The notes under the pieces: generated by a model
Database searches by the model: none
What the model was told of the DNA's origin: nothing
What the model saw: the letters and a program-made list of their open reading frames with translations, nothing else
Shown: positions 1 through 64,000 of the stretch, piece by piece
How positions within the stretch are numbered: position 1 is the stretch's first letter
Layout: every line of letters starts with the position of its first letter
Made by a program: the position numbers and the translations under genes
Assembly: GCA_902577575.1 (NCBI GenBank)
Contig: CACGZQ010000004.1
Location: 1 to 64,000, forward strand
Direction: 5' to 3'
Source of the DNA: an uncultured Pelagibacteraceae bacterium
GTDB taxonomy: Bacteria; Pseudomonadota; Alphaproteobacteria; Pelagibacterales; Pelagibacteraceae
DNA length: 64,000 nt

Positions 1-555
1 AATGACTTAGATATATTTAATCTGACAATATCTATTTTAAGCGCCTTGGCTAATTCTGGATTAACACTAATAAGATCAGATAATAATTTGGGTTTATACT
101 TTCTTTTTATTGCAATTGTGGGAGGATCTTTAGTATCTAATACTTCTGGTATTAAACTCGCAAGGCTTTACATTTTATTAAAAATAACTTCATCTGAAAT
201 AATTAAGTTGATAAGCCCTAACAGTGTTATTAATCGTACAATATTTAATTCTGACAGTAAAATTAATGATGACAATATAAAAATTTCATTTCTAATTTTT
301 ATTTCCTTTTTTTTAAGCTTGTTTATTTTATCAAGTCTTCTAGTAATTGACGATATCGGTTTTGAAAGATCATTTAAATTGTCCATACTTACATTAACAA
401 ATACTGTAAATTCAGAAATGTTTAATTTGCAGAATTTCTCTTTTTCAAAATTACTAACATCCTCTAAATTAGTCTTAATTACTTTTATGATAATTGGTAA
501 AATTGAGTTAATATCAATTTTTTTAATTATCAAAAGAATATTTTTTAAGGATTAA
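1..555 (+). CDS. trkH: Trk-type potassium uptake protein, C-terminal part (5' truncated by window)
   Basis: Frame open from base 1; GGSLVSNTSGIKLARLYILLK...SPNSV and terminal IGKIELISIFLI resemble the TrkH C-terminus. Confidence 0.75.
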   Translation, partial: NDLDIFNLTISILSALANSGLTLIRSDNNLGLYFLFIAIVGGSLVSNTSGIKLARLYILLKITSSEIIKLISPNSVINRTIFNSDSKINDDNIKISFLIFISFFLSLFILSSLLVIDDIGFERSFKLSILTLTNTVNSEMFNLQNFSFSKLLTSSKLVLITFMIIGKIELISIFLIIKRIFFKD

Positions 556-1602
556 ATGTCAAAAATCGTAATTATTGGTGCTGGTGCGATGGGTACAGCT
601 TTCTCTTTACCTTGCCTAGATAATAATCATGATATCAATATTGTTGGAACTCACCTCGAAAATGATTTTATTGATAAAATTAAAAAAAATAAAAATTTAC
701 ACCCAGGTTTAAATACTCAAATTCCAGAGCAAATAAATATCTTTAAATTTGAAAAATTTGATGAAATCTTAAATTCTAAAGTAGATTTAATAGTATTAGG
801 AATAAGTTCAAAAGGCATAGAATGGGTTGCAGATCAACTAAGCAGACTCTACACGGGGAAAAATCTGCCAAATTTACTAATGCTAACTAAAGGTCTTAGC
901 GTCTACAAAAACAATTATGAATTATTAGTTGATAAATTGGAGAGGTTGCTTTTTGATAAGGGCATTTCAAACGTTAATATTTCAGCCGTAGGAGGACCTT
1001 GTTTAGCTGCTGGGTTAGCTAATAGAGTTCATAGCAGTGTAGTTATAGCAAATAAAAATTTAAGTATAGCAAAAAAAATAGCCGATATGTTAAATACTAG
1101 TTATTATCATACTTCTTACTCTGATGATTTAAATGGTGTTGAAGTATCAGCCGCGATTAAAAATATTTTTTCTATGGCGGTAGGTGCAGCTAAAGGCTTG
1201 TGTAGTAAAAATATTTCTGATGAAGTTAGAGAAAAAAACTATCTAAATACAGCCTCTGCACTAATAAAACAATCAATTTTTGAAATGGAAATCTTTGTAG
1301 AACATCTCAAAGGAAAAAAAGAAACTGTAAAAGGATTAGCTGGTTTGGGAGATCTTTATGTAAGTTCAGGTGGAGGAAGAAATGCAAAAATGGGAGCTTA
1401 TATTGGAGAAGGCTTAACATTCACAGAAGCAAAAAAAACAAAAATGGAAAAAGTTACTGTTGAAGGCGCCGATTTAGCGAAAGAGATTGCAAAAAAAGTT
1501 AATGAGGATTTTGATGAAAAAAAGTTACCTTTAATGCTAGGTATGATTAATGCTATTGTTGAAGATAAAAAACTTGAATTAAATTGGGAAGCATTTAGAT
1601 GA
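556..1602 (+). CDS. gpsA: Glycerol-3-phosphate dehydrogenase [NAD(P)+]
   Basis: N-terminal Rossmann GAGAMGTA; GGPCLAAGLA; EVSAAIKNIFSMAVGAAKG; GLAGLGDLYVS. Confidence 0.93.
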   Translation: MSKIVIIGAGAMGTAFSLPCLDNNHDINIVGTHLENDFIDKIKKNKNLHPGLNTQIPEQINIFKFEKFDEILNSKVDLIVLGISSKGIEWVADQLSRLYTGKNLPNLLMLTKGLSVYKNNYELLVDKLERLLFDKGISNVNISAVGGPCLAAGLANRVHSSVVIANKNLSIAKKIADMLNTSYYHTSYSDDLNGVEVSAAIKNIFSMAVGAAKGLCSKNISDEVREKNYLNTASALIKQSIFEMEIFVEHLKGKKETVKGLAGLGDLYVSSGGGRNAKMGAYIGEGLTFTEAKKTKMEKVTVEGADLAKEIAKKVNEDFDEKKLPLMLGMINAIVEDKKLELNWEAFR

Positions 1603-3080
1603 AAAAGTTTATAATTTCTATTGATGCAGGAACAACATCTAATAGATCAATTTTATTTGATTTGAAAGGTAAGCCAATTTTTTCTTCACAAAAAGAATTT
1701 ACACAATACTTTCCAAAAAGTGGATGGGTTGAGCATAATCCAGACGAAATTTGGAAAACAACAACAAAAACTTTAAAAGATGTAATACAAAAAGCTAGAA
1801 GCTTAAAAGGTAAAATTTTAAGCATTGGTATCACCAACCAAAGAGAGACCACTGTTCTATGGGATAAAAAAACTGGAAAACCTGTTTATAAAGCTATTGT
1901 TTGGCAAGACAGAAGAACCGAAGAATTTTGCAAAAAACTAAGAAAACAAAATAAGGATACGATGGTTTTTAATAAAACTGGTCTTTTGATAGACTCATAT
2001 TTTTCTGGAACAAAAATTAAATGGATTTTAGACAATGTCCCTAAAGCACGGCAGTTAATGAATAGAAAACAATTGTTATTTGGAACAATTGACAGCTTTT
2101 TAATTTGGAGACTTACAAAGGGAAAAGTTCATGCAACAGATGCAACAAACGCAAGTAGAACAATGATATATAATATTTCCTCAAATAAATGGGATGATGC
2201 AATATTGAAACTTCTCAAAATTAAAAAACATATTCTACCAGAAGTGAAAGATTGTGCAGGTGATTATGGTCAAACTCATCCTTCTGTAACTGGCAAACCA
2301 ATTCCGATTAATGGAGTAGTAGGTGATCAACAATCAGCAACAATTGGCCAATGTTGTTTTGAACCTGGCTCTTTAAAAAGTACTTACGGAACTGGAGCTT
2401 TTGTATTATTAAATACCGGCTCTAAAAAAATTTACTCAAAAAATAGATTATTAACAACTATTGCTTACAGAATTAATGGAAAGACAACATACGCAATGGA
2501 GGGGTCTATCTTTATAGCTGGTGCTGGTGTGCAATGGTTAAGAGATAGAATGAAATTTTTTAAGAAAGCACCTGAAACAGAAAAAATAGTCAAATCACTT
2601 CAAAATAACAATGACATTTATTTAGTTCCAGCATTCACTGGATTAGGAGCACCGTATTGGGACGCTAATGCCAGAGGAGTCTTAAGCGGCATTACTAGAG
2701 ATACAAGTCCTAAAGAGATAGTCAGAGCTACGATCGAAGCAGTAGCTTATCAAACTCACGATCTTTTTGAAGCTATGAAACATGACGGTTTAAGACCTAA
2801 AATTGTTAAAGTTGATGGTGGGATGGTAATGAATAATTGGTTTTCACAATTTTTATCTGACATAGTGAATGTAAAAGTGTTAAGACCTAAAGTTCAAGAA
2901 ACCACTGCGTTAGGTGCAGCTTTTATGGCTGGTTTGTACATAGGGATATACAAATCATTAAAAGATATTTCTAAAAACTGGAACTTAGATAAAAAATTTT
3001 CACCAAAAATGAAAAATAAATCTAGGACAATTCTAATTAATGGTTGGGAAAAAGCAGTCAAGAGGGCCTTAATAAACTAA
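1599..3080 (+). CDS. glpK: Glycerol kinase (FGGY family)
   Basis: SIDAGTTSNRSILFD, QRETTVLWDKKTGKPVYKAIVWQDRRT, GDQQSATIGQ, STYGTGAFVLLNTG; overlaps the gpsA stop. Confidence 0.96.
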   Translation: MKKFIISIDAGTTSNRSILFDLKGKPIFSSQKEFTQYFPKSGWVEHNPDEIWKTTTKTLKDVIQKARSLKGKILSIGITNQRETTVLWDKKTGKPVYKAIVWQDRRTEEFCKKLRKQNKDTMVFNKTGLLIDSYFSGTKIKWILDNVPKARQLMNRKQLLFGTIDSFLIWRLTKGKVHATDATNASRTMIYNISSNKWDDAILKLLKIKKHILPEVKDCAGDYGQTHPSVTGKPIPINGVVGDQQSATIGQCCFEPGSLKSTYGTGAFVLLNTGSKKIYSKNRLLTTIAYRINGKTTYAMEGSIFIAGAGVQWLRDRMKFFKKAPETEKIVKSLQNNNDIYLVPAFTGLGAPYWDANARGVLSGITRDTSPKEIVRATIEAVAYQTHDLFEAMKHDGLRPKIVKVDGGMVMNNWFSQFLSDIVNVKVLRPKVQETTALGAAFMAGLYIGIYKSLKDISKNWNLDKKFSPKMKNKSRTILINGWEKAVKRALIN

Positions 3081-3186
3081 CACACACCTGACGGTTGTAA
3101 TTTTTAAAAGTTTCTGCACTGTACTTTTTAGTCTTATTTTGGTTCAATACAAAAACGTAAAACAACAACAATGAGGGGAATAATCT

Positions 3187-4920
3187 ATGTTTAAAACATT
3201 GAAGAGTATTTTAGCTGTTGCTGTTTCAATTTCTCTATTAACTATTTCAAATGCTGTAGCAGACGGACACGGAGCAGCAATTAAGAAATGGTCAGATGGT
3301 GAGTTTAGTCTTTCAACAATTTCTGCAAAAGAAAGAGAGAAAGAACTTAATTGGTTTCACAATGCTGCAAAGCCATTCAAAGGAATGGAAATAAATGTAT
3401 TGTCAGAAACTATCCCAACTCACGAATATGAGTCAAAAGTTTTAACAAAAGCTTTTGGAGAGATAACTGGAATTAAAGTTAATCACCAGTTACTTGGAGA
3501 AGGAGAAGTGGTACAAGCTGTACAAACTCAAATGCAAACTGGAAGAAACTTGTATGATGCATACATCAATGATTCTGATTTGATTGGTACACATTCAAGA
3601 CTTCAGCTAGCAGTAAACTTAACTAAGTGGATGAAAGGTGAAGGTAAAGACGTTACTTTACCAACATTAGATATCGATGATTTCATCGGTAAATCATTTA
3701 CTACAGGTCCAGATGGTGATTTATATCAATTACCTGACCAACAATTTGCTAACCTTTACTGGTTTAGAAAAGATTGGTTTGATAGACCTGAAATCAAAAA
3801 AGGTTTCAAAGCTAAATACGGATACGATCTAGGTGTACCAGTCAATTGGTCTGCTTACGAAGACATCGCTGATTACTTTACAAATGATGTAAAGAATATC
3901 GACGGTGTTAGAGTATATGGTCACATGGACTACGGTAAAAGAGCTCCAGACTTAGGATGGAGAATGACTGACGCGTGGTTATCAATGGCAGGCGCAGGTT
4001 CAGTTGGTAAACCTAACGGAGTGCCAGTAGATGAGTGGGGAATAAGAATGGAAAAAGGTTCTTGTAACCCAGTTGGTGCTGACGTAGCAAGAGGTGGGGC
4101 TGCAAATGGTCCTGCTGCCGTATATGCAATCAGAAAATGGGACGAGTGGTTAAGAGCTTATGCACCTCCAGGTGCTGCAGCGATGGACTTCTATCAGTCT
4201 CTGCCAGCTTTATCATCAGGAAACGTTGCACAACAAATTTTCTGGTATACAGCGTTCACGGCATCAATGGTTGCTCCAAAGAGTTCTGGAAACAAAACAG
4301 TTGATGATAACGGTAATCCTTTATGGAGAATGGGACCATCACCAAAAGGTCCTTACTGGGATGAAGGTATGAAGCTTGGTTATCAAGATGCTGGATCATG
4401 GACTTTATTTAAGTCTACTCCAGTTGACAGAAGAAAAGCTGCATGGTTGTACGCTCAGTTTGTAGTATCAAAAACTGTTGATCTTAAGAAAAGTGATGTT
4501 GGTTTAACTATCATAAGAGATAGTACAATTAATCACAAACACTTTACTAAAAGAGCTCCAAAACTTGGTGGACTTGTAGAATTCTACAGATCTAAAAACA
4601 GAGTATTGTGGTCACCAACAGGTATCAATGTTCCGGACTATCCGAAACTTGCACAAATCTGGTGGCAACAAATTGGAGATGTAAACTCAGGTGCGTTTAC
4701 TCCACAACAAGCTATGGATCGTCTTGCAGAAGAGATGAACTTAGTTATGTCTCGTATGGAAGCTGCTGATAAAGCAAACAATACATACGGTGGATGTGGT
4801 CCAAGATTAGCTAAGCCGAAAGGTGCTGATTATTGGTTGAAACAACCAGGATCACCAAAAGCAAAACGTAACGAAAAACCTAAAGGTAAAACAGTTCCAT
4901 TCTCTAAAGCTTGGAATTAA
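3187..4920 (+). CDS. glpV: Glycerol ABC transporter substrate-binding protein (GlpV-like)
   Basis: Signal peptide; long periplasmic SBP; gene order with two ATPases, two permeases and a DUF2160 protein matches the rhizobial GlpSTPQUV system. Confidence 0.82.
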   Translation: MFKTLKSILAVAVSISLLTISNAVADGHGAAIKKWSDGEFSLSTISAKEREKELNWFHNAAKPFKGMEINVLSETIPTHEYESKVLTKAFGEITGIKVNHQLLGEGEVVQAVQTQMQTGRNLYDAYINDSDLIGTHSRLQLAVNLTKWMKGEGKDVTLPTLDIDDFIGKSFTTGPDGDLYQLPDQQFANLYWFRKDWFDRPEIKKGFKAKYGYDLGVPVNWSAYEDIADYFTNDVKNIDGVRVYGHMDYGKRAPDLGWRMTDAWLSMAGAGSVGKPNGVPVDEWGIRMEKGSCNPVGADVARGGAANGPAAVYAIRKWDEWLRAYAPPGAAAMDFYQSLPALSSGNVAQQIFWYTAFTASMVAPKSSGNKTVDDNGNPLWRMGPSPKGPYWDEGMKLGYQDAGSWTLFKSTPVDRRKAAWLYAQFVVSKTVDLKKSDVGLTIIRDSTINHKHFTKRAPKLGGLVEFYRSKNRVLWSPTGINVPDYPKLAQIWWQQIGDVNSGAFTPQQAMDRLAEEMNLVMSRMEAADKANNTYGGCGPRLAKPKGADYWLKQPGSPKAKRNEKPKGKTVPFSKAWN

Positions 4921-4940
4921 TTTAGGTTAAATCTAAATTT

Positions 4941-4968
4941 AAAGGGGGCTTAACAGCCCCCTTTTTTT
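4941..4968 (+). terminator. Intrinsic terminator/attenuator between SBP and ATPase genes
   Basis: GGGGGCT-taac-AGCCCCC followed by T7. Confidence 0.85.
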
Positions 4969-4987
4969 AAAACGAAATTCAAAAATT

Positions 4988-6052
4988 ATGAGCTTAGAAT
5001 TAAAAAACGTTGAAAAAAAAGTAGGATTAGACACTCATATTTATCGAACAAATTTAAAATTACAAAAAAATACGATTAACATTCTTTTAGGTTCTACTTT
5101 AGCTGGAAAGACTACTTTAATGCAGATTATGGCTGGCTTAGATAAACCAACATCAGGCGAGATTTGGTTTAATAATGAGAATGTAACAGGTATGAAAGTT
5201 CAAAAAAGAAATGTCTCAATGGTTTACCAGCAATTTATTAATTACCCCAACTTCACAGTTTATGACAATATTGCATCTCCATTAAAAATTACCGGAGTAA
5301 GTTCAGATGAAACAAAACTGAGAGTTGGGAAAGTTGCAGAATTACTAAAACTCTCTGGAATGTTGAACAAAAAACCAAATGAACTTTCTGGAGGACAGCA
5401 ACAAAGAACAGCTTTAGCAAGAGCACTTGTAAAAGACTCAGACTTAATCCTTTTAGATGAGCCACTTGCTAACTTAGATTTTAAATTAAGAGAAGAATTA
5501 AGAGAGGAATTACCGAAATTATTCGAAAATAGAGACTGTATCGTAGTTTATGCAACCACAGAACCTTCAGAAGCTTTACTCTTAGGTGGTAATACTGCAA
5601 CGTTACAGGAAGGTAAGATCATTCAATATGGAAAAACTTTAGATACTTATAATAAACCTAACTCTTTAGTTTCAGCCCAGGTATTTAGCGATCCACCAAT
5701 GAATATAGCTAAAATAAAAAAATCAGGAGATCAGTGTTCATTTTTACAAAATAACATTCAATGGAAGACTAAAATAAATATCAAAGACGGTGAATATAAA
5801 GTAGGGATTAGACCCCATAATATTACAACATATAAAGAGGGCAATAATACACTTGAGATAAAAGGTAAAGTTTTAATCTCTGAAATCAGTGGTTCTGAGA
5901 GCTTAATCCACTTTACAAACGGAAATTTGAATTGGGTCTCTTTATCTAACGGAGTTTTTCAAAAAAACGTAGGCGATGAGATGAATTTATACATGAATAC
6001 AGATGAGTTTGTTTATTTTGATCAAAATGAAAGGTTAGTATCCAATGGCTAA
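4988..6052 (+). CDS. glpS: Glycerol ABC transporter ATP-binding protein (GlpS-like)
   Basis: Walker A GSTLAGKTT, signature LSGGQQQR, Walker B LILLDEP, C-terminal TOBE-like region. Confidence 0.85.
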   Translation: MSLELKNVEKKVGLDTHIYRTNLKLQKNTINILLGSTLAGKTTLMQIMAGLDKPTSGEIWFNNENVTGMKVQKRNVSMVYQQFINYPNFTVYDNIASPLKITGVSSDETKLRVGKVAELLKLSGMLNKKPNELSGGQQQRTALARALVKDSDLILLDEPLANLDFKLREELREELPKLFENRDCIVVYATTEPSEALLLGGNTATLQEGKIIQYGKTLDTYNKPNSLVSAQVFSDPPMNIAKIKKSGDQCSFLQNNIQWKTKINIKDGEYKVGIRPHNITTYKEGNNTLEIKGKVLISEISGSESLIHFTNGNLNWVSLSNGVFQKNVGDEMNLYMNTDEFVYFDQNERLVSNG

Positions 6053-7109
6053 AGTTACATTAAAAGATTTAAGCCATAGTTATTTAAAAACTCAGTCTTC
6101 AGATGCTGATTGGGCAATTAGAGGAGTAGATATTGATTGGAATGATGGGGGCGCTTATGCTTTATTAGGCCCGTCAGGTTGTGGAAAGACAACATTGTTG
6201 AATATTATTTCTGGATTAATTACCCCAACTAAAGGCGATATACTATTTGATGACAAAGTTGTTTCAGGCTTAAATCCCGTAGAGAGAAATATCGCACAGA
6301 TTTTTCAATTCCCGGTTATTTATGACACGATGACAGTATATGATAATTTAGCGTTTCCTTTAAGAAATAGAAAAATTCCAGAGGAAGAAATTAAAGCAAA
6401 AGTTTATGAGATAGCTGAAATGTTGGAATTATCTTCAACATTAAACAATAGAGCTTCTGGTTTAACTGCAGATGGAAAACAAAAAATATCATTAGGACGT
6501 GGATTGGTAAGATCGGATGTAAATGCTATTATGTTTGATGAACCATTAACTGTAATCGACCCGCATTTAAAATGGATTTTAAGATCTAAACTTAAAGAAC
6601 TTCACCAAAAGATTAATAGAACAATGATTTATGTAACACACGATCAAACAGAGGCTTTAACATTTGCTGATCAAGTAGTTGTAATGCATGAAGGTCAAAT
6701 TGTTCAAACAGGAACACCAGTAGATTTATTTGAAAAACCGAAGCATACATTTGTTGGATATTTTATTGGTTCACCTGGCATGAATGTTTTACCTTGTCAA
6801 ATTAAAGGAAATGATGTGATCGTTAATGGAAAAAAAATAGAAACTCATCAACAAATTAAAAAAAATAATTTTAGCAAGACAGAAGTTGGTGTGAGACCTG
6901 AATTTATATCTTTTAGCAATGAAGGGATTCCAGTCAAAGTTTTATCAGTAAGTAATACAGGAAGGCATAAAATTGTAGATACTGAAAGTGAAACTGGAAA
7001 AATAAAAATGATTGCAAAATCTAATGAAGATATTCCGTCTGGATCTGCATTCTTAAAATTCAAAAAGGAATATACTTTTACATATGGAGATAGTTGGATA
7101 ATTGAATGA
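6045..7109 (+). CDS. glpT: Glycerol ABC transporter ATP-binding protein (GlpT-like)
   Basis: Walker A GPSGCGKTT, Walker B AIMFDEP, H-loop THDQTEAL; overlaps preceding ATPase gene. Confidence 0.85.
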   Translation: MAKVTLKDLSHSYLKTQSSDADWAIRGVDIDWNDGGAYALLGPSGCGKTTLLNIISGLITPTKGDILFDDKVVSGLNPVERNIAQIFQFPVIYDTMTVYDNLAFPLRNRKIPEEEIKAKVYEIAEMLELSSTLNNRASGLTADGKQKISLGRGLVRSDVNAIMFDEPLTVIDPHLKWILRSKLKELHQKINRTMIYVTHDQTEALTFADQVVVMHEGQIVQTGTPVDLFEKPKHTFVGYFIGSPGMNVLPCQIKGNDVIVNGKKIETHQQIKKNNFSKTEVGVRPEFISFSNEGIPVKVLSVSNTGRHKIVDTESETGKIKMIAKSNEDIPSGSAFLKFKKEYTFTYGDSWIIE

Positions 7110-7972
7110 ATAAAACAGTAAATCAAAAAGCATGGTTCTTTGTAATACCAGTATTTGTACTGGTAGCTTTTAATGCCATTATTCCATTAATGACTGTAGT
7201 AAACTATGCTTTCCAAGAAACTTTTGGGAATAATGTTTTTATGTGGGAAGGCACAAGATGGTTTAAACAAATCATGTTGTCTGAAAGATTTCATGCATCA
7301 CTTGGTAGACAATTCTTGTTTACTTTCATAATTTTATTTATACAAATTCCATTAGGAATAGCGATCGCACTTACTATGCCTAAAGAGGGAATAGGAGTAC
7401 CTGTTTGTTTAGTTTTAATGTCCATGCCACTTTTAATACCATGGAACGTTGTAGGAGCCATGTGGAATATTTTTGCATTACCAGATATTGGTTTCTTAGG
7501 TCATTCACTTAATGCTTTGGGATTTGATTATAACTTTACTCAACAAATTGGTGATGCTTGGTTCACAACTATACTAATGGATGTATGGCATTGGACATCG
7601 TTAGTAGTTTTATTGTCTTATGCAGGATTAAGGTCTATTCAACCTGCCTACTATCAAGCAGCAGAAATTGATGGGGCTAGTCGTTGGGCAGTTTTTACAA
7701 AAATTGAATTACCTAAAATGAAAAAAGTATTAACGATCGCAATACTTTTAAGATTTATGGACAGCTTCATGATTTATACAGAGCCGTTTGTTTTAACTGG
7801 AGGCGGCCCAGGTAATGCTACTGCATTTTTATCTATAGACTTAGTAAAAATGGCATTAGGACAGTTTGATTTAGGACCAGCTGCAGCAATGTCGTTGATA
7901 TATTTCTTTATAGTTCTTTTAGTTTGTTGGGTATTCTACACATTAATGATGAGAAATGAGGAGAAATCATGA
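7106..7972 (+). CDS. glpP: Glycerol ABC transporter permease (GlpP-like)
   Basis: MalF-type permease, EIDGASRWAVFTKIELPKM EAA-loop motif; overlaps neighbours. Confidence 0.85.
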   Translation: MNKTVNQKAWFFVIPVFVLVAFNAIIPLMTVVNYAFQETFGNNVFMWEGTRWFKQIMLSERFHASLGRQFLFTFIILFIQIPLGIAIALTMPKEGIGVPVCLVLMSMPLLIPWNVVGAMWNIFALPDIGFLGHSLNALGFDYNFTQQIGDAWFTTILMDVWHWTSLVVLLSYAGLRSIQPAYYQAAEIDGASRWAVFTKIELPKMKKVLTIAILLRFMDSFMIYTEPFVLTGGGPGNATAFLSIDLVKMALGQFDLGPAAAMSLIYFFIVLLVCWVFYTLMMRNEEKS

Positions 7973-8769
7973 AAAAAGCTAAGTGGTTAGTTCCTACAAT
8001 TTATATTATTTTCTTGATGCTTCCAATTTATTGGTTACTTAACATGTCATTTAAAACGACTACTGAGATTATAAACACCTATACATTGTGGCCACAAGAA
8101 TTTACATTAGATAATTATAAGAAAATTTTTACCGACAGTACTTGGTACACTGGGTATCTTAATTCTATTTATTACGTAGTTATGAACACTGTGATTTCAG
8201 TGGCAGCTGCACTGCCTGCAGCTTACGCTTTTTCTAGATATAAATTTTTAGGGGATAAACATTTATTTTTTTGGTTACTAACTAACAGAATGGCTCCACC
8301 AGCGGTATTTGCATTGCCATTTTTTCAATTTTATTCATCAGTAAACTTGTTTGATACTCATGTAGCTGTAGCTTTATCACATTGTTTGTTTAATATTCCT
8401 TTAGCAGTTTGGATTCTAGAAGGGTTTATGTCTTCTGTGCCAAAAGAATTAGATGAAACAGCTTATGTAGATGGTTATTCATTTTGGAGATTTTTCTTCA
8501 AGATATTTATTCCAACAATTACTGCGGGTATAGGTATTACTATGTTTTTCTGTTTTATGTTTTCTTGGGTAGAATTATTATTAGCTAAAACACTTACTGC
8601 TGTGGCAGCGAAACCAATAGCAGCAACGATGACCCGAACAGCCAGTACCTCTGGTTACGAATTAGGTTTATTAGCAGCAGCAGGTAGTTTGACAATTATA
8701 CCCGGTGCAATAGTAATTTACTTTGTAAGAAACTATATAGCCAAAGGATTCGCGTTAGGAAGAGTATGA
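7969..8769 (+). CDS. glpQ: Glycerol ABC transporter permease (GlpQ-like)
   Basis: MalG-type permease, DETAYVDGYSFWRFFFKIFIP EAA-loop motif. Confidence 0.85.
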   Translation: MKKAKWLVPTIYIIFLMLPIYWLLNMSFKTTTEIINTYTLWPQEFTLDNYKKIFTDSTWYTGYLNSIYYVVMNTVISVAAALPAAYAFSRYKFLGDKHLFFWLLTNRMAPPAVFALPFFQFYSSVNLFDTHVAVALSHCLFNIPLAVWILEGFMSSVPKELDETAYVDGYSFWRFFFKIFIPTITAGIGITMFFCFMFSWVELLLAKTLTAVAAKPIAATMTRTASTSGYELGLLAAAGSLTIIPGAIVIYFVRNYIAKGFALGRV

Positions 8770-9125
8770 TGATGATAAATATTTTATATGCCGCAACTTG
8801 GGGGGACATGGCTAAGAAAAAAGAAAAAGGGTTCTTTGATTTTGAATTTATCACTTGGATGGCATGGACCTGGCAAACTGCAGCTTTCTTTATCTTTATA
8901 GTTTTATGTTTAACAGCAATGGTAATATGGGAAAAAAAATCACCTGGGGGTAATCCAAGAAAAGGTATTTTAGGTTTAGATACTACTAGAGGAGACAGAC
9001 TATTTATATCCTTGTTAGGAAGTGCATTTATTCATTTATTTTGGCTAGCTCTTGTCGGTAGTATTTTATGGCTAGCGACAATTTTATGTGTTTTCTATGC
9101 TATTATTGTATTTAGATACGTTTAA
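8766..9125 (+). CDS. glpU: Small DUF2160-type membrane protein (GlpU-like)
   Basis: Two-plus TM segments, GLDTTRGDRLF; position at end of glycerol ABC operon. Confidence 0.75.
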   Translation: MMMINILYAATWGDMAKKKEKGFFDFEFITWMAWTWQTAAFFIFIVLCLTAMVIWEKKSPGGNPRKGILGLDTTRGDRLFISLLGSAFIHLFWLALVGSILWLATILCVFYAIIVFRYV

Positions 9126-9143
9126 AATTATCTAAAAAATCAT

Positions 9144-10427
9144 ATGTTTAAAAAAATAATTAGTCTTTTATCTTTTGCTTCTTTAATCACTCTATTAACT
9201 TTAATAATTATTTTTTTTATAGTCGATTTGAATATCTTTGGCTTAAAGGTAAAACTTTACAATTCGTTTCCTAATTTTGAATTAAGAAAGATTATCTTAA
9301 AAAAAGATTCAAAAATAGAGCATTTTGTTAATGATTATAATGTAAAATTCTTACCTTACACACAATTTGAAAAAGTGAATTTTACAAAGAAAAAAATAAT
9401 ATTTGAAAATGATCTAATATCAAAAAATAATAATTTGGATACTTCAATAGCATATAAAAGATATAATTCTTTTTATATAGATTTTTATAAAGATAATTTG
9501 TTATTAACTGATCACATTGGAAACATTTATTATATTAAAAAGACAAAGTTATTTTCTTCAATAAAAAACTTAAAAGCAAAGAATATAAAAGGTAATTTAA
9601 ACGTATCTAGAGTTTTTGACTCATTTGTTTACGATGATAAAATTTTTGTTTCATTTACATCTCAGGAAAAGGATTGTAATGAGATAAATATTAGTTATGC
9701 AAATATTAATCTGGAGTCATTAAAATTTGAAAATTTTTTTAGCTCAAATGAATGCAACAAAACAGGATCTCCAGGCAGAATACAAATATTTGAAAAAAAT
9801 GGGATTAAAGGTCTATTAGTAAGCACCGCTGAAGGAATTCACGATGAACCAGGTAACAATACACAGAATAAAGACTCAATATTTGGTAAAATTTTATTCA
9901 TTCCAATAAATGAACCTAATAATATTGAAATATATTCTATGGGACATAGAGTAATACAAGGCCTTTCAGTGAATGATGGTATTGTTATTTCTACAGAACA
10001 TGGACCACGTGGCGGTGATGAAATTAATAAAATTTTATCCAATAAAAATTATGGATGGCCAATAGTCTCCCTAGGAGAAAGATATGATTTTAAATATAAA
10101 AATAATAATTTAACTTATAAAAAAAATCATTCCAAATTAAACTTTGAAGATCCAATTTTTAGTTTCATACCTAGTATTGGAATCTCTGAAATCATAAAGT
10201 TACCATCTGATTTTTCTATTTATTATGATAATCACTACTTATTATCTTCACTGAATGGAAGAAGTTTATATTTTATTAGATTTGACCAAAACTTTAAAAA
10301 AGCTGTTACGATAGAAAAAGTTTTTATAAACAAAAGAATCAGAGATATTAAATACCTAGAGGATAATAGTAATATAATATTAGCTTTGGAGGAAAACGGC
10401 GAGATAGGAATAATCTCCAACAACTAG
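9144..10427 (+). CDS. Membrane-anchored PQQ-type sugar dehydrogenase-like beta-propeller protein
   Basis: N-terminal TM; GHRVIQGL...STEHGPRGGDEIN...NYGWP typical of glucose/sorbosone dehydrogenase propellers. Confidence 0.7.
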   Translation: MFKKIISLLSFASLITLLTLIIIFFIVDLNIFGLKVKLYNSFPNFELRKIILKKDSKIEHFVNDYNVKFLPYTQFEKVNFTKKKIIFENDLISKNNNLDTSIAYKRYNSFYIDFYKDNLLLTDHIGNIYYIKKTKLFSSIKNLKAKNIKGNLNVSRVFDSFVYDDKIFVSFTSQEKDCNEINISYANINLESLKFENFFSSNECNKTGSPGRIQIFEKNGIKGLLVSTAEGIHDEPGNNTQNKDSIFGKILFIPINEPNNIEIYSMGHRVIQGLSVNDGIVISTEHGPRGGDEINKILSNKNYGWPIVSLGERYDFKYKNNNLTYKKNHSKLNFEDPIFSFIPSIGISEIIKLPSDFSIYYDNHYLLSSLNGRSLYFIRFDQNFKKAVTIEKVFINKRIRDIKYLEDNSNIILALEENGEIGIISNN

Positions 10428-11548
10428 GATATTATTTTTAATAAATTTTTAATTACAAAATCGATTTGTTTATTCGTTATACCGAGACCTGAAGGAAGAT
10501 AAAAACCATTTTTTGACAAATACTCTGAATTTGGAGCTTTTATTCTATTAAATAATTTCATTTTCTTAAATATTTTTTGCTTATTCATTGGTAGAAAAAA
10601 AGGTCTTGTTTCAATATTTTTTTTAAGTAACTTTTTCATGATTTTATTTCTTGATATTTTACTATTTTTTTTTACAAGAATTCCAAAGACCCAATATATA
10701 TTTTTTGCATAACTAATTATATTTTTTTGAAGAATTATATTGTCTTTATTTTTTAGTTTAGAATAGTATTTGTTTCCAATTTCTCTTTTTCTTTTTATAA
10801 TCCAATTAATATTTTTTAATTGACCACATCCTAAAGCGGCTTGTAAATTTGACATTCTGTAGTTCCATCCAATATCATCATGGTTAAATCTATCGTAAAA
10901 AGATTTTGAAAAAGATAAGTTTCTTAAAGATTTACACTTTTCATAATATTTTTTACTATTTGTACAAATCATACCTCCTTCCCCAGTTGTAATATGCTTG
11001 TTTGCGTAAAAGCTAAATGTGCTCAAATCACCAAAACTTCCGCAAATTTTATTTTTATATTTTAAACCGATAACTTCTGCCGTGTCTTCAATTATAATAA
11101 TATTCTTTTTTTTTGCTATTTGTAAAATTTTTTTAAGGTCAACAGGTAAACCGTAAATATGAGTAATTATAATTGCTTTTGTTTTTTTTGTAATTTTTTT
11201 TAATGTTTCATCACTTCTCATATTCCAAGTTTCTAAATCACAATCTACCAATATTGGTTTTAATTTGTTCTTTATCACAGCATTCGCTGTTGAAATTATA
11301 GAAAAAGCAGGAATAATTACTTCTGAACCTTTTTTAAGGTTTAACGATTTAATAGCTATTTCTAATGCTGCAGTCCCATTTGATACGGCAACTCCAAATT
11401 TTTTTTTATTATAGATCGAAAAATTTTTTTCAAATTTTTTGACAAAAGGGCCTTCAGATGAAATCCAATTTGTTCTTAAAGCTTGATTGACAAATCTTTT
11501 TTCATTTTTAAATATTTTAGGGATATTGACTGGAATAAACTTGTTCAT
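10424..11548 (-). CDS. DegT/DnrJ/EryC1/StrS family aminotransferase, perosamine-synthase-like
   Basis: VSNGTAALEIAIKSL, EVIIPAFS, HIYGLP, IIEDTAEVIG, GDLSTFSFYANKHITTGEGGM, NYRMSNLQAALG. Confidence 0.85.
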   Translation of the reverse strand: MNKFIPVNIPKIFKNEKRFVNQALRTNWISSEGPFVKKFEKNFSIYNKKKFGVAVSNGTAALEIAIKSLNLKKGSEVIIPAFSIISTANAVIKNKLKPILVDCDLETWNMRSDETLKKITKKTKAIIITHIYGLPVDLKKILQIAKKKNIIIIEDTAEVIGLKYKNKICGSFGDLSTFSFYANKHITTGEGGMICTNSKKYYEKCKSLRNLSFSKSFYDRFNHDDIGWNYRMSNLQAALGCGQLKNINWIIKRKREIGNKYYSKLKNKDNIILQKNIISYAKNIYWVFGILVKKNSKISRNKIMKKLLKKNIETRPFFLPMNKQKIFKKMKLFNRIKAPNSEYLSKNGFYLPSGLGITNKQIDFVIKNLLKIIS

Positions 11549-11946
11549 TAAAATTTATTTTTATCTTTTCTAGCGTCATAAGGACCTTGTTTGACTTCAA
11601 TAAATTTACAATTATTCATCATTTTAAAGCCGTGCCCTCCGCTCATTAAAATCACTATGTCGTTTTTTTTTGCGAGTTTGCTTAACATATATTTTTTTTT
11701 TGGAGTAAAAAAATCTATTTTAAGCTTGCCTTGTAGAATGATTAAAACCTCAGATGTTCCAGATATAGTCCTAGTATTTTTTTTGTGTGTATGAGGATCA
11801 ATAGTATATCCTTTTGGATGATTCATGTATGCAACTTGCTGTAAAAAACTTCTCTTAGTAAAAAAGTTAATACCCTTTTTTTTTATATATCCAGCTTTAA
11901 TTATTAGAGCGATAGTTCTCTTTTTATATGTTATATTTTGTATCAT
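11548..11946 (-). CDS. Cupin-fold protein (start revised to internal Met)
   Basis: IDPHTHKKNTRTISGTSEVLIILQGKLKIDFF and GGHGFKMM cupin-like motifs; MIQNITYKK is a more natural start than the listed ORF start. Confidence 0.6.
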   Translation of the reverse strand: MIQNITYKKRTIALIIKAGYIKKKGINFFTKRSFLQQVAYMNHPKGYTIDPHTHKKNTRTISGTSEVLIILQGKLKIDFFTPKKKYMLSKLAKKNDIVILMSGGHGFKMMNNCKFIEVKQGPYDARKDKNKF

Positions 11947-11993
11947 AAAGATTAAACAAAATATTAATAACAATACTTAAATACTTAGTAAAT

Positions 11994-12731
11994 ATGAGTT
12001 TTAGTGTAATCTTACCTACTTTAAATGAAAAGGGGCATATTTTAAAATTAATTGAAGAAATTTCAAATATTTTTGAAATCAATAAAATAAATTATGAAAT
12101 AATAGTAGTTGATGATAATTCAGATGATGGAACCTATGAGGTAGTTGAAAACTTTAAAAAAAATAATGCTAATATCAAAACAATTTTAAGAAAAAATAAG
12201 AAAAAAAGTTTGCCATCCTCTTTAAATGAGGGCATATCTTTATCTAAATATGAAAATCTAATTTGGATGGACGCTGATTTTCAACATCCCCCAAAATATA
12301 TAAAAAATTTTATAGAAAAATCAAAAAATTTTGATGTAATAATCTCCTCTCGATTTCTCGAAGGAAGTGATAGATATTTTAACAATGATGTACTTAAAAA
12401 AGAGATTAATGAAAATCAAAGTTATTTTTTTAACAAACTTTGCAGAATTTTGCTTTTCAGAGATATTACAGATTATACGAGTGGTTATATTTGTATTAAA
12501 AAAAAATTTTTTAACAATTACTACCTACAGGGATATTATGGTGATTACTTTGTGAATATGATAGTTGAATTGAAAATAAAAAAAGCTAACATTATTGAAA
12601 TTCCATTTAAAGATGCAGTGAGAGCCTCAGGCACTTCGAAGACACTGGTAACAATAAATTTTAAATATATTTATACTTGTTTTAGATATTTGATGACTTT
12701 GATGAAATCTTTTTTTATAAAATTTAGATAG
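11994..12731 (+). CDS. Glycosyltransferase family 2 (dolichol-phosphate-mannose synthase-like)
   Basis: SVILPTLNEKGHI, IIVVDDNSDDGT, WMDADFQHPP. Confidence 0.85.
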   Translation: MSFSVILPTLNEKGHILKLIEEISNIFEINKINYEIIVVDDNSDDGTYEVVENFKKNNANIKTILRKNKKKSLPSSLNEGISLSKYENLIWMDADFQHPPKYIKNFIEKSKNFDVIISSRFLEGSDRYFNNDVLKKEINENQSYFFNKLCRILLFRDITDYTSGYICIKKKFFNNYYLQGYYGDYFVNMIVELKIKKANIIEIPFKDAVRASGTSKTLVTINFKYIYTCFRYLMTLMKSFFIKFR

Positions 12732-13770
12732 AATTTCCTAATTTTTGAATATCTTTCTCGACCATGGATTTTACTAACATTTTAAATGAAGTCTTGGGTT
12801 TCCACTTAAGTTCTTTTCTTGCTTTTGAAGAATCTCCTCTCAATTCATGAACTTCGGTTGGTCTAAAGTAATACTTATCAATTTTGATTAAAATTTTTTT
12901 AGTTTTTTGATCTATACCGACTTCTCCTAAACCTTTACCTTTCCAAATTATTTTTACGCCTATACAATTATAAGCTTCATTGACAAAATCCTTTACTGAT
13001 TTACTTACGCCAGTTGAAATTACATAGTCCGAAGGTTTCTTTTGTTGCAACATCAACCACATGGTCTTAACATAATCATTTGCATATCCCCAATCTCTTC
13101 TAGCGTTTAAATTACCAAGATAAAGAATTTGTTTATTTCCATAAAAGTAGTTTGCTACTGCTCTTGTAATTTTTCTCGTCACAAACGTTGCTCCTCGTCT
13201 CTCTCCTTCGTGATTAAACAAAATCCCATTCACTGCAAAAATATTATAAGCTTTTCTATAATTTATTACAGTCCAATAAGAAAAAAGTTTTGAAATTGCA
13301 TAAGGACTAGTGGGTGCGAAAGGTGTTCTTTCATTCTGGGGAATTTTAGTGTTCCCAAATATTTCTGAAGTTGATGCTTGATAAAATTTAATTTTTTTTT
13401 CTAATTTTAAAATTCTTATTGCTTCTAAAAGCCTTAGTGTTCCTAATGCATCTGCATTCGCAGTATACTCTGGAGTTTCAAAACTAGTTCTGACATGAGA
13501 TTGAGCTGCTAAATTGTAGATTTCGTGAGGTTTTGTTTGTTGGATAATTCTGATTAGGTTTGTTGTATCTGTTAAATCTCCATAAAAAGGAAAGTAAGAT
13601 TTATTTAAAATTTTACTATTATATAAATGATTTATACGTTCAGTATTAAATGAAGATGATCTTCTTTTAATTCCTATAATTTTATAATTTTTTTGAAGTA
13701 AAAAATCCGCTAGAATAGATCCATCTTGTCCTGTAATACCTGTAATTAAAGCAGTTTTTTTGAAACCCAT
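12724..13770 (-). CDS. gmd: GDP-mannose 4,6-dehydratase
   Basis: ALITGITGQDGSILADFLL, RRSSSFNTERINHLY, GDLTDTTNL, FYQASTSEIFG, SPYAISKLFSYW, FNHEGERRGATFVTRKITRA, RDWGYANDYVKTMW. Confidence 0.95.
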   Translation of the reverse strand: MGFKKTALITGITGQDGSILADFLLQKNYKIIGIKRRSSSFNTERINHLYNSKILNKSYFPFYGDLTDTTNLIRIIQQTKPHEIYNLAAQSHVRTSFETPEYTANADALGTLRLLEAIRILKLEKKIKFYQASTSEIFGNTKIPQNERTPFAPTSPYAISKLFSYWTVINYRKAYNIFAVNGILFNHEGERRGATFVTRKITRAVANYFYGNKQILYLGNLNARRDWGYANDYVKTMWLMLQQKKPSDYVISTGVSKSVKDFVNEAYNCIGVKIIWKGKGLGEVGIDQKTKKILIKIDKYYFRPTEVHELRGDSSKARKELKWKPKTSFKMLVKSMVEKDIQKLGNSI

Positions 13771-13853
13771 AGGGGAATTGAATATATTAAAAAATTCATT
13801 ATTTAAACAAAAATTTTAGATATAAAAGTATTTAGTTCAAATATATTGAAAAA

Positions 13854-15515
13854 ATGATAGCAAAATTTAATTTTAGATTATTTCTGTGGTTATTTTTTAT
13901 TATTTATTTCTTAATCGGGATAATAATTTTTAAAGATTTCGGAGTTGGAATTGAGGAACATTTCCAAAGACATAATGGTTTTTACTGGCTAAATCATTTG
14001 TTATCATTTACTAATTTTGAAAATTTTAAAAATTTAGTGAATTTAAAATATCAGCAAATTTTATTTGCAGATCCTGATCTCCCTGATCCGAATTTTTTTA
14101 ACTTCTATGGTATCGTTTTTGATTTACCATTAGCCTTTATTGAGACTTATTTTAATATTGAAAATAGTAAATTTTATTTTGAAATAAGACATCTAGCAAT
14201 CTTTTTAATATTTTTTATTAGTTCACTTTTTTTCTTAAAAATATTGATAAATAGATTCGATGATAAACTAATAATTTTCCTAGGTTTATTCTTTTATATA
14301 TTTTCACCAAGAATATTTGGAGATAGTTTTCACAATAATAAAGACATCTTATTTTTATCAATCCTAACCATAGCTATTAGTTTTTTGTTCGATTTATTTA
14401 TGAAACATAATAACAAAAATCTAATTCTTTTTTGTTTGTTTGCTGCTTTTGCATCATCGTCTCGAATTATGGGAATTTATTTACCAATAATTCTATTTAT
14501 ATTTTACTATTTAGAATTTCTTATAAAAAAATTTTCTCTGAAAGAATTAATAATAAGAACAACAAAGTTATTTACAATATTTATGTTTTTTCTCTATCTT
14601 CATTATCCTTATATGTGGAAATTGAATATTTTTGAATTTTTTAGTTGGTTTAAAAGTTTTTTCTATTGGATGGACATGGATATACTGTTTAATGGTAAAT
14701 ACTATAATATAAAATATTTGCCGAGATTATATTTACCAACTTGGATATTTATCTCAACACCTTTTTTTATAATAATATTTTCTTTATTCGGTGCATTCAT
14801 CTCAGGAAAAATAATTTTTAACAGATTAATTAATATAAAGGAGACCAAAATAAATAAAGACGGAGACTTATGGAAGAGTCTTAATGAAAAAAAAGATTTT
14901 TTTATATTTGTAAGTTTTTTCAGCTTTATAAGTTATGCAATTTTTTTAAACGTAGCTATGTTAAGCGGTTGGAGACATTTTTATTTCCTACATTTGTTTA
15001 TTATCTATTTCTCAACTTTAGGAATGAGCGTGTCGTATAAATATTTAAAAAAGTATATTAATCTAAATTTATTAATTATTACCTCATTACTTTTTATAGC
15101 TAGTCTTTCGTATACAAATTATAAATTTCATCCGTTTCAAAGTTTATATTTTGTAAACTTTTTAAACCATGAAAGTGTTAATAAATTTCAAGTAGATACA
15201 CCATCAATTAGTAGGTCAAATGCACTAAAATTTATACATGAGATAGAAAGGGATAATAACAAAAAAATATATGTTGCAAATGCCTCTTGGACGCCTCTAT
15301 ATAATGGTAAGGATATGTTAAAAAGTGATTACCAAAAAAGATTTATTTTTGTCGGTCAAGAATATGATCAAGCAGACTATATTTATACAAATTTTATTTA
15401 TAAAGCAGATGAAAAATATAATAAAAATTTTAGAATACCAAAAAATTTTAAAAAAATTGATGATTTAATGATTAATGATATTTTAATTTACTCAATATAC
15501 AAAAAGGAAAAATAG
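13854..15515 (+). CDS. Polytopic membrane protein, glycosyltransferase-39/ArnT-like
   Basis: About 10 TM stretches; SPRIFGDSFHNNKDILF and GWRHFYFLHLFIIYFS motifs. Confidence 0.55.
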   Translation: MIAKFNFRLFLWLFFIIYFLIGIIIFKDFGVGIEEHFQRHNGFYWLNHLLSFTNFENFKNLVNLKYQQILFADPDLPDPNFFNFYGIVFDLPLAFIETYFNIENSKFYFEIRHLAIFLIFFISSLFFLKILINRFDDKLIIFLGLFFYIFSPRIFGDSFHNNKDILFLSILTIAISFLFDLFMKHNNKNLILFCLFAAFASSSRIMGIYLPIILFIFYYLEFLIKKFSLKELIIRTTKLFTIFMFFLYLHYPYMWKLNIFEFFSWFKSFFYWMDMDILFNGKYYNIKYLPRLYLPTWIFISTPFFIIIFSLFGAFISGKIIFNRLINIKETKINKDGDLWKSLNEKKDFFIFVSFFSFISYAIFLNVAMLSGWRHFYFLHLFIIYFSTLGMSVSYKYLKKYINLNLLIITSLLFIASLSYTNYKFHPFQSLYFVNFLNHESVNKFQVDTPSISRSNALKFIHEIERDNNKKIYVANASWTPLYNGKDMLKSDYQKRFIFVGQEYDQADYIYTNFIYKADEKYNKNFRIPKNFKKIDDLMINDILIYSIYKKEK

Positions 15516-15516
15516 T

Positions 15517-15780
15517 ATGAGAATTTTTATCTATAAACTAATAATTTCTTTTTTAGCAATATTTTTTTTATATCACTCAACGATAGGGTATACTATTTAT
15601 AAATTCCAAAATAAAATTTATTCTTCTCTCAACAAAAAATTAGTTGAGGACATAAAATCAAAAATAAGGGTGGAAATAGAAAATTCATTAAAAAAAGACA
15701 AAATTTTAGAAAGAGATGACGCTATTTTATTAAATAAAATACTAAAAAAACTTAGTTCCGAAATAAATAGTCCAAATTAA
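15517..15780 (+). CDS. Hypothetical protein with N-terminal TM segment
   Basis: Open frame 2 nt after preceding stop, membrane-anchored N-terminus. Confidence 0.5.
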   Translation: MRIFIYKLIISFLAIFFLYHSTIGYTIYKFQNKIYSSLNKKLVEDIKSKIRVEIENSLKKDKILERDDAILLNKILKKLSSEINSPN

Positions 15781-15790
15781 ATACAAAAAA

Positions 15791-16381
15791 GTGATTCTTT
15801 TAAACAAAAAACATTTTTCGTTGGCCAATATTACAAATCCTCCGAGACAAATATATTCTCTTATAGTTAAGAATTTGCCAAATTCAATCTTCTCAAAGCT
15901 TGATTTTCTATTTTTGAAAAATATTGTAAAAAAAAAAATTTTACAAATTTACGTAATAAAAAAAAAAGAGAGATTTTCATGTGTCATTACTATTACTACA
16001 TATGAAAATTATAACATACTTAGAAATTCTATTATTTTATATCTTTTAAAAAACCCGATAAAAATTTTATTAAATATTAAATTTATATTTGATGTGATTA
16101 ATAGAGATAAAAATGAAGTAGAATCTTATAATAATAATAAATATTTACACCTTTTACATTTTATAATACTCAAAAAACAATTTAATGAGATTTCATTAAA
16201 AGCTAAAGATAATTTAATAAATTCTTTTTTAAAAGAAATTGTAAAAAAAAATAATGCAAACCACATATATTTGTGCTATGAAAAAAATAATCTTAAAGCT
16301 CACAAATACTACAAAAGAAATAAATTTAAGATTTATAAGAAAAACAAAAAAGTAATATTTATTAAGAAAAGGATAATTTAA
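15791..16381 (+). CDS. GNAT-like N-acetyltransferase (GTG start)
   Basis: C-terminal NHIYLCYEKNNLKAHKYYKRNKFKIYKK resembles GNAT motif A/B region. Confidence 0.5.
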   Translation: MILLNKKHFSLANITNPPRQIYSLIVKNLPNSIFSKLDFLFLKNIVKKKILQIYVIKKKERFSCVITITTYENYNILRNSIILYLLKNPIKILLNIKFIFDVINRDKNEVESYNNNKYLHLLHFIILKKQFNEISLKAKDNLINSFLKEIVKKNNANHIYLCYEKNNLKAHKYYKRNKFKIYKKNKKVIFIKKRII

Positions 16382-16384
16382 ATT

Positions 16385-17389
16385 ATGGTTAAAGTAGGAA
16401 TAAATGGTTTTGGTAGAATAGGAAGATTAATCTTAAGAGCGATATTGGAAAATTACAAGGACAAAATCCAAGTTGTAGCTATCAATGACCTTGGATCGAT
16501 TGAAGCGAACGCACATTTAATAAAATATGATAGTACTCATGGCGTTCTTAAAGATGATATTCAAACATCAAGTGATGGTTTTAAGATAGGTAATAATCAA
16601 ATAAAAGTATTTGCAGAAAAAAATCCTGCAAACATTCCATGGAAAAAAGTTAATGCAGATATAGTTTTAGAATGCACAGGTATTTTTCTTGATAAAATCT
16701 CAGCTGAAAATCATATTAAAGGTGGCGCAAAAAAAGTAATAATCTCAGCTCCAGGAAAAGAAGTTGACTTTACGATTGTACAAGGAGTAAACAGTTCAGA
16801 ATTAAAAAAAGAACACAATATTATTTCAAATGGTTCATGTACAACTAATTGCCTTGCGCCTGTAGCTATGGTTATGGAAAAATCTTTCGGAATTAATTAT
16901 GGATATATGACAACTATTCATAGCTATACTGGAGATCAAAAACTTTTAGATACACTTCATAAAGATTTAAGAAGAGCCCGATCAACAGAGGGAGCAATGA
17001 TACCTACATCTACAGGAGCAGCTAAAGCTATGAGTTTAGTTTTACCAAGTTTAAAAGGAAAATTAGATGGAACTGCAATAAGAGTACCAACTCCCAATGT
17101 ATCTTTAATTGATTTTACTCTTGTAACTGAAAAAGAGACAACTCCAGATTTAATTAATCAAGCAATGGAATCAGCTGCAAAAAAAGAATTAAAAGGAATT
17201 TTGGATATCAATAGTAAACCTTTAGTATCTAAAGATTTTAATCACAATTCTCATAGTTCAATTTTTGATGTAACTCAAACGCAAGTAATCAAAGGTAAAT
17301 TTAGCAGGGTACTATCTTGGTACGATAATGAATGGGGTTTTTCTAACAGAATGTGTGACACTGCAATCCAAATTGCAACTTTTATTTAG
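16385..17389 (+). CDS. gap: Type I glyceraldehyde-3-phosphate dehydrogenase
   Basis: VGINGFGRIGRLILRA, NGSCTTNCLAPVAMV, RRARSTEGAMIPTSTGAAKA, WYDNEWGFSNRM. Confidence 0.98.
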   Translation: MVKVGINGFGRIGRLILRAILENYKDKIQVVAINDLGSIEANAHLIKYDSTHGVLKDDIQTSSDGFKIGNNQIKVFAEKNPANIPWKKVNADIVLECTGIFLDKISAENHIKGGAKKVIISAPGKEVDFTIVQGVNSSELKKEHNIISNGSCTTNCLAPVAMVMEKSFGINYGYMTTIHSYTGDQKLLDTLHKDLRRARSTEGAMIPTSTGAAKAMSLVLPSLKGKLDGTAIRVPTPNVSLIDFTLVTEKETTPDLINQAMESAAKKELKGILDINSKPLVSKDFNHNSHSSIFDVTQTQVIKGKFSRVLSWYDNEWGFSNRMCDTAIQIATFI

Positions 17390-17414
17390 CTTAATTTATA
17401 ATTAATATATTATA

Positions 17415-18749
17415 ATGAATTCATCAGTTAGACTAATCAATCACGCATCAGCCAAAATAAGTTTGGATAATATTTCTATAGTATCCGACCCTTGGTACGA
17501 AGGCTCTGTATTTCATAAGGGCTGGAAACTAATTCATGAATTGCCAATTGAAGAAACTAAAAAATTTCTTGAGAATACGAATTACATTTATATTTCACAC
17601 GAACACCCAGATCATTTTAGTCCAAGTTTTTTTTTAAATGATGAATACAAAGAGATACTAGATCGCAATAATACCAAAATTCTTTTTCAGAAAACTAAAG
17701 ATAAGCGAGTTCTTAAATTCTTGGAGAAAAAAGGATATAAAGTAATTGAAGTGCCAAATAATGAATATGTAACTTTAGAAAACGGTGTCAAAGTAAAGAT
17801 TATAAAATTTGGATATATCGATTCGGCATTAATTATTGAAGGTTCAACTGATAAGATTTTAAATCTTAATGATTGTCCACTAAATGATATTAATGAAATA
17901 AAAAGATTTAGAAAAGATCATGGTAAATTTGATTTACTGTTAACCCAATTTAGCTACGCAGCTTGGAAGGGTAATGAAGATAATAGAGAATATAGAAAAA
18001 AAGCAGCTTCTGAAAAAATAGAAACCATGATTAATCAATACAATATATTAGAATGTAAAAAAATAATTCCATTTGCTAGCTTTATTTATTTTTCTAATAA
18101 ATTAAATAAATTCATGAATGATCAAATAAATCAGCCTCATATTTTTCAAGAACAATTAATGTCAAAAATTGATTCAATAATTCTTAGACCCGGAGAGATA
18201 CAAGATATTAAACAATTAAAACAAAAAGATAGTTCGTTGAATTTTTGGAAAGAAGAGTACGCTAAAATCGAGTCTTTACCATTGGATAATTTTAATAAAT
18301 CCGTAAATTTTCAAGATTTATTAGCTGAGTATTCTAAATATAAACAGAAAATATTGGAAATAAATTCAAAATTTATTATTTATCTAGCGTCAAAAATTAA
18401 ATTTTTAAATTTCTTCCAGCCAATTAATATTTTTTTATTAGATCATAAAAAAAACTATGAGTTTTCACTATTTGACGGTTTTAAAGAAACAAAAAATGAT
18501 TACCACGATATATCTATGCATAGTGAGTCTCTTTTTTTTATTTTTAAAAATGATTTTGGTTATGATACTTTAACTGTTAATGGATGCTTTAATGCTCCTA
18601 AAAAAGGATTTATAAAAACTACAAGATCATTTGCCATAGGAAGCTTGAATTCCATGGGATTAAAAGTAAATTTTAATTTAATTTTTAATTTAAAACTAGT
18701 TTCATTCTTTTTTAATCTTTTAAGAAAAGTATCTAAAAAACTTAAATGA
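17415..18749 (+). CDS. MBL-fold metallo-hydrolase, CMP-Neu5Ac-hydroxylase-like
   Basis: LINHASAKISLDNISIVSDPWYEGSVFHKGW and YISHEHPDHFS metal-binding motif. Confidence 0.65.
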   Translation: MNSSVRLINHASAKISLDNISIVSDPWYEGSVFHKGWKLIHELPIEETKKFLENTNYIYISHEHPDHFSPSFFLNDEYKEILDRNNTKILFQKTKDKRVLKFLEKKGYKVIEVPNNEYVTLENGVKVKIIKFGYIDSALIIEGSTDKILNLNDCPLNDINEIKRFRKDHGKFDLLLTQFSYAAWKGNEDNREYRKKAASEKIETMINQYNILECKKIIPFASFIYFSNKLNKFMNDQINQPHIFQEQLMSKIDSIILRPGEIQDIKQLKQKDSSLNFWKEEYAKIESLPLDNFNKSVNFQDLLAEYSKYKQKILEINSKFIIYLASKIKFLNFFQPINIFLLDHKKNYEFSLFDGFKETKNDYHDISMHSESLFFIFKNDFGYDTLTVNGCFNAPKKGFIKTTRSFAIGSLNSMGLKVNFNLIFNLKLVSFFFNLLRKVSKKLK

Positions 18750-19918
18750 AAAAAATCTCTATAAAAAAAAAAATTTCTTTTTTTTTTATATTTTTCTTTT
18801 TAATAATAATTATTGTTGAAATTTTTCTTAGACTAATCAGTATTGAATATCCTATATTTCAAAAACACGATTCTATTAGAGGATTTTCTTTATTACCAAA
18901 CAGTAAGGGTGTTTGGTCAAGAGAGGGAAGAGGTGAGGTGAAAATTAATTCGATGGGATTAAGAGATTATGAGCATACGATAGACAAACCCTCAGATACA
19001 ATTAGAATTGCAATTCTAGGAGACTCCTATGCAGAGGCCAGATCAGTAAATCTTGAAGAGACTTTTTGGTTTAAACTTGGAAAAAACCTAAAAAACTGTA
19101 AACCTTTTCATAGAGGAAAAAAAATTGAAGTAATTAATTTTGGGGTTTCTGAATATGGAACTACTCAGCAATATTTAACATTAAAAAATCATGTATGGAA
19201 ATATAATCCAGATTTAATACTTCTAGCTTTCTATAGTGGCAACGATATTTCTGATAATTTAAAAATTTTATCTACAAAAAAATATAGGCCTTATTTCGAA
19301 TTTGATGGCGATAACATAAAAAAAATTGATAAAGATTATTTAAAATCAAAACCCTATAAAATTTTAAGTTCGTTTTATGGTCAAGTATTTATAAAATTGA
19401 GCCAGTATTCAAGAATAGCTCAATTATTTAGGGAGTCCTATGTTCAAATGTATTTTGCAAGTGAAAGAAAATCTAACTTAAATTTAAACAAGAAAGTTAA
19501 TAAGCCAGAGGGAAATCTTTATAATCCAAATGATGCATCTTGGTCAAAGGCTTGGATAATTACCGAGAAAATTATAAAATTAATTAATAAAGACGTAATA
19601 GAAAAAGACAAAGAGTTTATTCTGGTATCTCTTTCAAATCCAATTCAAGTTTATCCTTCAATAACTTATTTAAAAGATTATAAAAAAAAAAATAGTATAG
19701 ATGATATATTTTACCCAGAAAATAGATTAGCTAAGTTTTCGAAAAAAAATAAAATTAAAGTTTTATCAATCTCTCAAATAATGAGGAAAGAAGCACTTGA
19801 AAAAAAAATATTTTTTCATGGTTTTTATAATACTAAACTAGGCACAGGCCATTGGAATGAAATCGGTCACGATTTTGCGAGTAAATTAATTTCTAAGGGA
19901 ATTTGTAAACTCTATTAA
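18746..19918 (+). CDS. SGNH/GDSL-like hydrolase with N-terminal membrane anchor
   Basis: IAILGDSYAEA, INFGVSEYGTTQQ, LLAFYSGNDISDN, GTGHWNEIGHD. Confidence 0.72.
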   Translation: MKKISIKKKISFFFIFFFLIIIIVEIFLRLISIEYPIFQKHDSIRGFSLLPNSKGVWSREGRGEVKINSMGLRDYEHTIDKPSDTIRIAILGDSYAEARSVNLEETFWFKLGKNLKNCKPFHRGKKIEVINFGVSEYGTTQQYLTLKNHVWKYNPDLILLAFYSGNDISDNLKILSTKKYRPYFEFDGDNIKKIDKDYLKSKPYKILSSFYGQVFIKLSQYSRIAQLFRESYVQMYFASERKSNLNLNKKVNKPEGNLYNPNDASWSKAWIITEKIIKLINKDVIEKDKEFILVSLSNPIQVYPSITYLKDYKKKNSIDDIFYPENRLAKFSKKNKIKVLSISQIMRKEALEKKIFFHGFYNTKLGTGHWNEIGHDFASKLISKGICKLY

Positions 19919-20088
19919 TTTTTGCTTTTTTCAGCCTCCTCAATTATTTTTAATGTACTTTTTGGTATTTCTAAATGTTTCAAGCTCATATCCTTTTTTT
20001 TAACTTTTAAAATTTTCTTTTTATTGGGATTATTGATTTCATTTATAGCATTTAGAATTTCGTCAATTGAATAATTAGTTTCGTTCAT
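19915..20088 (-). CDS. Unannotated small protein, 57 aa, downstream of pyk
   Basis: Read from sequence: MNETNYSIDEILNAINEINNPNKKKILKVKKKDMSLKHLEIPKSTLKIIEEAEKSKN*; ATGA overlap with the pyk stop; not in supplied ORF track. Confidence 0.55.
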   Translation of the reverse strand: MNETNYSIDEILNAINEINNPNKKKILKVKKKDMSLKHLEIPKSTLKIIEEAEKSKN

Positions 20089-21497
20089 GAGCCAACTTTG
20101 AATAATCTTACCATATTAGTCATACCAGCCTTACCAAAAGGTAAACCGGCCGTTATAACAACAAAATCATTTTTTTTGATAAATTTAAGTTTCTTTATAA
20201 TCTCTTTTGAAATAGACATCATGTCTCTCCACCCATTTGCGTCTCTGCTATTTATAGAATGAACACCCCAAAGTAATGATACTTGTCTACTTACATTTAT
20301 ATTAGGTGAGATCGTTACTATTTTTGCTGCTGGACGCATAGCTGAAACCAGTTTTGCAGATCTACCAGAATTAGAAAAAACTATTATAGCTTTTACGTCC
20401 GGGTTGTAAGCCATATCTTTAACAGAGAGCAATATAGATTTGACCGGATCTTTGTTTGTAACAACTGAATTTTTAAAATCTTCTATATGTTCTCTTTTGT
20501 ATTTTTCAGTAGATAAAATAGTTTGGGTCATTGTAGAAACAGCTTGAATTGGAAATTTTCCAATTGCTGCTTCAGCTGACAACATTACAGTGTCAGCACC
20601 TTGAAAGATTGCTGTTGCAATATCATTTATTTCAGCTCGAGTAGCGGTATTATTTTCAATCATGCTTTCTAACATCTGAGTAGCAACTATTACAGATTTG
20701 GAAAATTGAGAACATTTTTTAATTAGACTTAGTTGTACTTTTGGCACTTCACTGTGGCCAATATCGATAGCCAAGTCTCCTCTAGCAATCATTATCGAAT
20801 CTGTTGCTTGAATAATTCTTTTTATATTTTTTAAAGCATGTTTGTTTTCAATTTTAGAAATAATACCGATGTCTTTTTTAATTAATTTTCTGGTTTCCAA
20901 AATTAATTTTTCATTTTGCAAATAAGATAAAGCAATCCAATTGCAACCGAGTTTAATAGCAGTTTTAATATCTTTTTTATCTTTTTCAGTAAGTTTATTA
21001 AAATTTATATCCAACTTAGGAACATGGAAGCTTTTATTACTCTTAAGTTCACAATTTTGACTACGGCATTTGGTAATTACTGAGTTGCCTTTTTTGCTAA
21101 TAACAGAAAATAAAAACTTACCATCATCAATTAAAATTTTATTACCTTTTTTTAACTTTTTTAAAATTTTAGGATAAGGAAAATTAACTCTTTGTGAATT
21201 ACCAGGTATTTTTTTACTATCAAATATAAATTTTTGGTTGTACTTAATCCTTTGACTTTCATTTTGAACTTTACCTATTCTAAGTTTTACCCCTTGAAGG
21301 TCAGCTATAAGAGACAATTTTTTTTGATTTTTTTTCTCTACTTTTCTAATTTTTGAAATAATTCTATTAATACCTTTGGTGTTATGGCTAAAATTGATTC
21401 TAAAGGCATCGACACCAAGGTCTACAAGCTTTTTTAACTTATTTTCACTATAAATCGCAGGACCTAAAGTAGCTATAATTTTTGCTTTTTTTTCCAT
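20085..21497 (-). CDS. pyk: Pyruvate kinase
   Basis: KIIATLGPA, RINFSH, MIARGDLAIDIG, VATQMLESMIENNTATRAEINDIA, DTVMLSAEAAIGKFP. Confidence 0.96.
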   Translation of the reverse strand: MEKKAKIIATLGPAIYSENKLKKLVDLGVDAFRINFSHNTKGINRIISKIRKVEKKNQKKLSLIADLQGVKLRIGKVQNESQRIKYNQKFIFDSKKIPGNSQRVNFPYPKILKKLKKGNKILIDDGKFLFSVISKKGNSVITKCRSQNCELKSNKSFHVPKLDINFNKLTEKDKKDIKTAIKLGCNWIALSYLQNEKLILETRKLIKKDIGIISKIENKHALKNIKRIIQATDSIMIARGDLAIDIGHSEVPKVQLSLIKKCSQFSKSVIVATQMLESMIENNTATRAEINDIATAIFQGADTVMLSAEAAIGKFPIQAVSTMTQTILSTEKYKREHIEDFKNSVVTNKDPVKSILLSVKDMAYNPDVKAIIVFSNSGRSAKLVSAMRPAAKIVTISPNINVSRQVSLLWGVHSINSRDANGWRDMMSISKEIIKKLKFIKKNDFVVITAGLPFGKAGMTNMVRLFKVGS

Positions 21498-21561
21498 TAA
21501 GAGATTTTTATGTTATAACACCACTTTCCTTAAAAAAGAATATTAAAGAATATTAATTTTA

Positions 21562-22650
21562 ATGAGCAATAAAAAAATTGGAATTTTGACTAGCGGAGGA
21601 GATTGTGGAGGTTTAAATGCAGCAATCAGATCAATTTTCTATAGAGCTAAAAACAAATATAATATGGACGTTTATGGAATAAGGGATGGGACCGCAGGAT
21701 TTATTAAACGACCAGTAGACGCAGTACAATTAACTCATAAAACTTTTGGCGGATACTTATTAAGACAAGGTGGAACTTTTTTAGGATCTACAAATAAAGG
21801 CAATCCTTTTAAGTTTCCCACAAAAGATGGTAAACACGTTGATAAATCAAAAGAAATAATCGAAGGCTATCATTCAATGAAATTAGATGGTTTAGTGATA
21901 ATAGGTGGTGATGGAAGCATGCAAATTTTAAAAAAACTTGCAAAAGATGGAGGAATGAAAATAGTAGCAATACCCAAAACTATTGATAACGATGTTGGGG
22001 CAACTGAGAGCTCAATAGGTTTTCATACTGCCGTTGATGTAGCCACTCAGGCATTAGATAATCTTCAATCAACTGCTGCAAGTCATAGGCGATCAATGAT
22101 ATTAGAAGTTATGGGTAGAGATGCTGGTCATATAGCTTTAAATGCTGGAATTGCCGGTGGAGCAGACATTATATTAATCCCTGAAATAAGATATTCAATT
22201 AATGGAATTATAAAAAAATTAAATTCGATGAAAAAAAATGATATTCAGCATTCCCTAATTATTGTTGCAGAAGCAGTTAAAAAAGAAGACGGATCGAGAG
22301 TGTTACATAAATATATTGATGGAGAACAAAGGCTGGGTGGTATTGGTGATCATATTGCAAAGGAGCTAATGAAAAAAACTGATGTAGAATGTAGAGTGAC
22401 TACATTAGGACATGTGCAAAGAGGGGCACCTCCAACTGCTACTGATAGAATATTAGCAAGTGCTTTTGGAGTGTATGCTGTGGACTTACTTAATCAAAAA
22501 AAATTTGATAGAATGGTCGCTTGGAATAATAGAAGAGTAGTTGACGTGCCAATTGACGAGGGGATAAAAACTTATAAAAATGTCGAAAGAAAAGACTCTC
22601 TTGTTGAAACTGCATTATCACTTGACATATACTTAGGAGACAATATTTAA
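21562..22650 (+). CDS. pfk: 6-phosphofructokinase (PFK-A family)
   Basis: GILTSGGDCGGLNAAIR, GGDGSM, PKTIDNDVGATESSIGF, MGRDAGHIALNAG. Confidence 0.93.
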   Translation: MSNKKIGILTSGGDCGGLNAAIRSIFYRAKNKYNMDVYGIRDGTAGFIKRPVDAVQLTHKTFGGYLLRQGGTFLGSTNKGNPFKFPTKDGKHVDKSKEIIEGYHSMKLDGLVIIGGDGSMQILKKLAKDGGMKIVAIPKTIDNDVGATESSIGFHTAVDVATQALDNLQSTAASHRRSMILEVMGRDAGHIALNAGIAGGADIILIPEIRYSINGIIKKLNSMKKNDIQHSLIIVAEAVKKEDGSRVLHKYIDGEQRLGGIGDHIAKELMKKTDVECRVTTLGHVQRGAPPTATDRILASAFGVYAVDLLNQKKFDRMVAWNNRRVVDVPIDEGIKTYKNVERKDSLVETALSLDIYLGDNI

Positions 22651-23426
22651 TGAAATTCAAAAATTCTAATTATTATGCAAATAAAATTGTTAATGCTTTT
22701 CTTAAAAAAAAGATTATAGCACCACTACCTAGTCGTTACACTAAAAATCTGATTAAGGCAGATAATTTTAGAAAATTATGTGAAAGTAAAATAAATAAAC
22801 CAATAACTGGATTTAAAGCTGGTGGTACTGGTATCCCCCTTTTGAAAAAACTAAAAGAAAAAGAACCTTTTTATGCTTCTGTATATAAACATAACATTAT
22901 TAAAAACAATAGTAATATAAAGATTAATAAATATACTTTAGGCATTGAACTCGAAGTTGGTTATAAAATTGATAAAAAGTTTTTCAATCTTAAAAAGAGA
23001 ATTTCAAAAAATGATATTAATAAGATTATTTTAAAGATTTTTCCTTGTATAGAGGTAGTTGGTTATAGGCAAAAAAAGAAAGGTATAAAATCTTTCGGTG
23101 ACCTTAGTTCAGATTTTGGAGGAAATATAAAATTTGTAACTGGCACTGAAAAAAAACTTAATAATATTAATGTTAATAATTTAAAAACAGTCATTTATAA
23201 TAAAAAAGCAAATCAATCGGTTAAAGGAAATACTAATACTGTTTACAAGAATCCTAAAAACTCACTTTTTTTTGTTTTAAAGAAACTTCAAAAATCTAAA
23301 ATTAAATTTAACAATAACTTTTACGTTTTTACAGGTTCTACAGTAGGGGTTGTTCCAATACTTAATAAAGGTTCCTACATTGGAAAAATCGATAAACTTG
23401 GGACTGTTAAAGCTAATATTAACTAG
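22650..23426 (+). CDS. 2-keto-4-pentenoate hydratase-like (FAH superfamily) protein
   Basis: GFKAGGTG, LGIELEVGYKI, IFPCIEVVGYR, VFTGSTVGVVPI. Confidence 0.65.
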   Translation: MKFKNSNYYANKIVNAFLKKKIIAPLPSRYTKNLIKADNFRKLCESKINKPITGFKAGGTGIPLLKKLKEKEPFYASVYKHNIIKNNSNIKINKYTLGIELEVGYKIDKKFFNLKKRISKNDINKIILKIFPCIEVVGYRQKKKGIKSFGDLSSDFGGNIKFVTGTEKKLNNINVNNLKTVIYNKKANQSVKGNTNTVYKNPKNSLFFVLKKLQKSKIKFNNNFYVFTGSTVGVVPILNKGSYIGKIDKLGTVKANIN

Positions 23427-23640
23427 ACAAGATATAGCCACCAATACTAATTATAGCTATAATTAGTAAAATCTTTGTTTTTTTTAAAAGTTTAGCCTTT
23501 TTCTCAGTATTAAACTTTCTCTGTGAGAGAAAATAAATATTACTTTCATTTTTATTTCTAAATTTAGGTCTTAAAGGTGATGGTATTGTTTTGTTTTGAA
23601 TATTTTTGAATTTTTTAGGATTAATTTGTAACATTTGCAA
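23419..23640 (-). CDS. Small hypothetical protein with C-terminal TM
   Basis: 73 aa, basic N-terminus and hydrophobic tail ILLIIAIISIGGYILSS. Confidence 0.45.
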   Translation of the reverse strand: MQMLQINPKKFKNIQNKTIPSPLRPKFRNKNESNIYFLSQRKFNTEKKAKLLKKTKILLIIAIISIGGYILSS

Positions 23641-23706
23641 TTTTAACTCTTTTTAAAGACACTTATCAACAGTTACTGCTACCTACAAGTGCGTCAATTA
23701 TGCAAA

Positions 23707-23721
23707 TGATAATCATTCTCA
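23707..23721. promoter_or_regulatory. Fur-like 7-1-7 box (imperfect)
   Basis: TGATAATCATTCTCA, one mismatch from TGATAATNATTATCA; upstream of iron SBP gene. Confidence 0.75.
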
Positions 23722-23733
23722 TATTATTGTAAA

Positions 23734-23748
23734 TGATAATCATTATCA
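23734..23748. promoter_or_regulatory. Fur-like 7-1-7 box (perfect)
   Basis: TGATAATCATTATCA, perfect 7-1-7 palindrome just upstream of iron SBP start. Confidence 0.85.
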
Positions 23749-23762
23749 ATAACGAGAGAAAA

Positions 23763-24782
23763 ATGAAAAAAACAATAATAATCAGCTATCTATTTTTAGT
23801 TTCATTTGCAGGTTCTTTACTCGCAAATGAGGTAAACATATTTAGTGCAAGGCATTATGACTCAGATGTTCAACTTTATGAAAAATTCACTGCTAAAACT
23901 GGAATTAAAGTAAACGTTGTATCAGGAAAGTCAGGTGCTTTAGAAAAAAGGATAATAGAGGAGGGAGCTGATAGCCAAGCAGATCTATACATAACAGCAG
24001 ACGCTGGAAGATTAGGTGCTTTTGAAGCAAACTTGGAAGGAGGACTTACTAGTGCAGTTATAAAATCTGCTGTACCAAGTAACTTTAGAACATCAAAATG
24101 GACTGGTATAGCGAAGAGAGCTAGAATTGTATACTTTGCTCCAGAAAGAGTAAGCGGTGCAGAATTAGCTGGTTTAACTTATGAAAGTTTAGCTGATCCG
24201 AAATGGAAAGGTAGACTAGTAATTAGAGCTTCAAACAATATTTACAATCAATCACTTGTAGCTTCATTAATTAAAAATAATGGAAAAGGTAAAATAGCTG
24301 ATTGGTCAAAAGGTATGGTTTCAAATATGGCTAGATCTCCAAAGGGAAATGATAGAGCTCAGATACTTGCTGTTGCAGCAGGAGAAGCTGATATAGCAGT
24401 AGCTAATACTTATTACTTAGCACTTATGCTTTCTGGAAAAAAAGGACCAGAGCAGCAAGCAGCGGCTAAAAAAGTAAAACCTTTCTTTCCAAATCAAGAT
24501 GGAAGAGGAACTCATATGAATATTAGTGGTGCAGGACTTGTAAAAGGAGCACCAAATAAAGTTAATGCAATAAAATTAGTTGAGTTCTTATTAAGTGAAG
24601 AAGCTCAAAATCATATTGTAAATAATACTTTTGAGTATCCAATGATAAAAGGCGTGTCTCCACATCCACTTGTTGTAAATATGGGATTAGATTTTAAGCA
24701 AGATCTAAAAACAAAAGTTGTCAATTACGGAAAAAGACAAGCAGATGCTTTAGAGGTTATGACAGCAGCGGGCTGGAAGTAG
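23763..24782 (+). CDS. Iron(III) ABC transporter substrate-binding protein (FutA/FbpA-like); start revised from 23733
   Basis: Signal peptide from MKKTIIISYLF; VNIFSARHYDSDVQLYEKFTAKTGIKVNVV; upstream Met lies inside the Fur box. Confidence 0.88.
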   Translation: MKKTIIISYLFLVSFAGSLLANEVNIFSARHYDSDVQLYEKFTAKTGIKVNVVSGKSGALEKRIIEEGADSQADLYITADAGRLGAFEANLEGGLTSAVIKSAVPSNFRTSKWTGIAKRARIVYFAPERVSGAELAGLTYESLADPKWKGRLVIRASNNIYNQSLVASLIKNNGKGKIADWSKGMVSNMARSPKGNDRAQILAVAAGEADIAVANTYYLALMLSGKKGPEQQAAAKKVKPFFPNQDGRGTHMNISGAGLVKGAPNKVNAIKLVEFLLSEEAQNHIVNNTFEYPMIKGVSPHPLVVNMGLDFKQDLKTKVVNYGKRQADALEVMTAAGWK

Positions 24783-24796
24783 TTATAAATAGTATG

Positions 24797-24853
24797 AGGC
24801 GAAAAATAAAAAAAGAAATTAACTTGAATAAGTTAAAAACAGGTTTTTCGCCT
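24797..24853 (+). promoter_or_regulatory. Nested hairpin between iron SBP and permease genes
   Basis: Outer AGGCGAAAAA/TTTTTCGCCT (10 bp), inner TTAACTT-gaat-AAGTTAA (7 bp). Confidence 0.6.
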
Positions 24854-24882
24854 TGTATTTCAGAGGCTAAAAAAATCCACCA

Positions 24883-26499
24883 ATGACAAAATATAATATA
24901 TGGTTTTTTGGATCATTGATTGTAGCTTCAGTGGTTGCAATGCCTATTATTACTGTTTTCTCTAGTTTTTTTTTGGAGACAAGTGAATATTTTTACTTAT
25001 TAAAAGAAACATTTTTATTCGAGTATATTTTTAACTCTATAACAATCTTATTTTTTGTTATATTTTTTACACTCATTTTAGGAATTTTTTCTGCATATTT
25101 TGTATCTTTTTATGACTTTCCGTTATCCAACTTTTTTAGTTGGGCTTTAATCTTATCATTTGCAGTTCCTGGATATATCTATGCATTTTCAATAATTGCT
25201 TTTTTTGAAAATTACGGCACGGCTTTTTCGTTTTTAACATTTCTCTTTGGAGAGGGTAATTACAATCCAGTTATACCTAAGATAGATGGATTAGTCGGAG
25301 CTATATTATCCATATCATTTTCTTTATTTCCATACGTTTATGTGTTAACGAGAGCATCATTTTACTATCAATCAAATAACTATATTGAAGTTGGAAAAAA
25401 CCTAGGACTTTCGTCTAATGAAACTTTTTTTAGGATAATTTTGCCCTCAGCAAGACCAGCAATAATTGCCGGATTAGCTTTAGTTTCAATGGAATGTTTA
25501 TCAGATTTTGGCACCGTATCATTTTTTAGCGTAAATACATTAACTACTGGAATTTATAATTCTTGGCTGTCTTTTGATGACTTAAACACCGCAAATCAGA
25601 TATCTTTTATATTACTGATTTTTATTCTTTTACTTTTTTCGGTAGAAATTTATTCACGAAAAGAAGCAAGGTATCATCAGCCAGGTAGAGGTTTTAAGCC
25701 AATTACTAAAATTAAATTAACTGGAAGAAAGACTATATTTCCAGTTCTAATTTGCACATTAATTTTTCTGTTGAGTTTTATTTTTCCAGTTTCTCAAATG
25801 ATTTACTGGACAGTAAAGTTTCCAAAATATATTCAAGATATAGATATATTTAAAATAAACTTAAATACTCTAATGTTAGTAGGATTAGCTAGCATCTTTA
25901 TAGTAAGTATTTCCTTGTTTATTAATTATGGAAGCAGAATATCAAAAAGTAGAATTTTAAACTACATTACAACCTTTTCGATTTCTGGGTATGCGATACC
26001 AGGAGTCATTCTAGCAGTTGCTTTTATTACTTTCTTTTCAAATTTGAGTGATTTTTTAACAATCAATTTTGATTTTAAAAGTTCAAAGAGCTTGTTTATA
26101 GGATCCATCTTAGGACTATTATTAGCTTATTTTATAAGATTTTTCTCTCTCTCTTTTAATGGAATAAAATCAAGTTATGAAAAAATTAATAATTCCATAG
26201 ACGAAAGTGCTTATCTTCTTGGTTATACTAAGATTAATACATTTTTTAAAATACATGTGCCTTATTTAAGCACTAATATAATTTTAGTGGTTTTATTAAT
26301 TTCTCTAGAAGTAATTAAAGAATTACCTATGACGATGATTCTAAGACCTTTTAATTTTGAAACATTTGCTACTCAGGCTTATATATATGCATCCCAAGAT
26401 TTACTTGAAGCGGCTGCATTACCATCTCTTTTTTTAATTTTTTGGTCTACAATTTTGATACTCCTATCATCTAGATATATACTTTCAAAAAAAAATTAA
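24883..26499 (+). CDS. Iron(III) ABC transporter permease (two fused permease halves)
   Basis: Around 12 TM segments with two binding-protein-dependent permease EAA-like regions (EVGKNLGLSSNETFFRIILPSARP; DESAYLLGYTKINTFFKIHVPYL). Confidence 0.87.
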   Translation: MTKYNIWFFGSLIVASVVAMPIITVFSSFFLETSEYFYLLKETFLFEYIFNSITILFFVIFFTLILGIFSAYFVSFYDFPLSNFFSWALILSFAVPGYIYAFSIIAFFENYGTAFSFLTFLFGEGNYNPVIPKIDGLVGAILSISFSLFPYVYVLTRASFYYQSNNYIEVGKNLGLSSNETFFRIILPSARPAIIAGLALVSMECLSDFGTVSFFSVNTLTTGIYNSWLSFDDLNTANQISFILLIFILLLFSVEIYSRKEARYHQPGRGFKPITKIKLTGRKTIFPVLICTLIFLLSFIFPVSQMIYWTVKFPKYIQDIDIFKINLNTLMLVGLASIFIVSISLFINYGSRISKSRILNYITTFSISGYAIPGVILAVAFITFFSNLSDFLTINFDFKSSKSLFIGSILGLLLAYFIRFFSLSFNGIKSSYEKINNSIDESAYLLGYTKINTFFKIHVPYLSTNIILVVLLISLEVIKELPMTMILRPFNFETFATQAYIYASQDLLEAAALPSLFLIFWSTILILLSSRYILSKKN

Positions 26500-26512
26500 T
26501 ATAATCAACTTA

Positions 26513-27583
26513 ATGTCCAATAATTTTTTTGAGATTCAAAATGGTAATTTTACTGCGAGTGAAAAAAATAAAGTAAATGATGTAAATTTAATTATAAAAA
26601 AACAGGGGGAAATAATTTCTTTGTTGGGTCCATCTGGAATAGGAAAAACCACTTTGCTAAGAACGATTGCTGGTTTACAAAAACTTAGTGGAGGTAAAAT
26701 TAAACTTAGAGATAAGATTTTAGCCTCTGATGAAATTCATATTGAGCCAGAAAAAAGAAATGTTGCCCTTTCTTTCCAAGATAATTCTCTTTTCCCTAAT
26801 TATAAAGTTATTGACAATATAAACTTTGGAGAAAAAAGATCTAATGGTTATGGCCCAAATGTAGATGTTAAAGAAATAATTAATTTATTAAGAATTGAAC
26901 CTATATTAGAAAAATATCCTCATCAAATTAGTGCCGGAGAGGCACAACGTGTTTCATTAGCTAGATCTCTAATGTCTAAACCCGATTTATTATTACTAGA
27001 CGAACCATTCTCAAATATAGATCAAAGTCTTAAGGAAGAAATACAGGCTTCAGTTAAAAAACTTTTAAAAAGAATAAATTTGACAACTATCATAGTAACA
27101 CACGACTCCCACGAAGCTTTTTCGATGGCTGATAAATGTGGAATAATACTAGATCAAAAATTAAAGCAATTCGATATACCTTATAATGTACATCACGAGC
27201 CAAATTCAATTGATGTTGCAAATTTTTTAAATAAAGGAATTTTTATCGATGTTCAAGTTGTAGATAGTGAGTGTGCAGTTCATAGACTCAAACATGATGA
27301 ACTAGGGGAAATTAGAGGAAAATTATCAAACAATTTTCCATCTGGCTCAAAAGTTAAATTACTTTTACAGCCTGAGGATTTAATACACGATGATCAAAGT
27401 AAACTAAAATTAGAGGTAGTTGATAGAAAGTTTAAAGGAACAAATTTTATTTATACTTTAAGAACTAAAAAAGGTGAGCATTTACCTGTATTTGTCCACT
27501 CTCATCATATCCATCAACACGAGAAGTCAGAACAATTCGGTGTTAAGTCTCCGATTTATATTGACCATCTAGTATGTTTTTAA
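26513..27583 (+). CDS. Iron(III) ABC transporter ATP-binding protein
   Basis: Walker A GPSGIGKTT, signature ISAGEAQRVSLARS, Walker B LLLLDEP, H-loop THD. Confidence 0.88.
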   Translation: MSNNFFEIQNGNFTASEKNKVNDVNLIIKKQGEIISLLGPSGIGKTTLLRTIAGLQKLSGGKIKLRDKILASDEIHIEPEKRNVALSFQDNSLFPNYKVIDNINFGEKRSNGYGPNVDVKEIINLLRIEPILEKYPHQISAGEAQRVSLARSLMSKPDLLLLDEPFSNIDQSLKEEIQASVKKLLKRINLTTIIVTHDSHEAFSMADKCGIILDQKLKQFDIPYNVHHEPNSIDVANFLNKGIFIDVQVVDSECAVHRLKHDELGEIRGKLSNNFPSGSKVKLLLQPEDLIHDDQSKLKLEVVDRKFKGTNFIYTLRTKKGEHLPVFVHSHHIHQHEKSEQFGVKSPIYIDHLVCF

Positions 27584-27600
27584 GTAAATATAATAATTTA

Positions 27601-27677
27601 GCGCCCTTAGCTCAGCTGGATAGAGCATCGGTTTTCTAAACCGAGGGTCGTAGGTTCGAATCCTTCAGGGCGCGCCA
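27601..27677 (+). tRNA. tRNA-Arg (anticodon TCT), CCA encoded
   Basis: Cloverleaf: GCGCCCT acceptor, TCGGT-TTTCTAA-ACCGA anticodon arm, GGTTCGAATCC T arm, AGGGCGC-G-CCA. Confidence 0.95.
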
Positions 27678-27690
27678 ATCTATTTTAAAT

Positions 27691-28662
27691 ATGTTTAAAA
27701 ATATTCTTATAACTGGAGGAGCAGGTTACATAGGATCTCATATCGCTGAAATTTTAATAAAAGATAAAAAAAAAGTATTTTTATTAGATAATTTATCTAC
27801 TGGACATAAGAAGCTGATAAACCGCAAAACAAAATTTTTTTTTTCTGACATTAGAAAAATTAATAAAACAAGAGAAATTGTAAAAAAATATAAAATTGAC
27901 AGCATTATTCATTTAGCAGCAGCTCTATCAGTAGGAGAAAGTCAAAAAAAACCAAAAAAATACGAAAGTATTAACGTAGAAGGTACAAAAAAAATTTTAG
28001 AAGCCATAAAAACATCTAAGGTTAGAAACTTTATCTTTTCATCTACCTGCGCAGTATATCAAGACGGCTTAAGCAAAGTATCAGAAAGATCAAAACTAAA
28101 ACCAAGTAGCGTTTATGGGAAAACAAAATTAAAGGGCGAAAAAATTATAAAAAATTTTTGTAAAAAAAATAAGATTAATTATGGTATACTAAGATATTTC
28201 AATGTTGCTGGCGCTAGTCAATCAGGAAAGATTGGTCAAATAAATAAAGGAGATCAATTATTTAAGAACTTATCTGTAGAATTACAGAAAAAAAAACCAA
28301 TTTTTAAAATTTATGGTAGCGATTATGATACCGAGGATGGTACTTGCATTAGAGATTATATTCATGTCGTTGATATAGCCAATATACATTTAAAAGTTTT
28401 GAAAAAAATTTGTAATAATAAATCTATAATTTTAAATTGTGGATATTCAAGAGGAGTTTCTGTTAATGAGGTAATAGAAAGTTTCAAAAAAAATACAAAA
28501 AAAAAAATTAAGGTTAAGACAATTAAAAAAAGAAAAGGTGATATGGCGAAAATAATCTCAGATACATCAAAGTTGAAAAGATTTATTAAATGGAAACCAA
28601 AATTTAATAATTTAGATATAATAGTAAAAAGCTGTATTAATTGGGAAAATAAAAAAAATTAA
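27691..28662 (+). CDS. galE: UDP-glucose 4-epimerase
   Basis: ILITGGAGYIGSHIAE, LDNLSTGHKK, FSSTCAVY, YGKTKLKGE, LRYFNVAGA, GTCIRDYIHVVDIANIH. Confidence 0.93.
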   Translation: MFKNILITGGAGYIGSHIAEILIKDKKKVFLLDNLSTGHKKLINRKTKFFFSDIRKINKTREIVKKYKIDSIIHLAAALSVGESQKKPKKYESINVEGTKKILEAIKTSKVRNFIFSSTCAVYQDGLSKVSERSKLKPSSVYGKTKLKGEKIIKNFCKKNKINYGILRYFNVAGASQSGKIGQINKGDQLFKNLSVELQKKKPIFKIYGSDYDTEDGTCIRDYIHVVDIANIHLKVLKKICNNKSIILNCGYSRGVSVNEVIESFKKNTKKKIKVKTIKKRKGDMAKIISDTSKLKRFIKWKPKFNNLDIIVKSCINWENKKN

Positions 28663-29706
28663 ATGCCTTTAAGAGATTTTGAGGAATCGTTTGAAAAATT
28701 TTGTAAAAAAAAAAAATTTGAAATTAATAAAAAACAGTTCGAAATATTAAAATCTCTACAGAAATTTTTCTTCCAAAAAAAGAAATTAATTAACATATTT
28801 TCTAAGAAAAGTTCTAAATCGTGTTATTATTTATACGGTAAAGTAGGAGTAGGAAAAACTCTTATATTGGACCATGTTTTTCAAGAATTAGACCTTAAAA
28901 AAAAAAGATCTCATTTTAATAAATTTATGATTGAATTTCATAATTTTAGGCATAAAAAAAAAGGTATTAATCCAATTACAGCTTTTGTCAAAGATTTTAA
29001 AAAGAAATATAAACTCCTTTATTTAGATGAATTTCAAGTAACTAATATAGTAGATGCTATGATACTGGGCAAGTTATTCGAGGAAATCTTTGATGAAAAT
29101 ATAAAAGTTATACTATCCTCAAATACTAAACCAAATGAACTTTACAAAGACGGTCTTCAAAGAGATCAATTTCTACCTTTTATTAAGTTGATAGAAAAAG
29201 AATCAATACAAAAGGAATTAAAATTAAATAATGATTACAGAAAAAACGTTGATAAAAAAAAACAAAGAATTTTTTATCCATTAAACGAAAAAACACTATT
29301 TAGTATTAACCAATTATTTAGGAGATTAACTAGAGATATGGATAAGTCTGAGAAAACTTTTATCACCAAAGGTAGAAAGTTTTATATTCATAACTTTTAT
29401 AAAGGTATATCTAAATTTACGTTTGAAGAACTATGTGATAAAAATTTAGGTTCAGAAGATTACTTTAATCTAGCAAATATTTGCCATCATATTTTTATCT
29501 ACAATGTTCCATCGTTCACAGAACTAAATTCTAATCAACAACTAAGATTTATAAATTTAATAGATGTGCTCTATGATAGAAAGATTAAATTAACTTTATC
29601 TTTAGAAACTAGACTTGAAAATTTAAGTTCATCTAAAAGACATTTTGATTTTTTCAAAAGAACAATAAGTAGACTTCATGAAATGACGAAAGTAAAAAAT
29701 TATTGA
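28663..29706 (+). CDS. zapE: Cell division protein ZapE / AFG1-like ATPase
   Basis: YLYGKVGVGKTLILDHVF, LLYLDEFQVTNIVDAMILGKLF, LSSNTKPNELYKDGLQRDQFLPFI. Confidence 0.92.
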   Translation: MPLRDFEESFEKFCKKKKFEINKKQFEILKSLQKFFFQKKKLINIFSKKSSKSCYYLYGKVGVGKTLILDHVFQELDLKKKRSHFNKFMIEFHNFRHKKKGINPITAFVKDFKKKYKLLYLDEFQVTNIVDAMILGKLFEEIFDENIKVILSSNTKPNELYKDGLQRDQFLPFIKLIEKESIQKELKLNNDYRKNVDKKKQRIFYPLNEKTLFSINQLFRRLTRDMDKSEKTFITKGRKFYIHNFYKGISKFTFEELCDKNLGSEDYFNLANICHHIFIYNVPSFTELNSNQQLRFINLIDVLYDRKIKLTLSLETRLENLSSSKRHFDFFKRTISRLHEMTKVKNY

Positions 29707-29873
29707 AATTCGGTTGTAAATGATCATATTTAGTACTTTTTGAATTAGATAATCTACATATTGAGCCACATTAAATTGAAATTAAAAACAAAATAAATCA
29801 TAGTGATTGTGTTTTGAATTCATAATTCAAAAATATTGTTAACAATAAAAAAACTAAAGAGGATTATAATAAT

Positions 29874-30920
29874 ATGATCAAATCAATCAAAACTTGGATT
29901 TTAGTTGGATTTGCGTCTTTGCTTTTAGTCGCTTGCGGCCAAGGCGGAGGAGGAGCTGGTTCAAAAAAATCTAAAACTTTAGAAAATACTAAGAAAGCTG
30001 GTTTTGTGAAATGTGGTGTTTCACAAGGTCTACCTGGTTTCTCTAATGCTGATGCATCAGGAAACTGGTCTGGTATTGACGTAGATGTATGTAGAGCTGT
30101 TGCTGCAGCTGTATTAGGCGATGCAGACAAAGTTAAATACACTCCGTTAAGTGCTAAAGAAAGATTTACGGCATTAACATCAGGTGAAATCGATGTACTT
30201 GCACGTAACACTACTTGGACATTATCAAGAGATGCTGACATTGGTTTAACTTTTGTTGGTGTGAACTTTTATGATGGTCAAGGTTTCATGGTAAGAAAAA
30301 ATTCTGGAATTAATTCTGTGAATGATTTCAAAAACGGTATTTCTGCTTGTACAAACACAGGTACAACTACAGAGCTTAACATGAGAGACTTCTTTAATTC
30401 TAAAAACATAAGTTACGAACCAATTGCGTTTGAAAAAGCAGACGAAGTTGTTCAAGCTTATGATGCTGGAAGATGTGATACTTACACAACAGATAAATCT
30501 GGTTTAGCAGCACAAAGAACTAAAATGTCAAACCCAGATGAGCACAAAGTATTACCTGAAACGATCTCAAAAGAACCATTAGGTCCTGTTGTAAGACAAG
30601 GGGATGCAGTATGGGAAGATATCGTAAGATGGTCTCTAAATACTATGATCGAAGCAGAAGAGTATGGTGTTAATTCATCAAACGCTTCTAGCCTAAAAGA
30701 CTCTGAGAACCCAGCTATTAAGAGATTAGTAGGTTCTGAAGGTGAATTAGGTGCAGCTTTCGGTTTAGATAATGACTGGAGCTTAAGAATTATCGAGCAA
30801 GTTGGTAACTACGGTGAAAGCTATAAAAAACACATAGCTGATACTGGAATTTTACCTAATAGAGGTCCAAATCAATTATGGACTAAAGGTGGAATTCTTT
30901 ACGTACCACCAGCAAGATAA
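29874..30920 (+). CDS. aapJ: General L-amino acid ABC transporter substrate-binding protein
   Basis: Lipoprotein-like N-terminus LLVACG; VKCGVSQGLPGFSNADASGNWSGIDVDVCRAVAAAVLGD; followed by permease/permease/ATPase. Confidence 0.9.
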   Translation: MIKSIKTWILVGFASLLLVACGQGGGGAGSKKSKTLENTKKAGFVKCGVSQGLPGFSNADASGNWSGIDVDVCRAVAAAVLGDADKVKYTPLSAKERFTALTSGEIDVLARNTTWTLSRDADIGLTFVGVNFYDGQGFMVRKNSGINSVNDFKNGISACTNTGTTTELNMRDFFNSKNISYEPIAFEKADEVVQAYDAGRCDTYTTDKSGLAAQRTKMSNPDEHKVLPETISKEPLGPVVRQGDAVWEDIVRWSLNTMIEAEEYGVNSSNASSLKDSENPAIKRLVGSEGELGAAFGLDNDWSLRIIEQVGNYGESYKKHIADTGILPNRGPNQLWTKGGILYVPPAR

Positions 30921-30934
30921 TTGCTGATAAAATT

Positions 30935-30967
30935 AAAAAGGGCTGGATTTATCTGGCCCTTTTTTTT
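30935..30967 (+). terminator. Terminator/attenuator between aapJ and aapQ
   Basis: AAAAAGGGC ... GCCCTTTTTTTT with T-tract. Confidence 0.75.
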
Positions 30968-30979
30968 ACTCTCAAAATA

Positions 30980-32155
30980 ATGATTTTTAAAAAATTCAAC
31001 ATTGAAAACAAAAAAGCGAGAGATTTAATTCCTCAAGCGATAACTATTTTAGCTTTAATCTCAGTAATTATTTATTTTGCTACTAATGCTCAAATTAACA
31101 TGGGCAATAGAGGAATATCTTTTGGATTTGGTTTTTTAAATCAAGAAGCATCATTTGATATTACATTTTCAATGATTGAATACGATGGTTCAAACTCTTA
31201 CGGGAGAGCATTTTTAGTAGGTTTACTAAATACAATTTTAGTCTCAGCAATTGGAATATTTTTTGCAACAATTATGGGAGTGATAGTAGGTATATCCAGA
31301 TTATCAGATAATTACTTAATTGCTAAAGTAGCAGAATGGTATGTAGAAATCTTTAGAAACATTCCTTTAATCTTGCAAATATTTTTCTGGTATTTTGCAG
31401 CTTTAAGAGCATTACCTTTACCTGAAAATGGTATAAGTTTTTATGATATTTCATTTTTAACAATTAAAGGTTGGTATGTTCCAAAATTTATATGGACAAA
31501 TTTTAATATTTTCCTTTTATCCGTAATGGCAGCTTTTATAGCAATTTATTTTATTAATTCTTATGCAACAAAACAAAGAGAACAATTTGGAAAACAAATA
31601 CCGACGACTATTATTTCTTTGGCAACATTAATATTAATACCATTAATCACATTTCTTTTTCTTGGAGTATCGCTTTCATTTGAATACCCTGTTTTAAAAC
31701 AACTTTCCCCAACAGTATTTACTTATGCAGGCGGTGTAAGCATTATACCAGAGCTAATAGCATTAGCTTTAGCTTTATCAATGTACACGGCAACATTCAT
31801 TGCAGAAAATGTAAGAGCTGGAATCTTGGGCGTTGGTAAAGGTCAAAAAGAAGCTGCAGCAAGTATAGGATTAAATAAAAATCAAATTTTAAAACTTGTA
31901 GTGATGCCTCAAGCATTGAGAATAATTATTCCACCAACTACAAATCAGTATTTAAATCTAACAAAAAATTCATCATTGGCGGCCGCTATTGCTTATCCAG
32001 ATATTGTATTAGTTTTTGCGGGAACTGCTTTAATGCAAACGGGTAGGGCTATTGAAATAATTTCAATAACTATGCTTACTTATTTAACTTTAAGTATTTC
32101 AATTTCAATATTCATGAATTGGTATAATAAAAAAATGGCAATAAAGGAAAAATAA
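30980..32155 (+). CDS. aapQ: General L-amino acid ABC transporter permease
   Basis: YVEIFRNIPLILQIFFWYF, AENVRAGILGVGKGQKEAAASIGLN. Confidence 0.9.
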   Translation: MIFKKFNIENKKARDLIPQAITILALISVIIYFATNAQINMGNRGISFGFGFLNQEASFDITFSMIEYDGSNSYGRAFLVGLLNTILVSAIGIFFATIMGVIVGISRLSDNYLIAKVAEWYVEIFRNIPLILQIFFWYFAALRALPLPENGISFYDISFLTIKGWYVPKFIWTNFNIFLLSVMAAFIAIYFINSYATKQREQFGKQIPTTIISLATLILIPLITFLFLGVSLSFEYPVLKQLSPTVFTYAGGVSIIPELIALALALSMYTATFIAENVRAGILGVGKGQKEAAASIGLNKNQILKLVVMPQALRIIIPPTTNQYLNLTKNSSLAAAIAYPDIVLVFAGTALMQTGRAIEIISITMLTYLTLSISISIFMNWYNKKMAIKEK

Positions 32156-33408
32156 TGAATTTAATTGCAAAACCTTCAAAAGATAATATTAAAACTTATG
32201 TTCCTATAGGTTTATTTCTTGTTTCTTTAAGTTTTTTAGATGTTTTTGTTAATGCCTTTTTTAACTTTAATCTAATGGGCTTTTTACCTTCTCAATTAAG
32301 CTATTTTTTACCATTGATATTAGGTTATATTGGATTTTACCTTATCAGAATTGAATTTAGCGGTGTTCGTTCCTTGGATATTTTAAATAAAAACATAAAT
32401 TCAAATAATTTTAATGCTTTATTAACACTTTTCACAATATTTATTATTATAAAATCAATTCCTCCAATGCTGGATTGGTTTATTTTAGAGGCTAATTTTG
32501 TAGGTAATTCAAAAGATGATTGTACAGGTGATGGGGCTTGTTGGGTTTTCATAAAAGTTTGGTTCAATAGGTTTATGTATGGTCTTTATCCTGACGCAGA
32601 ACAATGGAGAATAAATACAGCTTTTTTAATCTTATTTGCTGTTGTAGGAGTTTCATTTTTCGTATCCGAAAAACTTAAAAAATACTTTATTTTATTCTTA
32701 GTTTTTGTTTTTCCATTCTTAGGAATTAAACTTATTTCAGGTGGAAGTTTTGGACTTGAGTACGTTGAAAGTGCAGCTTGGGGAGGTCTTTCATTAACTT
32801 TCATTATTTCTGCTTTTGCAATACTTTTCTGTTTTCCGATTGGAGTAATTTTAGCTTTAGGCAGAAGATCTTCTTTGCCAGCAATTAAATACATTTCTAT
32901 TGGTTTTATAGAACTATGGAGAGGAGTCCCCCTTATCACAGTTTTATTTATGTCAGCCGTAATGTTTCCAATGTTTCTGCCAGATGGAACTTTCATTGAT
33001 AAATTAATTAGAGTTTTAATAGCGATTACATTGTTTGAAGCTGCTTATATGGCTGAAGTTGTTAGAGGAGGACTTCAAGCATTACCTAAAGGTCAATATG
33101 AAGCTGCTAAGTCTCTTGGAATGGGATATTGGAGAATGAACGCTCTTATTATATTGCCTCAAGCGCTTAAATTAGTGATACCTGGAATAGCAAACACTCT
33201 TTTGGCGCTTGTAAAAGATACTCCATTAATTTTCGTTGTAGGGTTGATGGAATTAGCAGGTATGATAGGTTTAGCAAAAACTAATCCTAAATGGCTTGGA
33301 ATGGCAATGGAGGGCTATGTTTTTGCAGGTTTAGTTTTTTGGATAATATGTTATGCAATGAGTAGATACAGTCAAAATTTAGAGAAAAAGTTAAGTACAG
33401 AAAGATAA
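32155..33408 (+). CDS. aapM: General L-amino acid ABC transporter permease
   Basis: [43 protein letters not shown]. Confidence 0.9.
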
Positions 33409-33410
33409 TA

Positions 33411-34142
33411 ATGACGAAAATAATTGAACTTAAAAATGTAAATAAATGGTTTGATAAGTTTCAAGTTCTAAAAGATATTGATCTTGAAGTAGCTCCACAA
33501 GAAAAAATTGTAATATGTGGACCGTCTGGATCAGGAAAGTCAACGTTAATTAGATGCATAAATAGATTAGAAGAACATCAAGAAGGAAATATTATTGTTG
33601 ACGGTACAGAACTTGCTGAAAATACAAAAAATATTGAAAAAATAAGAGCCGAAGTTGGAATGGTATTTCAGCAGTTTAACTTATTCCCTCACTTATCTAT
33701 ACTAGACAATTGTTCATTAGCACCTATCTGGGTAAAAAAACTTCCAAAAAAACAAGCTGAAGAAATTGCAATGAGTAATTTAAAAAGAGTGCAAATTGAT
33801 GATCAAGCTTTAAAATTTCCAGGACAACTTTCAGGCGGTCAACAGCAACGTGCAGCTATAGCGAGAGCTTTATGTATGGAACCAAAAATAATGTTGTTTG
33901 ATGAACCAACCTCAGCACTTGATCCTGAAATGATTAAAGAGGTTTTAGATGTGATGGTCGATCTAGCAAAAGGCGGAATGACAATGATAGTTGTTACACA
34001 CGAAATGGGTTTTGCAAAAGAAGTTGCAGATTACATGATTTTCATGGACGAAGGGAAGATAGTTGAAAGAGCTAAAACAAAAGAATTTTTCGAAAATCCT
34101 AAATCTGAAAGAACAAAGCTTTTTTTAAGTCAGATACTATAA
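33411..34142 (+). CDS. aapP: General L-amino acid ABC transporter ATP-binding protein
   Basis: [48 protein letters not shown]. Confidence 0.94.
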
Positions 34143-35132
34143 CCACTTGGGTATTGGTAAATTTTTACTCTTCAAAAATTCTTTATTAAAAATTTTACTA
34201 GCATACCTTTTTCCATTATCACAAAGTATCGTTACGATGGTTTTTCCAGGCCCCATTTTTTTTGCTAGTTTAATAGCTCCAGCTATATTTATACCTGATG
34301 AACCCCCTAAAATAATTCTTTGATTTTCTATCAGTTCATAAACAATCTTTAAAGCCTCTACATCATTCGTTTGAAAAGCTTCATCTATTAAAGCTTTATC
34401 AAAATTTTTAGTAATTCTTGCTGTTCCAATACCCTCTGTTATTGAATTTCCCGTGCTTTCAAGCTTATTATTTTTTACGTAGGAATAAAGAGATGAACCT
34501 AATGGATCAGATAGAGCAATTTGAATATTTTTGTTTTTATCCTTAAGACCTATAGATACACCAGAAATTGTTCCTCCTGTGCCTGCAGCACAAGCAAAAC
34601 CATCAATAGTACCCGCTGTTTGATTCCATATTTCTTCAGCAGTTGTCTTTACATGGGCCTCAGTATTAATAATGTTATCAAATTGATTTGCCCAATAGAC
34701 TCCTTTTTTACTTTTTTTATTTAAATCCTCCGCTATTTGTTTAGATTGTTTTATATAGTTTTTTGGATTTGAATATGGAACAGCATCAACTTCTATTAAT
34801 TCTGCTCCAAGTTTTTTAAGGGTTTCTTTTTTTTCGATAGATTGTGTATTTGGTATCACAATTTTTAAATTTATATCATATTCCTTACAAACTATCGCTA
34901 GACCAATTCCAGTATTTCCAGCTGTACCCTCAACGATTGTACCACCTTTATCTATAAGTTTTCTTTTGATAGCATCTTTAACGATAAATAGAGCAGCTCT
35001 ATCTTTTACAGACTCCCCTGGATTAAAATACTCGGCTTTTCCATAAATATTACAGCCGGTCAATTCTGATGCTTGTTTTAGTCTTACTAATGGTGTATTT
35101 CCGATTTTAGATATATTAGAATTAGTTTCCAT
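34137..35132 (-). CDS. Cysteine synthase-like PLP enzyme (CysK family)
   Basis: [54 protein letters not shown]. Confidence 0.87.
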
Positions 35133-35144
35133 ATCATTAAATAT

Positions 35145-35828
35145 ATGAAAAAATTTTTATTTTCAATTACTTTAATATTCTTAATAATTAAAGAAATTCA
35201 TGCTCATATTGATCATTATAAAAATTATAATTATTTAGAGTATGAATTGTTTAGAAACAATAAATCAATCGGTTATCATATTTATAAATTTACAAGAAAT
35301 AAAAGTGACTTAGTTATAGATAATGAAGTTAGTTTTAAAATAACTAAGCTAGGTGTAAATCTTTATAAATATTATGCAAAAGGTGTTGAAAAGTATAAAA
35401 ATGGTGTCTTTTCAAGCTTCAATTCTGAAACAAATCAAAATAAGAAAAACAAATACGTTAATATTGAAGTTGATCCAGTTGATAAAAATTTAATTATTGA
35501 TGGTTCATCTTTTAAAGGAAAAGTAAATAAAGATATTATTATTGGAACCTGGTGGAATCACGAAATAGTCCAAAGGAAAGCACAAATTAGTGCAGTATCT
35601 GGCAGAGTTATTGAACAGAATGTTGAATTTAAAGGAAAAGAAGACGTAAAAATAGGTGATAAAGTATATAAAACTTTACGATTTAATTTTAGTTCTTCTG
35701 ATCCTAATTTATCAAAAGATAAAAAGTTAAATACAGATATTTGGTACGAAGAAGGTACCTTTCTTTGGGTAAAAGCAGCATTCGATAAAACTGGTTATTG
35801 GGAGTACAGACTTAAAAAAGCAAAATAA
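35145..35828 (+). CDS. Secreted protein, DUF6134-like
   Basis: Signal peptide; ELFRNNKSIGYHIYKF...GTWWNHEIV...DIWYEEGTFLWVKAAFDKTGYWEYRL. Confidence 0.55.
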   Translation: MKKFLFSITLIFLIIKEIHAHIDHYKNYNYLEYELFRNNKSIGYHIYKFTRNKSDLVIDNEVSFKITKLGVNLYKYYAKGVEKYKNGVFSSFNSETNQNKKNKYVNIEVDPVDKNLIIDGSSFKGKVNKDIIIGTWWNHEIVQRKAQISAVSGRVIEQNVEFKGKEDVKIGDKVYKTLRFNFSSSDPNLSKDKKLNTDIWYEEGTFLWVKAAFDKTGYWEYRLKKAK

Positions 35829-35971
35829 TTAAGATTTGACACTTTATTTTTTAGCTTTAGTCAATACCTAAAATACGATTTTTAAGCATTTCTGACCCCC
35901 AAAAAAAAATAATTATTGGTATTGCTAAAAAGTTCATTTTGAGGTTTTATTATCTAAATTTAGGGAGTTCT

Positions 35972-36337
35972 ATGGAAGAAAATTTCAATGTTCACTTAGG
36001 CAAAAAGCTAAGAATGAGAAGATTATCTTTAGGTTTAACTCAAACAAAAGTCGCACAAGCAATAAATGTTACATTCCAACAAATTCAAAAATATGAAAAA
36101 GGTACAAATGGCGTGAGCTCTAATAGACTAATGCAATTATCTCAATTTCTAAAAGTTCCAATAATTTATTTTTTTGAGGATTATAAAGAATTTAAAGATA
36201 TTAATTCAAGTGAAAATACTAATGAAGACTTAAACTATTCATTTTTAAGTCGAACTTTTTCCTCATTATCTAGAACTCAAAAAGATAAAATATTACAGAT
36301 TTTAAGCAATACCTCAAAATTTGAAAAGGCTGTTTAG
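35972..36337 (+). CDS. XRE-family helix-turn-helix regulator (start revised)
   Basis: LGKKLRMRRLSLGLTQTKVAQAINVTFQQIQKYEKGTNGVSSNRLMQLS; ATG at 35972 preferred over the TTG at 35939. Confidence 0.88.
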   Translation: MEENFNVHLGKKLRMRRLSLGLTQTKVAQAINVTFQQIQKYEKGTNGVSSNRLMQLSQFLKVPIIYFFEDYKEFKDINSSENTNEDLNYSFLSRTFSSLSRTQKDKILQILSNTSKFEKAV

Positions 36338-36338
36338 T

Positions 36339-36414
36339 TGGCTCCTCGGGCAGGACTCGAACCTGCGACCAATTGATTAACAGTCAACTGCTCTACCAAC
36401 TGAGCTACCGAGGA
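36339..36414 (-). tRNA. tRNA-Asn (anticodon GTT)
   Basis: Reverse complement TCCTCGGTAGCTCAGTTGGTAGAGC...CTGTTAATC...GGTTCGAGTCC...CCGAGGAGCCA. Confidence 0.96.
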
Positions 36415-36462
36415 ATATAAGCGAACATACTTTTTTTAGTTATATAAAACAACCAGTTTTTT

Positions 36463-36536
36463 TGGAGGCCACGCCCAGAATCGAACTGGGATAAAAGGAT
36501 TTGCAATCCTCTGCGTAACCATTCCGCCACGTGGCC
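36463..36536 (-). tRNA. tRNA-Cys (anticodon GCA)
   Basis: Reverse complement GGCCACGTGGCGGAATGGTTACGCAGAGGATTGCAAATCC...GTTCGATTC...GTGGCCTCCA. Confidence 0.95.
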
Positions 36537-36781
36537 GTAAAATTATACTTAAGTAATTTTTCAATTATATTTTTTAACTTCTTATTTTTACTATATTTAA
36601 TTAAATAAAAATACAAAGTTTAAATAAATTTTTTAAATGTAAATCAACCAAAAAATCAGATTTTAAGCTAATTTACATAAAATAGATTTTGTTAAATAAG
36701 CTATGTAACACTAATTATAATGCTTTTTTTATGTAATTTTTATTGATAAATAAAATATAGACACATTTATTCTAATTTATA

Positions 36782-38272
36782 ATGAAAAAACTATTAATAT
36801 ACATTGTCACATATAACCATGAAAATATTATCAAGAGGACTATTTCTAGAATTCCAAAACATTTAAATAAAAAGTATAAAATTGATATTCTCGTAAGTGA
36901 TGATTTTAGCAAGGATAATACTTACGAAGAAGCCTTGAAGTACTCTAAAAATTGTAAAGATTTAAATATTTCAGTGATTAAAACTTCAGAAAATCTTGGA
37001 TACGGTGGTAATCAAAAATTAGGTTATTTATACGCAATTAAAAATGATTATGATCTTGTAGCTCTAATACATGGAGATGGACAATACTCACCAGAGTTTT
37101 TAGGCGATTTACTTTCTCCTTTTGAAAATGATTTTAATAAAATAGATATGGTTTTAGGTTCAAGAATGATTAATAAATTAGACGCTATAAAAGGCAAAAT
37201 GCCAATTTATAAATTTATTGGAAATATTATACTTACAAGAATTCAAAATTTTTTTTTAAAATCAAATCTTGCTGAATTTCATACTGGATATAAAATTTAT
37301 AAAGTTTCTGCACTCAAGAATATTAATTTTGAAAAAAATACAAATGATTTCCATTTTGACACAGAAATAATTGCACAATTTTTAATTAATAATTACGTAA
37401 TTAAAGAAATACCAATAAAAACTTTTTATGGTGATGAAGTGTGCAATGTAAATGGAGTAATTTATGCTAAAAATTGTATCACAACTTTAGTAAAGTATAA
37501 ACTGATGACACTTGGAATATTTAATGACATTAAATATATCAAGAAAAATTATAATGAAAATAAATATGAGACAAAGTTAAATTTTTATAGCCCTCACAGT
37601 TTAGTATTTAATAGCGTTAAATTTGGATCAAATGTTTTAGACCTAGGTAGTGGTGAAGGATTTGTATGCGATCAACTTAAATATAAGAAAAATTGTAATG
37701 TAAAAATGGTAGACAATATCGGCAAGAATACAACTGATAAAGATAAAATTTTATTAGATTTAAACAAAAAATTACCTGATAATAATGAAGTCGATTGGAG
37801 TAAAATTGATTATGTAATAGTTTTAGATATAATTGAGCATCTTCAAAATCCAGAAAGTTTTGTAACAAATCTTAGAAATAAAATAGCCAACAACAAAAAA
37901 ATTAAAGTTATAGCAAGTACTGGAAATATTGCTTTTGTTGTAACAAGAATCATGTTGTTTTTAGGATTATTTAACTATGGTAAAAGAGGCATACTTGACA
38001 TAACTCACACTAGATTGTTCACATTTAGCTCATTTAAAAAACTTTTTAAAGACAGTGATTTTAATTTAATTAATATAAAAGGTATTCCAGCTCCATTTCC
38101 TTTAGTTTTTGGAAATAATTTTTTTTCAAAAATTTTATTAAATATTAACCGTTTTTTTATTCTGATATCAAAGAGCATTTTCTCTTATCAGATTTATTTT
38201 GAACTTGAAGTAAGAAATAATACATTTAATGAATTAAATTTTATAGAAAATCAGATAAAGAAGACCAATTGA
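36782..38272 (+). CDS. Bifunctional glycosyltransferase family 2 / class I SAM-dependent methyltransferase
   Basis: N-terminal GT2 (YIVTYNHENII, VSDDFSKDNT, IHGDGQYSPE) fused to a Rossmann MTase (VLDLGSGEGFVCDQL, YVIVLDIIEHLQNPESFV). Confidence 0.85.
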   Translation: MKKLLIYIVTYNHENIIKRTISRIPKHLNKKYKIDILVSDDFSKDNTYEEALKYSKNCKDLNISVIKTSENLGYGGNQKLGYLYAIKNDYDLVALIHGDGQYSPEFLGDLLSPFENDFNKIDMVLGSRMINKLDAIKGKMPIYKFIGNIILTRIQNFFLKSNLAEFHTGYKIYKVSALKNINFEKNTNDFHFDTEIIAQFLINNYVIKEIPIKTFYGDEVCNVNGVIYAKNCITTLVKYKLMTLGIFNDIKYIKKNYNENKYETKLNFYSPHSLVFNSVKFGSNVLDLGSGEGFVCDQLKYKKNCNVKMVDNIGKNTTDKDKILLDLNKKLPDNNEVDWSKIDYVIVLDIIEHLQNPESFVTNLRNKIANNKKIKVIASTGNIAFVVTRIMLFLGLFNYGKRGILDITHTRLFTFSSFKKLFKDSDFNLINIKGIPAPFPLVFGNNFFSKILLNINRFFILISKSIFSYQIYFELEVRNNTFNELNFIENQIKKTN

Positions 38273-40245
38273 AAAAAAAAAGTCAAATAATAGCTCCTAA
38301 TGTTCTTGTTTTTATCTCAATTTTCATATTAACAGCACCAGTTGTTATTTTTGGAATTAAAGACAACGAAGTTTATGAAGTTGGTACATTTAGTAACCAA
38401 ATAATAAATCAAAACATTTATAATCCATTTATTTTTTTTATAGATTTTTTAGGCCCAGGTATCAGTTTTCCATTAGGAAATTATCCCTTTTATCATCCTA
38501 TTTCTATAATATTTGGATCGAATTTAAATCTTTTCTTTTTATTTTCTGGAGTTGTGAATTTCTATATCCAGATTTATTATTTTAATAAGATTTTAAAGTA
38601 TTTTGATTTAAATAAAAAAGATAAATATTTTTCATTTCTAATTTTATTTTCTATTGCAAATTTTAATAACTTTTGGAGTGATGATTGGATTAGTGTTTTC
38701 TATACATATACATTTTATTTTCCAATAATATATTACCTTTTGAAATTATATAAAAATAGATCATTAAATAATTTTATAAAGTTTAGTTTAACTTGTAGTT
38801 TCTCATTTATTAATTCTCATCCAGGAGTATTTTACAATATTGTATTATTTTGTTTTATTTTTTTATTTTTAAATGGATTAAAATCTTTTTTTAAAAATAA
38901 ATACTCTTATTTATCTATTATTTTATTACTACTTATTAGTTCTCATAATTTATACTATCTTTCTGTTGAGACAATAAAATTTCAAGAAGTTCCAAGAGCT
39001 GTTCAACATAGTTATTCATTAAAACATTATCTTGCATCATTAGGATTGCCATTAAATTTTAGCTGGATAAGCATTACAAGGTATCCTTGCAATGGATTAT
39101 TTTTCTTTGTTGGTCTATTTTCTGCATATAGAATCTACAAGGAAAATAACTCAAAAAAATATTATTATATAAATTTTATATTTATTTTTTTTACCTGCTG
39201 GTCTTTGACAGATTTTGTAAAATATATTCCTGTTGTTTCAGGAATTTGGCAAGCGAGAGATATAGTAAATATTTCAAGCTATATTCTTTTTTTTATTTTT
39301 TTAAAAGAATTTAAAGAAAATAAAATTAAGTCTGGCATTGTATATACAAATATTTTAATGATTTCTTTATTTTATGTAGCGTGTTTTTATAAATTCATCC
39401 CATACAATACTAATCAAAGTAATATTTTAAAAGATAATAAAATATCTGAATATCTAAAAGAGTCTTTTTCCTTGATTGAACACAACAAAAGATTTGAAAA
39501 TAAATTATATTTTGGGACTGATTTTGTAAATGAAATTCAAAAAAGAACTTTCAGAAATGAGGGAATATTTAGTACAACTGATTTTACTAAATTAAATTTT
39601 AGTCCATTTCATGCTGATTTTAAAAATGTATCCCTAGATCAAATACAAAAATCAGAAAATAAAATGCGCGGATGGTTAAAACCTGATTTAACTGAAATTA
39701 ATAGTGAAATTTTTTTATCAATTTTTAAAATAAAATATTTAATTCTTACAGAAAAGGATTACCTTACTTTAAAAGAAAAAAATAATTTTATTGTTCTATT
39801 TAAAAAAATTATTCAAAATAAAAAGATTTATTTTTTAGAAAGGAAAAATTTTAAAAATTATGTAACCATTTCAAAAGATATTAATGATAAAATTTTTTGT
39901 GAAAGATTAAATCTAATTAATTGTATTCAGAAATATGAAAATAATTTTAATTTCATGAATGAAATCCTATTAGAAAAAATAGATAATAATTCTTATAAAT
40001 TTAAAGGACCTTTAAAAGAAAAAGAAATTTTGATTACAAATTTCTTGTATGATAACTTCTGGAATTCATATAATGGAACAATTTATCATTTAGATAAAAG
40101 ATTGATACTTCTAGATTTTGATGAATATGCAATTTTACATTATGACAATAAGATAAGATTTATTTTATTATGTATTTCCATCATTACCCTATTTGCAACA
40201 ATTTTTTATTTAATATTAAACATTAATAAAAAAAAATATAATTAA
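38269..40245 (+). CDS. YfhO-like polytopic membrane protein (TTG start)
   Basis: Many TM segments, TTGA overlap with the GT-MTase gene; C-terminal extracytoplasmic region ending in TM. Confidence 0.55.
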   Translation: MKKKSQIIAPNVLVFISIFILTAPVVIFGIKDNEVYEVGTFSNQIINQNIYNPFIFFIDFLGPGISFPLGNYPFYHPISIIFGSNLNLFFLFSGVVNFYIQIYYFNKILKYFDLNKKDKYFSFLILFSIANFNNFWSDDWISVFYTYTFYFPIIYYLLKLYKNRSLNNFIKFSLTCSFSFINSHPGVFYNIVLFCFIFLFLNGLKSFFKNKYSYLSIILLLLISSHNLYYLSVETIKFQEVPRAVQHSYSLKHYLASLGLPLNFSWISITRYPCNGLFFFVGLFSAYRIYKENNSKKYYYINFIFIFFTCWSLTDFVKYIPVVSGIWQARDIVNISSYILFFIFLKEFKENKIKSGIVYTNILMISLFYVACFYKFIPYNTNQSNILKDNKISEYLKESFSLIEHNKRFENKLYFGTDFVNEIQKRTFRNEGIFSTTDFTKLNFSPFHADFKNVSLDQIQKSENKMRGWLKPDLTEINSEIFLSIFKIKYLILTEKDYLTLKEKNNFIVLFKKIIQNKKIYFLERKNFKNYVTISKDINDKIFCERLNLINCIQKYENNFNFMNEILLEKIDNNSYKFKGPLKEKEILITNFLYDNFWNSYNGTIYHLDKRLILLDFDEYAILHYDNKIRFILLCISIITLFATIFYLILNINKKKYN

Positions 40246-40288
40246 AAATAGATTTTAAAAAATATAACTACTCTAAGGAAGAATACGG

Positions 40289-40297
40289 CACGTGGCC
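40289..40297. repeat. Short copy of the tRNA-Cys 5' end (candidate attachment scar)
   Basis: CACGTGGCC identical to 36528..36536; CGGCACGTGGCC vs CGCCACGTGGCC over 12 nt. Confidence 0.4.
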
Positions 40298-40324
40298 TTT
40301 AATTAATTAAAAAAATGATACAAA

Positions 40325-41380
40325 TCACGTTTTTAATCTATTTTTATCATTATCGAATAAATATAACTTATTTTTTGGGAAGTAAATTGTAATATCTTTT
40401 TCTTTTATATTTTTAGTACTTTTTATTCTAATTTCCGTATTATTTAATTGAGAATATACAATTTTTTCTGATCCTAAATTTTCAATTAGATCAACACAAA
40501 TTTTAACCTCAAATTCACTTTTATTTTCTAAAGAAATATCCTCCGGTCTTATACCCACATAAAGCCCATTATTAAAATTTATATTTTCAAATTTAATTTC
40601 ATTATTGAATAACTTAAAAGTGTTTTTGTTAATAATATCCTTACTTTCGACCTTAAAAATATTCATTTTTGGGCTTCCTATAAATTCAGCAACAAAAATA
40701 TTATTTGGATTATTGTAAATGTCATCAGGAGCTCCAAATTGTTCAATTTTTCCTTTATTCATAATTACAATTTTATCAGCTAAAGTCATAGCTTCAATTT
40801 GGTCATGAGTTACATAAACAATATTACTTTTTAATTTTTTATGTAGTTTTGAAATTTCAACTCTCATTTCTGACCTAAGGGCAGCATCTAAGTTTGAAAG
40901 AGGCTCATCGAATAAAAACAATTTTGGATTTCTAGTTATAGCTCTTCCAATAGCAACTCGTTGTCTTTGTCCACCCGATAGTTCTTTTGGTCTTCTATCT
41001 AAAAGTTCTTCAATCTTTAAGATTTTTGCAGCTTCAATTACTTTGTTTTCAATCTCATTTTTTGGAATTTTTTCTGATTTAAGACCAAAAGATATATTTT
41101 CAAAAACACTCATGTGAGGATATAAAGCGTAAGATTGGAAAACCATTGCAATTTGTCTTTTTGAAGGTAGTAAATCATTCAAGAGATTATTTTCTAAAAG
41201 TACTTTTCCATTATCTATTTTTTCTAATCCCGCTATCATTCTGAGTAACGTTGACTTCCCACAGCCAGATGGACCTAATAAAACTAGAAATTTACCTTTT
41301 TCAACCTCTAGGTTAAATTTACTAATTACATGGTTTTCACCAAAAGATTTATCAATATCTTCAAATTTTAGAAAAGCCAT
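40325..41380 (-). CDS. Sugar ABC transporter ATP-binding protein (UgpC/MalK family)
   Basis: GPSGCGKSTLLRMIAGLE, LSGGQRQRVAIGRAI, LFDEPLSNLDAALR, THDQIEAMTLADKI, C-terminal GIRPEDI. Confidence 0.93.
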   Translation of the reverse strand: MAFLKFEDIDKSFGENHVISKFNLEVEKGKFLVLLGPSGCGKSTLLRMIAGLEKIDNGKVLLENNLLNDLLPSKRQIAMVFQSYALYPHMSVFENISFGLKSEKIPKNEIENKVIEAAKILKIEELLDRRPKELSGGQRQRVAIGRAITRNPKLFLFDEPLSNLDAALRSEMRVEISKLHKKLKSNIVYVTHDQIEAMTLADKIVIMNKGKIEQFGAPDDIYNNPNNIFVAEFIGSPKMNIFKVESKDIINKNTFKLFNNEIKFENINFNNGLYVGIRPEDISLENKSEFEVKICVDLIENLGSEKIVYSQLNNTEIRIKSTKNIKEKDITIYFPKNKLYLFDNDKNRLKT

Positions 41381-41434
41381 TATTCAAAAAATTCATTTTT
41401 AAATTTTGTCAAACCTAGTATGCATTTTAATCAT

Positions 41435-41451
41435 AGATAATTCCATTATCT
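41435..41451. promoter_or_regulatory. Candidate operator between divergent sugar-transporter genes
   Basis: AGATAAT-tcc-ATTATCT inverted repeat. Confidence 0.35.
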
Positions 41452-41497
41452 TATTGTTAAACTTAAATCATTATTTAAATAATTAATAGGAGGAAAA

Positions 41498-42820
41498 ATG
41501 AGAAAATTAACAGTCGTCATTTTTGCTTTAACTTTTTTAACGTCTAATAGTTTCGCCGATATTACTTTTTGGACTACAGAAGTTCAACCAGCGAGAATGG
41601 AAAAACAAATGGAAATGGCGAAATCATTTGAGTCAAAAACTGGAATTAAGGTTGAAGTTATACCAGTAGAGGAAAAAGATTTAGGTTCTAGAGCTACTGC
41701 TGCTGCAGCTGCTGGAAATCTTCCAGATGTAATTTATCACACACTTCAATATGTTTTACCCTGGGCTGAAGCAGGTATACTTGATGTAAATGCTAACAAT
41801 GATGTTGTTAAAAGTTTAGGAAAAAATACTTTTGCTCCAGGAGCATTGAACATGGCAAAGAAGGGTGGAAAAATTGCTGCCGTACCAGTTGATGGATGGA
41901 CACAAATGGTAGTTTATAGGAAAGACTTATTCAAACAAGCGGGTCTTGAACCCCCAACAAGTTATGAAAACATAACTAAAGCTGTGAAAGTTCTTTCAAG
42001 TGGAGATATGTTTGGATTTGTTGCTGCAACTAAAATTGATGAAAATTTTATGAGCCAGGTACTTGAACATGTTCTTTTAGCAAACGGAGTAAACTTTGTT
42101 AAAAAGGGTGGAACAAAAAAACAAGGGAAAGCTCTAAAGAATTCTTTAGAATTTTATAAAGTTATAGCTAAAGCAAGTCCTCCAGGAGAATTATTCTGGA
42201 AACAATCTAGAGAGTTATACTTTGCTGGCAAAACTCCAATGATAATTTGGTCACCATTTATTATGGATGAACTAGCTGGATTAAGAGACTCAGCTCCACC
42301 AACAATAAATAGCGATCCAACATCACCTGAGCTTGCTTCTAAAACTGGTTTCATCACGAATTTTAGTGGACCAAATAACAAGAAAGGAGCTGCATGGGCA
42401 GACGTAAGATATTTCGGTATTACAGCTGATGCAGATACTGATGAAGCTAAAAAGTTTGTGGAGTATTCTATGGATGAAGGTTACACAAGCACGTTAGCAA
42501 TCGCTCCTGAAGGTAAATTTCCTGTAAGAAGAGGAAATTCTTCAGATCCTGCTGCTTTCACAAAAGCTTGGAGTAAATTACCAGTTGGTGTAGATAGAAA
42601 AAAACCATTAACTGAACTTTATTCATCTGATGTAATCAATAATATTGTTGCTGGATTAGATACTGCAAACAGATGGGGTGTTAAAGAAGGTGAGCTTTCT
42701 AGAGCATCAAAAATAATCAATGCCCAATTTTTGAATAGAATCACAAGAGAATATATTGATGATCAAATAACTGTTGACGAAGCAGTTAAAAAAATTAATG
42801 CTGAATTAGCAAAATTCTAG
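41498..42820 (+). CDS. Sugar ABC transporter substrate-binding protein
   Basis: Signal peptide; ITFWTTEVQPARMEKQMEMAKSFESKTGIKVEVIPV; solute-binding family 1. Confidence 0.9.
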   Translation: MRKLTVVIFALTFLTSNSFADITFWTTEVQPARMEKQMEMAKSFESKTGIKVEVIPVEEKDLGSRATAAAAAGNLPDVIYHTLQYVLPWAEAGILDVNANNDVVKSLGKNTFAPGALNMAKKGGKIAAVPVDGWTQMVVYRKDLFKQAGLEPPTSYENITKAVKVLSSGDMFGFVAATKIDENFMSQVLEHVLLANGVNFVKKGGTKKQGKALKNSLEFYKVIAKASPPGELFWKQSRELYFAGKTPMIIWSPFIMDELAGLRDSAPPTINSDPTSPELASKTGFITNFSGPNNKKGAAWADVRYFGITADADTDEAKKFVEYSMDEGYTSTLAIAPEGKFPVRRGNSSDPAAFTKAWSKLPVGVDRKKPLTELYSSDVINNIVAGLDTANRWGVKEGELSRASKIINAQFLNRITREYIDDQITVDEAVKKINAELAKF

Positions 42821-42832
42821 CAAATTTATTTC

Positions 42833-42867
42833 TTAAAAGCGGATAATAAGCTATTATCCGCTTTTAA
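42833..42867 (+). promoter_or_regulatory. Perfect 16-bp hairpin between SBP and permease start codon
   Basis: TTAAAAGCGGATAATA-agc-TATTATCCGCTTTTAA immediately before ATG at 42868. Confidence 0.8.
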
Positions 42868-44127
42868 ATGAGCACAACTTTATCAAAAATAGAAAAAAGG
42901 ACAGCATACACACTTCTTTTGCCTGCTGTATGTCTAGTTTTTGCAATAATTTTATTTCCAATTTTTGCAAACATTTGGATTAGTTTCAAAGAAGTTGGAC
43001 TTAAAGATATAAGAATTCCTGAGCCTAGGGCAAAAAAAATTGTTAATAATATACAAGATAGCAATTCTGAATTAAAGATTATATATAAATTAAGAAATAG
43101 TTCTTTAATCCAAGATATTAGGGAAGTTAGATTTTCAGATAAATTACCTAAAAATATTGAACCATTCAATTTGGACAAAAGATGTCAATTTAAGTCACAA
43201 AAAGTTAAATGTTTTTTTGGAAATTGGGAACCCGGCTATCGTGAAAATTTTGAAATTTTTGTAAAAGAAGTAAATAACAATGCTATTAATAGTAAAGACG
43301 TTAAATCAAATAAACCAGATTTGAATGGAAAATCAAATAATATCCTATTAACAACAGAATTTACTCTCAAAAATTTCAAAAATGTTTTCATAAATAACAA
43401 TTTTGTAGAACTTTTAATGACGACTTTTTACTTTACTTTTTTTGGAACACTTGGGGCTATTTTACTTGGTATATTCGCTGCTCAGCTTGTAAACCAAAAA
43501 TTCTATGGAAGAACTTTTATGCGAAGTATATTGCTTTTTCCTTATGTAGGACCAGTGGTTGCTTTGGCTTATACCTGGACTTTACTCTTAGATCCCAATA
43601 GCGGTACGATAAATTCCCTTCTTGTTAATTACGGAGTCATTGAAAAACCTATAAATTTACTTGGACAAAAGTATTTAATTATTAATATTTTAGGATTTGA
43701 GTTAAAACTTAGATTAGCATTGACCACAGTTATATTTTTTGAGATTTGGCGATATTTTCCTTTAGCTTTTTTATTTATATTAGCTAGACTACAAGCTATC
43801 CCTAGAGATCTTTATGAGGCTGCAGATGTTGACGGTGCTGGGCCATTTAGAAAATTTTTTCATATTACACTTCCACAAATAACTGCAATTTTATCAATTT
43901 TGTTTATGATTAGATTTATTTGGAACTTCAACAAATTTGAAGATATATTTTTATTAACAGGTGGCGCTTCGGGCACTTTGACATTACCGATAAGTGTGTA
44001 TCAACAGGGATTTGCGGTGTCAAATATTGGCATGGGCTCAGCAGTTTCAATAGTAATCGTATTATTATTAATAACTTTTATGATTATTTATTTCAAATTA
44101 ATTGGAAATAAGGCAAATGAAATTTAA
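42868..44127 (+). CDS. Sugar ABC transporter permease (MalF-type) with large insertion after TM1
   Basis: EAA loop DLYEAADVDGAGPFRKFFHITLP; about 120-residue hydrophilic insert between TM1 and TM2. Confidence 0.88.
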   Translation: MSTTLSKIEKRTAYTLLLPAVCLVFAIILFPIFANIWISFKEVGLKDIRIPEPRAKKIVNNIQDSNSELKIIYKLRNSSLIQDIREVRFSDKLPKNIEPFNLDKRCQFKSQKVKCFFGNWEPGYRENFEIFVKEVNNNAINSKDVKSNKPDLNGKSNNILLTTEFTLKNFKNVFINNNFVELLMTTFYFTFFGTLGAILLGIFAAQLVNQKFYGRTFMRSILLFPYVGPVVALAYTWTLLLDPNSGTINSLLVNYGVIEKPINLLGQKYLIINILGFELKLRLALTTVIFFEIWRYFPLAFLFILARLQAIPRDLYEAADVDGAGPFRKFFHITLPQITAILSILFMIRFIWNFNKFEDIFLLTGGASGTLTLPISVYQQGFAVSNIGMGSAVSIVIVLLLITFMIIYFKLIGNKANEI

Positions 44128-45310
44128 ATCTTTAATTATAACTTTACTTGCATCATCAATTTTTCTTTCAGTTGTTATTTGCATATGGAAAATTATGGCA
44201 ACTTTACAAGGTTTAAGTTTTACTAGTCTTAACTTTAATCTAAATCTTTCACTATCATTTGGACTAACTTTAATTTGCGTATTAATTGGAAAAAAGTTTA
44301 ATCATCTTTTAAAAATTTTAGTGTTATCTGCTTTATTCACAATTACATATACTTTTTTTAGCGAGAGCTCTCCTATGTGGTTTTCATCAGGTATATTTTT
44401 ATTAATTTTATTTTTTACAAATAAATTGAAAAAATATGATTTAGAATATTTAAATCAGGATTTTATATCAGAAAAAATTGTTTTTGAGTTTTTATCTTTA
44501 TTTGCAATAATATTTTTTGCATTAGTAATATTGTTCCCTTTTTATATTATGTTTGTTACTAGCTTCAAAACGCAAACTGCTTTATTAATTAATCCGGTAG
44601 ATCTAAGTATTGATTTTTCAAAAAATATTTTTGATATATTCAAATCTTACTTTGTCATTTTCAAAACTTATGATTTTGGTAGATATATTCTTACAAGTTC
44701 ATATGTATCAATTGGAACTGTTTTAATAACTTTATTATTTGCTATCCCAGCAGCTTACGCTGTAGCAAGATTAAATTTCTTTGGCAAAAACTTACTTTCA
44801 ACATCAATATTAATAATTTATATGTTTCCAGCAATTGTCTTAGTAATTCCTTTATACACTGTTTTTAGTCAACTAGGTTTGAGAAATTCCTTAGAAGGCT
44901 TATTAATTGTATACACAGCAACTACCTTACCTGTAGCAATCTATATGCTTCAGGGATACTTCAAAAGCATACCAAAAGAGATTGAAGAAGCGGGACTTAT
45001 AGATGGACAAAATTGGTTTGGAATAATTATTAAAATAATAATTCCCCTCAGTCTACCTGCTATTGCCTCAGTATCTTTATATGTATTCATGATAGCTTGG
45101 AATGAATTTTTATTTTCTCTTATGTTTTTAGATAATCCAAAAACATTCACATTATCTAGAGCAATAAATCATTTAACTGGGGATGCAGAAACACCAAGGC
45201 AATATCTTATGGCTGGATCTGTGGTGGTTACTTTACCAATACTTCTAATTTTTATATATTTTGAAAAATATTTAGTAAGCGGATTAACAGCCGGAAGCGT
45301 TAAAGGATAA
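44117..45310 (+). CDS. Sugar ABC transporter permease (MalG-type) with extra N-terminal TM segments
   Basis: EAA loop EIEEAGLIDGQNWFGIIIKIIIPLSLP; ATG at 44117 preferred over TTG at 44102. Confidence 0.88.
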   Translation: MKFKSLIITLLASSIFLSVVICIWKIMATLQGLSFTSLNFNLNLSLSFGLTLICVLIGKKFNHLLKILVLSALFTITYTFFSESSPMWFSSGIFLLILFFTNKLKKYDLEYLNQDFISEKIVFEFLSLFAIIFFALVILFPFYIMFVTSFKTQTALLINPVDLSIDFSKNIFDIFKSYFVIFKTYDFGRYILTSSYVSIGTVLITLLFAIPAAYAVARLNFFGKNLLSTSILIIYMFPAIVLVIPLYTVFSQLGLRNSLEGLLIVYTATTLPVAIYMLQGYFKSIPKEIEEAGLIDGQNWFGIIIKIIIPLSLPAIASVSLYVFMIAWNEFLFSLMFLDNPKTFTLSRAINHLTGDAETPRQYLMAGSVVVTLPILLIFIYFEKYLVSGLTAGSVKG

Positions 45311-46572
45311 TGAATAGCACAATTAAAGTAGCAAAAAGAACCTTATTAAATAATAGAAGATTAAATTATACTTTACCTACTAATACTAAGCTTTATCCAG
45401 CCCAATGGAATTGGGACTCAGCTTTTATTGCTTTAGGGTATTCTAATTTCAATTTAGATTACTCCTTTAAAGAAATTGAGACTTTAATTTCTGGACAATG
45501 GGACGATGGAATGATTCCACACATTCTTTTTCATATTAAAGATTTAAATTATACTCCTAACTATAAAGCTTGGAATTGTGGTAGAAAAATTTCCTCATCT
45601 GGAATAACACAACCACCAATATTAGCTAGTATTTTAAGGATAATTATTGAAAGACAAAAATTTTCAAAAAAGGAGATAAAAAAACATCAAACATTAATAT
45701 TAAAGATTAAAAAATATTTAGAATGGTTTATTAGATACAGAGATCCAAAAAAAACTGGTTTAATTTCTATACTTCATCCATGGGAAAGCGGGTATGACAA
45801 TTCTCCTTTATGGGATAAATCGATGAGCAAAATTAAAATAGACTCCAAACTTAGCTACAAAAGAAAGGATAATAAAATTGTTAAAAAAAGTCAGAGACCA
45901 TTAAAAATAGATTACGACAGATATGTAACGATAAAAAATCACTTAAGGGAATTGAATTACGATCCTAAAAAACTTTACTTCAAATCAAAATTTAATGTTG
46001 TAGATGTAGGATTTAATTCACTTTTCTTAAAAGCTTTAAAAGATGTAAATTTTTTACTTAAATTTATAGGTAAAAGTAGCATTTTCTTAAAAAGATATAT
46101 TCTTTTAAATGAGAGCAAACTTATAAAATTATTTAATTCAAGAAAAATGAAATTTAAAAATAAAGATCTTAAAAATGATACTTCAATAGAAATACCATCA
46201 ATAACTAATTTTTTTATGCTATTTGCTGATTTAAATAATAATTTAATTAATAGAGAATTAATAAAAGGTTTAAAAAAATATTACAAAAACGAAAAATATT
46301 TTTTTCCTTCTATAAGTTCCAAACATAAATCTTTTGAAGAAAAGAGGTACTGGAGGGGACCGGTATGGGTTAATTGCAATTGGATTATTTATCAAGGATT
46401 GAAAAATAAAGATAAAAAATTCGCAGAAATTATTAGAAAAAAGACTATTAATTTAGTCGAAAAAGAAAAATTTCGTGAATATTATAGTTGTAAGTCAGGT
46501 TTAGGAATGGGTGCTAAAAATTTTTCTTGGACTGCTGCTTTATATCTAGATTTTAAACTTAATAGATCTTGA
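45310..46572 (+). CDS. GH63-like glycoside hydrolase (alpha/alpha toroid)
   Basis: YPAQWNWDSAFIALGY, GQWDDGMIPHI, HPWESGYDNSPLWD, RYWRGPVWVNCNWIIYQGL, GLGMGAKNFSWTAAL. Confidence 0.75.
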   Translation: MNSTIKVAKRTLLNNRRLNYTLPTNTKLYPAQWNWDSAFIALGYSNFNLDYSFKEIETLISGQWDDGMIPHILFHIKDLNYTPNYKAWNCGRKISSSGITQPPILASILRIIIERQKFSKKEIKKHQTLILKIKKYLEWFIRYRDPKKTGLISILHPWESGYDNSPLWDKSMSKIKIDSKLSYKRKDNKIVKKSQRPLKIDYDRYVTIKNHLRELNYDPKKLYFKSKFNVVDVGFNSLFLKALKDVNFLLKFIGKSSIFLKRYILLNESKLIKLFNSRKMKFKNKDLKNDTSIEIPSITNFFMLFADLNNNLINRELIKGLKKYYKNEKYFFPSISSKHKSFEEKRYWRGPVWVNCNWIIYQGLKNKDKKFAEIIRKKTINLVEKEKFREYYSCKSGLGMGAKNFSWTAALYLDFKLNRS

Positions 46573-46603
46573 AATCTGATATATACCTCTAAATACCGAA
46601 AAA

Positions 46604-49252
46604 ATGGAATTTAAAAAATACAATCACACTAAAGAAGAGAAAAAAATCTCTGATTTTTGGATTAAAAAAGGTTTATTCAAACCAAAAAAAGGTAAATCAA
46701 ATAAAAAATTTTCTATAGTAATTCCTCCACCTAATGTAACTGGCAGATTACATATGGGACATGCTCTAAACAATAGTCTCCAAGATGTTTTGGTTAGATT
46801 TAATAGAATGAAAGGACTAGAAACCCTGTGGCAGCCAGGAACAGACCATGCCGGTATTGCAACACAAGCAGTTGTTGAAAACAACCTTTTAAAAGAAGGA
46901 ATTAAAAAAAATGATTTAGGAAGAGAAAAATTTATTAAAAAAATATGGGATTGGAAAGAGGAGTCTGGTGGAATAATTTTAGATCAACTTAAGAAACTAG
47001 GTTGTTCGTGTGATTGGTCAAGAACCAGGTTCACCATGGACAAGGATCTGTCTAAGGCTGTAATTAAAGTTTTTGTTGATCTTTATAAAAAAAAACTAAT
47101 TTACAAGGACAAAAAATTAGTCAACTGGGATACTAAACTTCAAACTGCAATTTCTGACCTGGAGGTAAATCAAAAAGATGTTCAATCTCAATTATATTAC
47201 ATTGATTATACGATAGAGAACTCAGATCAAAAAATCACTATCGCCACTACCAGACCAGAAACAATGATGGGAGATACCGCGGTTGCTGTAAATCCAAAGG
47301 ATAAAAGATATGTAAATTTAGTTGGAAAAAATGTTCTTATTCCAATTGTTAATAGGATTGTCAAAATTATTTCTGACAATTACGCTGACCCAGAACAAGG
47401 TTCAGGAGCCGTAAAAATTACTCCAGCACATGATTTCAATGACTATGAGGTAGGTAAGAGAAATAAATTGGAAATAATAAACATTTTTGAAGAGAATGGG
47501 AAAATAAACAAAAATGGGATTAAAGAGTTTCATGGTCTAGACAGATTTGAAGCAAGAAAACTTATAATTAAAAAATTAAAGGACATAGGCTCTCTTGTAA
47601 AAATTGAAAATATTAAAAATAAAGTTCCATATGGAGATAGATCAAACACTATAATTGAACCTTTCTTAACAGAGCAATGGTTTGTTGATGCAAAAAAATT
47701 GTCCAAAAAACCAATTAAGATAGTTAAAGAGGGCAAAACTACTTTTTTTCCAAGCAATTGGTCAAAAACATTTTTTCAATGGATGAATGATATTGAGCCT
47801 TGGTGTATATCTCGACAAATTTGGTGGGGTCATAGAATACCTGCTTGGTATGATGAAAATGGAAATATTTTCGTTGCTGAAAATGAAAAAAATGCAGTAA
47901 AGCTAGCAAAGAAAAAAAATAGAAATAAACAATTTAAGTTAAGACAGGAAACAGATGTCTTAGACACCTGGTTTTCATCAGCTCTATGGCCTTTCGCAAC
48001 TCTTGGATGGCCAAATAAAACTAAAGAACTTAACAAATTTTACCCAACTTCAGTTCTTGTTACTGGTTTTGATATAATTTTCTTTTGGGTAGCAAGGATG
48101 TTGATGATGGGAAATCATTTCAGAAAAAATACACCTTTTCAAAAAGTATATGTTCATGCCTTAGTAAGAGATGAAAAGGGGCAAAAAATGTCAAAGTCAA
48201 AAGGTAATGTAATTGATCCATTAGATTTAATAAATGAATATGGAGCAGATAGTTTAAGGTTTACTTTAATTTCGATGGCCTCTCCAGGACGAGATGTAAA
48301 ATTATCAAAAGATAGAGTTACTGGAAATAGAAACTTTATAACAAAAATTTGGAGTGCAAATAATTTATTAAAACTTAATAATTGTAAATTAGATAAAAAG
48401 ATAGATTTTAACTCAATCAAACTTCCAATAAACCATTGGATTTACAATGAATTTATAAAAACACAAAATTTAATAACGAAAAATATTGAAATATTTAGGT
48501 TTGATGAAGCTGCTAGATATGCATATCAATTTGTTTGGCATTCTTATTGCGATTGGTATTTAGAGTTCTTAAAACCTATTCTAAATTCAAAAAATAAAAT
48601 TGAGATAAAAGAGGCTAAGGCCTTCTCTTCATTCATGATGGCAAATATTCTTAGAATTCTTCATCCGTTTATCCCTTTTTTCACTGAGAACTTGTGGTCT
48701 TTAAATTCTTATAAAAAGATTTTTAATGATTTTTTAATCAGTTCCAGTTGGCCAAATTTAAAGTTAATTAATAAATTTTGCAAAAATCAAAATGATATAA
48801 ATGATTTAATTGAAATAATTTCCAACATTAGATCTACTAAAGCAGAGTTAAAAATTACACCAAAATTATATTGTGACATATTTTTTGATAATAAATCAGG
48901 GAAATTAAAAAAATTGGTAAATAAAAATATAAATTTAGTAAAACAGGTTGGTAGAGTAAATAATGTCCTTACAACAAAGATAAGAGATAAAAATTCAATA
49001 GATATTTTGGTTCTTAAGGAAAAAATTTCATTAAATTTTAATGAGGATGTAAATTTAGGATCTCAAAAAGAGAGAATTTTGCAAAAAATCGAGACAATTA
49101 ATAAACAAATTAATATTTTAAATAATAAGCTCAAAAATAAGGCTTATGTGACAAAAGCACCTAAAGAAATAGTACAAAATGATAAAAATTTAGTTAAAGA
49201 ATTAACTATTGAAGATGGAAAATTAAGAAGTATTGTGTCTAGTATTAATTAA
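46604..49252 (+). CDS. valS: Valyl-tRNA synthetase
   Basis: PPPNVTGRLHMGHALN, WQPGTDHAGIATQ, TTRPETMMGDTAVAV, KMSKSKGNVIDPLD. Confidence 0.97.
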   Translation: MEFKKYNHTKEEKKISDFWIKKGLFKPKKGKSNKKFSIVIPPPNVTGRLHMGHALNNSLQDVLVRFNRMKGLETLWQPGTDHAGIATQAVVENNLLKEGIKKNDLGREKFIKKIWDWKEESGGIILDQLKKLGCSCDWSRTRFTMDKDLSKAVIKVFVDLYKKKLIYKDKKLVNWDTKLQTAISDLEVNQKDVQSQLYYIDYTIENSDQKITIATTRPETMMGDTAVAVNPKDKRYVNLVGKNVLIPIVNRIVKIISDNYADPEQGSGAVKITPAHDFNDYEVGKRNKLEIINIFEENGKINKNGIKEFHGLDRFEARKLIIKKLKDIGSLVKIENIKNKVPYGDRSNTIIEPFLTEQWFVDAKKLSKKPIKIVKEGKTTFFPSNWSKTFFQWMNDIEPWCISRQIWWGHRIPAWYDENGNIFVAENEKNAVKLAKKKNRNKQFKLRQETDVLDTWFSSALWPFATLGWPNKTKELNKFYPTSVLVTGFDIIFFWVARMLMMGNHFRKNTPFQKVYVHALVRDEKGQKMSKSKGNVIDPLDLINEYGADSLRFTLISMASPGRDVKLSKDRVTGNRNFITKIWSANNLLKLNNCKLDKKIDFNSIKLPINHWIYNEFIKTQNLITKNIEIFRFDEAARYAYQFVWHSYCDWYLEFLKPILNSKNKIEIKEAKAFSSFMMANILRILHPFIPFFTENLWSLNSYKKIFNDFLISSSWPNLKLINKFCKNQNDINDLIEIISNIRSTKAELKITPKLYCDIFFDNKSGKLKKLVNKNINLVKQVGRVNNVLTTKIRDKNSIDILVLKEKISLNFNEDVNLGSQKERILQKIETINKQINILNNKLKNKAYVTKAPKEIVQNDKNLVKELTIEDGKLRSIVSSIN

Positions 49253-50971
49253 ATGTCTAAAATTGATAAAAAAAAACTACCCAGCCGTCATACTTCTTTA
49301 GGTCCAGACAGAGCTCCACATAGATCTTTTTACTATGCAATGGGAGAAACCGAACAAGATGTGGCGAAGCCATTTGTAGGAGTAGTATCCACTTGGAACG
49401 AAGCTGCACCGTGCAATACAGCTTTAATGCGACAAGCTCAGTCAGTCAAAAAAGGGGTAAAACAATCTGGGGGTACGCCAAGAGAATTTTGTACGATAAC
49501 TGTAACAGATGGTATTGCCATGGGGCATGAAGGAATGAAATCATCATTAATTTCCAGAGAGGTCATAGCTGACTCGGCAGAACTGACAGTAAGAGGGCAT
49601 TGTTATGATGCTCTAGTTGGTATTGCTGGATGTGATAAATCACTACCAGGCTTGATGATGTCTATGTTGAGATTAAATGTACCTAGTGTATTTATTTACG
49701 GCGGATCAATTTTGCCAGGAAAATTTAAAGGTAAAGATGTAACAGTTGTAGATGTATTCGAAGCAGTAGGCAAACATTCTTCAGGTAAAATGTCCTCTGA
49801 AGAATTAAGAGAATTAGAATTAGTAGCTTGTCCAAGTGCTGGAGCTTGTGGAGGTCAATTTACAGCTAACACAATGGCGTGCGTATCAGAAGCGATAGGA
49901 TTAGCTTTACCTTATTCAGCTGGGACGCCAGCCCCATATCAGGAAAGAGATAAATATGCTTACGAAAGTGGTCAAGCTGTTATGAATTTATTAGAGAGAA
50001 AAATAAAACCAAGAGAAATAGTTACTAAAAAATCTCTAGAAAACGCAGCAACGATTGTGGCTGCAACCGGAGGCTCCACTAATGCAGCTCTTCATTTACC
50101 TGCACTAGCTAACGAGATAGGAGTAAAATTTGATTTAATGGACGTGGCAAAAATATTTAAAAAAACTCCCTATCTTGCTGATTTAAAACCTGGAGGAAAA
50201 TACGTTGCTAAAGATATGTGGGAAGCTGGCGGTGTTCCTATGTTATTAAAAACTTTATTTGATGGAGGTTATATTCATGGCGAATGTATGACAGTTACAG
50301 GTAAAACTATGAAAGAAAATTTAGCTAACATTAAGTTTAATATTAATCAAAAAGTTTTAAGAGAATATAATAATCCACTTTCTCCAGATGGGGGAGTTGT
50401 TGGACTAAAAGGTAATTTAGCTCCAGACGGAGCAATCGTAAAAATTGCAGGATTAAAAAAATTACAATTTACAGGTAAAGCTAGATGTTTTGATAATGAA
50501 GAAGATGCAATGAAAGCAGTACAGACAAAAAAATATAAGGACGGTGATGTAATAATAATCAGATACGAAGGTCCAAAAGGCGGACCAGGAATGAGGGAAA
50601 TGCTTTCAACAACTGGAGCTATTTATGGACAAGGTAAAGGCGAAAAAGTTGCACTTATAACTGATGGTAGGTTTTCAGGAGCTACTAGAGGTTTCTGTGT
50701 TGGTCACGTTGGCCCAGAAGCAGCAATGGGTGGTCCTATCGCACTTCTTAAAAATGGAGATGTAATTGATATAGATGCAAAAAAAGGATCAATTAATGTA
50801 AGGCTTACTAGCGCACAATTAAAAGCTAGAAGAAAAAAATGGAAAGAAAAAAAATCAAGTTTTGGATCGGGAACAATTTGGAAATATGCTCAAACAGTAG
50901 GACCAGCCTACCTTGGTGCTCCAACACATCCAGGTAAGAAAAAAGAAGTTAAAGAATATTCGAAAATTTAA
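49253..50971 (+). CDS. ilvD: Dihydroxy-acid dehydratase
   Basis: [76 protein letters not shown]. Confidence 0.96.
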
Positions 50972-52173
50972 TGAAAATACGTCCAGTAATTTTATGTGGC
51001 GGTTCAGGCACAAGACTTTGGTCCAATAAAAAACATCATCAACCAAAGCAGTTTATTGATTTTGGAAATTGGACGTTATTCGGAAAAACTCTAGAGAGAA
51101 TAAAAAATTCTATTTTTGATTATCCAATAATAAGCACTAATAAAAAATATATAAGAGAAATTAAAAAGCATTTAAGATTTAAAGGTTTTAAAAAATATAA
51201 GATAATTCTTGAACCAGCAAAAAGAAATACTGCTCCTGCTATACTTAGTTCAGCATTAATAAAAGAAATACCTGAGAACCAACCCTTAATTTTCTTATCA
51301 TCAGATCATTTAATTGAGAAAACTAACTTTTTTAATAAGTCTATTAAAAAACATCAAAAATATTTGACAGATAAAAATATCTTTATATTTGGCATTAAGC
51401 CTTCTTACCCTTCATCTGATTTTGGTTATTTTTTATCAAATCGGGTTAAAAACAAATACAAGGTTTCAAAATTTATTGAAAAACCAAATTTAGAAAAAGC
51501 CAAAAAAATCATTAAAAAAAAAGCTTATTGGAATTCAGGAATGTTTTTCCTTACAAAAAAATCAGTAATTAATAACTTCAAGAAGTATCAAAACAAAAAC
51601 TTCAATTATTGTTTAAATTCTGTAAATAAATCAAAATTTAAAAATGATATTTATTATCTAAATAAAAATGATTTTTTAAAATGTAAGACAATTTCTTTTG
51701 ATTATGCAATATTAGAAAAATCAAAAGATATTAATGCTATAAATTTAAATATACCTTGGACTGATCTAGGTAGTTGGAAAGAAATTTGTAAAATTTATGA
51801 TAAATTAAAGTCTAAATATCAAAAAAAGAAAAATATTTTTTACAGACCATGGGGCAGGTATACAAATTTGTATAACGGTAAAAATTTTTTAATTAAAGAA
51901 CTTTATGTAAAACCTAAAGGAGTTTTAAGTCTTCAAAAGCATTTTCATCGTTCTGAACATTGGGTTGTGACTCAAGGAACTCCAAAAATAACTCTTAATA
52001 GAAAAAAGTTTTTTTTAAAAACTAATGAAGCTATTTTTATACCAGTTAAATCTATTCACAGAATAGAAAATCCATATAAAAAACCGGTAAAAATAATTGA
52101 AGCTCAACTAGGGTCAATTTTAAAAGAAACTGATATAGTTAGATATCAAGATATTTACGGTAGAGTTAAATAA
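50971..52173 (+). CDS. manC: Mannose-1-phosphate guanylyltransferase / mannose-6-phosphate isomerase type
   Basis: VILCGGSGTRLWS...PKQF, FLSSDHLI, C-terminal cupin RPWGRYTNL...LSLQKHFHRSEHWVVTQG. Confidence 0.88.
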   Translation: MKIRPVILCGGSGTRLWSNKKHHQPKQFIDFGNWTLFGKTLERIKNSIFDYPIISTNKKYIREIKKHLRFKGFKKYKIILEPAKRNTAPAILSSALIKEIPENQPLIFLSSDHLIEKTNFFNKSIKKHQKYLTDKNIFIFGIKPSYPSSDFGYFLSNRVKNKYKVSKFIEKPNLEKAKKIIKKKAYWNSGMFFLTKKSVINNFKKYQNKNFNYCLNSVNKSKFKNDIYYLNKNDFLKCKTISFDYAILEKSKDINAINLNIPWTDLGSWKEICKIYDKLKSKYQKKKNIFYRPWGRYTNLYNGKNFLIKELYVKPKGVLSLQKHFHRSEHWVVTQGTPKITLNRKKFFLKTNEAIFIPVKSIHRIENPYKKPVKIIEAQLGSILKETDIVRYQDIYGRVK

Positions 52174-52942
52174 TTTCAAGTTCGATTGGCGTATGATCAG
52201 ATGGTTTTTCTTTGGATCTTGGTTTTTTATTTATATTAATTGATTTGATATTATCGATTAAACTGTTTGAAAGTAAAAAATGATCTATCCTCATACCATA
52301 ATTTTTTTGCCAGGAACCTGCAAAGTAGTCCCAAAAGGTATACTCTTGTTTTGTTTTATTTAGAGATCTATAAACATCTTTAAAACCTAAATTAATTAAT
52401 TCTCTATATTTTTTTCTTATTTCCAACCTACCTAAAGCATCGTTTTCATATCTTTTAAAATCATAAACATCAATTTCTTCAGGAATAATATTAAAATCTC
52501 CAGCGATAAGGATATTTGAGTTTTTCTGAATTTTCTTTTTAACATTTGAGATAAATATTTTTAACCACTCTTTTTTATATTCATATTTTTCTGTATCTAC
52601 AGGATTTCCATTTGGAACATAAATATTTATAAGTTCTATCTTTTTTTTTTTAAATTTCAATTCAGCAGTAATAATTCTAGATTGTTTTAAATCATCTTTA
52701 ATAAAGCTATTATTAATTTTCTCTAATTTTTGTTTAGAAATAATAGCTACACCATTGTAACTTTTTTGACCAAAAACGTAAGAATTATATCCAATATTTT
52801 TAAAATCTTCGTAAGGAAAACTAATTTCTTGAGTCTTAATTTCTTGTAGCAACAAAATATCAGGATTTGATTGTTTGATATAATCAACAATATTGGTAAT
52901 TCTTGCTCTAACTGAATTCACATTCCATGAAATTATTTTCAT
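52166..52942 (-). CDS. xth: Exodeoxyribonuclease III (start revised to internal Met)
   Basis: MKIISWNVNSVRARI, LLQEIKTQE, YNGVAII, GDFNIIPEEIDV, RIDHFLLS, KPSDHTPIE. Confidence 0.92.
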   Translation of the reverse strand: MKIISWNVNSVRARITNIVDYIKQSNPDILLLQEIKTQEISFPYEDFKNIGYNSYVFGQKSYNGVAIISKQKLEKINNSFIKDDLKQSRIITAELKFKKKKIELINIYVPNGNPVDTEKYEYKKEWLKIFISNVKKKIQKNSNILIAGDFNIIPEEIDVYDFKRYENDALGRLEIRKKYRELINLGFKDVYRSLNKTKQEYTFWDYFAGSWQKNYGMRIDHFLLSNSLIDNIKSININKKPRSKEKPSDHTPIELEII

Positions 52943-53256
52943 CAAACCGAGAAAGATAAACCGCAACCACATGAAGCCGAAGCTTTAGGGTTATTTATAG
53001 AAAAAGACTCACCAATCATCTCCTTTTTAAAATCTACAGTGGAACCTGCAATTATTTCGAGAGATTGTTTATCGATAACAGCTTTATTAAATAGCACATC
53101 ATCCTTTTCTATTTTATCATCAAAAGTAAAATTATATTTAAAACCAGAACACCCACCACCTTGAACAGCAATTCTGAAATATTTTTTCCCATCTCTTTTG
53201 GTGATTTTGTCTATCTGGTTATTTGCTCTATCTGTAAATTCTAATTTTTTTTCCAT
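52942..53256 (-). CDS. erpA: HesB/IscA/ErpA-type iron-sulfur cluster insertion protein
   Basis: VQGGGCSGFKYNFTFD and C-terminal SASCGCGLSFSV. Confidence 0.88.
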   Translation of the reverse strand: MEKKLEFTDRANNQIDKITKRDGKKYFRIAVQGGGCSGFKYNFTFDDKIEKDDVLFNKAVIDKQSLEIIAGSTVDFKKEMIGESFSINNPKASASCGCGLSFSV

Positions 53257-53287
53257 AATTATTTAGTATATAATCTATATAATAAGC

Positions 53288-54427
53288 ATGCAAAAAAATT
53301 CAATCCAAACTTTATCCAAATTAGCAGTTCCTCTTAGGTCTAAGGGTAGGTTTTTTAAAGAAAAAAAAACCAGTTTGAGATCAGACTTTCAAAGGGATAG
53401 AGATAGAATAATTCATTCGACTGCTTTTCGAAGACTTAAACATAAAACTCAGGTTTTTGTTAATACAACGGGAGATCATTTTCGAACAAGAATTACTCAC
53501 TCTTTAGAAGTTGCTCAAATAGCAAGAACTTTATGTAAATTTTTCAATTTAAATGAGGATTTGTGTGAAACATTAAGTTTAGCTCATGACTTGGGGCATA
53601 CACCATTTGGACATGCAGGCGAAGATGCCCTTAATGAATGTATGAAAAAATTTGGAGGTTTTGATCATAACATACAGACCATTAGAATAGCTTTGTTTCT
53701 TGAGAATAGATATTATGAATTTAAAGGTCTAAATTTAACTTTAGAAACTATTGATGGTTTATTAAAACATAATGGGCCTATAAAAAAGTTAAAAAAGTAT
53801 AATAGTATTATAGGTAAAAATTATTTTACGAACAAAATTAATTTTTCTAGCTATCCTTCGCTAGAAGCACAAATAGCCTCAATATCTGATGATATAGCCT
53901 ATAATAGCCACGACTTGGAAGATGGATTAAAATCAAATTTATTTAAACTTAAAGATTTAGAAAAGATACCAATTTTAAAAAATATTATATTTAGGCATAC
54001 AAAAAGAAAAAATAACTATTCAATGGATTTAATTATTAGACAAATTATTAGAGAGATAATTAATGAAATGGTAAAAGATGTTATAAAAACAACTAAATAT
54101 AATATTAAAAAATATCATTTAAATAATTTGAATAAAGTTTACAGAGCTCATTATCCAATAGTAAATTTTTCAAAACAAATGAATAAATTTGATAAAAAGA
54201 TTAAATACTTTTTAAGACAAAAAATGTATTATAACAAAAAAGTTAAAAAAAATACTAATCAAGGTAAAAAAATTATTAAAAAATTATTTTCAGCCATACA
54301 AAGAAATCCATCAAAATACATAAATGTTAGTAAGTACGATAAATCGAATATTGCTAGATCTATTTGTGATTTTATAGCTGGCATGACAGATAGATATGCA
54401 ATAAATCTATATAATAAGATTAAATGA
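53288..54427 (+). CDS. dgt: Deoxyguanosinetriphosphate triphosphohydrolase-like protein
   Basis: RDRDRIIHSTAFRRLKHKTQVF, THSLEVAQIART, LAHDLGHTPFGHAGEDAL, SISDDIAYNSHDLEDG. Confidence 0.93.
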   Translation: MQKNSIQTLSKLAVPLRSKGRFFKEKKTSLRSDFQRDRDRIIHSTAFRRLKHKTQVFVNTTGDHFRTRITHSLEVAQIARTLCKFFNLNEDLCETLSLAHDLGHTPFGHAGEDALNECMKKFGGFDHNIQTIRIALFLENRYYEFKGLNLTLETIDGLLKHNGPIKKLKKYNSIIGKNYFTNKINFSSYPSLEAQIASISDDIAYNSHDLEDGLKSNLFKLKDLEKIPILKNIIFRHTKRKNNYSMDLIIRQIIREIINEMVKDVIKTTKYNIKKYHLNNLNKVYRAHYPIVNFSKQMNKFDKKIKYFLRQKMYYNKKVKKNTNQGKKIIKKLFSAIQRNPSKYINVSKYDKSNIARSICDFIAGMTDRYAINLYNKIK

Positions 54428-56148
54428 ATATATTTGAATACTATTTACTTAAAATAAATGAAATTATCTTAGATAATAAATCAAATTTAAACCTGACGCA
54501 TTTAGAAGATTTAAAAAATGTCAATTTAGAAGTGCCTCCCGAACATATTAATTTTGACTTATCTTCAAACATTTGTTTGGTTTTATCTAAAGCAAATAAA
54601 ATTAATCCAAATCAATTAGCTAATAAAATAAAGACATTATTATTAAAAAATATAAAGCATTTTGAAATGGTAGAGGTAGCAGGCCCTGGTTTTTTAAATA
54701 TAAAGTTGTCTGTTGAGGGACTAGCAAAGAATATTAATGAGATTTTTAAAAACAAAGAAAGTTATGGATCAAAAAAATCTAATGAAATTTATAATGTTGA
54801 ATTTGTATCTGCTAACCCAACAGGACCAATGCATGTTGGTCATTGTAGAGGGGCAGTTTTTGGTGATGTGATATCAAATTTACTTTTGTTCAATGGGAAC
54901 AAAGTAGTCAAGGAGTACTACATTAATGATTATGGCAATCAAATTAAAAACTTTGTTAAATCTGTTTTTTTAAGAATTAGAGAAATAAAATTTAAAGAAA
55001 AATTTATTTATAAAGAAGATTTATATCCTGGTGAATATGTAAAAGAAATTGCATTAGATATAATCAAAGATAATAAAGGATTAGATTTTGACAATTTTAA
55101 AAAGTGTTTTGATAGATTAAAAAAACTTTCTTTAGATGGGTCAATGAAATTAATCAAAGATGATTTAAAAAAATTAGGTATAATTCATGACAATTTTTTC
55201 TCGGAAACTCAATTAATAAAAAAAAATCTTGTTAACGAAACAGTTAAAAAGCTTCAAGATAGAAATTATGTTGAAGAAGGATTTCTTGATCCCCCCAAGC
55301 GAGAATCATCTAAAGATTGGAAAAAAATAAAAAGACTTATTTTTAAATCTACAAAATTTGGAGATGATAATGATAGAGCATTACAAAAAAACGATGGTTC
55401 TTGGACATATTTTGCAAATGATGTTGCTTATCACTCTGACAAGATAAGTAGAAAATTTAATAAACTTATAAATATTTTGGGAGCAGACCATACTGGTTAT
55501 ATAAAAAGAATTTCAGCCGCGGTTTCAGCTTTATCAAATAATAAAGTCAAGCTTGAATGTAAGGTTTGCCAATTAGTTAAATTATATAAAAAAGGACAAC
55601 CATTTAAAATGTCCAAAAGAGCTGGAGAATTTATAACAGTTCAAGATTTATTGAATGAAGTAAATAAAGACTCAATTAGGTTTATGATGCTAAATAGAAG
55701 TAACGATGTGGAGTTAGATTTTGATTTTGATAAAGTTAAAGAGAAGACCAAAGATAATCCTGTTTACTATGTACAATATGCTTATGCAAGAATTAATTCT
55801 ATTACTAGAACTCTTAAAAAAAGTTTGAATGATAATATTTCAATAACAAATAAATCTTTTTCACCTAATGAGTACGAAGAAAAAATTATTAGAAAAGTTT
55901 TTGAATGGCCAAAAATTATAGAGTCTGCCTCATTTAAATTTGAACCACACAAAATCCCTTTTTATTTATATGAGCTATCGACTTTATTTCATTCCTATTG
56001 GAGCAAAGGTAATGAAGATGATAGATTTAAATTTATTGAAAATGGTAAAGTGAAAAGAGAAGAAGTCCTAATATTTCTATATTTAGTATCAATAGTAATT
56101 AGAAATGGGATGAAAATATTAGGGGTTTCACTTCCTGAAAAAATGTAA
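54424..56148 (+). CDS. argS: Arginyl-tRNA synthetase
   Basis: VEFVSANPTGPMHVGHCRGAVFGDV, YFANDVAYH, LGADHTGYIKR, KMSKRAGEFITVQDLL. Confidence 0.95.
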   Translation: MNIFEYYLLKINEIILDNKSNLNLTHLEDLKNVNLEVPPEHINFDLSSNICLVLSKANKINPNQLANKIKTLLLKNIKHFEMVEVAGPGFLNIKLSVEGLAKNINEIFKNKESYGSKKSNEIYNVEFVSANPTGPMHVGHCRGAVFGDVISNLLLFNGNKVVKEYYINDYGNQIKNFVKSVFLRIREIKFKEKFIYKEDLYPGEYVKEIALDIIKDNKGLDFDNFKKCFDRLKKLSLDGSMKLIKDDLKKLGIIHDNFFSETQLIKKNLVNETVKKLQDRNYVEEGFLDPPKRESSKDWKKIKRLIFKSTKFGDDNDRALQKNDGSWTYFANDVAYHSDKISRKFNKLINILGADHTGYIKRISAAVSALSNNKVKLECKVCQLVKLYKKGQPFKMSKRAGEFITVQDLLNEVNKDSIRFMMLNRSNDVELDFDFDKVKEKTKDNPVYYVQYAYARINSITRTLKKSLNDNISITNKSFSPNEYEEKIIRKVFEWPKIIESASFKFEPHKIPFYLYELSTLFHSYWSKGNEDDRFKFIENGKVKREEVLIFLYLVSIVIRNGMKILGVSLPEKM

Positions 56149-56414
56149 TGTATAAAGTTTTTAATTTTCTATTATTTACTTTGATTATCATTTTTGTATT
56201 GAGTGTTTTTAAATATTATACATCTAGTAAAAATATAGTCAGTAAAGATTATAACCGATCAAACGTTGATCAAATATTAAAAGAAAAAATATCAAACTTA
56301 CCTGTTTTGAATAATGATACTAATAACGTTATAGTATTTAATGATTCTTTCGAAAATGAAATGAATGAAGGTAAAAAAAAAAGAAGTTTTTGGGAACTAT
56401 TAAAATCTAAATGA
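56148..56414 (+). CDS. Small membrane-anchored hypothetical protein (argS-nagZ interval)
   Basis: 88 aa, N-terminal TM, overlaps argS and nagZ. Confidence 0.55.
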   Translation: MYKVFNFLLFTLIIIFVLSVFKYYTSSKNIVSKDYNRSNVDQILKEKISNLPVLNNDTNNVIVFNDSFENEMNEGKKKRSFWELLKSK

Positions 56415-57355
56415 AAACTAAAGCATTGATTATAAGCATTAAAAGTACTGAATTATCTAAATCAGAAATAAATATTATAACCAAGGGAAAACCGTGGGGA
56501 GTCATCTTATTTAAAAGAAATTTAAAATCTTACAATCAAATTAAAAATCTCACATTTAAAATTAAATCTTTAACAAAGAATAAAAATTTTCCTATCATTA
56601 TTGATGAAGAAGGAAAAAGTGTTTCAAGGCTTCTAAATATAATAAATCACGATGTCTCAGCTAATTTTTTTGGAAAGCTGTATATTAAAAATAAATCATT
56701 TTGTTTTAAGATTTATAACCATTATATTAATTCTTTGTCGAAAATTTTAAAAGATCTAGGTTTTAATATTAACACCATACCTGTTTTAGACGTATTAAGA
56801 TTTAATACAAATATGATTATAGGAAATAGAAGTTTTTCTAAAAGTAAAAAAATTGTAAACGAACTTGGATTTCTAACTATTGAGTATTTAAAACAAAATA
56901 AAATTGCTGGAGTAATAAAACATATACCAGGACACGGAGCTGCAGTTAGTGATAGTCATAAAAAAATGCCAATAGTTTCTTTGAGTTTAAAAAAACTAAA
57001 TCATCTAGATTTTTATGCATTCAAGTCCTTGAACTCTCAATTTGCAATGACTGCACACATTCTCTATAAAAAGATTGACAAAAAAAATGTTGCCACTTTT
57101 TCAAAAAAGATTATTAGAGAGGTCATAAGAAAAAGTATAGGCTTCAAAGGTATTTTAATCTCTGACGATATATCAATGAAAGCTTTAAAATACGATTTAA
57201 TCACTAACGCAAAAAAGTCTCTGGATGCAGGTTGCAATTTAGTGCTCTATTGTTCTGGAAAAACTACTGATAACCTTAAATTGATAAAATCACTGCCCTA
57301 TATTGATAAATTTACAGCAAAAAAAACATCAGAATTTTTTAAATTTTTAGGGTAA
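56411..57355 (+). CDS. nagZ: Beta-N-acetylhexosaminidase (GH3)
   Basis: VIKHIPGHGAAVSDSH, GILISDDISMKAL, NRSFSKS. Confidence 0.85.
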   Translation: MKTKALIISIKSTELSKSEINIITKGKPWGVILFKRNLKSYNQIKNLTFKIKSLTKNKNFPIIIDEEGKSVSRLLNIINHDVSANFFGKLYIKNKSFCFKIYNHYINSLSKILKDLGFNINTIPVLDVLRFNTNMIIGNRSFSKSKKIVNELGFLTIEYLKQNKIAGVIKHIPGHGAAVSDSHKKMPIVSLSLKKLNHLDFYAFKSLNSQFAMTAHILYKKIDKKNVATFSKKIIREVIRKSIGFKGILISDDISMKALKYDLITNAKKSLDAGCNLVLYCSGKTTDNLKLIKSLPYIDKFTAKKTSEFFKFLG

Positions 57356-57363
57356 AATTAATA

Positions 57364-58095
57364 ATGGAATCAAACAGAGTAAATCAAATTTCAATTGATA
57401 TACCTAATTATAATGGTCCTTTAGAAGTGCTTTTAGATTTAGCTAAAACCCAAAAAGTAGATTTAGCAGAAATTTCTATTACAATGTTAGCTGACGAATT
57501 TTTAGAATTTATTAAAAATAAAGATTTAGATTTAGAGATAGCCACCGAATTTTTACTTATGGCGACTTGGCTTGCTTATTTAAAATCTAAATTACTGTTG
57601 CCAGAAGATGAAGATGATGATTTTAAAGCATTACAAGTTGCTGAAAAACTTAAATTGCAGTTAAAAAAACTTGAATTAATTAGAATTTTATCAGATCAGA
57701 TGTTGCAAAAAAAAAGATTAGGAGTTCATATTTTTTCAAGAGGTATGAAAGGAGGCATTAGATCTATTAATACTCCTGTATACGACATTTCTCTTTATGA
57801 ACTTCTCAAAACCTACTCAACTATTCAAACGCAGAAAACTTTTCAAAATATTAGTATACCGAAGTTACCTGTTTTAACTACTGAAGAAGGCATCAGACTA
57901 ATTAAAGATAATCTAAATAATATGAATAATTGGAAAAATTTAATGGAATTAATACCAAAATTTTATTTGGAAAATAAAATGAAAAGAACAGGTATATCTG
58001 GAATTTTTTCCGCTAGCTTAGAATTAGCGAAAGAGGGTGTTGTTTCAGTTTCACAAGAAAAGATATTCGAGAAACTAATGATAAAAAAAACTTAG
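57364..58095 (+). CDS. scpA: Segregation and condensation protein A
   Basis: YNGPLEVLLDLAKTQKVDLAEISITMLADEFLEFI, LLMATWLAYLKSKLLLP. Confidence 0.93.
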   Translation: MESNRVNQISIDIPNYNGPLEVLLDLAKTQKVDLAEISITMLADEFLEFIKNKDLDLEIATEFLLMATWLAYLKSKLLLPEDEDDDFKALQVAEKLKLQLKKLELIRILSDQMLQKKRLGVHIFSRGMKGGIRSINTPVYDISLYELLKTYSTIQTQKTFQNISIPKLPVLTTEEGIRLIKDNLNNMNNWKNLMELIPKFYLENKMKRTGISGIFSASLELAKEGVVSVSQEKIFEKLMIKKT

Positions 58096-58096
58096 A

Positions 58097-58783
58097 ATGA
58101 AGAAAAAGATAGATAATAACATAATAGATTTTCCATCATCGGTCTCAAAAATTGAGAGACAGGTTGAAGCAATTCTTTTTGCTGCTTCTGAACCATTGGA
58201 TATTGAGACGATAGAAAAGAGAATTCAATCAAGCACAAACTTAAATAAGGTTTTAGAAAATTTACAAGTTACTTATAAAAAAAGAGGTATCAACTTGGTT
58301 TGCATAAAAAACAAATGGTCTTTTAGGACTGCAGAAGATCTTTCAAAATTAATGGCATTACAAAAATCTGTTCATAAAAAATTATCCAAGGCCACCGTAG
58401 AAACATTGGCCATAATAGTTTATCATCAACCGGTTACTAGATCTGAAATAGAGGAAATTAGAGGTGTCTCATTTGCAACAAATACTTTAGAAATATTACT
58501 TGAATTGGATTGGGTGAGACCAGCTGGGAGAAAAGATGTTCCAGGTAAACCCATTCAGTACGCCACAACAGAAAACTTTCTTAATCATTTTAACATTCAA
58601 AAATTATCAGATTTGCCTACTATTGATGAACTTGGCTCTGCTGGCCTTATTGATACTTCTAATATTGATAAATCAATTTTTGGAACTGGTAAATTCTTTA
58701 AAGAGCAGTCTATATCTGAAAAAAAGAACATTTATGAAGATATAGATGAAGCTATTAAAAAGGCTCCGGAGGAAGAAAAATAA
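58097..58783 (+). CDS. scpB: Segregation and condensation protein B
   Basis: VEAILFAASEPL, LSKATVETLAIIVYHQPVTRSEIEEIRGVS, GRKDVPGKPIQYATTENFL. Confidence 0.93.
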   Translation: MKKKIDNNIIDFPSSVSKIERQVEAILFAASEPLDIETIEKRIQSSTNLNKVLENLQVTYKKRGINLVCIKNKWSFRTAEDLSKLMALQKSVHKKLSKATVETLAIIVYHQPVTRSEIEEIRGVSFATNTLEILLELDWVRPAGRKDVPGKPIQYATTENFLNHFNIQKLSDLPTIDELGSAGLIDTSNIDKSIFGTGKFFKEQSISEKKNIYEDIDEAIKKAPEEEK

Positions 58784-58825
58784 TTATATTTATTTAATTC
58801 TTTTTATTGTATATAATTACCTATT

Positions 58826-59023
58826 ATGGGAATTAGTTTTTGGCAGATAGCAATAGTTGTTGTCTTAGTTGTTTTGCTCTTTGGAAGAGGTAAGATTTCG
58901 AGTTTAATGGGTGACGTAGCTAAAGGAATTAAAAGTTTTAAAAAAGGTATGTCTGATGACAATATTACAAATAACCAAGACGATAATTCTAAAACAGACA
59001 ATTCCGATTCTGAAAATAAATAA
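58826..59023 (+). CDS. tatA: Sec-independent protein translocase TatA
   Basis: [42 protein letters not shown]. Confidence 0.93.
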
Positions 59024-59028
59024 TCAAA

Positions 59029-59256
59029 ATGCCTCAAATTGGATGGTTAGAGATTTTATCTGTAGTAATTATTGCAATATTAGTTTTAGGTCCAAAAGAA
59101 TTTCCTATCGCGCTTAAAAAGATAGGCTCTTACATTGGAAAATTTAAAAATACTTTAAGCAATATTCAAAGAGAAGTATCTTCATCAACTCAAGATATAG
59201 ATCTAGATAAAAAAATCTTATCAAAAAGTAAAGAAAACAAAAAAAAGGCTGATTAA
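59029..59256 (+). CDS. tatB: Sec-independent protein translocase TatB
   Basis: MPQIGWLEILSVVIIAILVLGPKEFPIALKKIGSYIGKFK; position between tatA and tatC. Confidence 0.9.
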   Translation: MPQIGWLEILSVVIIAILVLGPKEFPIALKKIGSYIGKFKNTLSNIQREVSSSTQDIDLDKKILSKSKENKKKAD

Positions 59257-59257
59257 A

Positions 59258-60025
59258 ATGGCTGAAATCAATTCCTTTACTAGCCATTTAATTGAATTAC
59301 GAACAAGGCTATTAAATTCTTTAATTTTTATTTTCCTTGTTTTTGTTATTTCATATTTTTTTTCAGAACAAATTTACAATTTTTTAGTTGAACCATACGC
59401 TGCAGCAGTGAGGGAAGACCAAAATTCTAGGCGATTAATATTTACAGCTCTACATGAAACATTTATTACGTATATTAAATTAGCATTTTTTTCATCGATT
59501 TTTATCGGAAGTCCTGTTTTATTAATACAAATTTATAAATTTATAGCTCCTGGTCTTTACAAAAATGAAAAAAAAGCAATTCTTCCTTACTTAATATCAA
59601 CACCAATTCTTTTTTTATTAGGAGGATTATTAGTTTATTATCTAGTAATGCCTTTAGCAATTAAATTTTTTTTATCATTTGAAACTCTGGGAACAAATAC
59701 AACCTTACCTATTCAACTTGAGGCAAAAGTTAATGAATATCTTTCTTTAATTATGAGGTTAATTTTTGCATTTGGCATAAGCTTCCAGCTACCTATACTT
59801 TTAAACTTATTAGCTCGGATTGGGGTAGTAAATTCTGATTATCTTAGAAAGAGGAGAAGATATGTAATTGTTATTATCTTCGCTATAGCAGCTATTCTAA
59901 CTCCACCTGACCCCATCACACAGGTTGGACTAGCAATACCTTTGTTATTACTTTATGAATTATCTATATTTACTGTACAATTCACTGAAAAAAAAAGTGA
60001 AAAAGAAAACTTAGAAGATGCATAA
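59258..60025 (+). CDS. tatC: Sec-independent protein translocase TatC
   Basis: SFTSHLIELRTRLLNSLIF, PVLLIQIYKFIAPGLYKNEKK, FGISFQLPILLNLLARIGVV, ILTPPDPITQ. Confidence 0.96.
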   Translation: MAEINSFTSHLIELRTRLLNSLIFIFLVFVISYFFSEQIYNFLVEPYAAAVREDQNSRRLIFTALHETFITYIKLAFFSSIFIGSPVLLIQIYKFIAPGLYKNEKKAILPYLISTPILFLLGGLLVYYLVMPLAIKFFLSFETLGTNTTLPIQLEAKVNEYLSLIMRLIFAFGISFQLPILLNLLARIGVVNSDYLRKRRRYVIVIIFAIAAILTPPDPITQVGLAIPLLLLYELSIFTVQFTEKKSEKENLEDA

Positions 60026-61265
60026 TATTAAAGATCTTAAAAAAAATTTAAATGATTATAGAAAAAAACTTCTTGATAGAAATTTTGACTTCAAAACAGA
60101 TTTTTTTGTAAGTCTTGATGAAGAAAATAGAAGGTTAATTACTAAAAAAGAAAAACTAGAACAAGAAAAAAAACTTTTATCAAAATCAAAAGATAAATCT
60201 AATTTCGAAAAATCAAAAAAATTATCGTCACAAATATCTATGGTCGCAAATGAGCAATTAATAGCCCAAAATAAACTTAATGATTTTTTACATGTTATCC
60301 CTAACATTGCTTTAAAAGATGTACCAATTGGTAAAGATGAAAAATCTAATAAATTGATAAGCCAAAATGGAAAAATAAAGAATTTTAAATTTATACCTAA
60401 ATCTCATATTGAATTAGGATTAGGAAGTAAAGATATAGACTTTGAGACATCTATTAAATTGTCGGGTTCAAGATTTGTAATTTTAAAGAATAAAGTTGCA
60501 TTGTTAGAGCGCGCACTGATAAATTTTATGCTTGATGTTCATACAAATGAATTCAAATACCAAGAAATTTCTCCACCTTTAATAGTAAATGATGAAGTTA
60601 TGTTTGGAACAGGTCAATTACCTAAATTTGAAGATGATCAATTTGAAATTAAATTAGAAAATTCAAGTAAACGAAAATTCTTAATACCAACTGCAGAGGT
60701 CGTTTTAACAAATATGGTCAGACAAAGTGTGCTAAATCAAAATGAACTACCATTAAGATTAGTTGCTGCTACTCCATGTTTCAGAAAGGAGGCAGGAAGT
60801 TATGGAAAAGATACAAAGGGGATGTTTAGACAACATCAATTTTATAAAGTAGAACTAGTAAGCGTAGTTGAGCCAAAAGATTGTATTTTAGAACTCGATC
60901 GAATGTTAAATTGTGCAAAATCTATTTTAGAAAAATTAAAATTACCCTTTCAAATAACACAATTATCTACTGGCGATATGGGATTTAGTGCTGAAATGAC
61001 ATATGACATTGAGGTATGGATACCTTCTGAAAAAAAATATAGAGAAATATCAAGTTGTTCATCTTGTGGTACATTTCAAGCTAGAAGAATGTCTGCAAAA
61101 TACAAAACACCTAATGGCACCGATTTTGTAGGAACATTAAATGGTTCGGGACTGGCTGTTGGAAGACTTATTATTGCAATATTAGAAAATAATCAAAATG
61201 AGGATGGCTCAGTAACAATTCCAGAAGTCTTAAAAAAATATACGAAAAATTTAGATAAAATTTGA
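60018..61265 (+). CDS. serS: Seryl-tRNA synthetase
   Basis: Coiled-coil N-terminus; LIPTAEVVLTNMV, TPCFRKEAGSYGKDTKGMFRQHQFYKVELV, EISSCSSCGTFQARRM, LNGSGLAVGRLIIAILEN. Confidence 0.97.
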   Translation: MHNIKDLKKNLNDYRKKLLDRNFDFKTDFFVSLDEENRRLITKKEKLEQEKKLLSKSKDKSNFEKSKKLSSQISMVANEQLIAQNKLNDFLHVIPNIALKDVPIGKDEKSNKLISQNGKIKNFKFIPKSHIELGLGSKDIDFETSIKLSGSRFVILKNKVALLERALINFMLDVHTNEFKYQEISPPLIVNDEVMFGTGQLPKFEDDQFEIKLENSSKRKFLIPTAEVVLTNMVRQSVLNQNELPLRLVAATPCFRKEAGSYGKDTKGMFRQHQFYKVELVSVVEPKDCILELDRMLNCAKSILEKLKLPFQITQLSTGDMGFSAEMTYDIEVWIPSEKKYREISSCSSCGTFQARRMSAKYKTPNGTDFVGTLNGSGLAVGRLIIAILENNQNEDGSVTIPEVLKKYTKNLDKI

Positions 61266-61313
61266 TAAAATTTAACTTGTTTATCTAAATCATTTATTAT
61301 AATTGTCTTTTTT

Positions 61314-61598
61314 ATGAGCGGACAAGGAATAGCACAATTTATACCTCTAATACTAATTTTCGTAATTTTTTATTTCTTTTTAATAAGACCTCAGCAGAAA
61401 AGAGTTAAAGATCACAAAGCTATGGTGCAGTCACTTAAAAGAGGTGATGAAATAATAACTTCCGGTGGAATTATAGGAGTTGTTGATCGTATTATGGAAG
61501 ACGATAGAATAGAGGTAATTATAGGTGAAAATACCAAAGTCCAAATTATTAGATCGACTATTACAAGTTTATTGAAAAAAGAAGAAGTAAAAAAATAA
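61314..61598 (+). CDS. yajC: Preprotein translocase subunit YajC
   Basis: FFLIRPQQKRVKDHKAMVQSLKRGDEIITSGGIIGVVDRI. Confidence 0.94.
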   Translation: MSGQGIAQFIPLILIFVIFYFFLIRPQQKRVKDHKAMVQSLKRGDEIITSGGIIGVVDRIMEDDRIEVIIGENTKVQIIRSTITSLLKKEEVKK

Positions 61599-61607
61599 TT
61601 CTTTTTT

Positions 61608-63152
61608 GTGTTAAATTTTTCAAAAATAAATATCATATCAATTTATTTAGTATTTATCGTAATATCAATATTTTCAATTTTCAACTTTTTAAACAGTGAA
61701 AATTTTTTTATAAAAAAAAAAGTCAATCTTGGATTAGATCTTCAAGGTGGTTCATATCTTTTGCTTGAAATTAATTCAGACTCTCTAGTAAAGGAAAAAA
61801 TTCAATCCAAAGTTATACCAATAAAAAAACTATTAAAGGAAAATAATCTGAATTTTTCCGCATTCCAAATCGGAGAAAAAAAACTTTCTTTAAAAATTGA
61901 TGATTTAGAGAAATTTGAATTAATTTTTTTTTCAAAGAAAGATAATTTAGTGAATCCTTTCATTGATAATTACAGATCCTTTGAATTAGATTACAATAGA
62001 TTAGATAATAATAATATAGAAATTTTATTTTCCAAATTCGGCTTACTCACAATAAATAATGCTGCTTTGAAACAATCAATAGAAATCGTTAGACGAAGGA
62101 TTGATGATGTTGGAACAAAAGAACCTACAATATTACAAAGAGGTGAAAAAAGAATCCTTGTAGAATTACCAGGTCTAAAGGATCCTGAAAGAATTAAAAA
62201 ATTACTAGGTAAAACTGCTAAGTTAAATTTTAGATTAGTTACAGATAATAACGAGTTTGGTGTTGATGAAATAATTTCAGAAACAGGTGAGAAACTTAAA
62301 ATAAGTAAGAGAATTGTGATGAGCGGCGAAAATCTGGTAGACGCTCAACCTAGTATTCAAAATCAAAGGGGTGAACCCACAGTATCTTTTACATTAGATA
62401 GACTTGGTGCACAAAAATTCGGTAGGGCGACAACCGACAACGTCGGTAAAAGACTAGCAATAGTTCTTGATGGAAATATAATAAGTGCACCTAATATTAA
62501 CGAGCCAATTACTTCAGGCAACGGGATGATTTCAGGTAATTTTACATTTCAAGAGGCTACAGACCTTGCTTTATTACTAAGATCTGGCGCTCTTCCAACT
62601 CCTCTAAAAGTAGTTGAAGAAAGAACTGTAGGACCAGACTTAGGAGAAGACTCAATAAAATCTGGTTTAACATCTCTTATAATTGGTTTTATTTTAGTAA
62701 TTTTATTTATGTTTTATAAATATAAAATATTTGGATTAGTTGCAAATACAGCATTAGTTGCAAATTTGTTAATGCTAATTGGTACTTTGACAATATTAGA
62801 AGCCACGCTCACTTTACCTGGTATTGCAGGAATAATCCTGACTGTTGGTATGGCGGTTGATGCGAATGTATTAATCTTTGAAAGAATAAAAGAAGAGTTG
62901 AAGACTGAGAAATCTACGATACATGCTTTTGATCAGGGTTACTCAAAAGCAAAAATAACAGTTCTTGACGCTAATATTACAACTCTTATTGCTGCTATTA
63001 TTCTTTTCGCATTTGGATCAGGGCCTGTAAAAGGATTCGCAATTACTTTAGGAATTGGAATAGTAACAACTTTATTCACTGCATATTTTTTAGCAAGACA
63101 TTTAACTTCACTTATAGTTTTAAAAAACAACAACAAAGAAATTAAGATCTAA
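61608..63152 (+). CDS. secD: Protein translocase subunit SecD (GTG start)
   Basis: NLGLDLQGGSYLLLE, VRRRIDDVGTKEPTI, LLRSGALPTPLKVVEERTVGPDLG, TVGMAVDANVLIFERIKEEL. Confidence 0.95.
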   Translation: MLNFSKINIISIYLVFIVISIFSIFNFLNSENFFIKKKVNLGLDLQGGSYLLLEINSDSLVKEKIQSKVIPIKKLLKENNLNFSAFQIGEKKLSLKIDDLEKFELIFFSKKDNLVNPFIDNYRSFELDYNRLDNNNIEILFSKFGLLTINNAALKQSIEIVRRRIDDVGTKEPTILQRGEKRILVELPGLKDPERIKKLLGKTAKLNFRLVTDNNEFGVDEIISETGEKLKISKRIVMSGENLVDAQPSIQNQRGEPTVSFTLDRLGAQKFGRATTDNVGKRLAIVLDGNIISAPNINEPITSGNGMISGNFTFQEATDLALLLRSGALPTPLKVVEERTVGPDLGEDSIKSGLTSLIIGFILVILFMFYKYKIFGLVANTALVANLLMLIGTLTILEATLTLPGIAGIILTVGMAVDANVLIFERIKEELKTEKSTIHAFDQGYSKAKITVLDANITTLIAAIILFAFGSGPVKGFAITLGIGIVTTLFTAYFLARHLTSLIVLKNNNKEIKI

Positions 63153-64000
63153 TGATTAGTAATATTAACTTTGTATCAAAATTTAAAAAAGCTAACACAA
63201 TATCAATTATTATTTTCATTTTAAGTATTCTTTTAATATTTTTTAAGGGTTTAAATTATGGAATTGATTTTAAAGGAGGGACTTTAATAGAGCTTAGGGC
63301 TGATAGTAACATAAATGTATCAGCTATCAGAGATACTTTAAATACAATGAATCTAGGGGATATTAATGTAAAAAAATTCGGAAATGACAGTGATTTTTTA
63401 ATTAAAGTAGAGCAGAAAAACTCGAATGATAATAATTTAATTCCTGAAATCAAAAAAAAATTGACTGAAAGTTTAAATTCTAAGATTGATTTTAGAAGAG
63501 TAGAAAATGTTGGTCCTAAAGTAAGTGCTGAACTCCTGGAGTCATCTGTTATAGCCATTTCATTAGCCTTAGCAGCTATGCTTTTCTATATATGGGTAAG
63601 ATTTGAGTGGCAATTTAGTATTGGTTCAATTATTGCATTATTTCATGATGTTGTGATTACACTTGGTATTTTTTCTTTTTTATCATTAGAAATTAACTTA
63701 TCAATAATTGCAGCTGTGCTTACAATAGTTGGTTACTCAATGAATGACACGGTTGTAATTTATGATCGTATTAGAGAAAATTTGTTGAAATATAATAAAG
63801 TCAGCATAAGTGATATAGCTAATTTGTCAATTAATGAAACTTTAGCCAGAACAATCATAACTTCTATTACAACATTACTTGCTTTATTTTCAATATATAT
63901 ATTAGGTGGAGAAATTCTTAGAGGCTTCTCATTTGCTATGATTTTGGGTGTCATGATTGGAACTTATTCATCAATTTTTGTTGCTTCTCCAATCTTAAAG
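63152..64000 (+). CDS. secF: Protein translocase subunit SecF (3' truncated by window)
   Basis: MISNINFVSKFKKANTIS..., GLNYGIDFKGGTLIEL, GYSMNDTVVIYDRIREN; frame open to the window end. Confidence 0.93.
   Translation, partial: MISNINFVSKFKKANTISIIIFILSILLIFFKGLNYGIDFKGGTLIELRADSNINVSAIRDTLNTMNLGDINVKKFGNDSDFLIKVEQKNSNDNNLIPEIKKKLTESLNSKIDFRRVENVGPKVSAELLESSVIAISLALAAMLFYIWVRFEWQFSIGSIIALFHDVVITLGIFSFLSLEINLSIIAAVLTIVGYSMNDTVVIYDRIRENLLKYNKVSISDIANLSINETLARTIITSITTLLALFSIYILGGEILRGFSFAMILGVMIGTYSSIFVASPILK

Follow-up and report, generated by a model that had tools for sequence, protein, structure and literature searches.

Motif asymmetry in the paired ATPases of a glpSTPQUV-type glycerol importer suggests one canonical and one degenerate ATP site

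We found that GlpS and GlpT, the two MalK-family ATPases of a predicted glycerol ABC importer from an uncultured Pelagibacteraceae (SAR11) bacterium, depart from the ABC consensus at one of their two composite ATP sites, and that this pattern is fixed among their homologues. In ABC dimers, each composite nucleotide site joins the Walker A and H-loop side of one subunit to the signature and D-loop of its partner. The site on the GlpT side, built from the GlpT A-loop, Walker motifs, Q-loop and His together with the GlpS signature and D-loop (ANLD), is canonical in every element. All deviations, those of the A-loop, relaxed Walker A, H-loop, signature and D-loop, fall on the site that combines GlpS with the signature and D-loop of GlpT. 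Nothing argues more strongly for an organized asymmetry than this one-sided spread. Both subunits keep the catalytic Glu and the Walker A Lys, so the degeneration is only partial. The initial annotation of this DNA had predicted one intact and one degenerate site from a canonical signature and a lost H-loop His in GlpS, and a retained His and a non-LSGGQ signature in GlpT. Both motif readings are borne out (Table 1); the cis and trans assignment of the motifs is right, and sequence tests favor the prediction. The loss of the A-loop aromatic in GlpS and the altered D-loop of GlpT add to the deviations that it had listed.

The window, meaning the whole 64,000-nucleotide stretch that was analyzed, belongs to a 681 kb assembly that is 64% complete. 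Its cluster runs gpsA-like, glpK, glpV, glpS, glpT, glpP, glpQ and DUF2160, followed by a gene for a GSDH-family protein. The glpT start codon (ATG, 6045-6047) overlaps the end of glpS (stop codon, 6050-6052), and the glpT TGA overlaps the glpP ATG at 7106. The cluster holds the full glpSTPQUV-type set of two MalK-type ATPases, two permeases, a DUF2160 protein and a GlpV-type binding protein. GlpV shares 60 to 80% identity over nearly its full length with the known family and up to 99% with uncultured Pelagibacteraceae genomes, the closest named relatives of the assembly. Judged by gene set and GlpV similarity, the importer is identified as a glpSTPQUV-type glycerol ABC importer; it is predicted to transport glycerol, a role for which the operon's glycerol kinase lends some support.

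A glpSTPQUV glycerol importer is known from Rhizobium leguminosarum VF39 (Ding et al. 2012, as cited in PMC7912956). The window shares its gene set and its S-T-P-Q-U order, and a plasmid copy from R. leguminosarum is 50% identical to the window in GlpS and 58% in GlpT. That copy carries the same motifs, with ATTEP in GlpS and QGLTADQKQK in GlpT. The window operon differs in having gpsA-like and glpK genes upstream, glpV first and no glpD or glpR alongside. A search of 41 genomes of the genus for the C-terminal domain of GlpD (PF16901) yielded no match, an absence that is not firm, as the model matched 6 of 14 controls and no alphaproteobacterial one. With this domain not found, oxidation of glycerol-3-phosphate in the SAR11 host may proceed through the GpsA-like enzyme. 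Against the PQQ glucose/sorbosone dehydrogenase model, the GSDH-family protein falls a long way short of the curated cut-off. Elsewhere on the same contig, an ABC importer ATPase (L158:2460-3581; PF00005 match 26576-27010) reads ISAGEAQR for LSGGQ and keeps its H-loop His.

Table 1. Genes of the glp cluster and ATPase motifs, with positions in the window
Feature	Position	Strand	Remark
GpsA-like NAD(P)-dependent glycerol-3-phosphate dehydrogenase of SAR11 glp cluster	556-1602		
GlpK, glycerol kinase	1599-3080	+	scores over its equivalog cut-off
GlpV, substrate-binding protein of GlpST importer	3187-4920	+	
GlpS, MalK-family ATPase subunit	4988-6052	+	354 aa; consensus signature, H-loop His lost
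GlpS A-loop position V12	5021-5023	+	aromatic lost
GlpS Walker A GSTLAGKTT	5090-5116	+	Lys and GKT kept, remainder relaxed
GlpS signature LSGGQQQR from L133	5384-5407	+	serves GlpT Walker A site
GlpS Walker B Asp-Glu and D-loop DEPLANLD	5456-5479	+	Glu158 retained
GlpS H-loop YATTEPSEA	5549-5575	+	T191 (5558-5560) in place of His
GlpT, MalK-family ATPase subunit	6045-7109	+	354 aa; His intact, signature non-consensus
GlpT A-loop Y13	6081-6083	+	invariant
GlpT Walker A GPSGCGKTT	6168-6194	+	
GlpT degenerate signature LTADGKQK from L140	6462-6485	+	D143 at second Gly of LSGGQ
GlpT Walker B and D-loop DEPLTVID	6537-6560	+	D-loop unlike S/A-N-L-D
GlpT H-loop His199 in YVTHDQTEA	6639-6641	+	invariant
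GlpP, permease	7106-7972	+	
GlpQ, permease	7969-8769	+	
GlpU-like small membrane protein, DUF2160	8766-9125	+	
GSDH-family (soluble aldose dehydrogenase-like) protein	9144-10427		directly 3′ of DUF2160 gene

The motifs are where they were said to be. Alignments of GlpS and GlpT to solved MalK-family ATPases, made with phmmer, span the motif regions, and AlphaFold models of each protein, built individually from alignments of window and genome-contig sequences, reached mean pLDDT values of 91.7 for GlpS and 85.5 for GlpT (65-88, and thus less certain, around GlpT residues 140-200). In the GlpS model, a strand (185-190) ends just before T191 and a helix (193-199) follows; GlpT places a strand at 193-198 just before H199 and a helix at 201-207. 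The signature helix begins within the motif in both models. Since alignments and models agree, the motifs are not misplaced, and no alternative position for the His or the signature emerged. Over the whole chain, the best solved matches were MalK-type (TM-score up to ∼0.89 for GlpS and ∼0.88 for GlpT), which gives both proteins the MalK-type fold with its C-terminal regulatory domain. Fold, C-terminal domain and motif register are thus common to GlpS, GlpT and the MalK/UgpC/SugC ATPases of CUT1 importers. E. coli MalK is a homodimer.

We collected homologues from 80 genome-contig loci, genome searches and plasmid records and, after removal of duplicates, compared 202 GlpS and 187 GlpT sequences with 37 canonical UgpC/MalK-type relatives. 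LSGGQQQR is invariant in GlpS (202/202), and the H-loop His is absent from every sequence, replaced by Thr in 158 and Ser in 44. Val or Ile replaces the A-loop aromatic in 191/201. The Walker A Lys is present in all 201 GlpS that cover the position, with GK[TS] kept and the second residue of the motif variable; the Q-loop Gln and the Walker B Asp-Glu occur in 202/202. GlpT is the reverse: all 187 sequences retain the H-loop His and none has LSGGQ, Asp occupying the second Gly in 186 and Lys-Gln lying two positions beyond it in 187/187. The GlpT D-loop (TVID) and A-loop Tyr are likewise found in each of the 187. The MalK/UgpC/SugC relatives differ, with His and LSGG together in 37/37 and an aromatic A-loop in all 36 that cover it. 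A contrast of this size is much greater than chance would give. Neither GlpS nor GlpT combines LSGGQ and His in one subunit, and the homologue with both motifs canonical that would have spoken against the initial annotation was not encountered among the 202 GlpS and 187 GlpT. Weighted by clusters at 80% identity (96 for GlpS, 79 for GlpT), the entropy of the Walker A Lys, Q-loop Gln and Walker B Asp and Glu is zero in both subunits.

The 64% completeness and small size of the SAR11 draft might invite the explanation that the pattern reflects decay under genome reduction or sequencing error. The chance of this is negligible: the homologue counts refute it, and the same pattern recurs in bacteria that have large genomes, namely Rhizobium, Roseobacteraceae, and beta- and gammaproteobacteria. 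It was found, in all, in alpha-, beta- and gammaproteobacteria and in one SAR324-labelled bin. Among 399 sampled Pseudomonadota genomes, 86 had GlpT above 320 bits and 86 had GlpS above 270 bits, the weakest GlpS match lying at 276 bits, at the E 1e-60 limit. No intermediates were seen in these genomes: with the T2 query described below, scores fell from >320 bits to <232 with an empty gap between. As H-loop loss and signature degeneration are both fixed, the family offers no internal variation in which the two could co-vary. Given its conservation in all the GlpS and GlpT compared, the ATPase asymmetry is regarded as an ancient, maintained feature, not decay.

Gene order joins the two subunits closely. 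We counted 203 pairs with glpS ahead of glpT on one strand and none with the order reversed; the 20 unpaired rows belong mostly to loci whose retrieved sequence stops short of the partner gene. Multitask ATPases do exist among CUT1 importers (PMC7658222), and GlpS and GlpT could in principle each form homodimers or work with a different ATPase. This is very improbable, given the adjacent pairs and the two defective sites that each homodimer would contain, the defects being complementary only in the heterodimer. That any two-gene MalK pair turns asymmetric was rejected as an explanation: a tandem MalK-type pair in Pelagibacteraceae (L152:6851-8961) is canonical in both motifs of both subunits, so gene duplication alone does not yield asymmetry, and this pair is a useful natural control.

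A sister importer carries the same pattern. Its genes encode a DhaR-like regulator, an NAD(P)-dependent alcohol dehydrogenase, a binding protein, two permeases and two ATPases, here called S2 and T2. It occurs in some Pelagibacteraceae (L151, cut by the contig end; L154, 8437-16217; and L156) and on annotated Ponticoccus, Tabrizicola and Streptomyces plasmids (among loci L284-L288); the ATPase pair is also present in Ensifer and on a second Streptomyces plasmid, in records lacking annotation. The L154 binding protein had no Pfam or NCBIfam match, and the substrate is perhaps a small diol or polyol. S2 has Thr for His and LSGGQQQR in 8/8; T2 keeps His with a non-LSGGQ signature in 8/8 and has Asp at the second Gly in 7/8. 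The exception, Ensifer T2 (L285, ORF from 2610), has Gly there (LTAGEKQ); it and the GlpT of genome G838 (L251:920-2365; LGAADKQ) are the only T-type sequences seen without this Asp. In a maximum-likelihood tree (quick method), GlpS groups with S2 and GlpT with T2, each with 100% SH-aLRT support, a grouping to which the motif columns retained in the alignment contribute slightly. The canonical ATPases lie outside both clades, each of which sits on a long stem (∼1.6 changes per column), and H-loop loss and signature degeneration map to these stems. Two loci considered as T2, L186 and L246, were rejected, as the tree places both within the glycerol clade. The pattern shared with S2/T2 indicates that the asymmetry is older than the split of the two systems. 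Because plasmids transfer, the Streptomyces copies do not date it.

Asymmetric ATP sites are textbook knowledge in exporters. CFTR, TAP, TM287/288 and BmrCD resemble GlpST in having one canonical and one degenerate composite site, and in several degenerate-site exporters the H-loop and the opposing signature are altered on the same site (PMC7756269). The remark in the initial annotation that such asymmetry is less discussed for importers needs correction, since the fused CUT2 ATPases RbsA and NupO are importer components with one degenerate site (PMC11466899). They differ from GlpST in carrying two domains per chain, in having lost the Walker A Lys of one site and in belonging to another family (PMC11466899). 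Replacement of the catalytic Walker B Glu is called a hallmark of a degenerate site (PMC7544095), and in degenerate-site exporters this residue is usually altered (PMC7756269), whereas GlpST, a type I importer, retains it at the weak site throughout the family. Because of this retained Glu, GlpST is filed as working like the asymmetric ABC ATPases and not as a typical member.

Invariant catalytic Glu, Walker A Lys and Q-loop Gln at both sites would also suit a dimer in which both composite sites hydrolyze ATP, with Thr or Ser at position 191 and the LTAD signature as working alternatives. DppDF is a precedent: it is a heterodimeric ATPase pair in a bacterial importer, DppABCDF, in which both sites hydrolyze and single E-to-Q mutants of either subunit retain similar ATPase activity (PMC12136057). 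DppD and DppF are, however, both reported with functional motifs (PMC12136057), while in GlpST a single site departs from consensus in its His, signature, A-loop and D-loop, with Asp at the second signature Gly. We consider hydrolysis at both sites unlikely.

GlpS and GlpT probably form an obligate heterodimer in which the canonical site hydrolyzes ATP and the weak site does not do so at a useful rate, most likely holding ATP or partly closing. The heterodimer would sit beneath the permeases GlpP and GlpQ, and ATP would be hydrolyzed by the Walker A and B motifs, Q-loop and His199 of GlpT with LSGGQQQR of GlpS. The weak site, in which T191 takes the place of His and the A-loop aromatic is missing, and which faces LTADG and TVID, would contribute a structural or regulatory role through ATP retention or partial closure, so that each import cycle would cost one ATP. 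The weak site probably still binds ATP, because neither subunit varies at the Walker A Lys, the Q-loop Gln or the catalytic Glu. The retained Glu makes slow hydrolysis there possible, and Thr or Ser might partially substitute for His.

A variant of single-site hydrolysis, overlapping with this heterodimer, has the weak site bind no ATP at all, GlpS being a scaffold that supplies its signature to GlpT. It would suit the near-complete loss of the A-loop aromatic in GlpS, the variable second Walker A residue and the Asp that the opposing signature would place at the gamma-phosphate. The invariant Walker A Lys, GK[TS], Q-loop Gln and Asp-Glu of GlpS would be unexpected in a nonbinding scaffold, and we hold this variant to be rather unlikely, preferring a weak site that keeps its ATP. 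The signature Asp of GlpT stands at what we take to be the position of CFTR G551. In CFTR, G551D is reported to obstruct the conformational changes that come after ATP has bound at the canonical site (PMC9304199). It is possible, and we put it forward tentatively, that throughout this MalK-type clade one site hydrolyzes per cycle and the second serves as an ATP-bound hinge that keeps its Glu and is silenced by the opposing signature Asp.

We found no description of a fixed asymmetric site in MalK-type importers in the open literature searched, outside which the founding paper of the glp system (Ding et al. 2012) lies, and priority for the GlpST asymmetry cannot be claimed firmly. The usual route to asking whether a type I importer must hydrolyze one or two ATP in each cycle is to engineer mutants of homodimeric MalK. 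The GlpST family is a natural single-site candidate that occurs across alpha-, beta- and gammaproteobacteria, with relatives carried by Streptomyces plasmids. Its two sites lie on different subunits, so either can be mutated independently of the other. The family also shows that an Asp at the CFTR G551 position of the signature can become a fixed trait of a transporter family if the site that it faces looks noncatalytic. If the one-site reading holds across the clade, GlpST would be a naturally evolved type I importer that spends one ATP per cycle.
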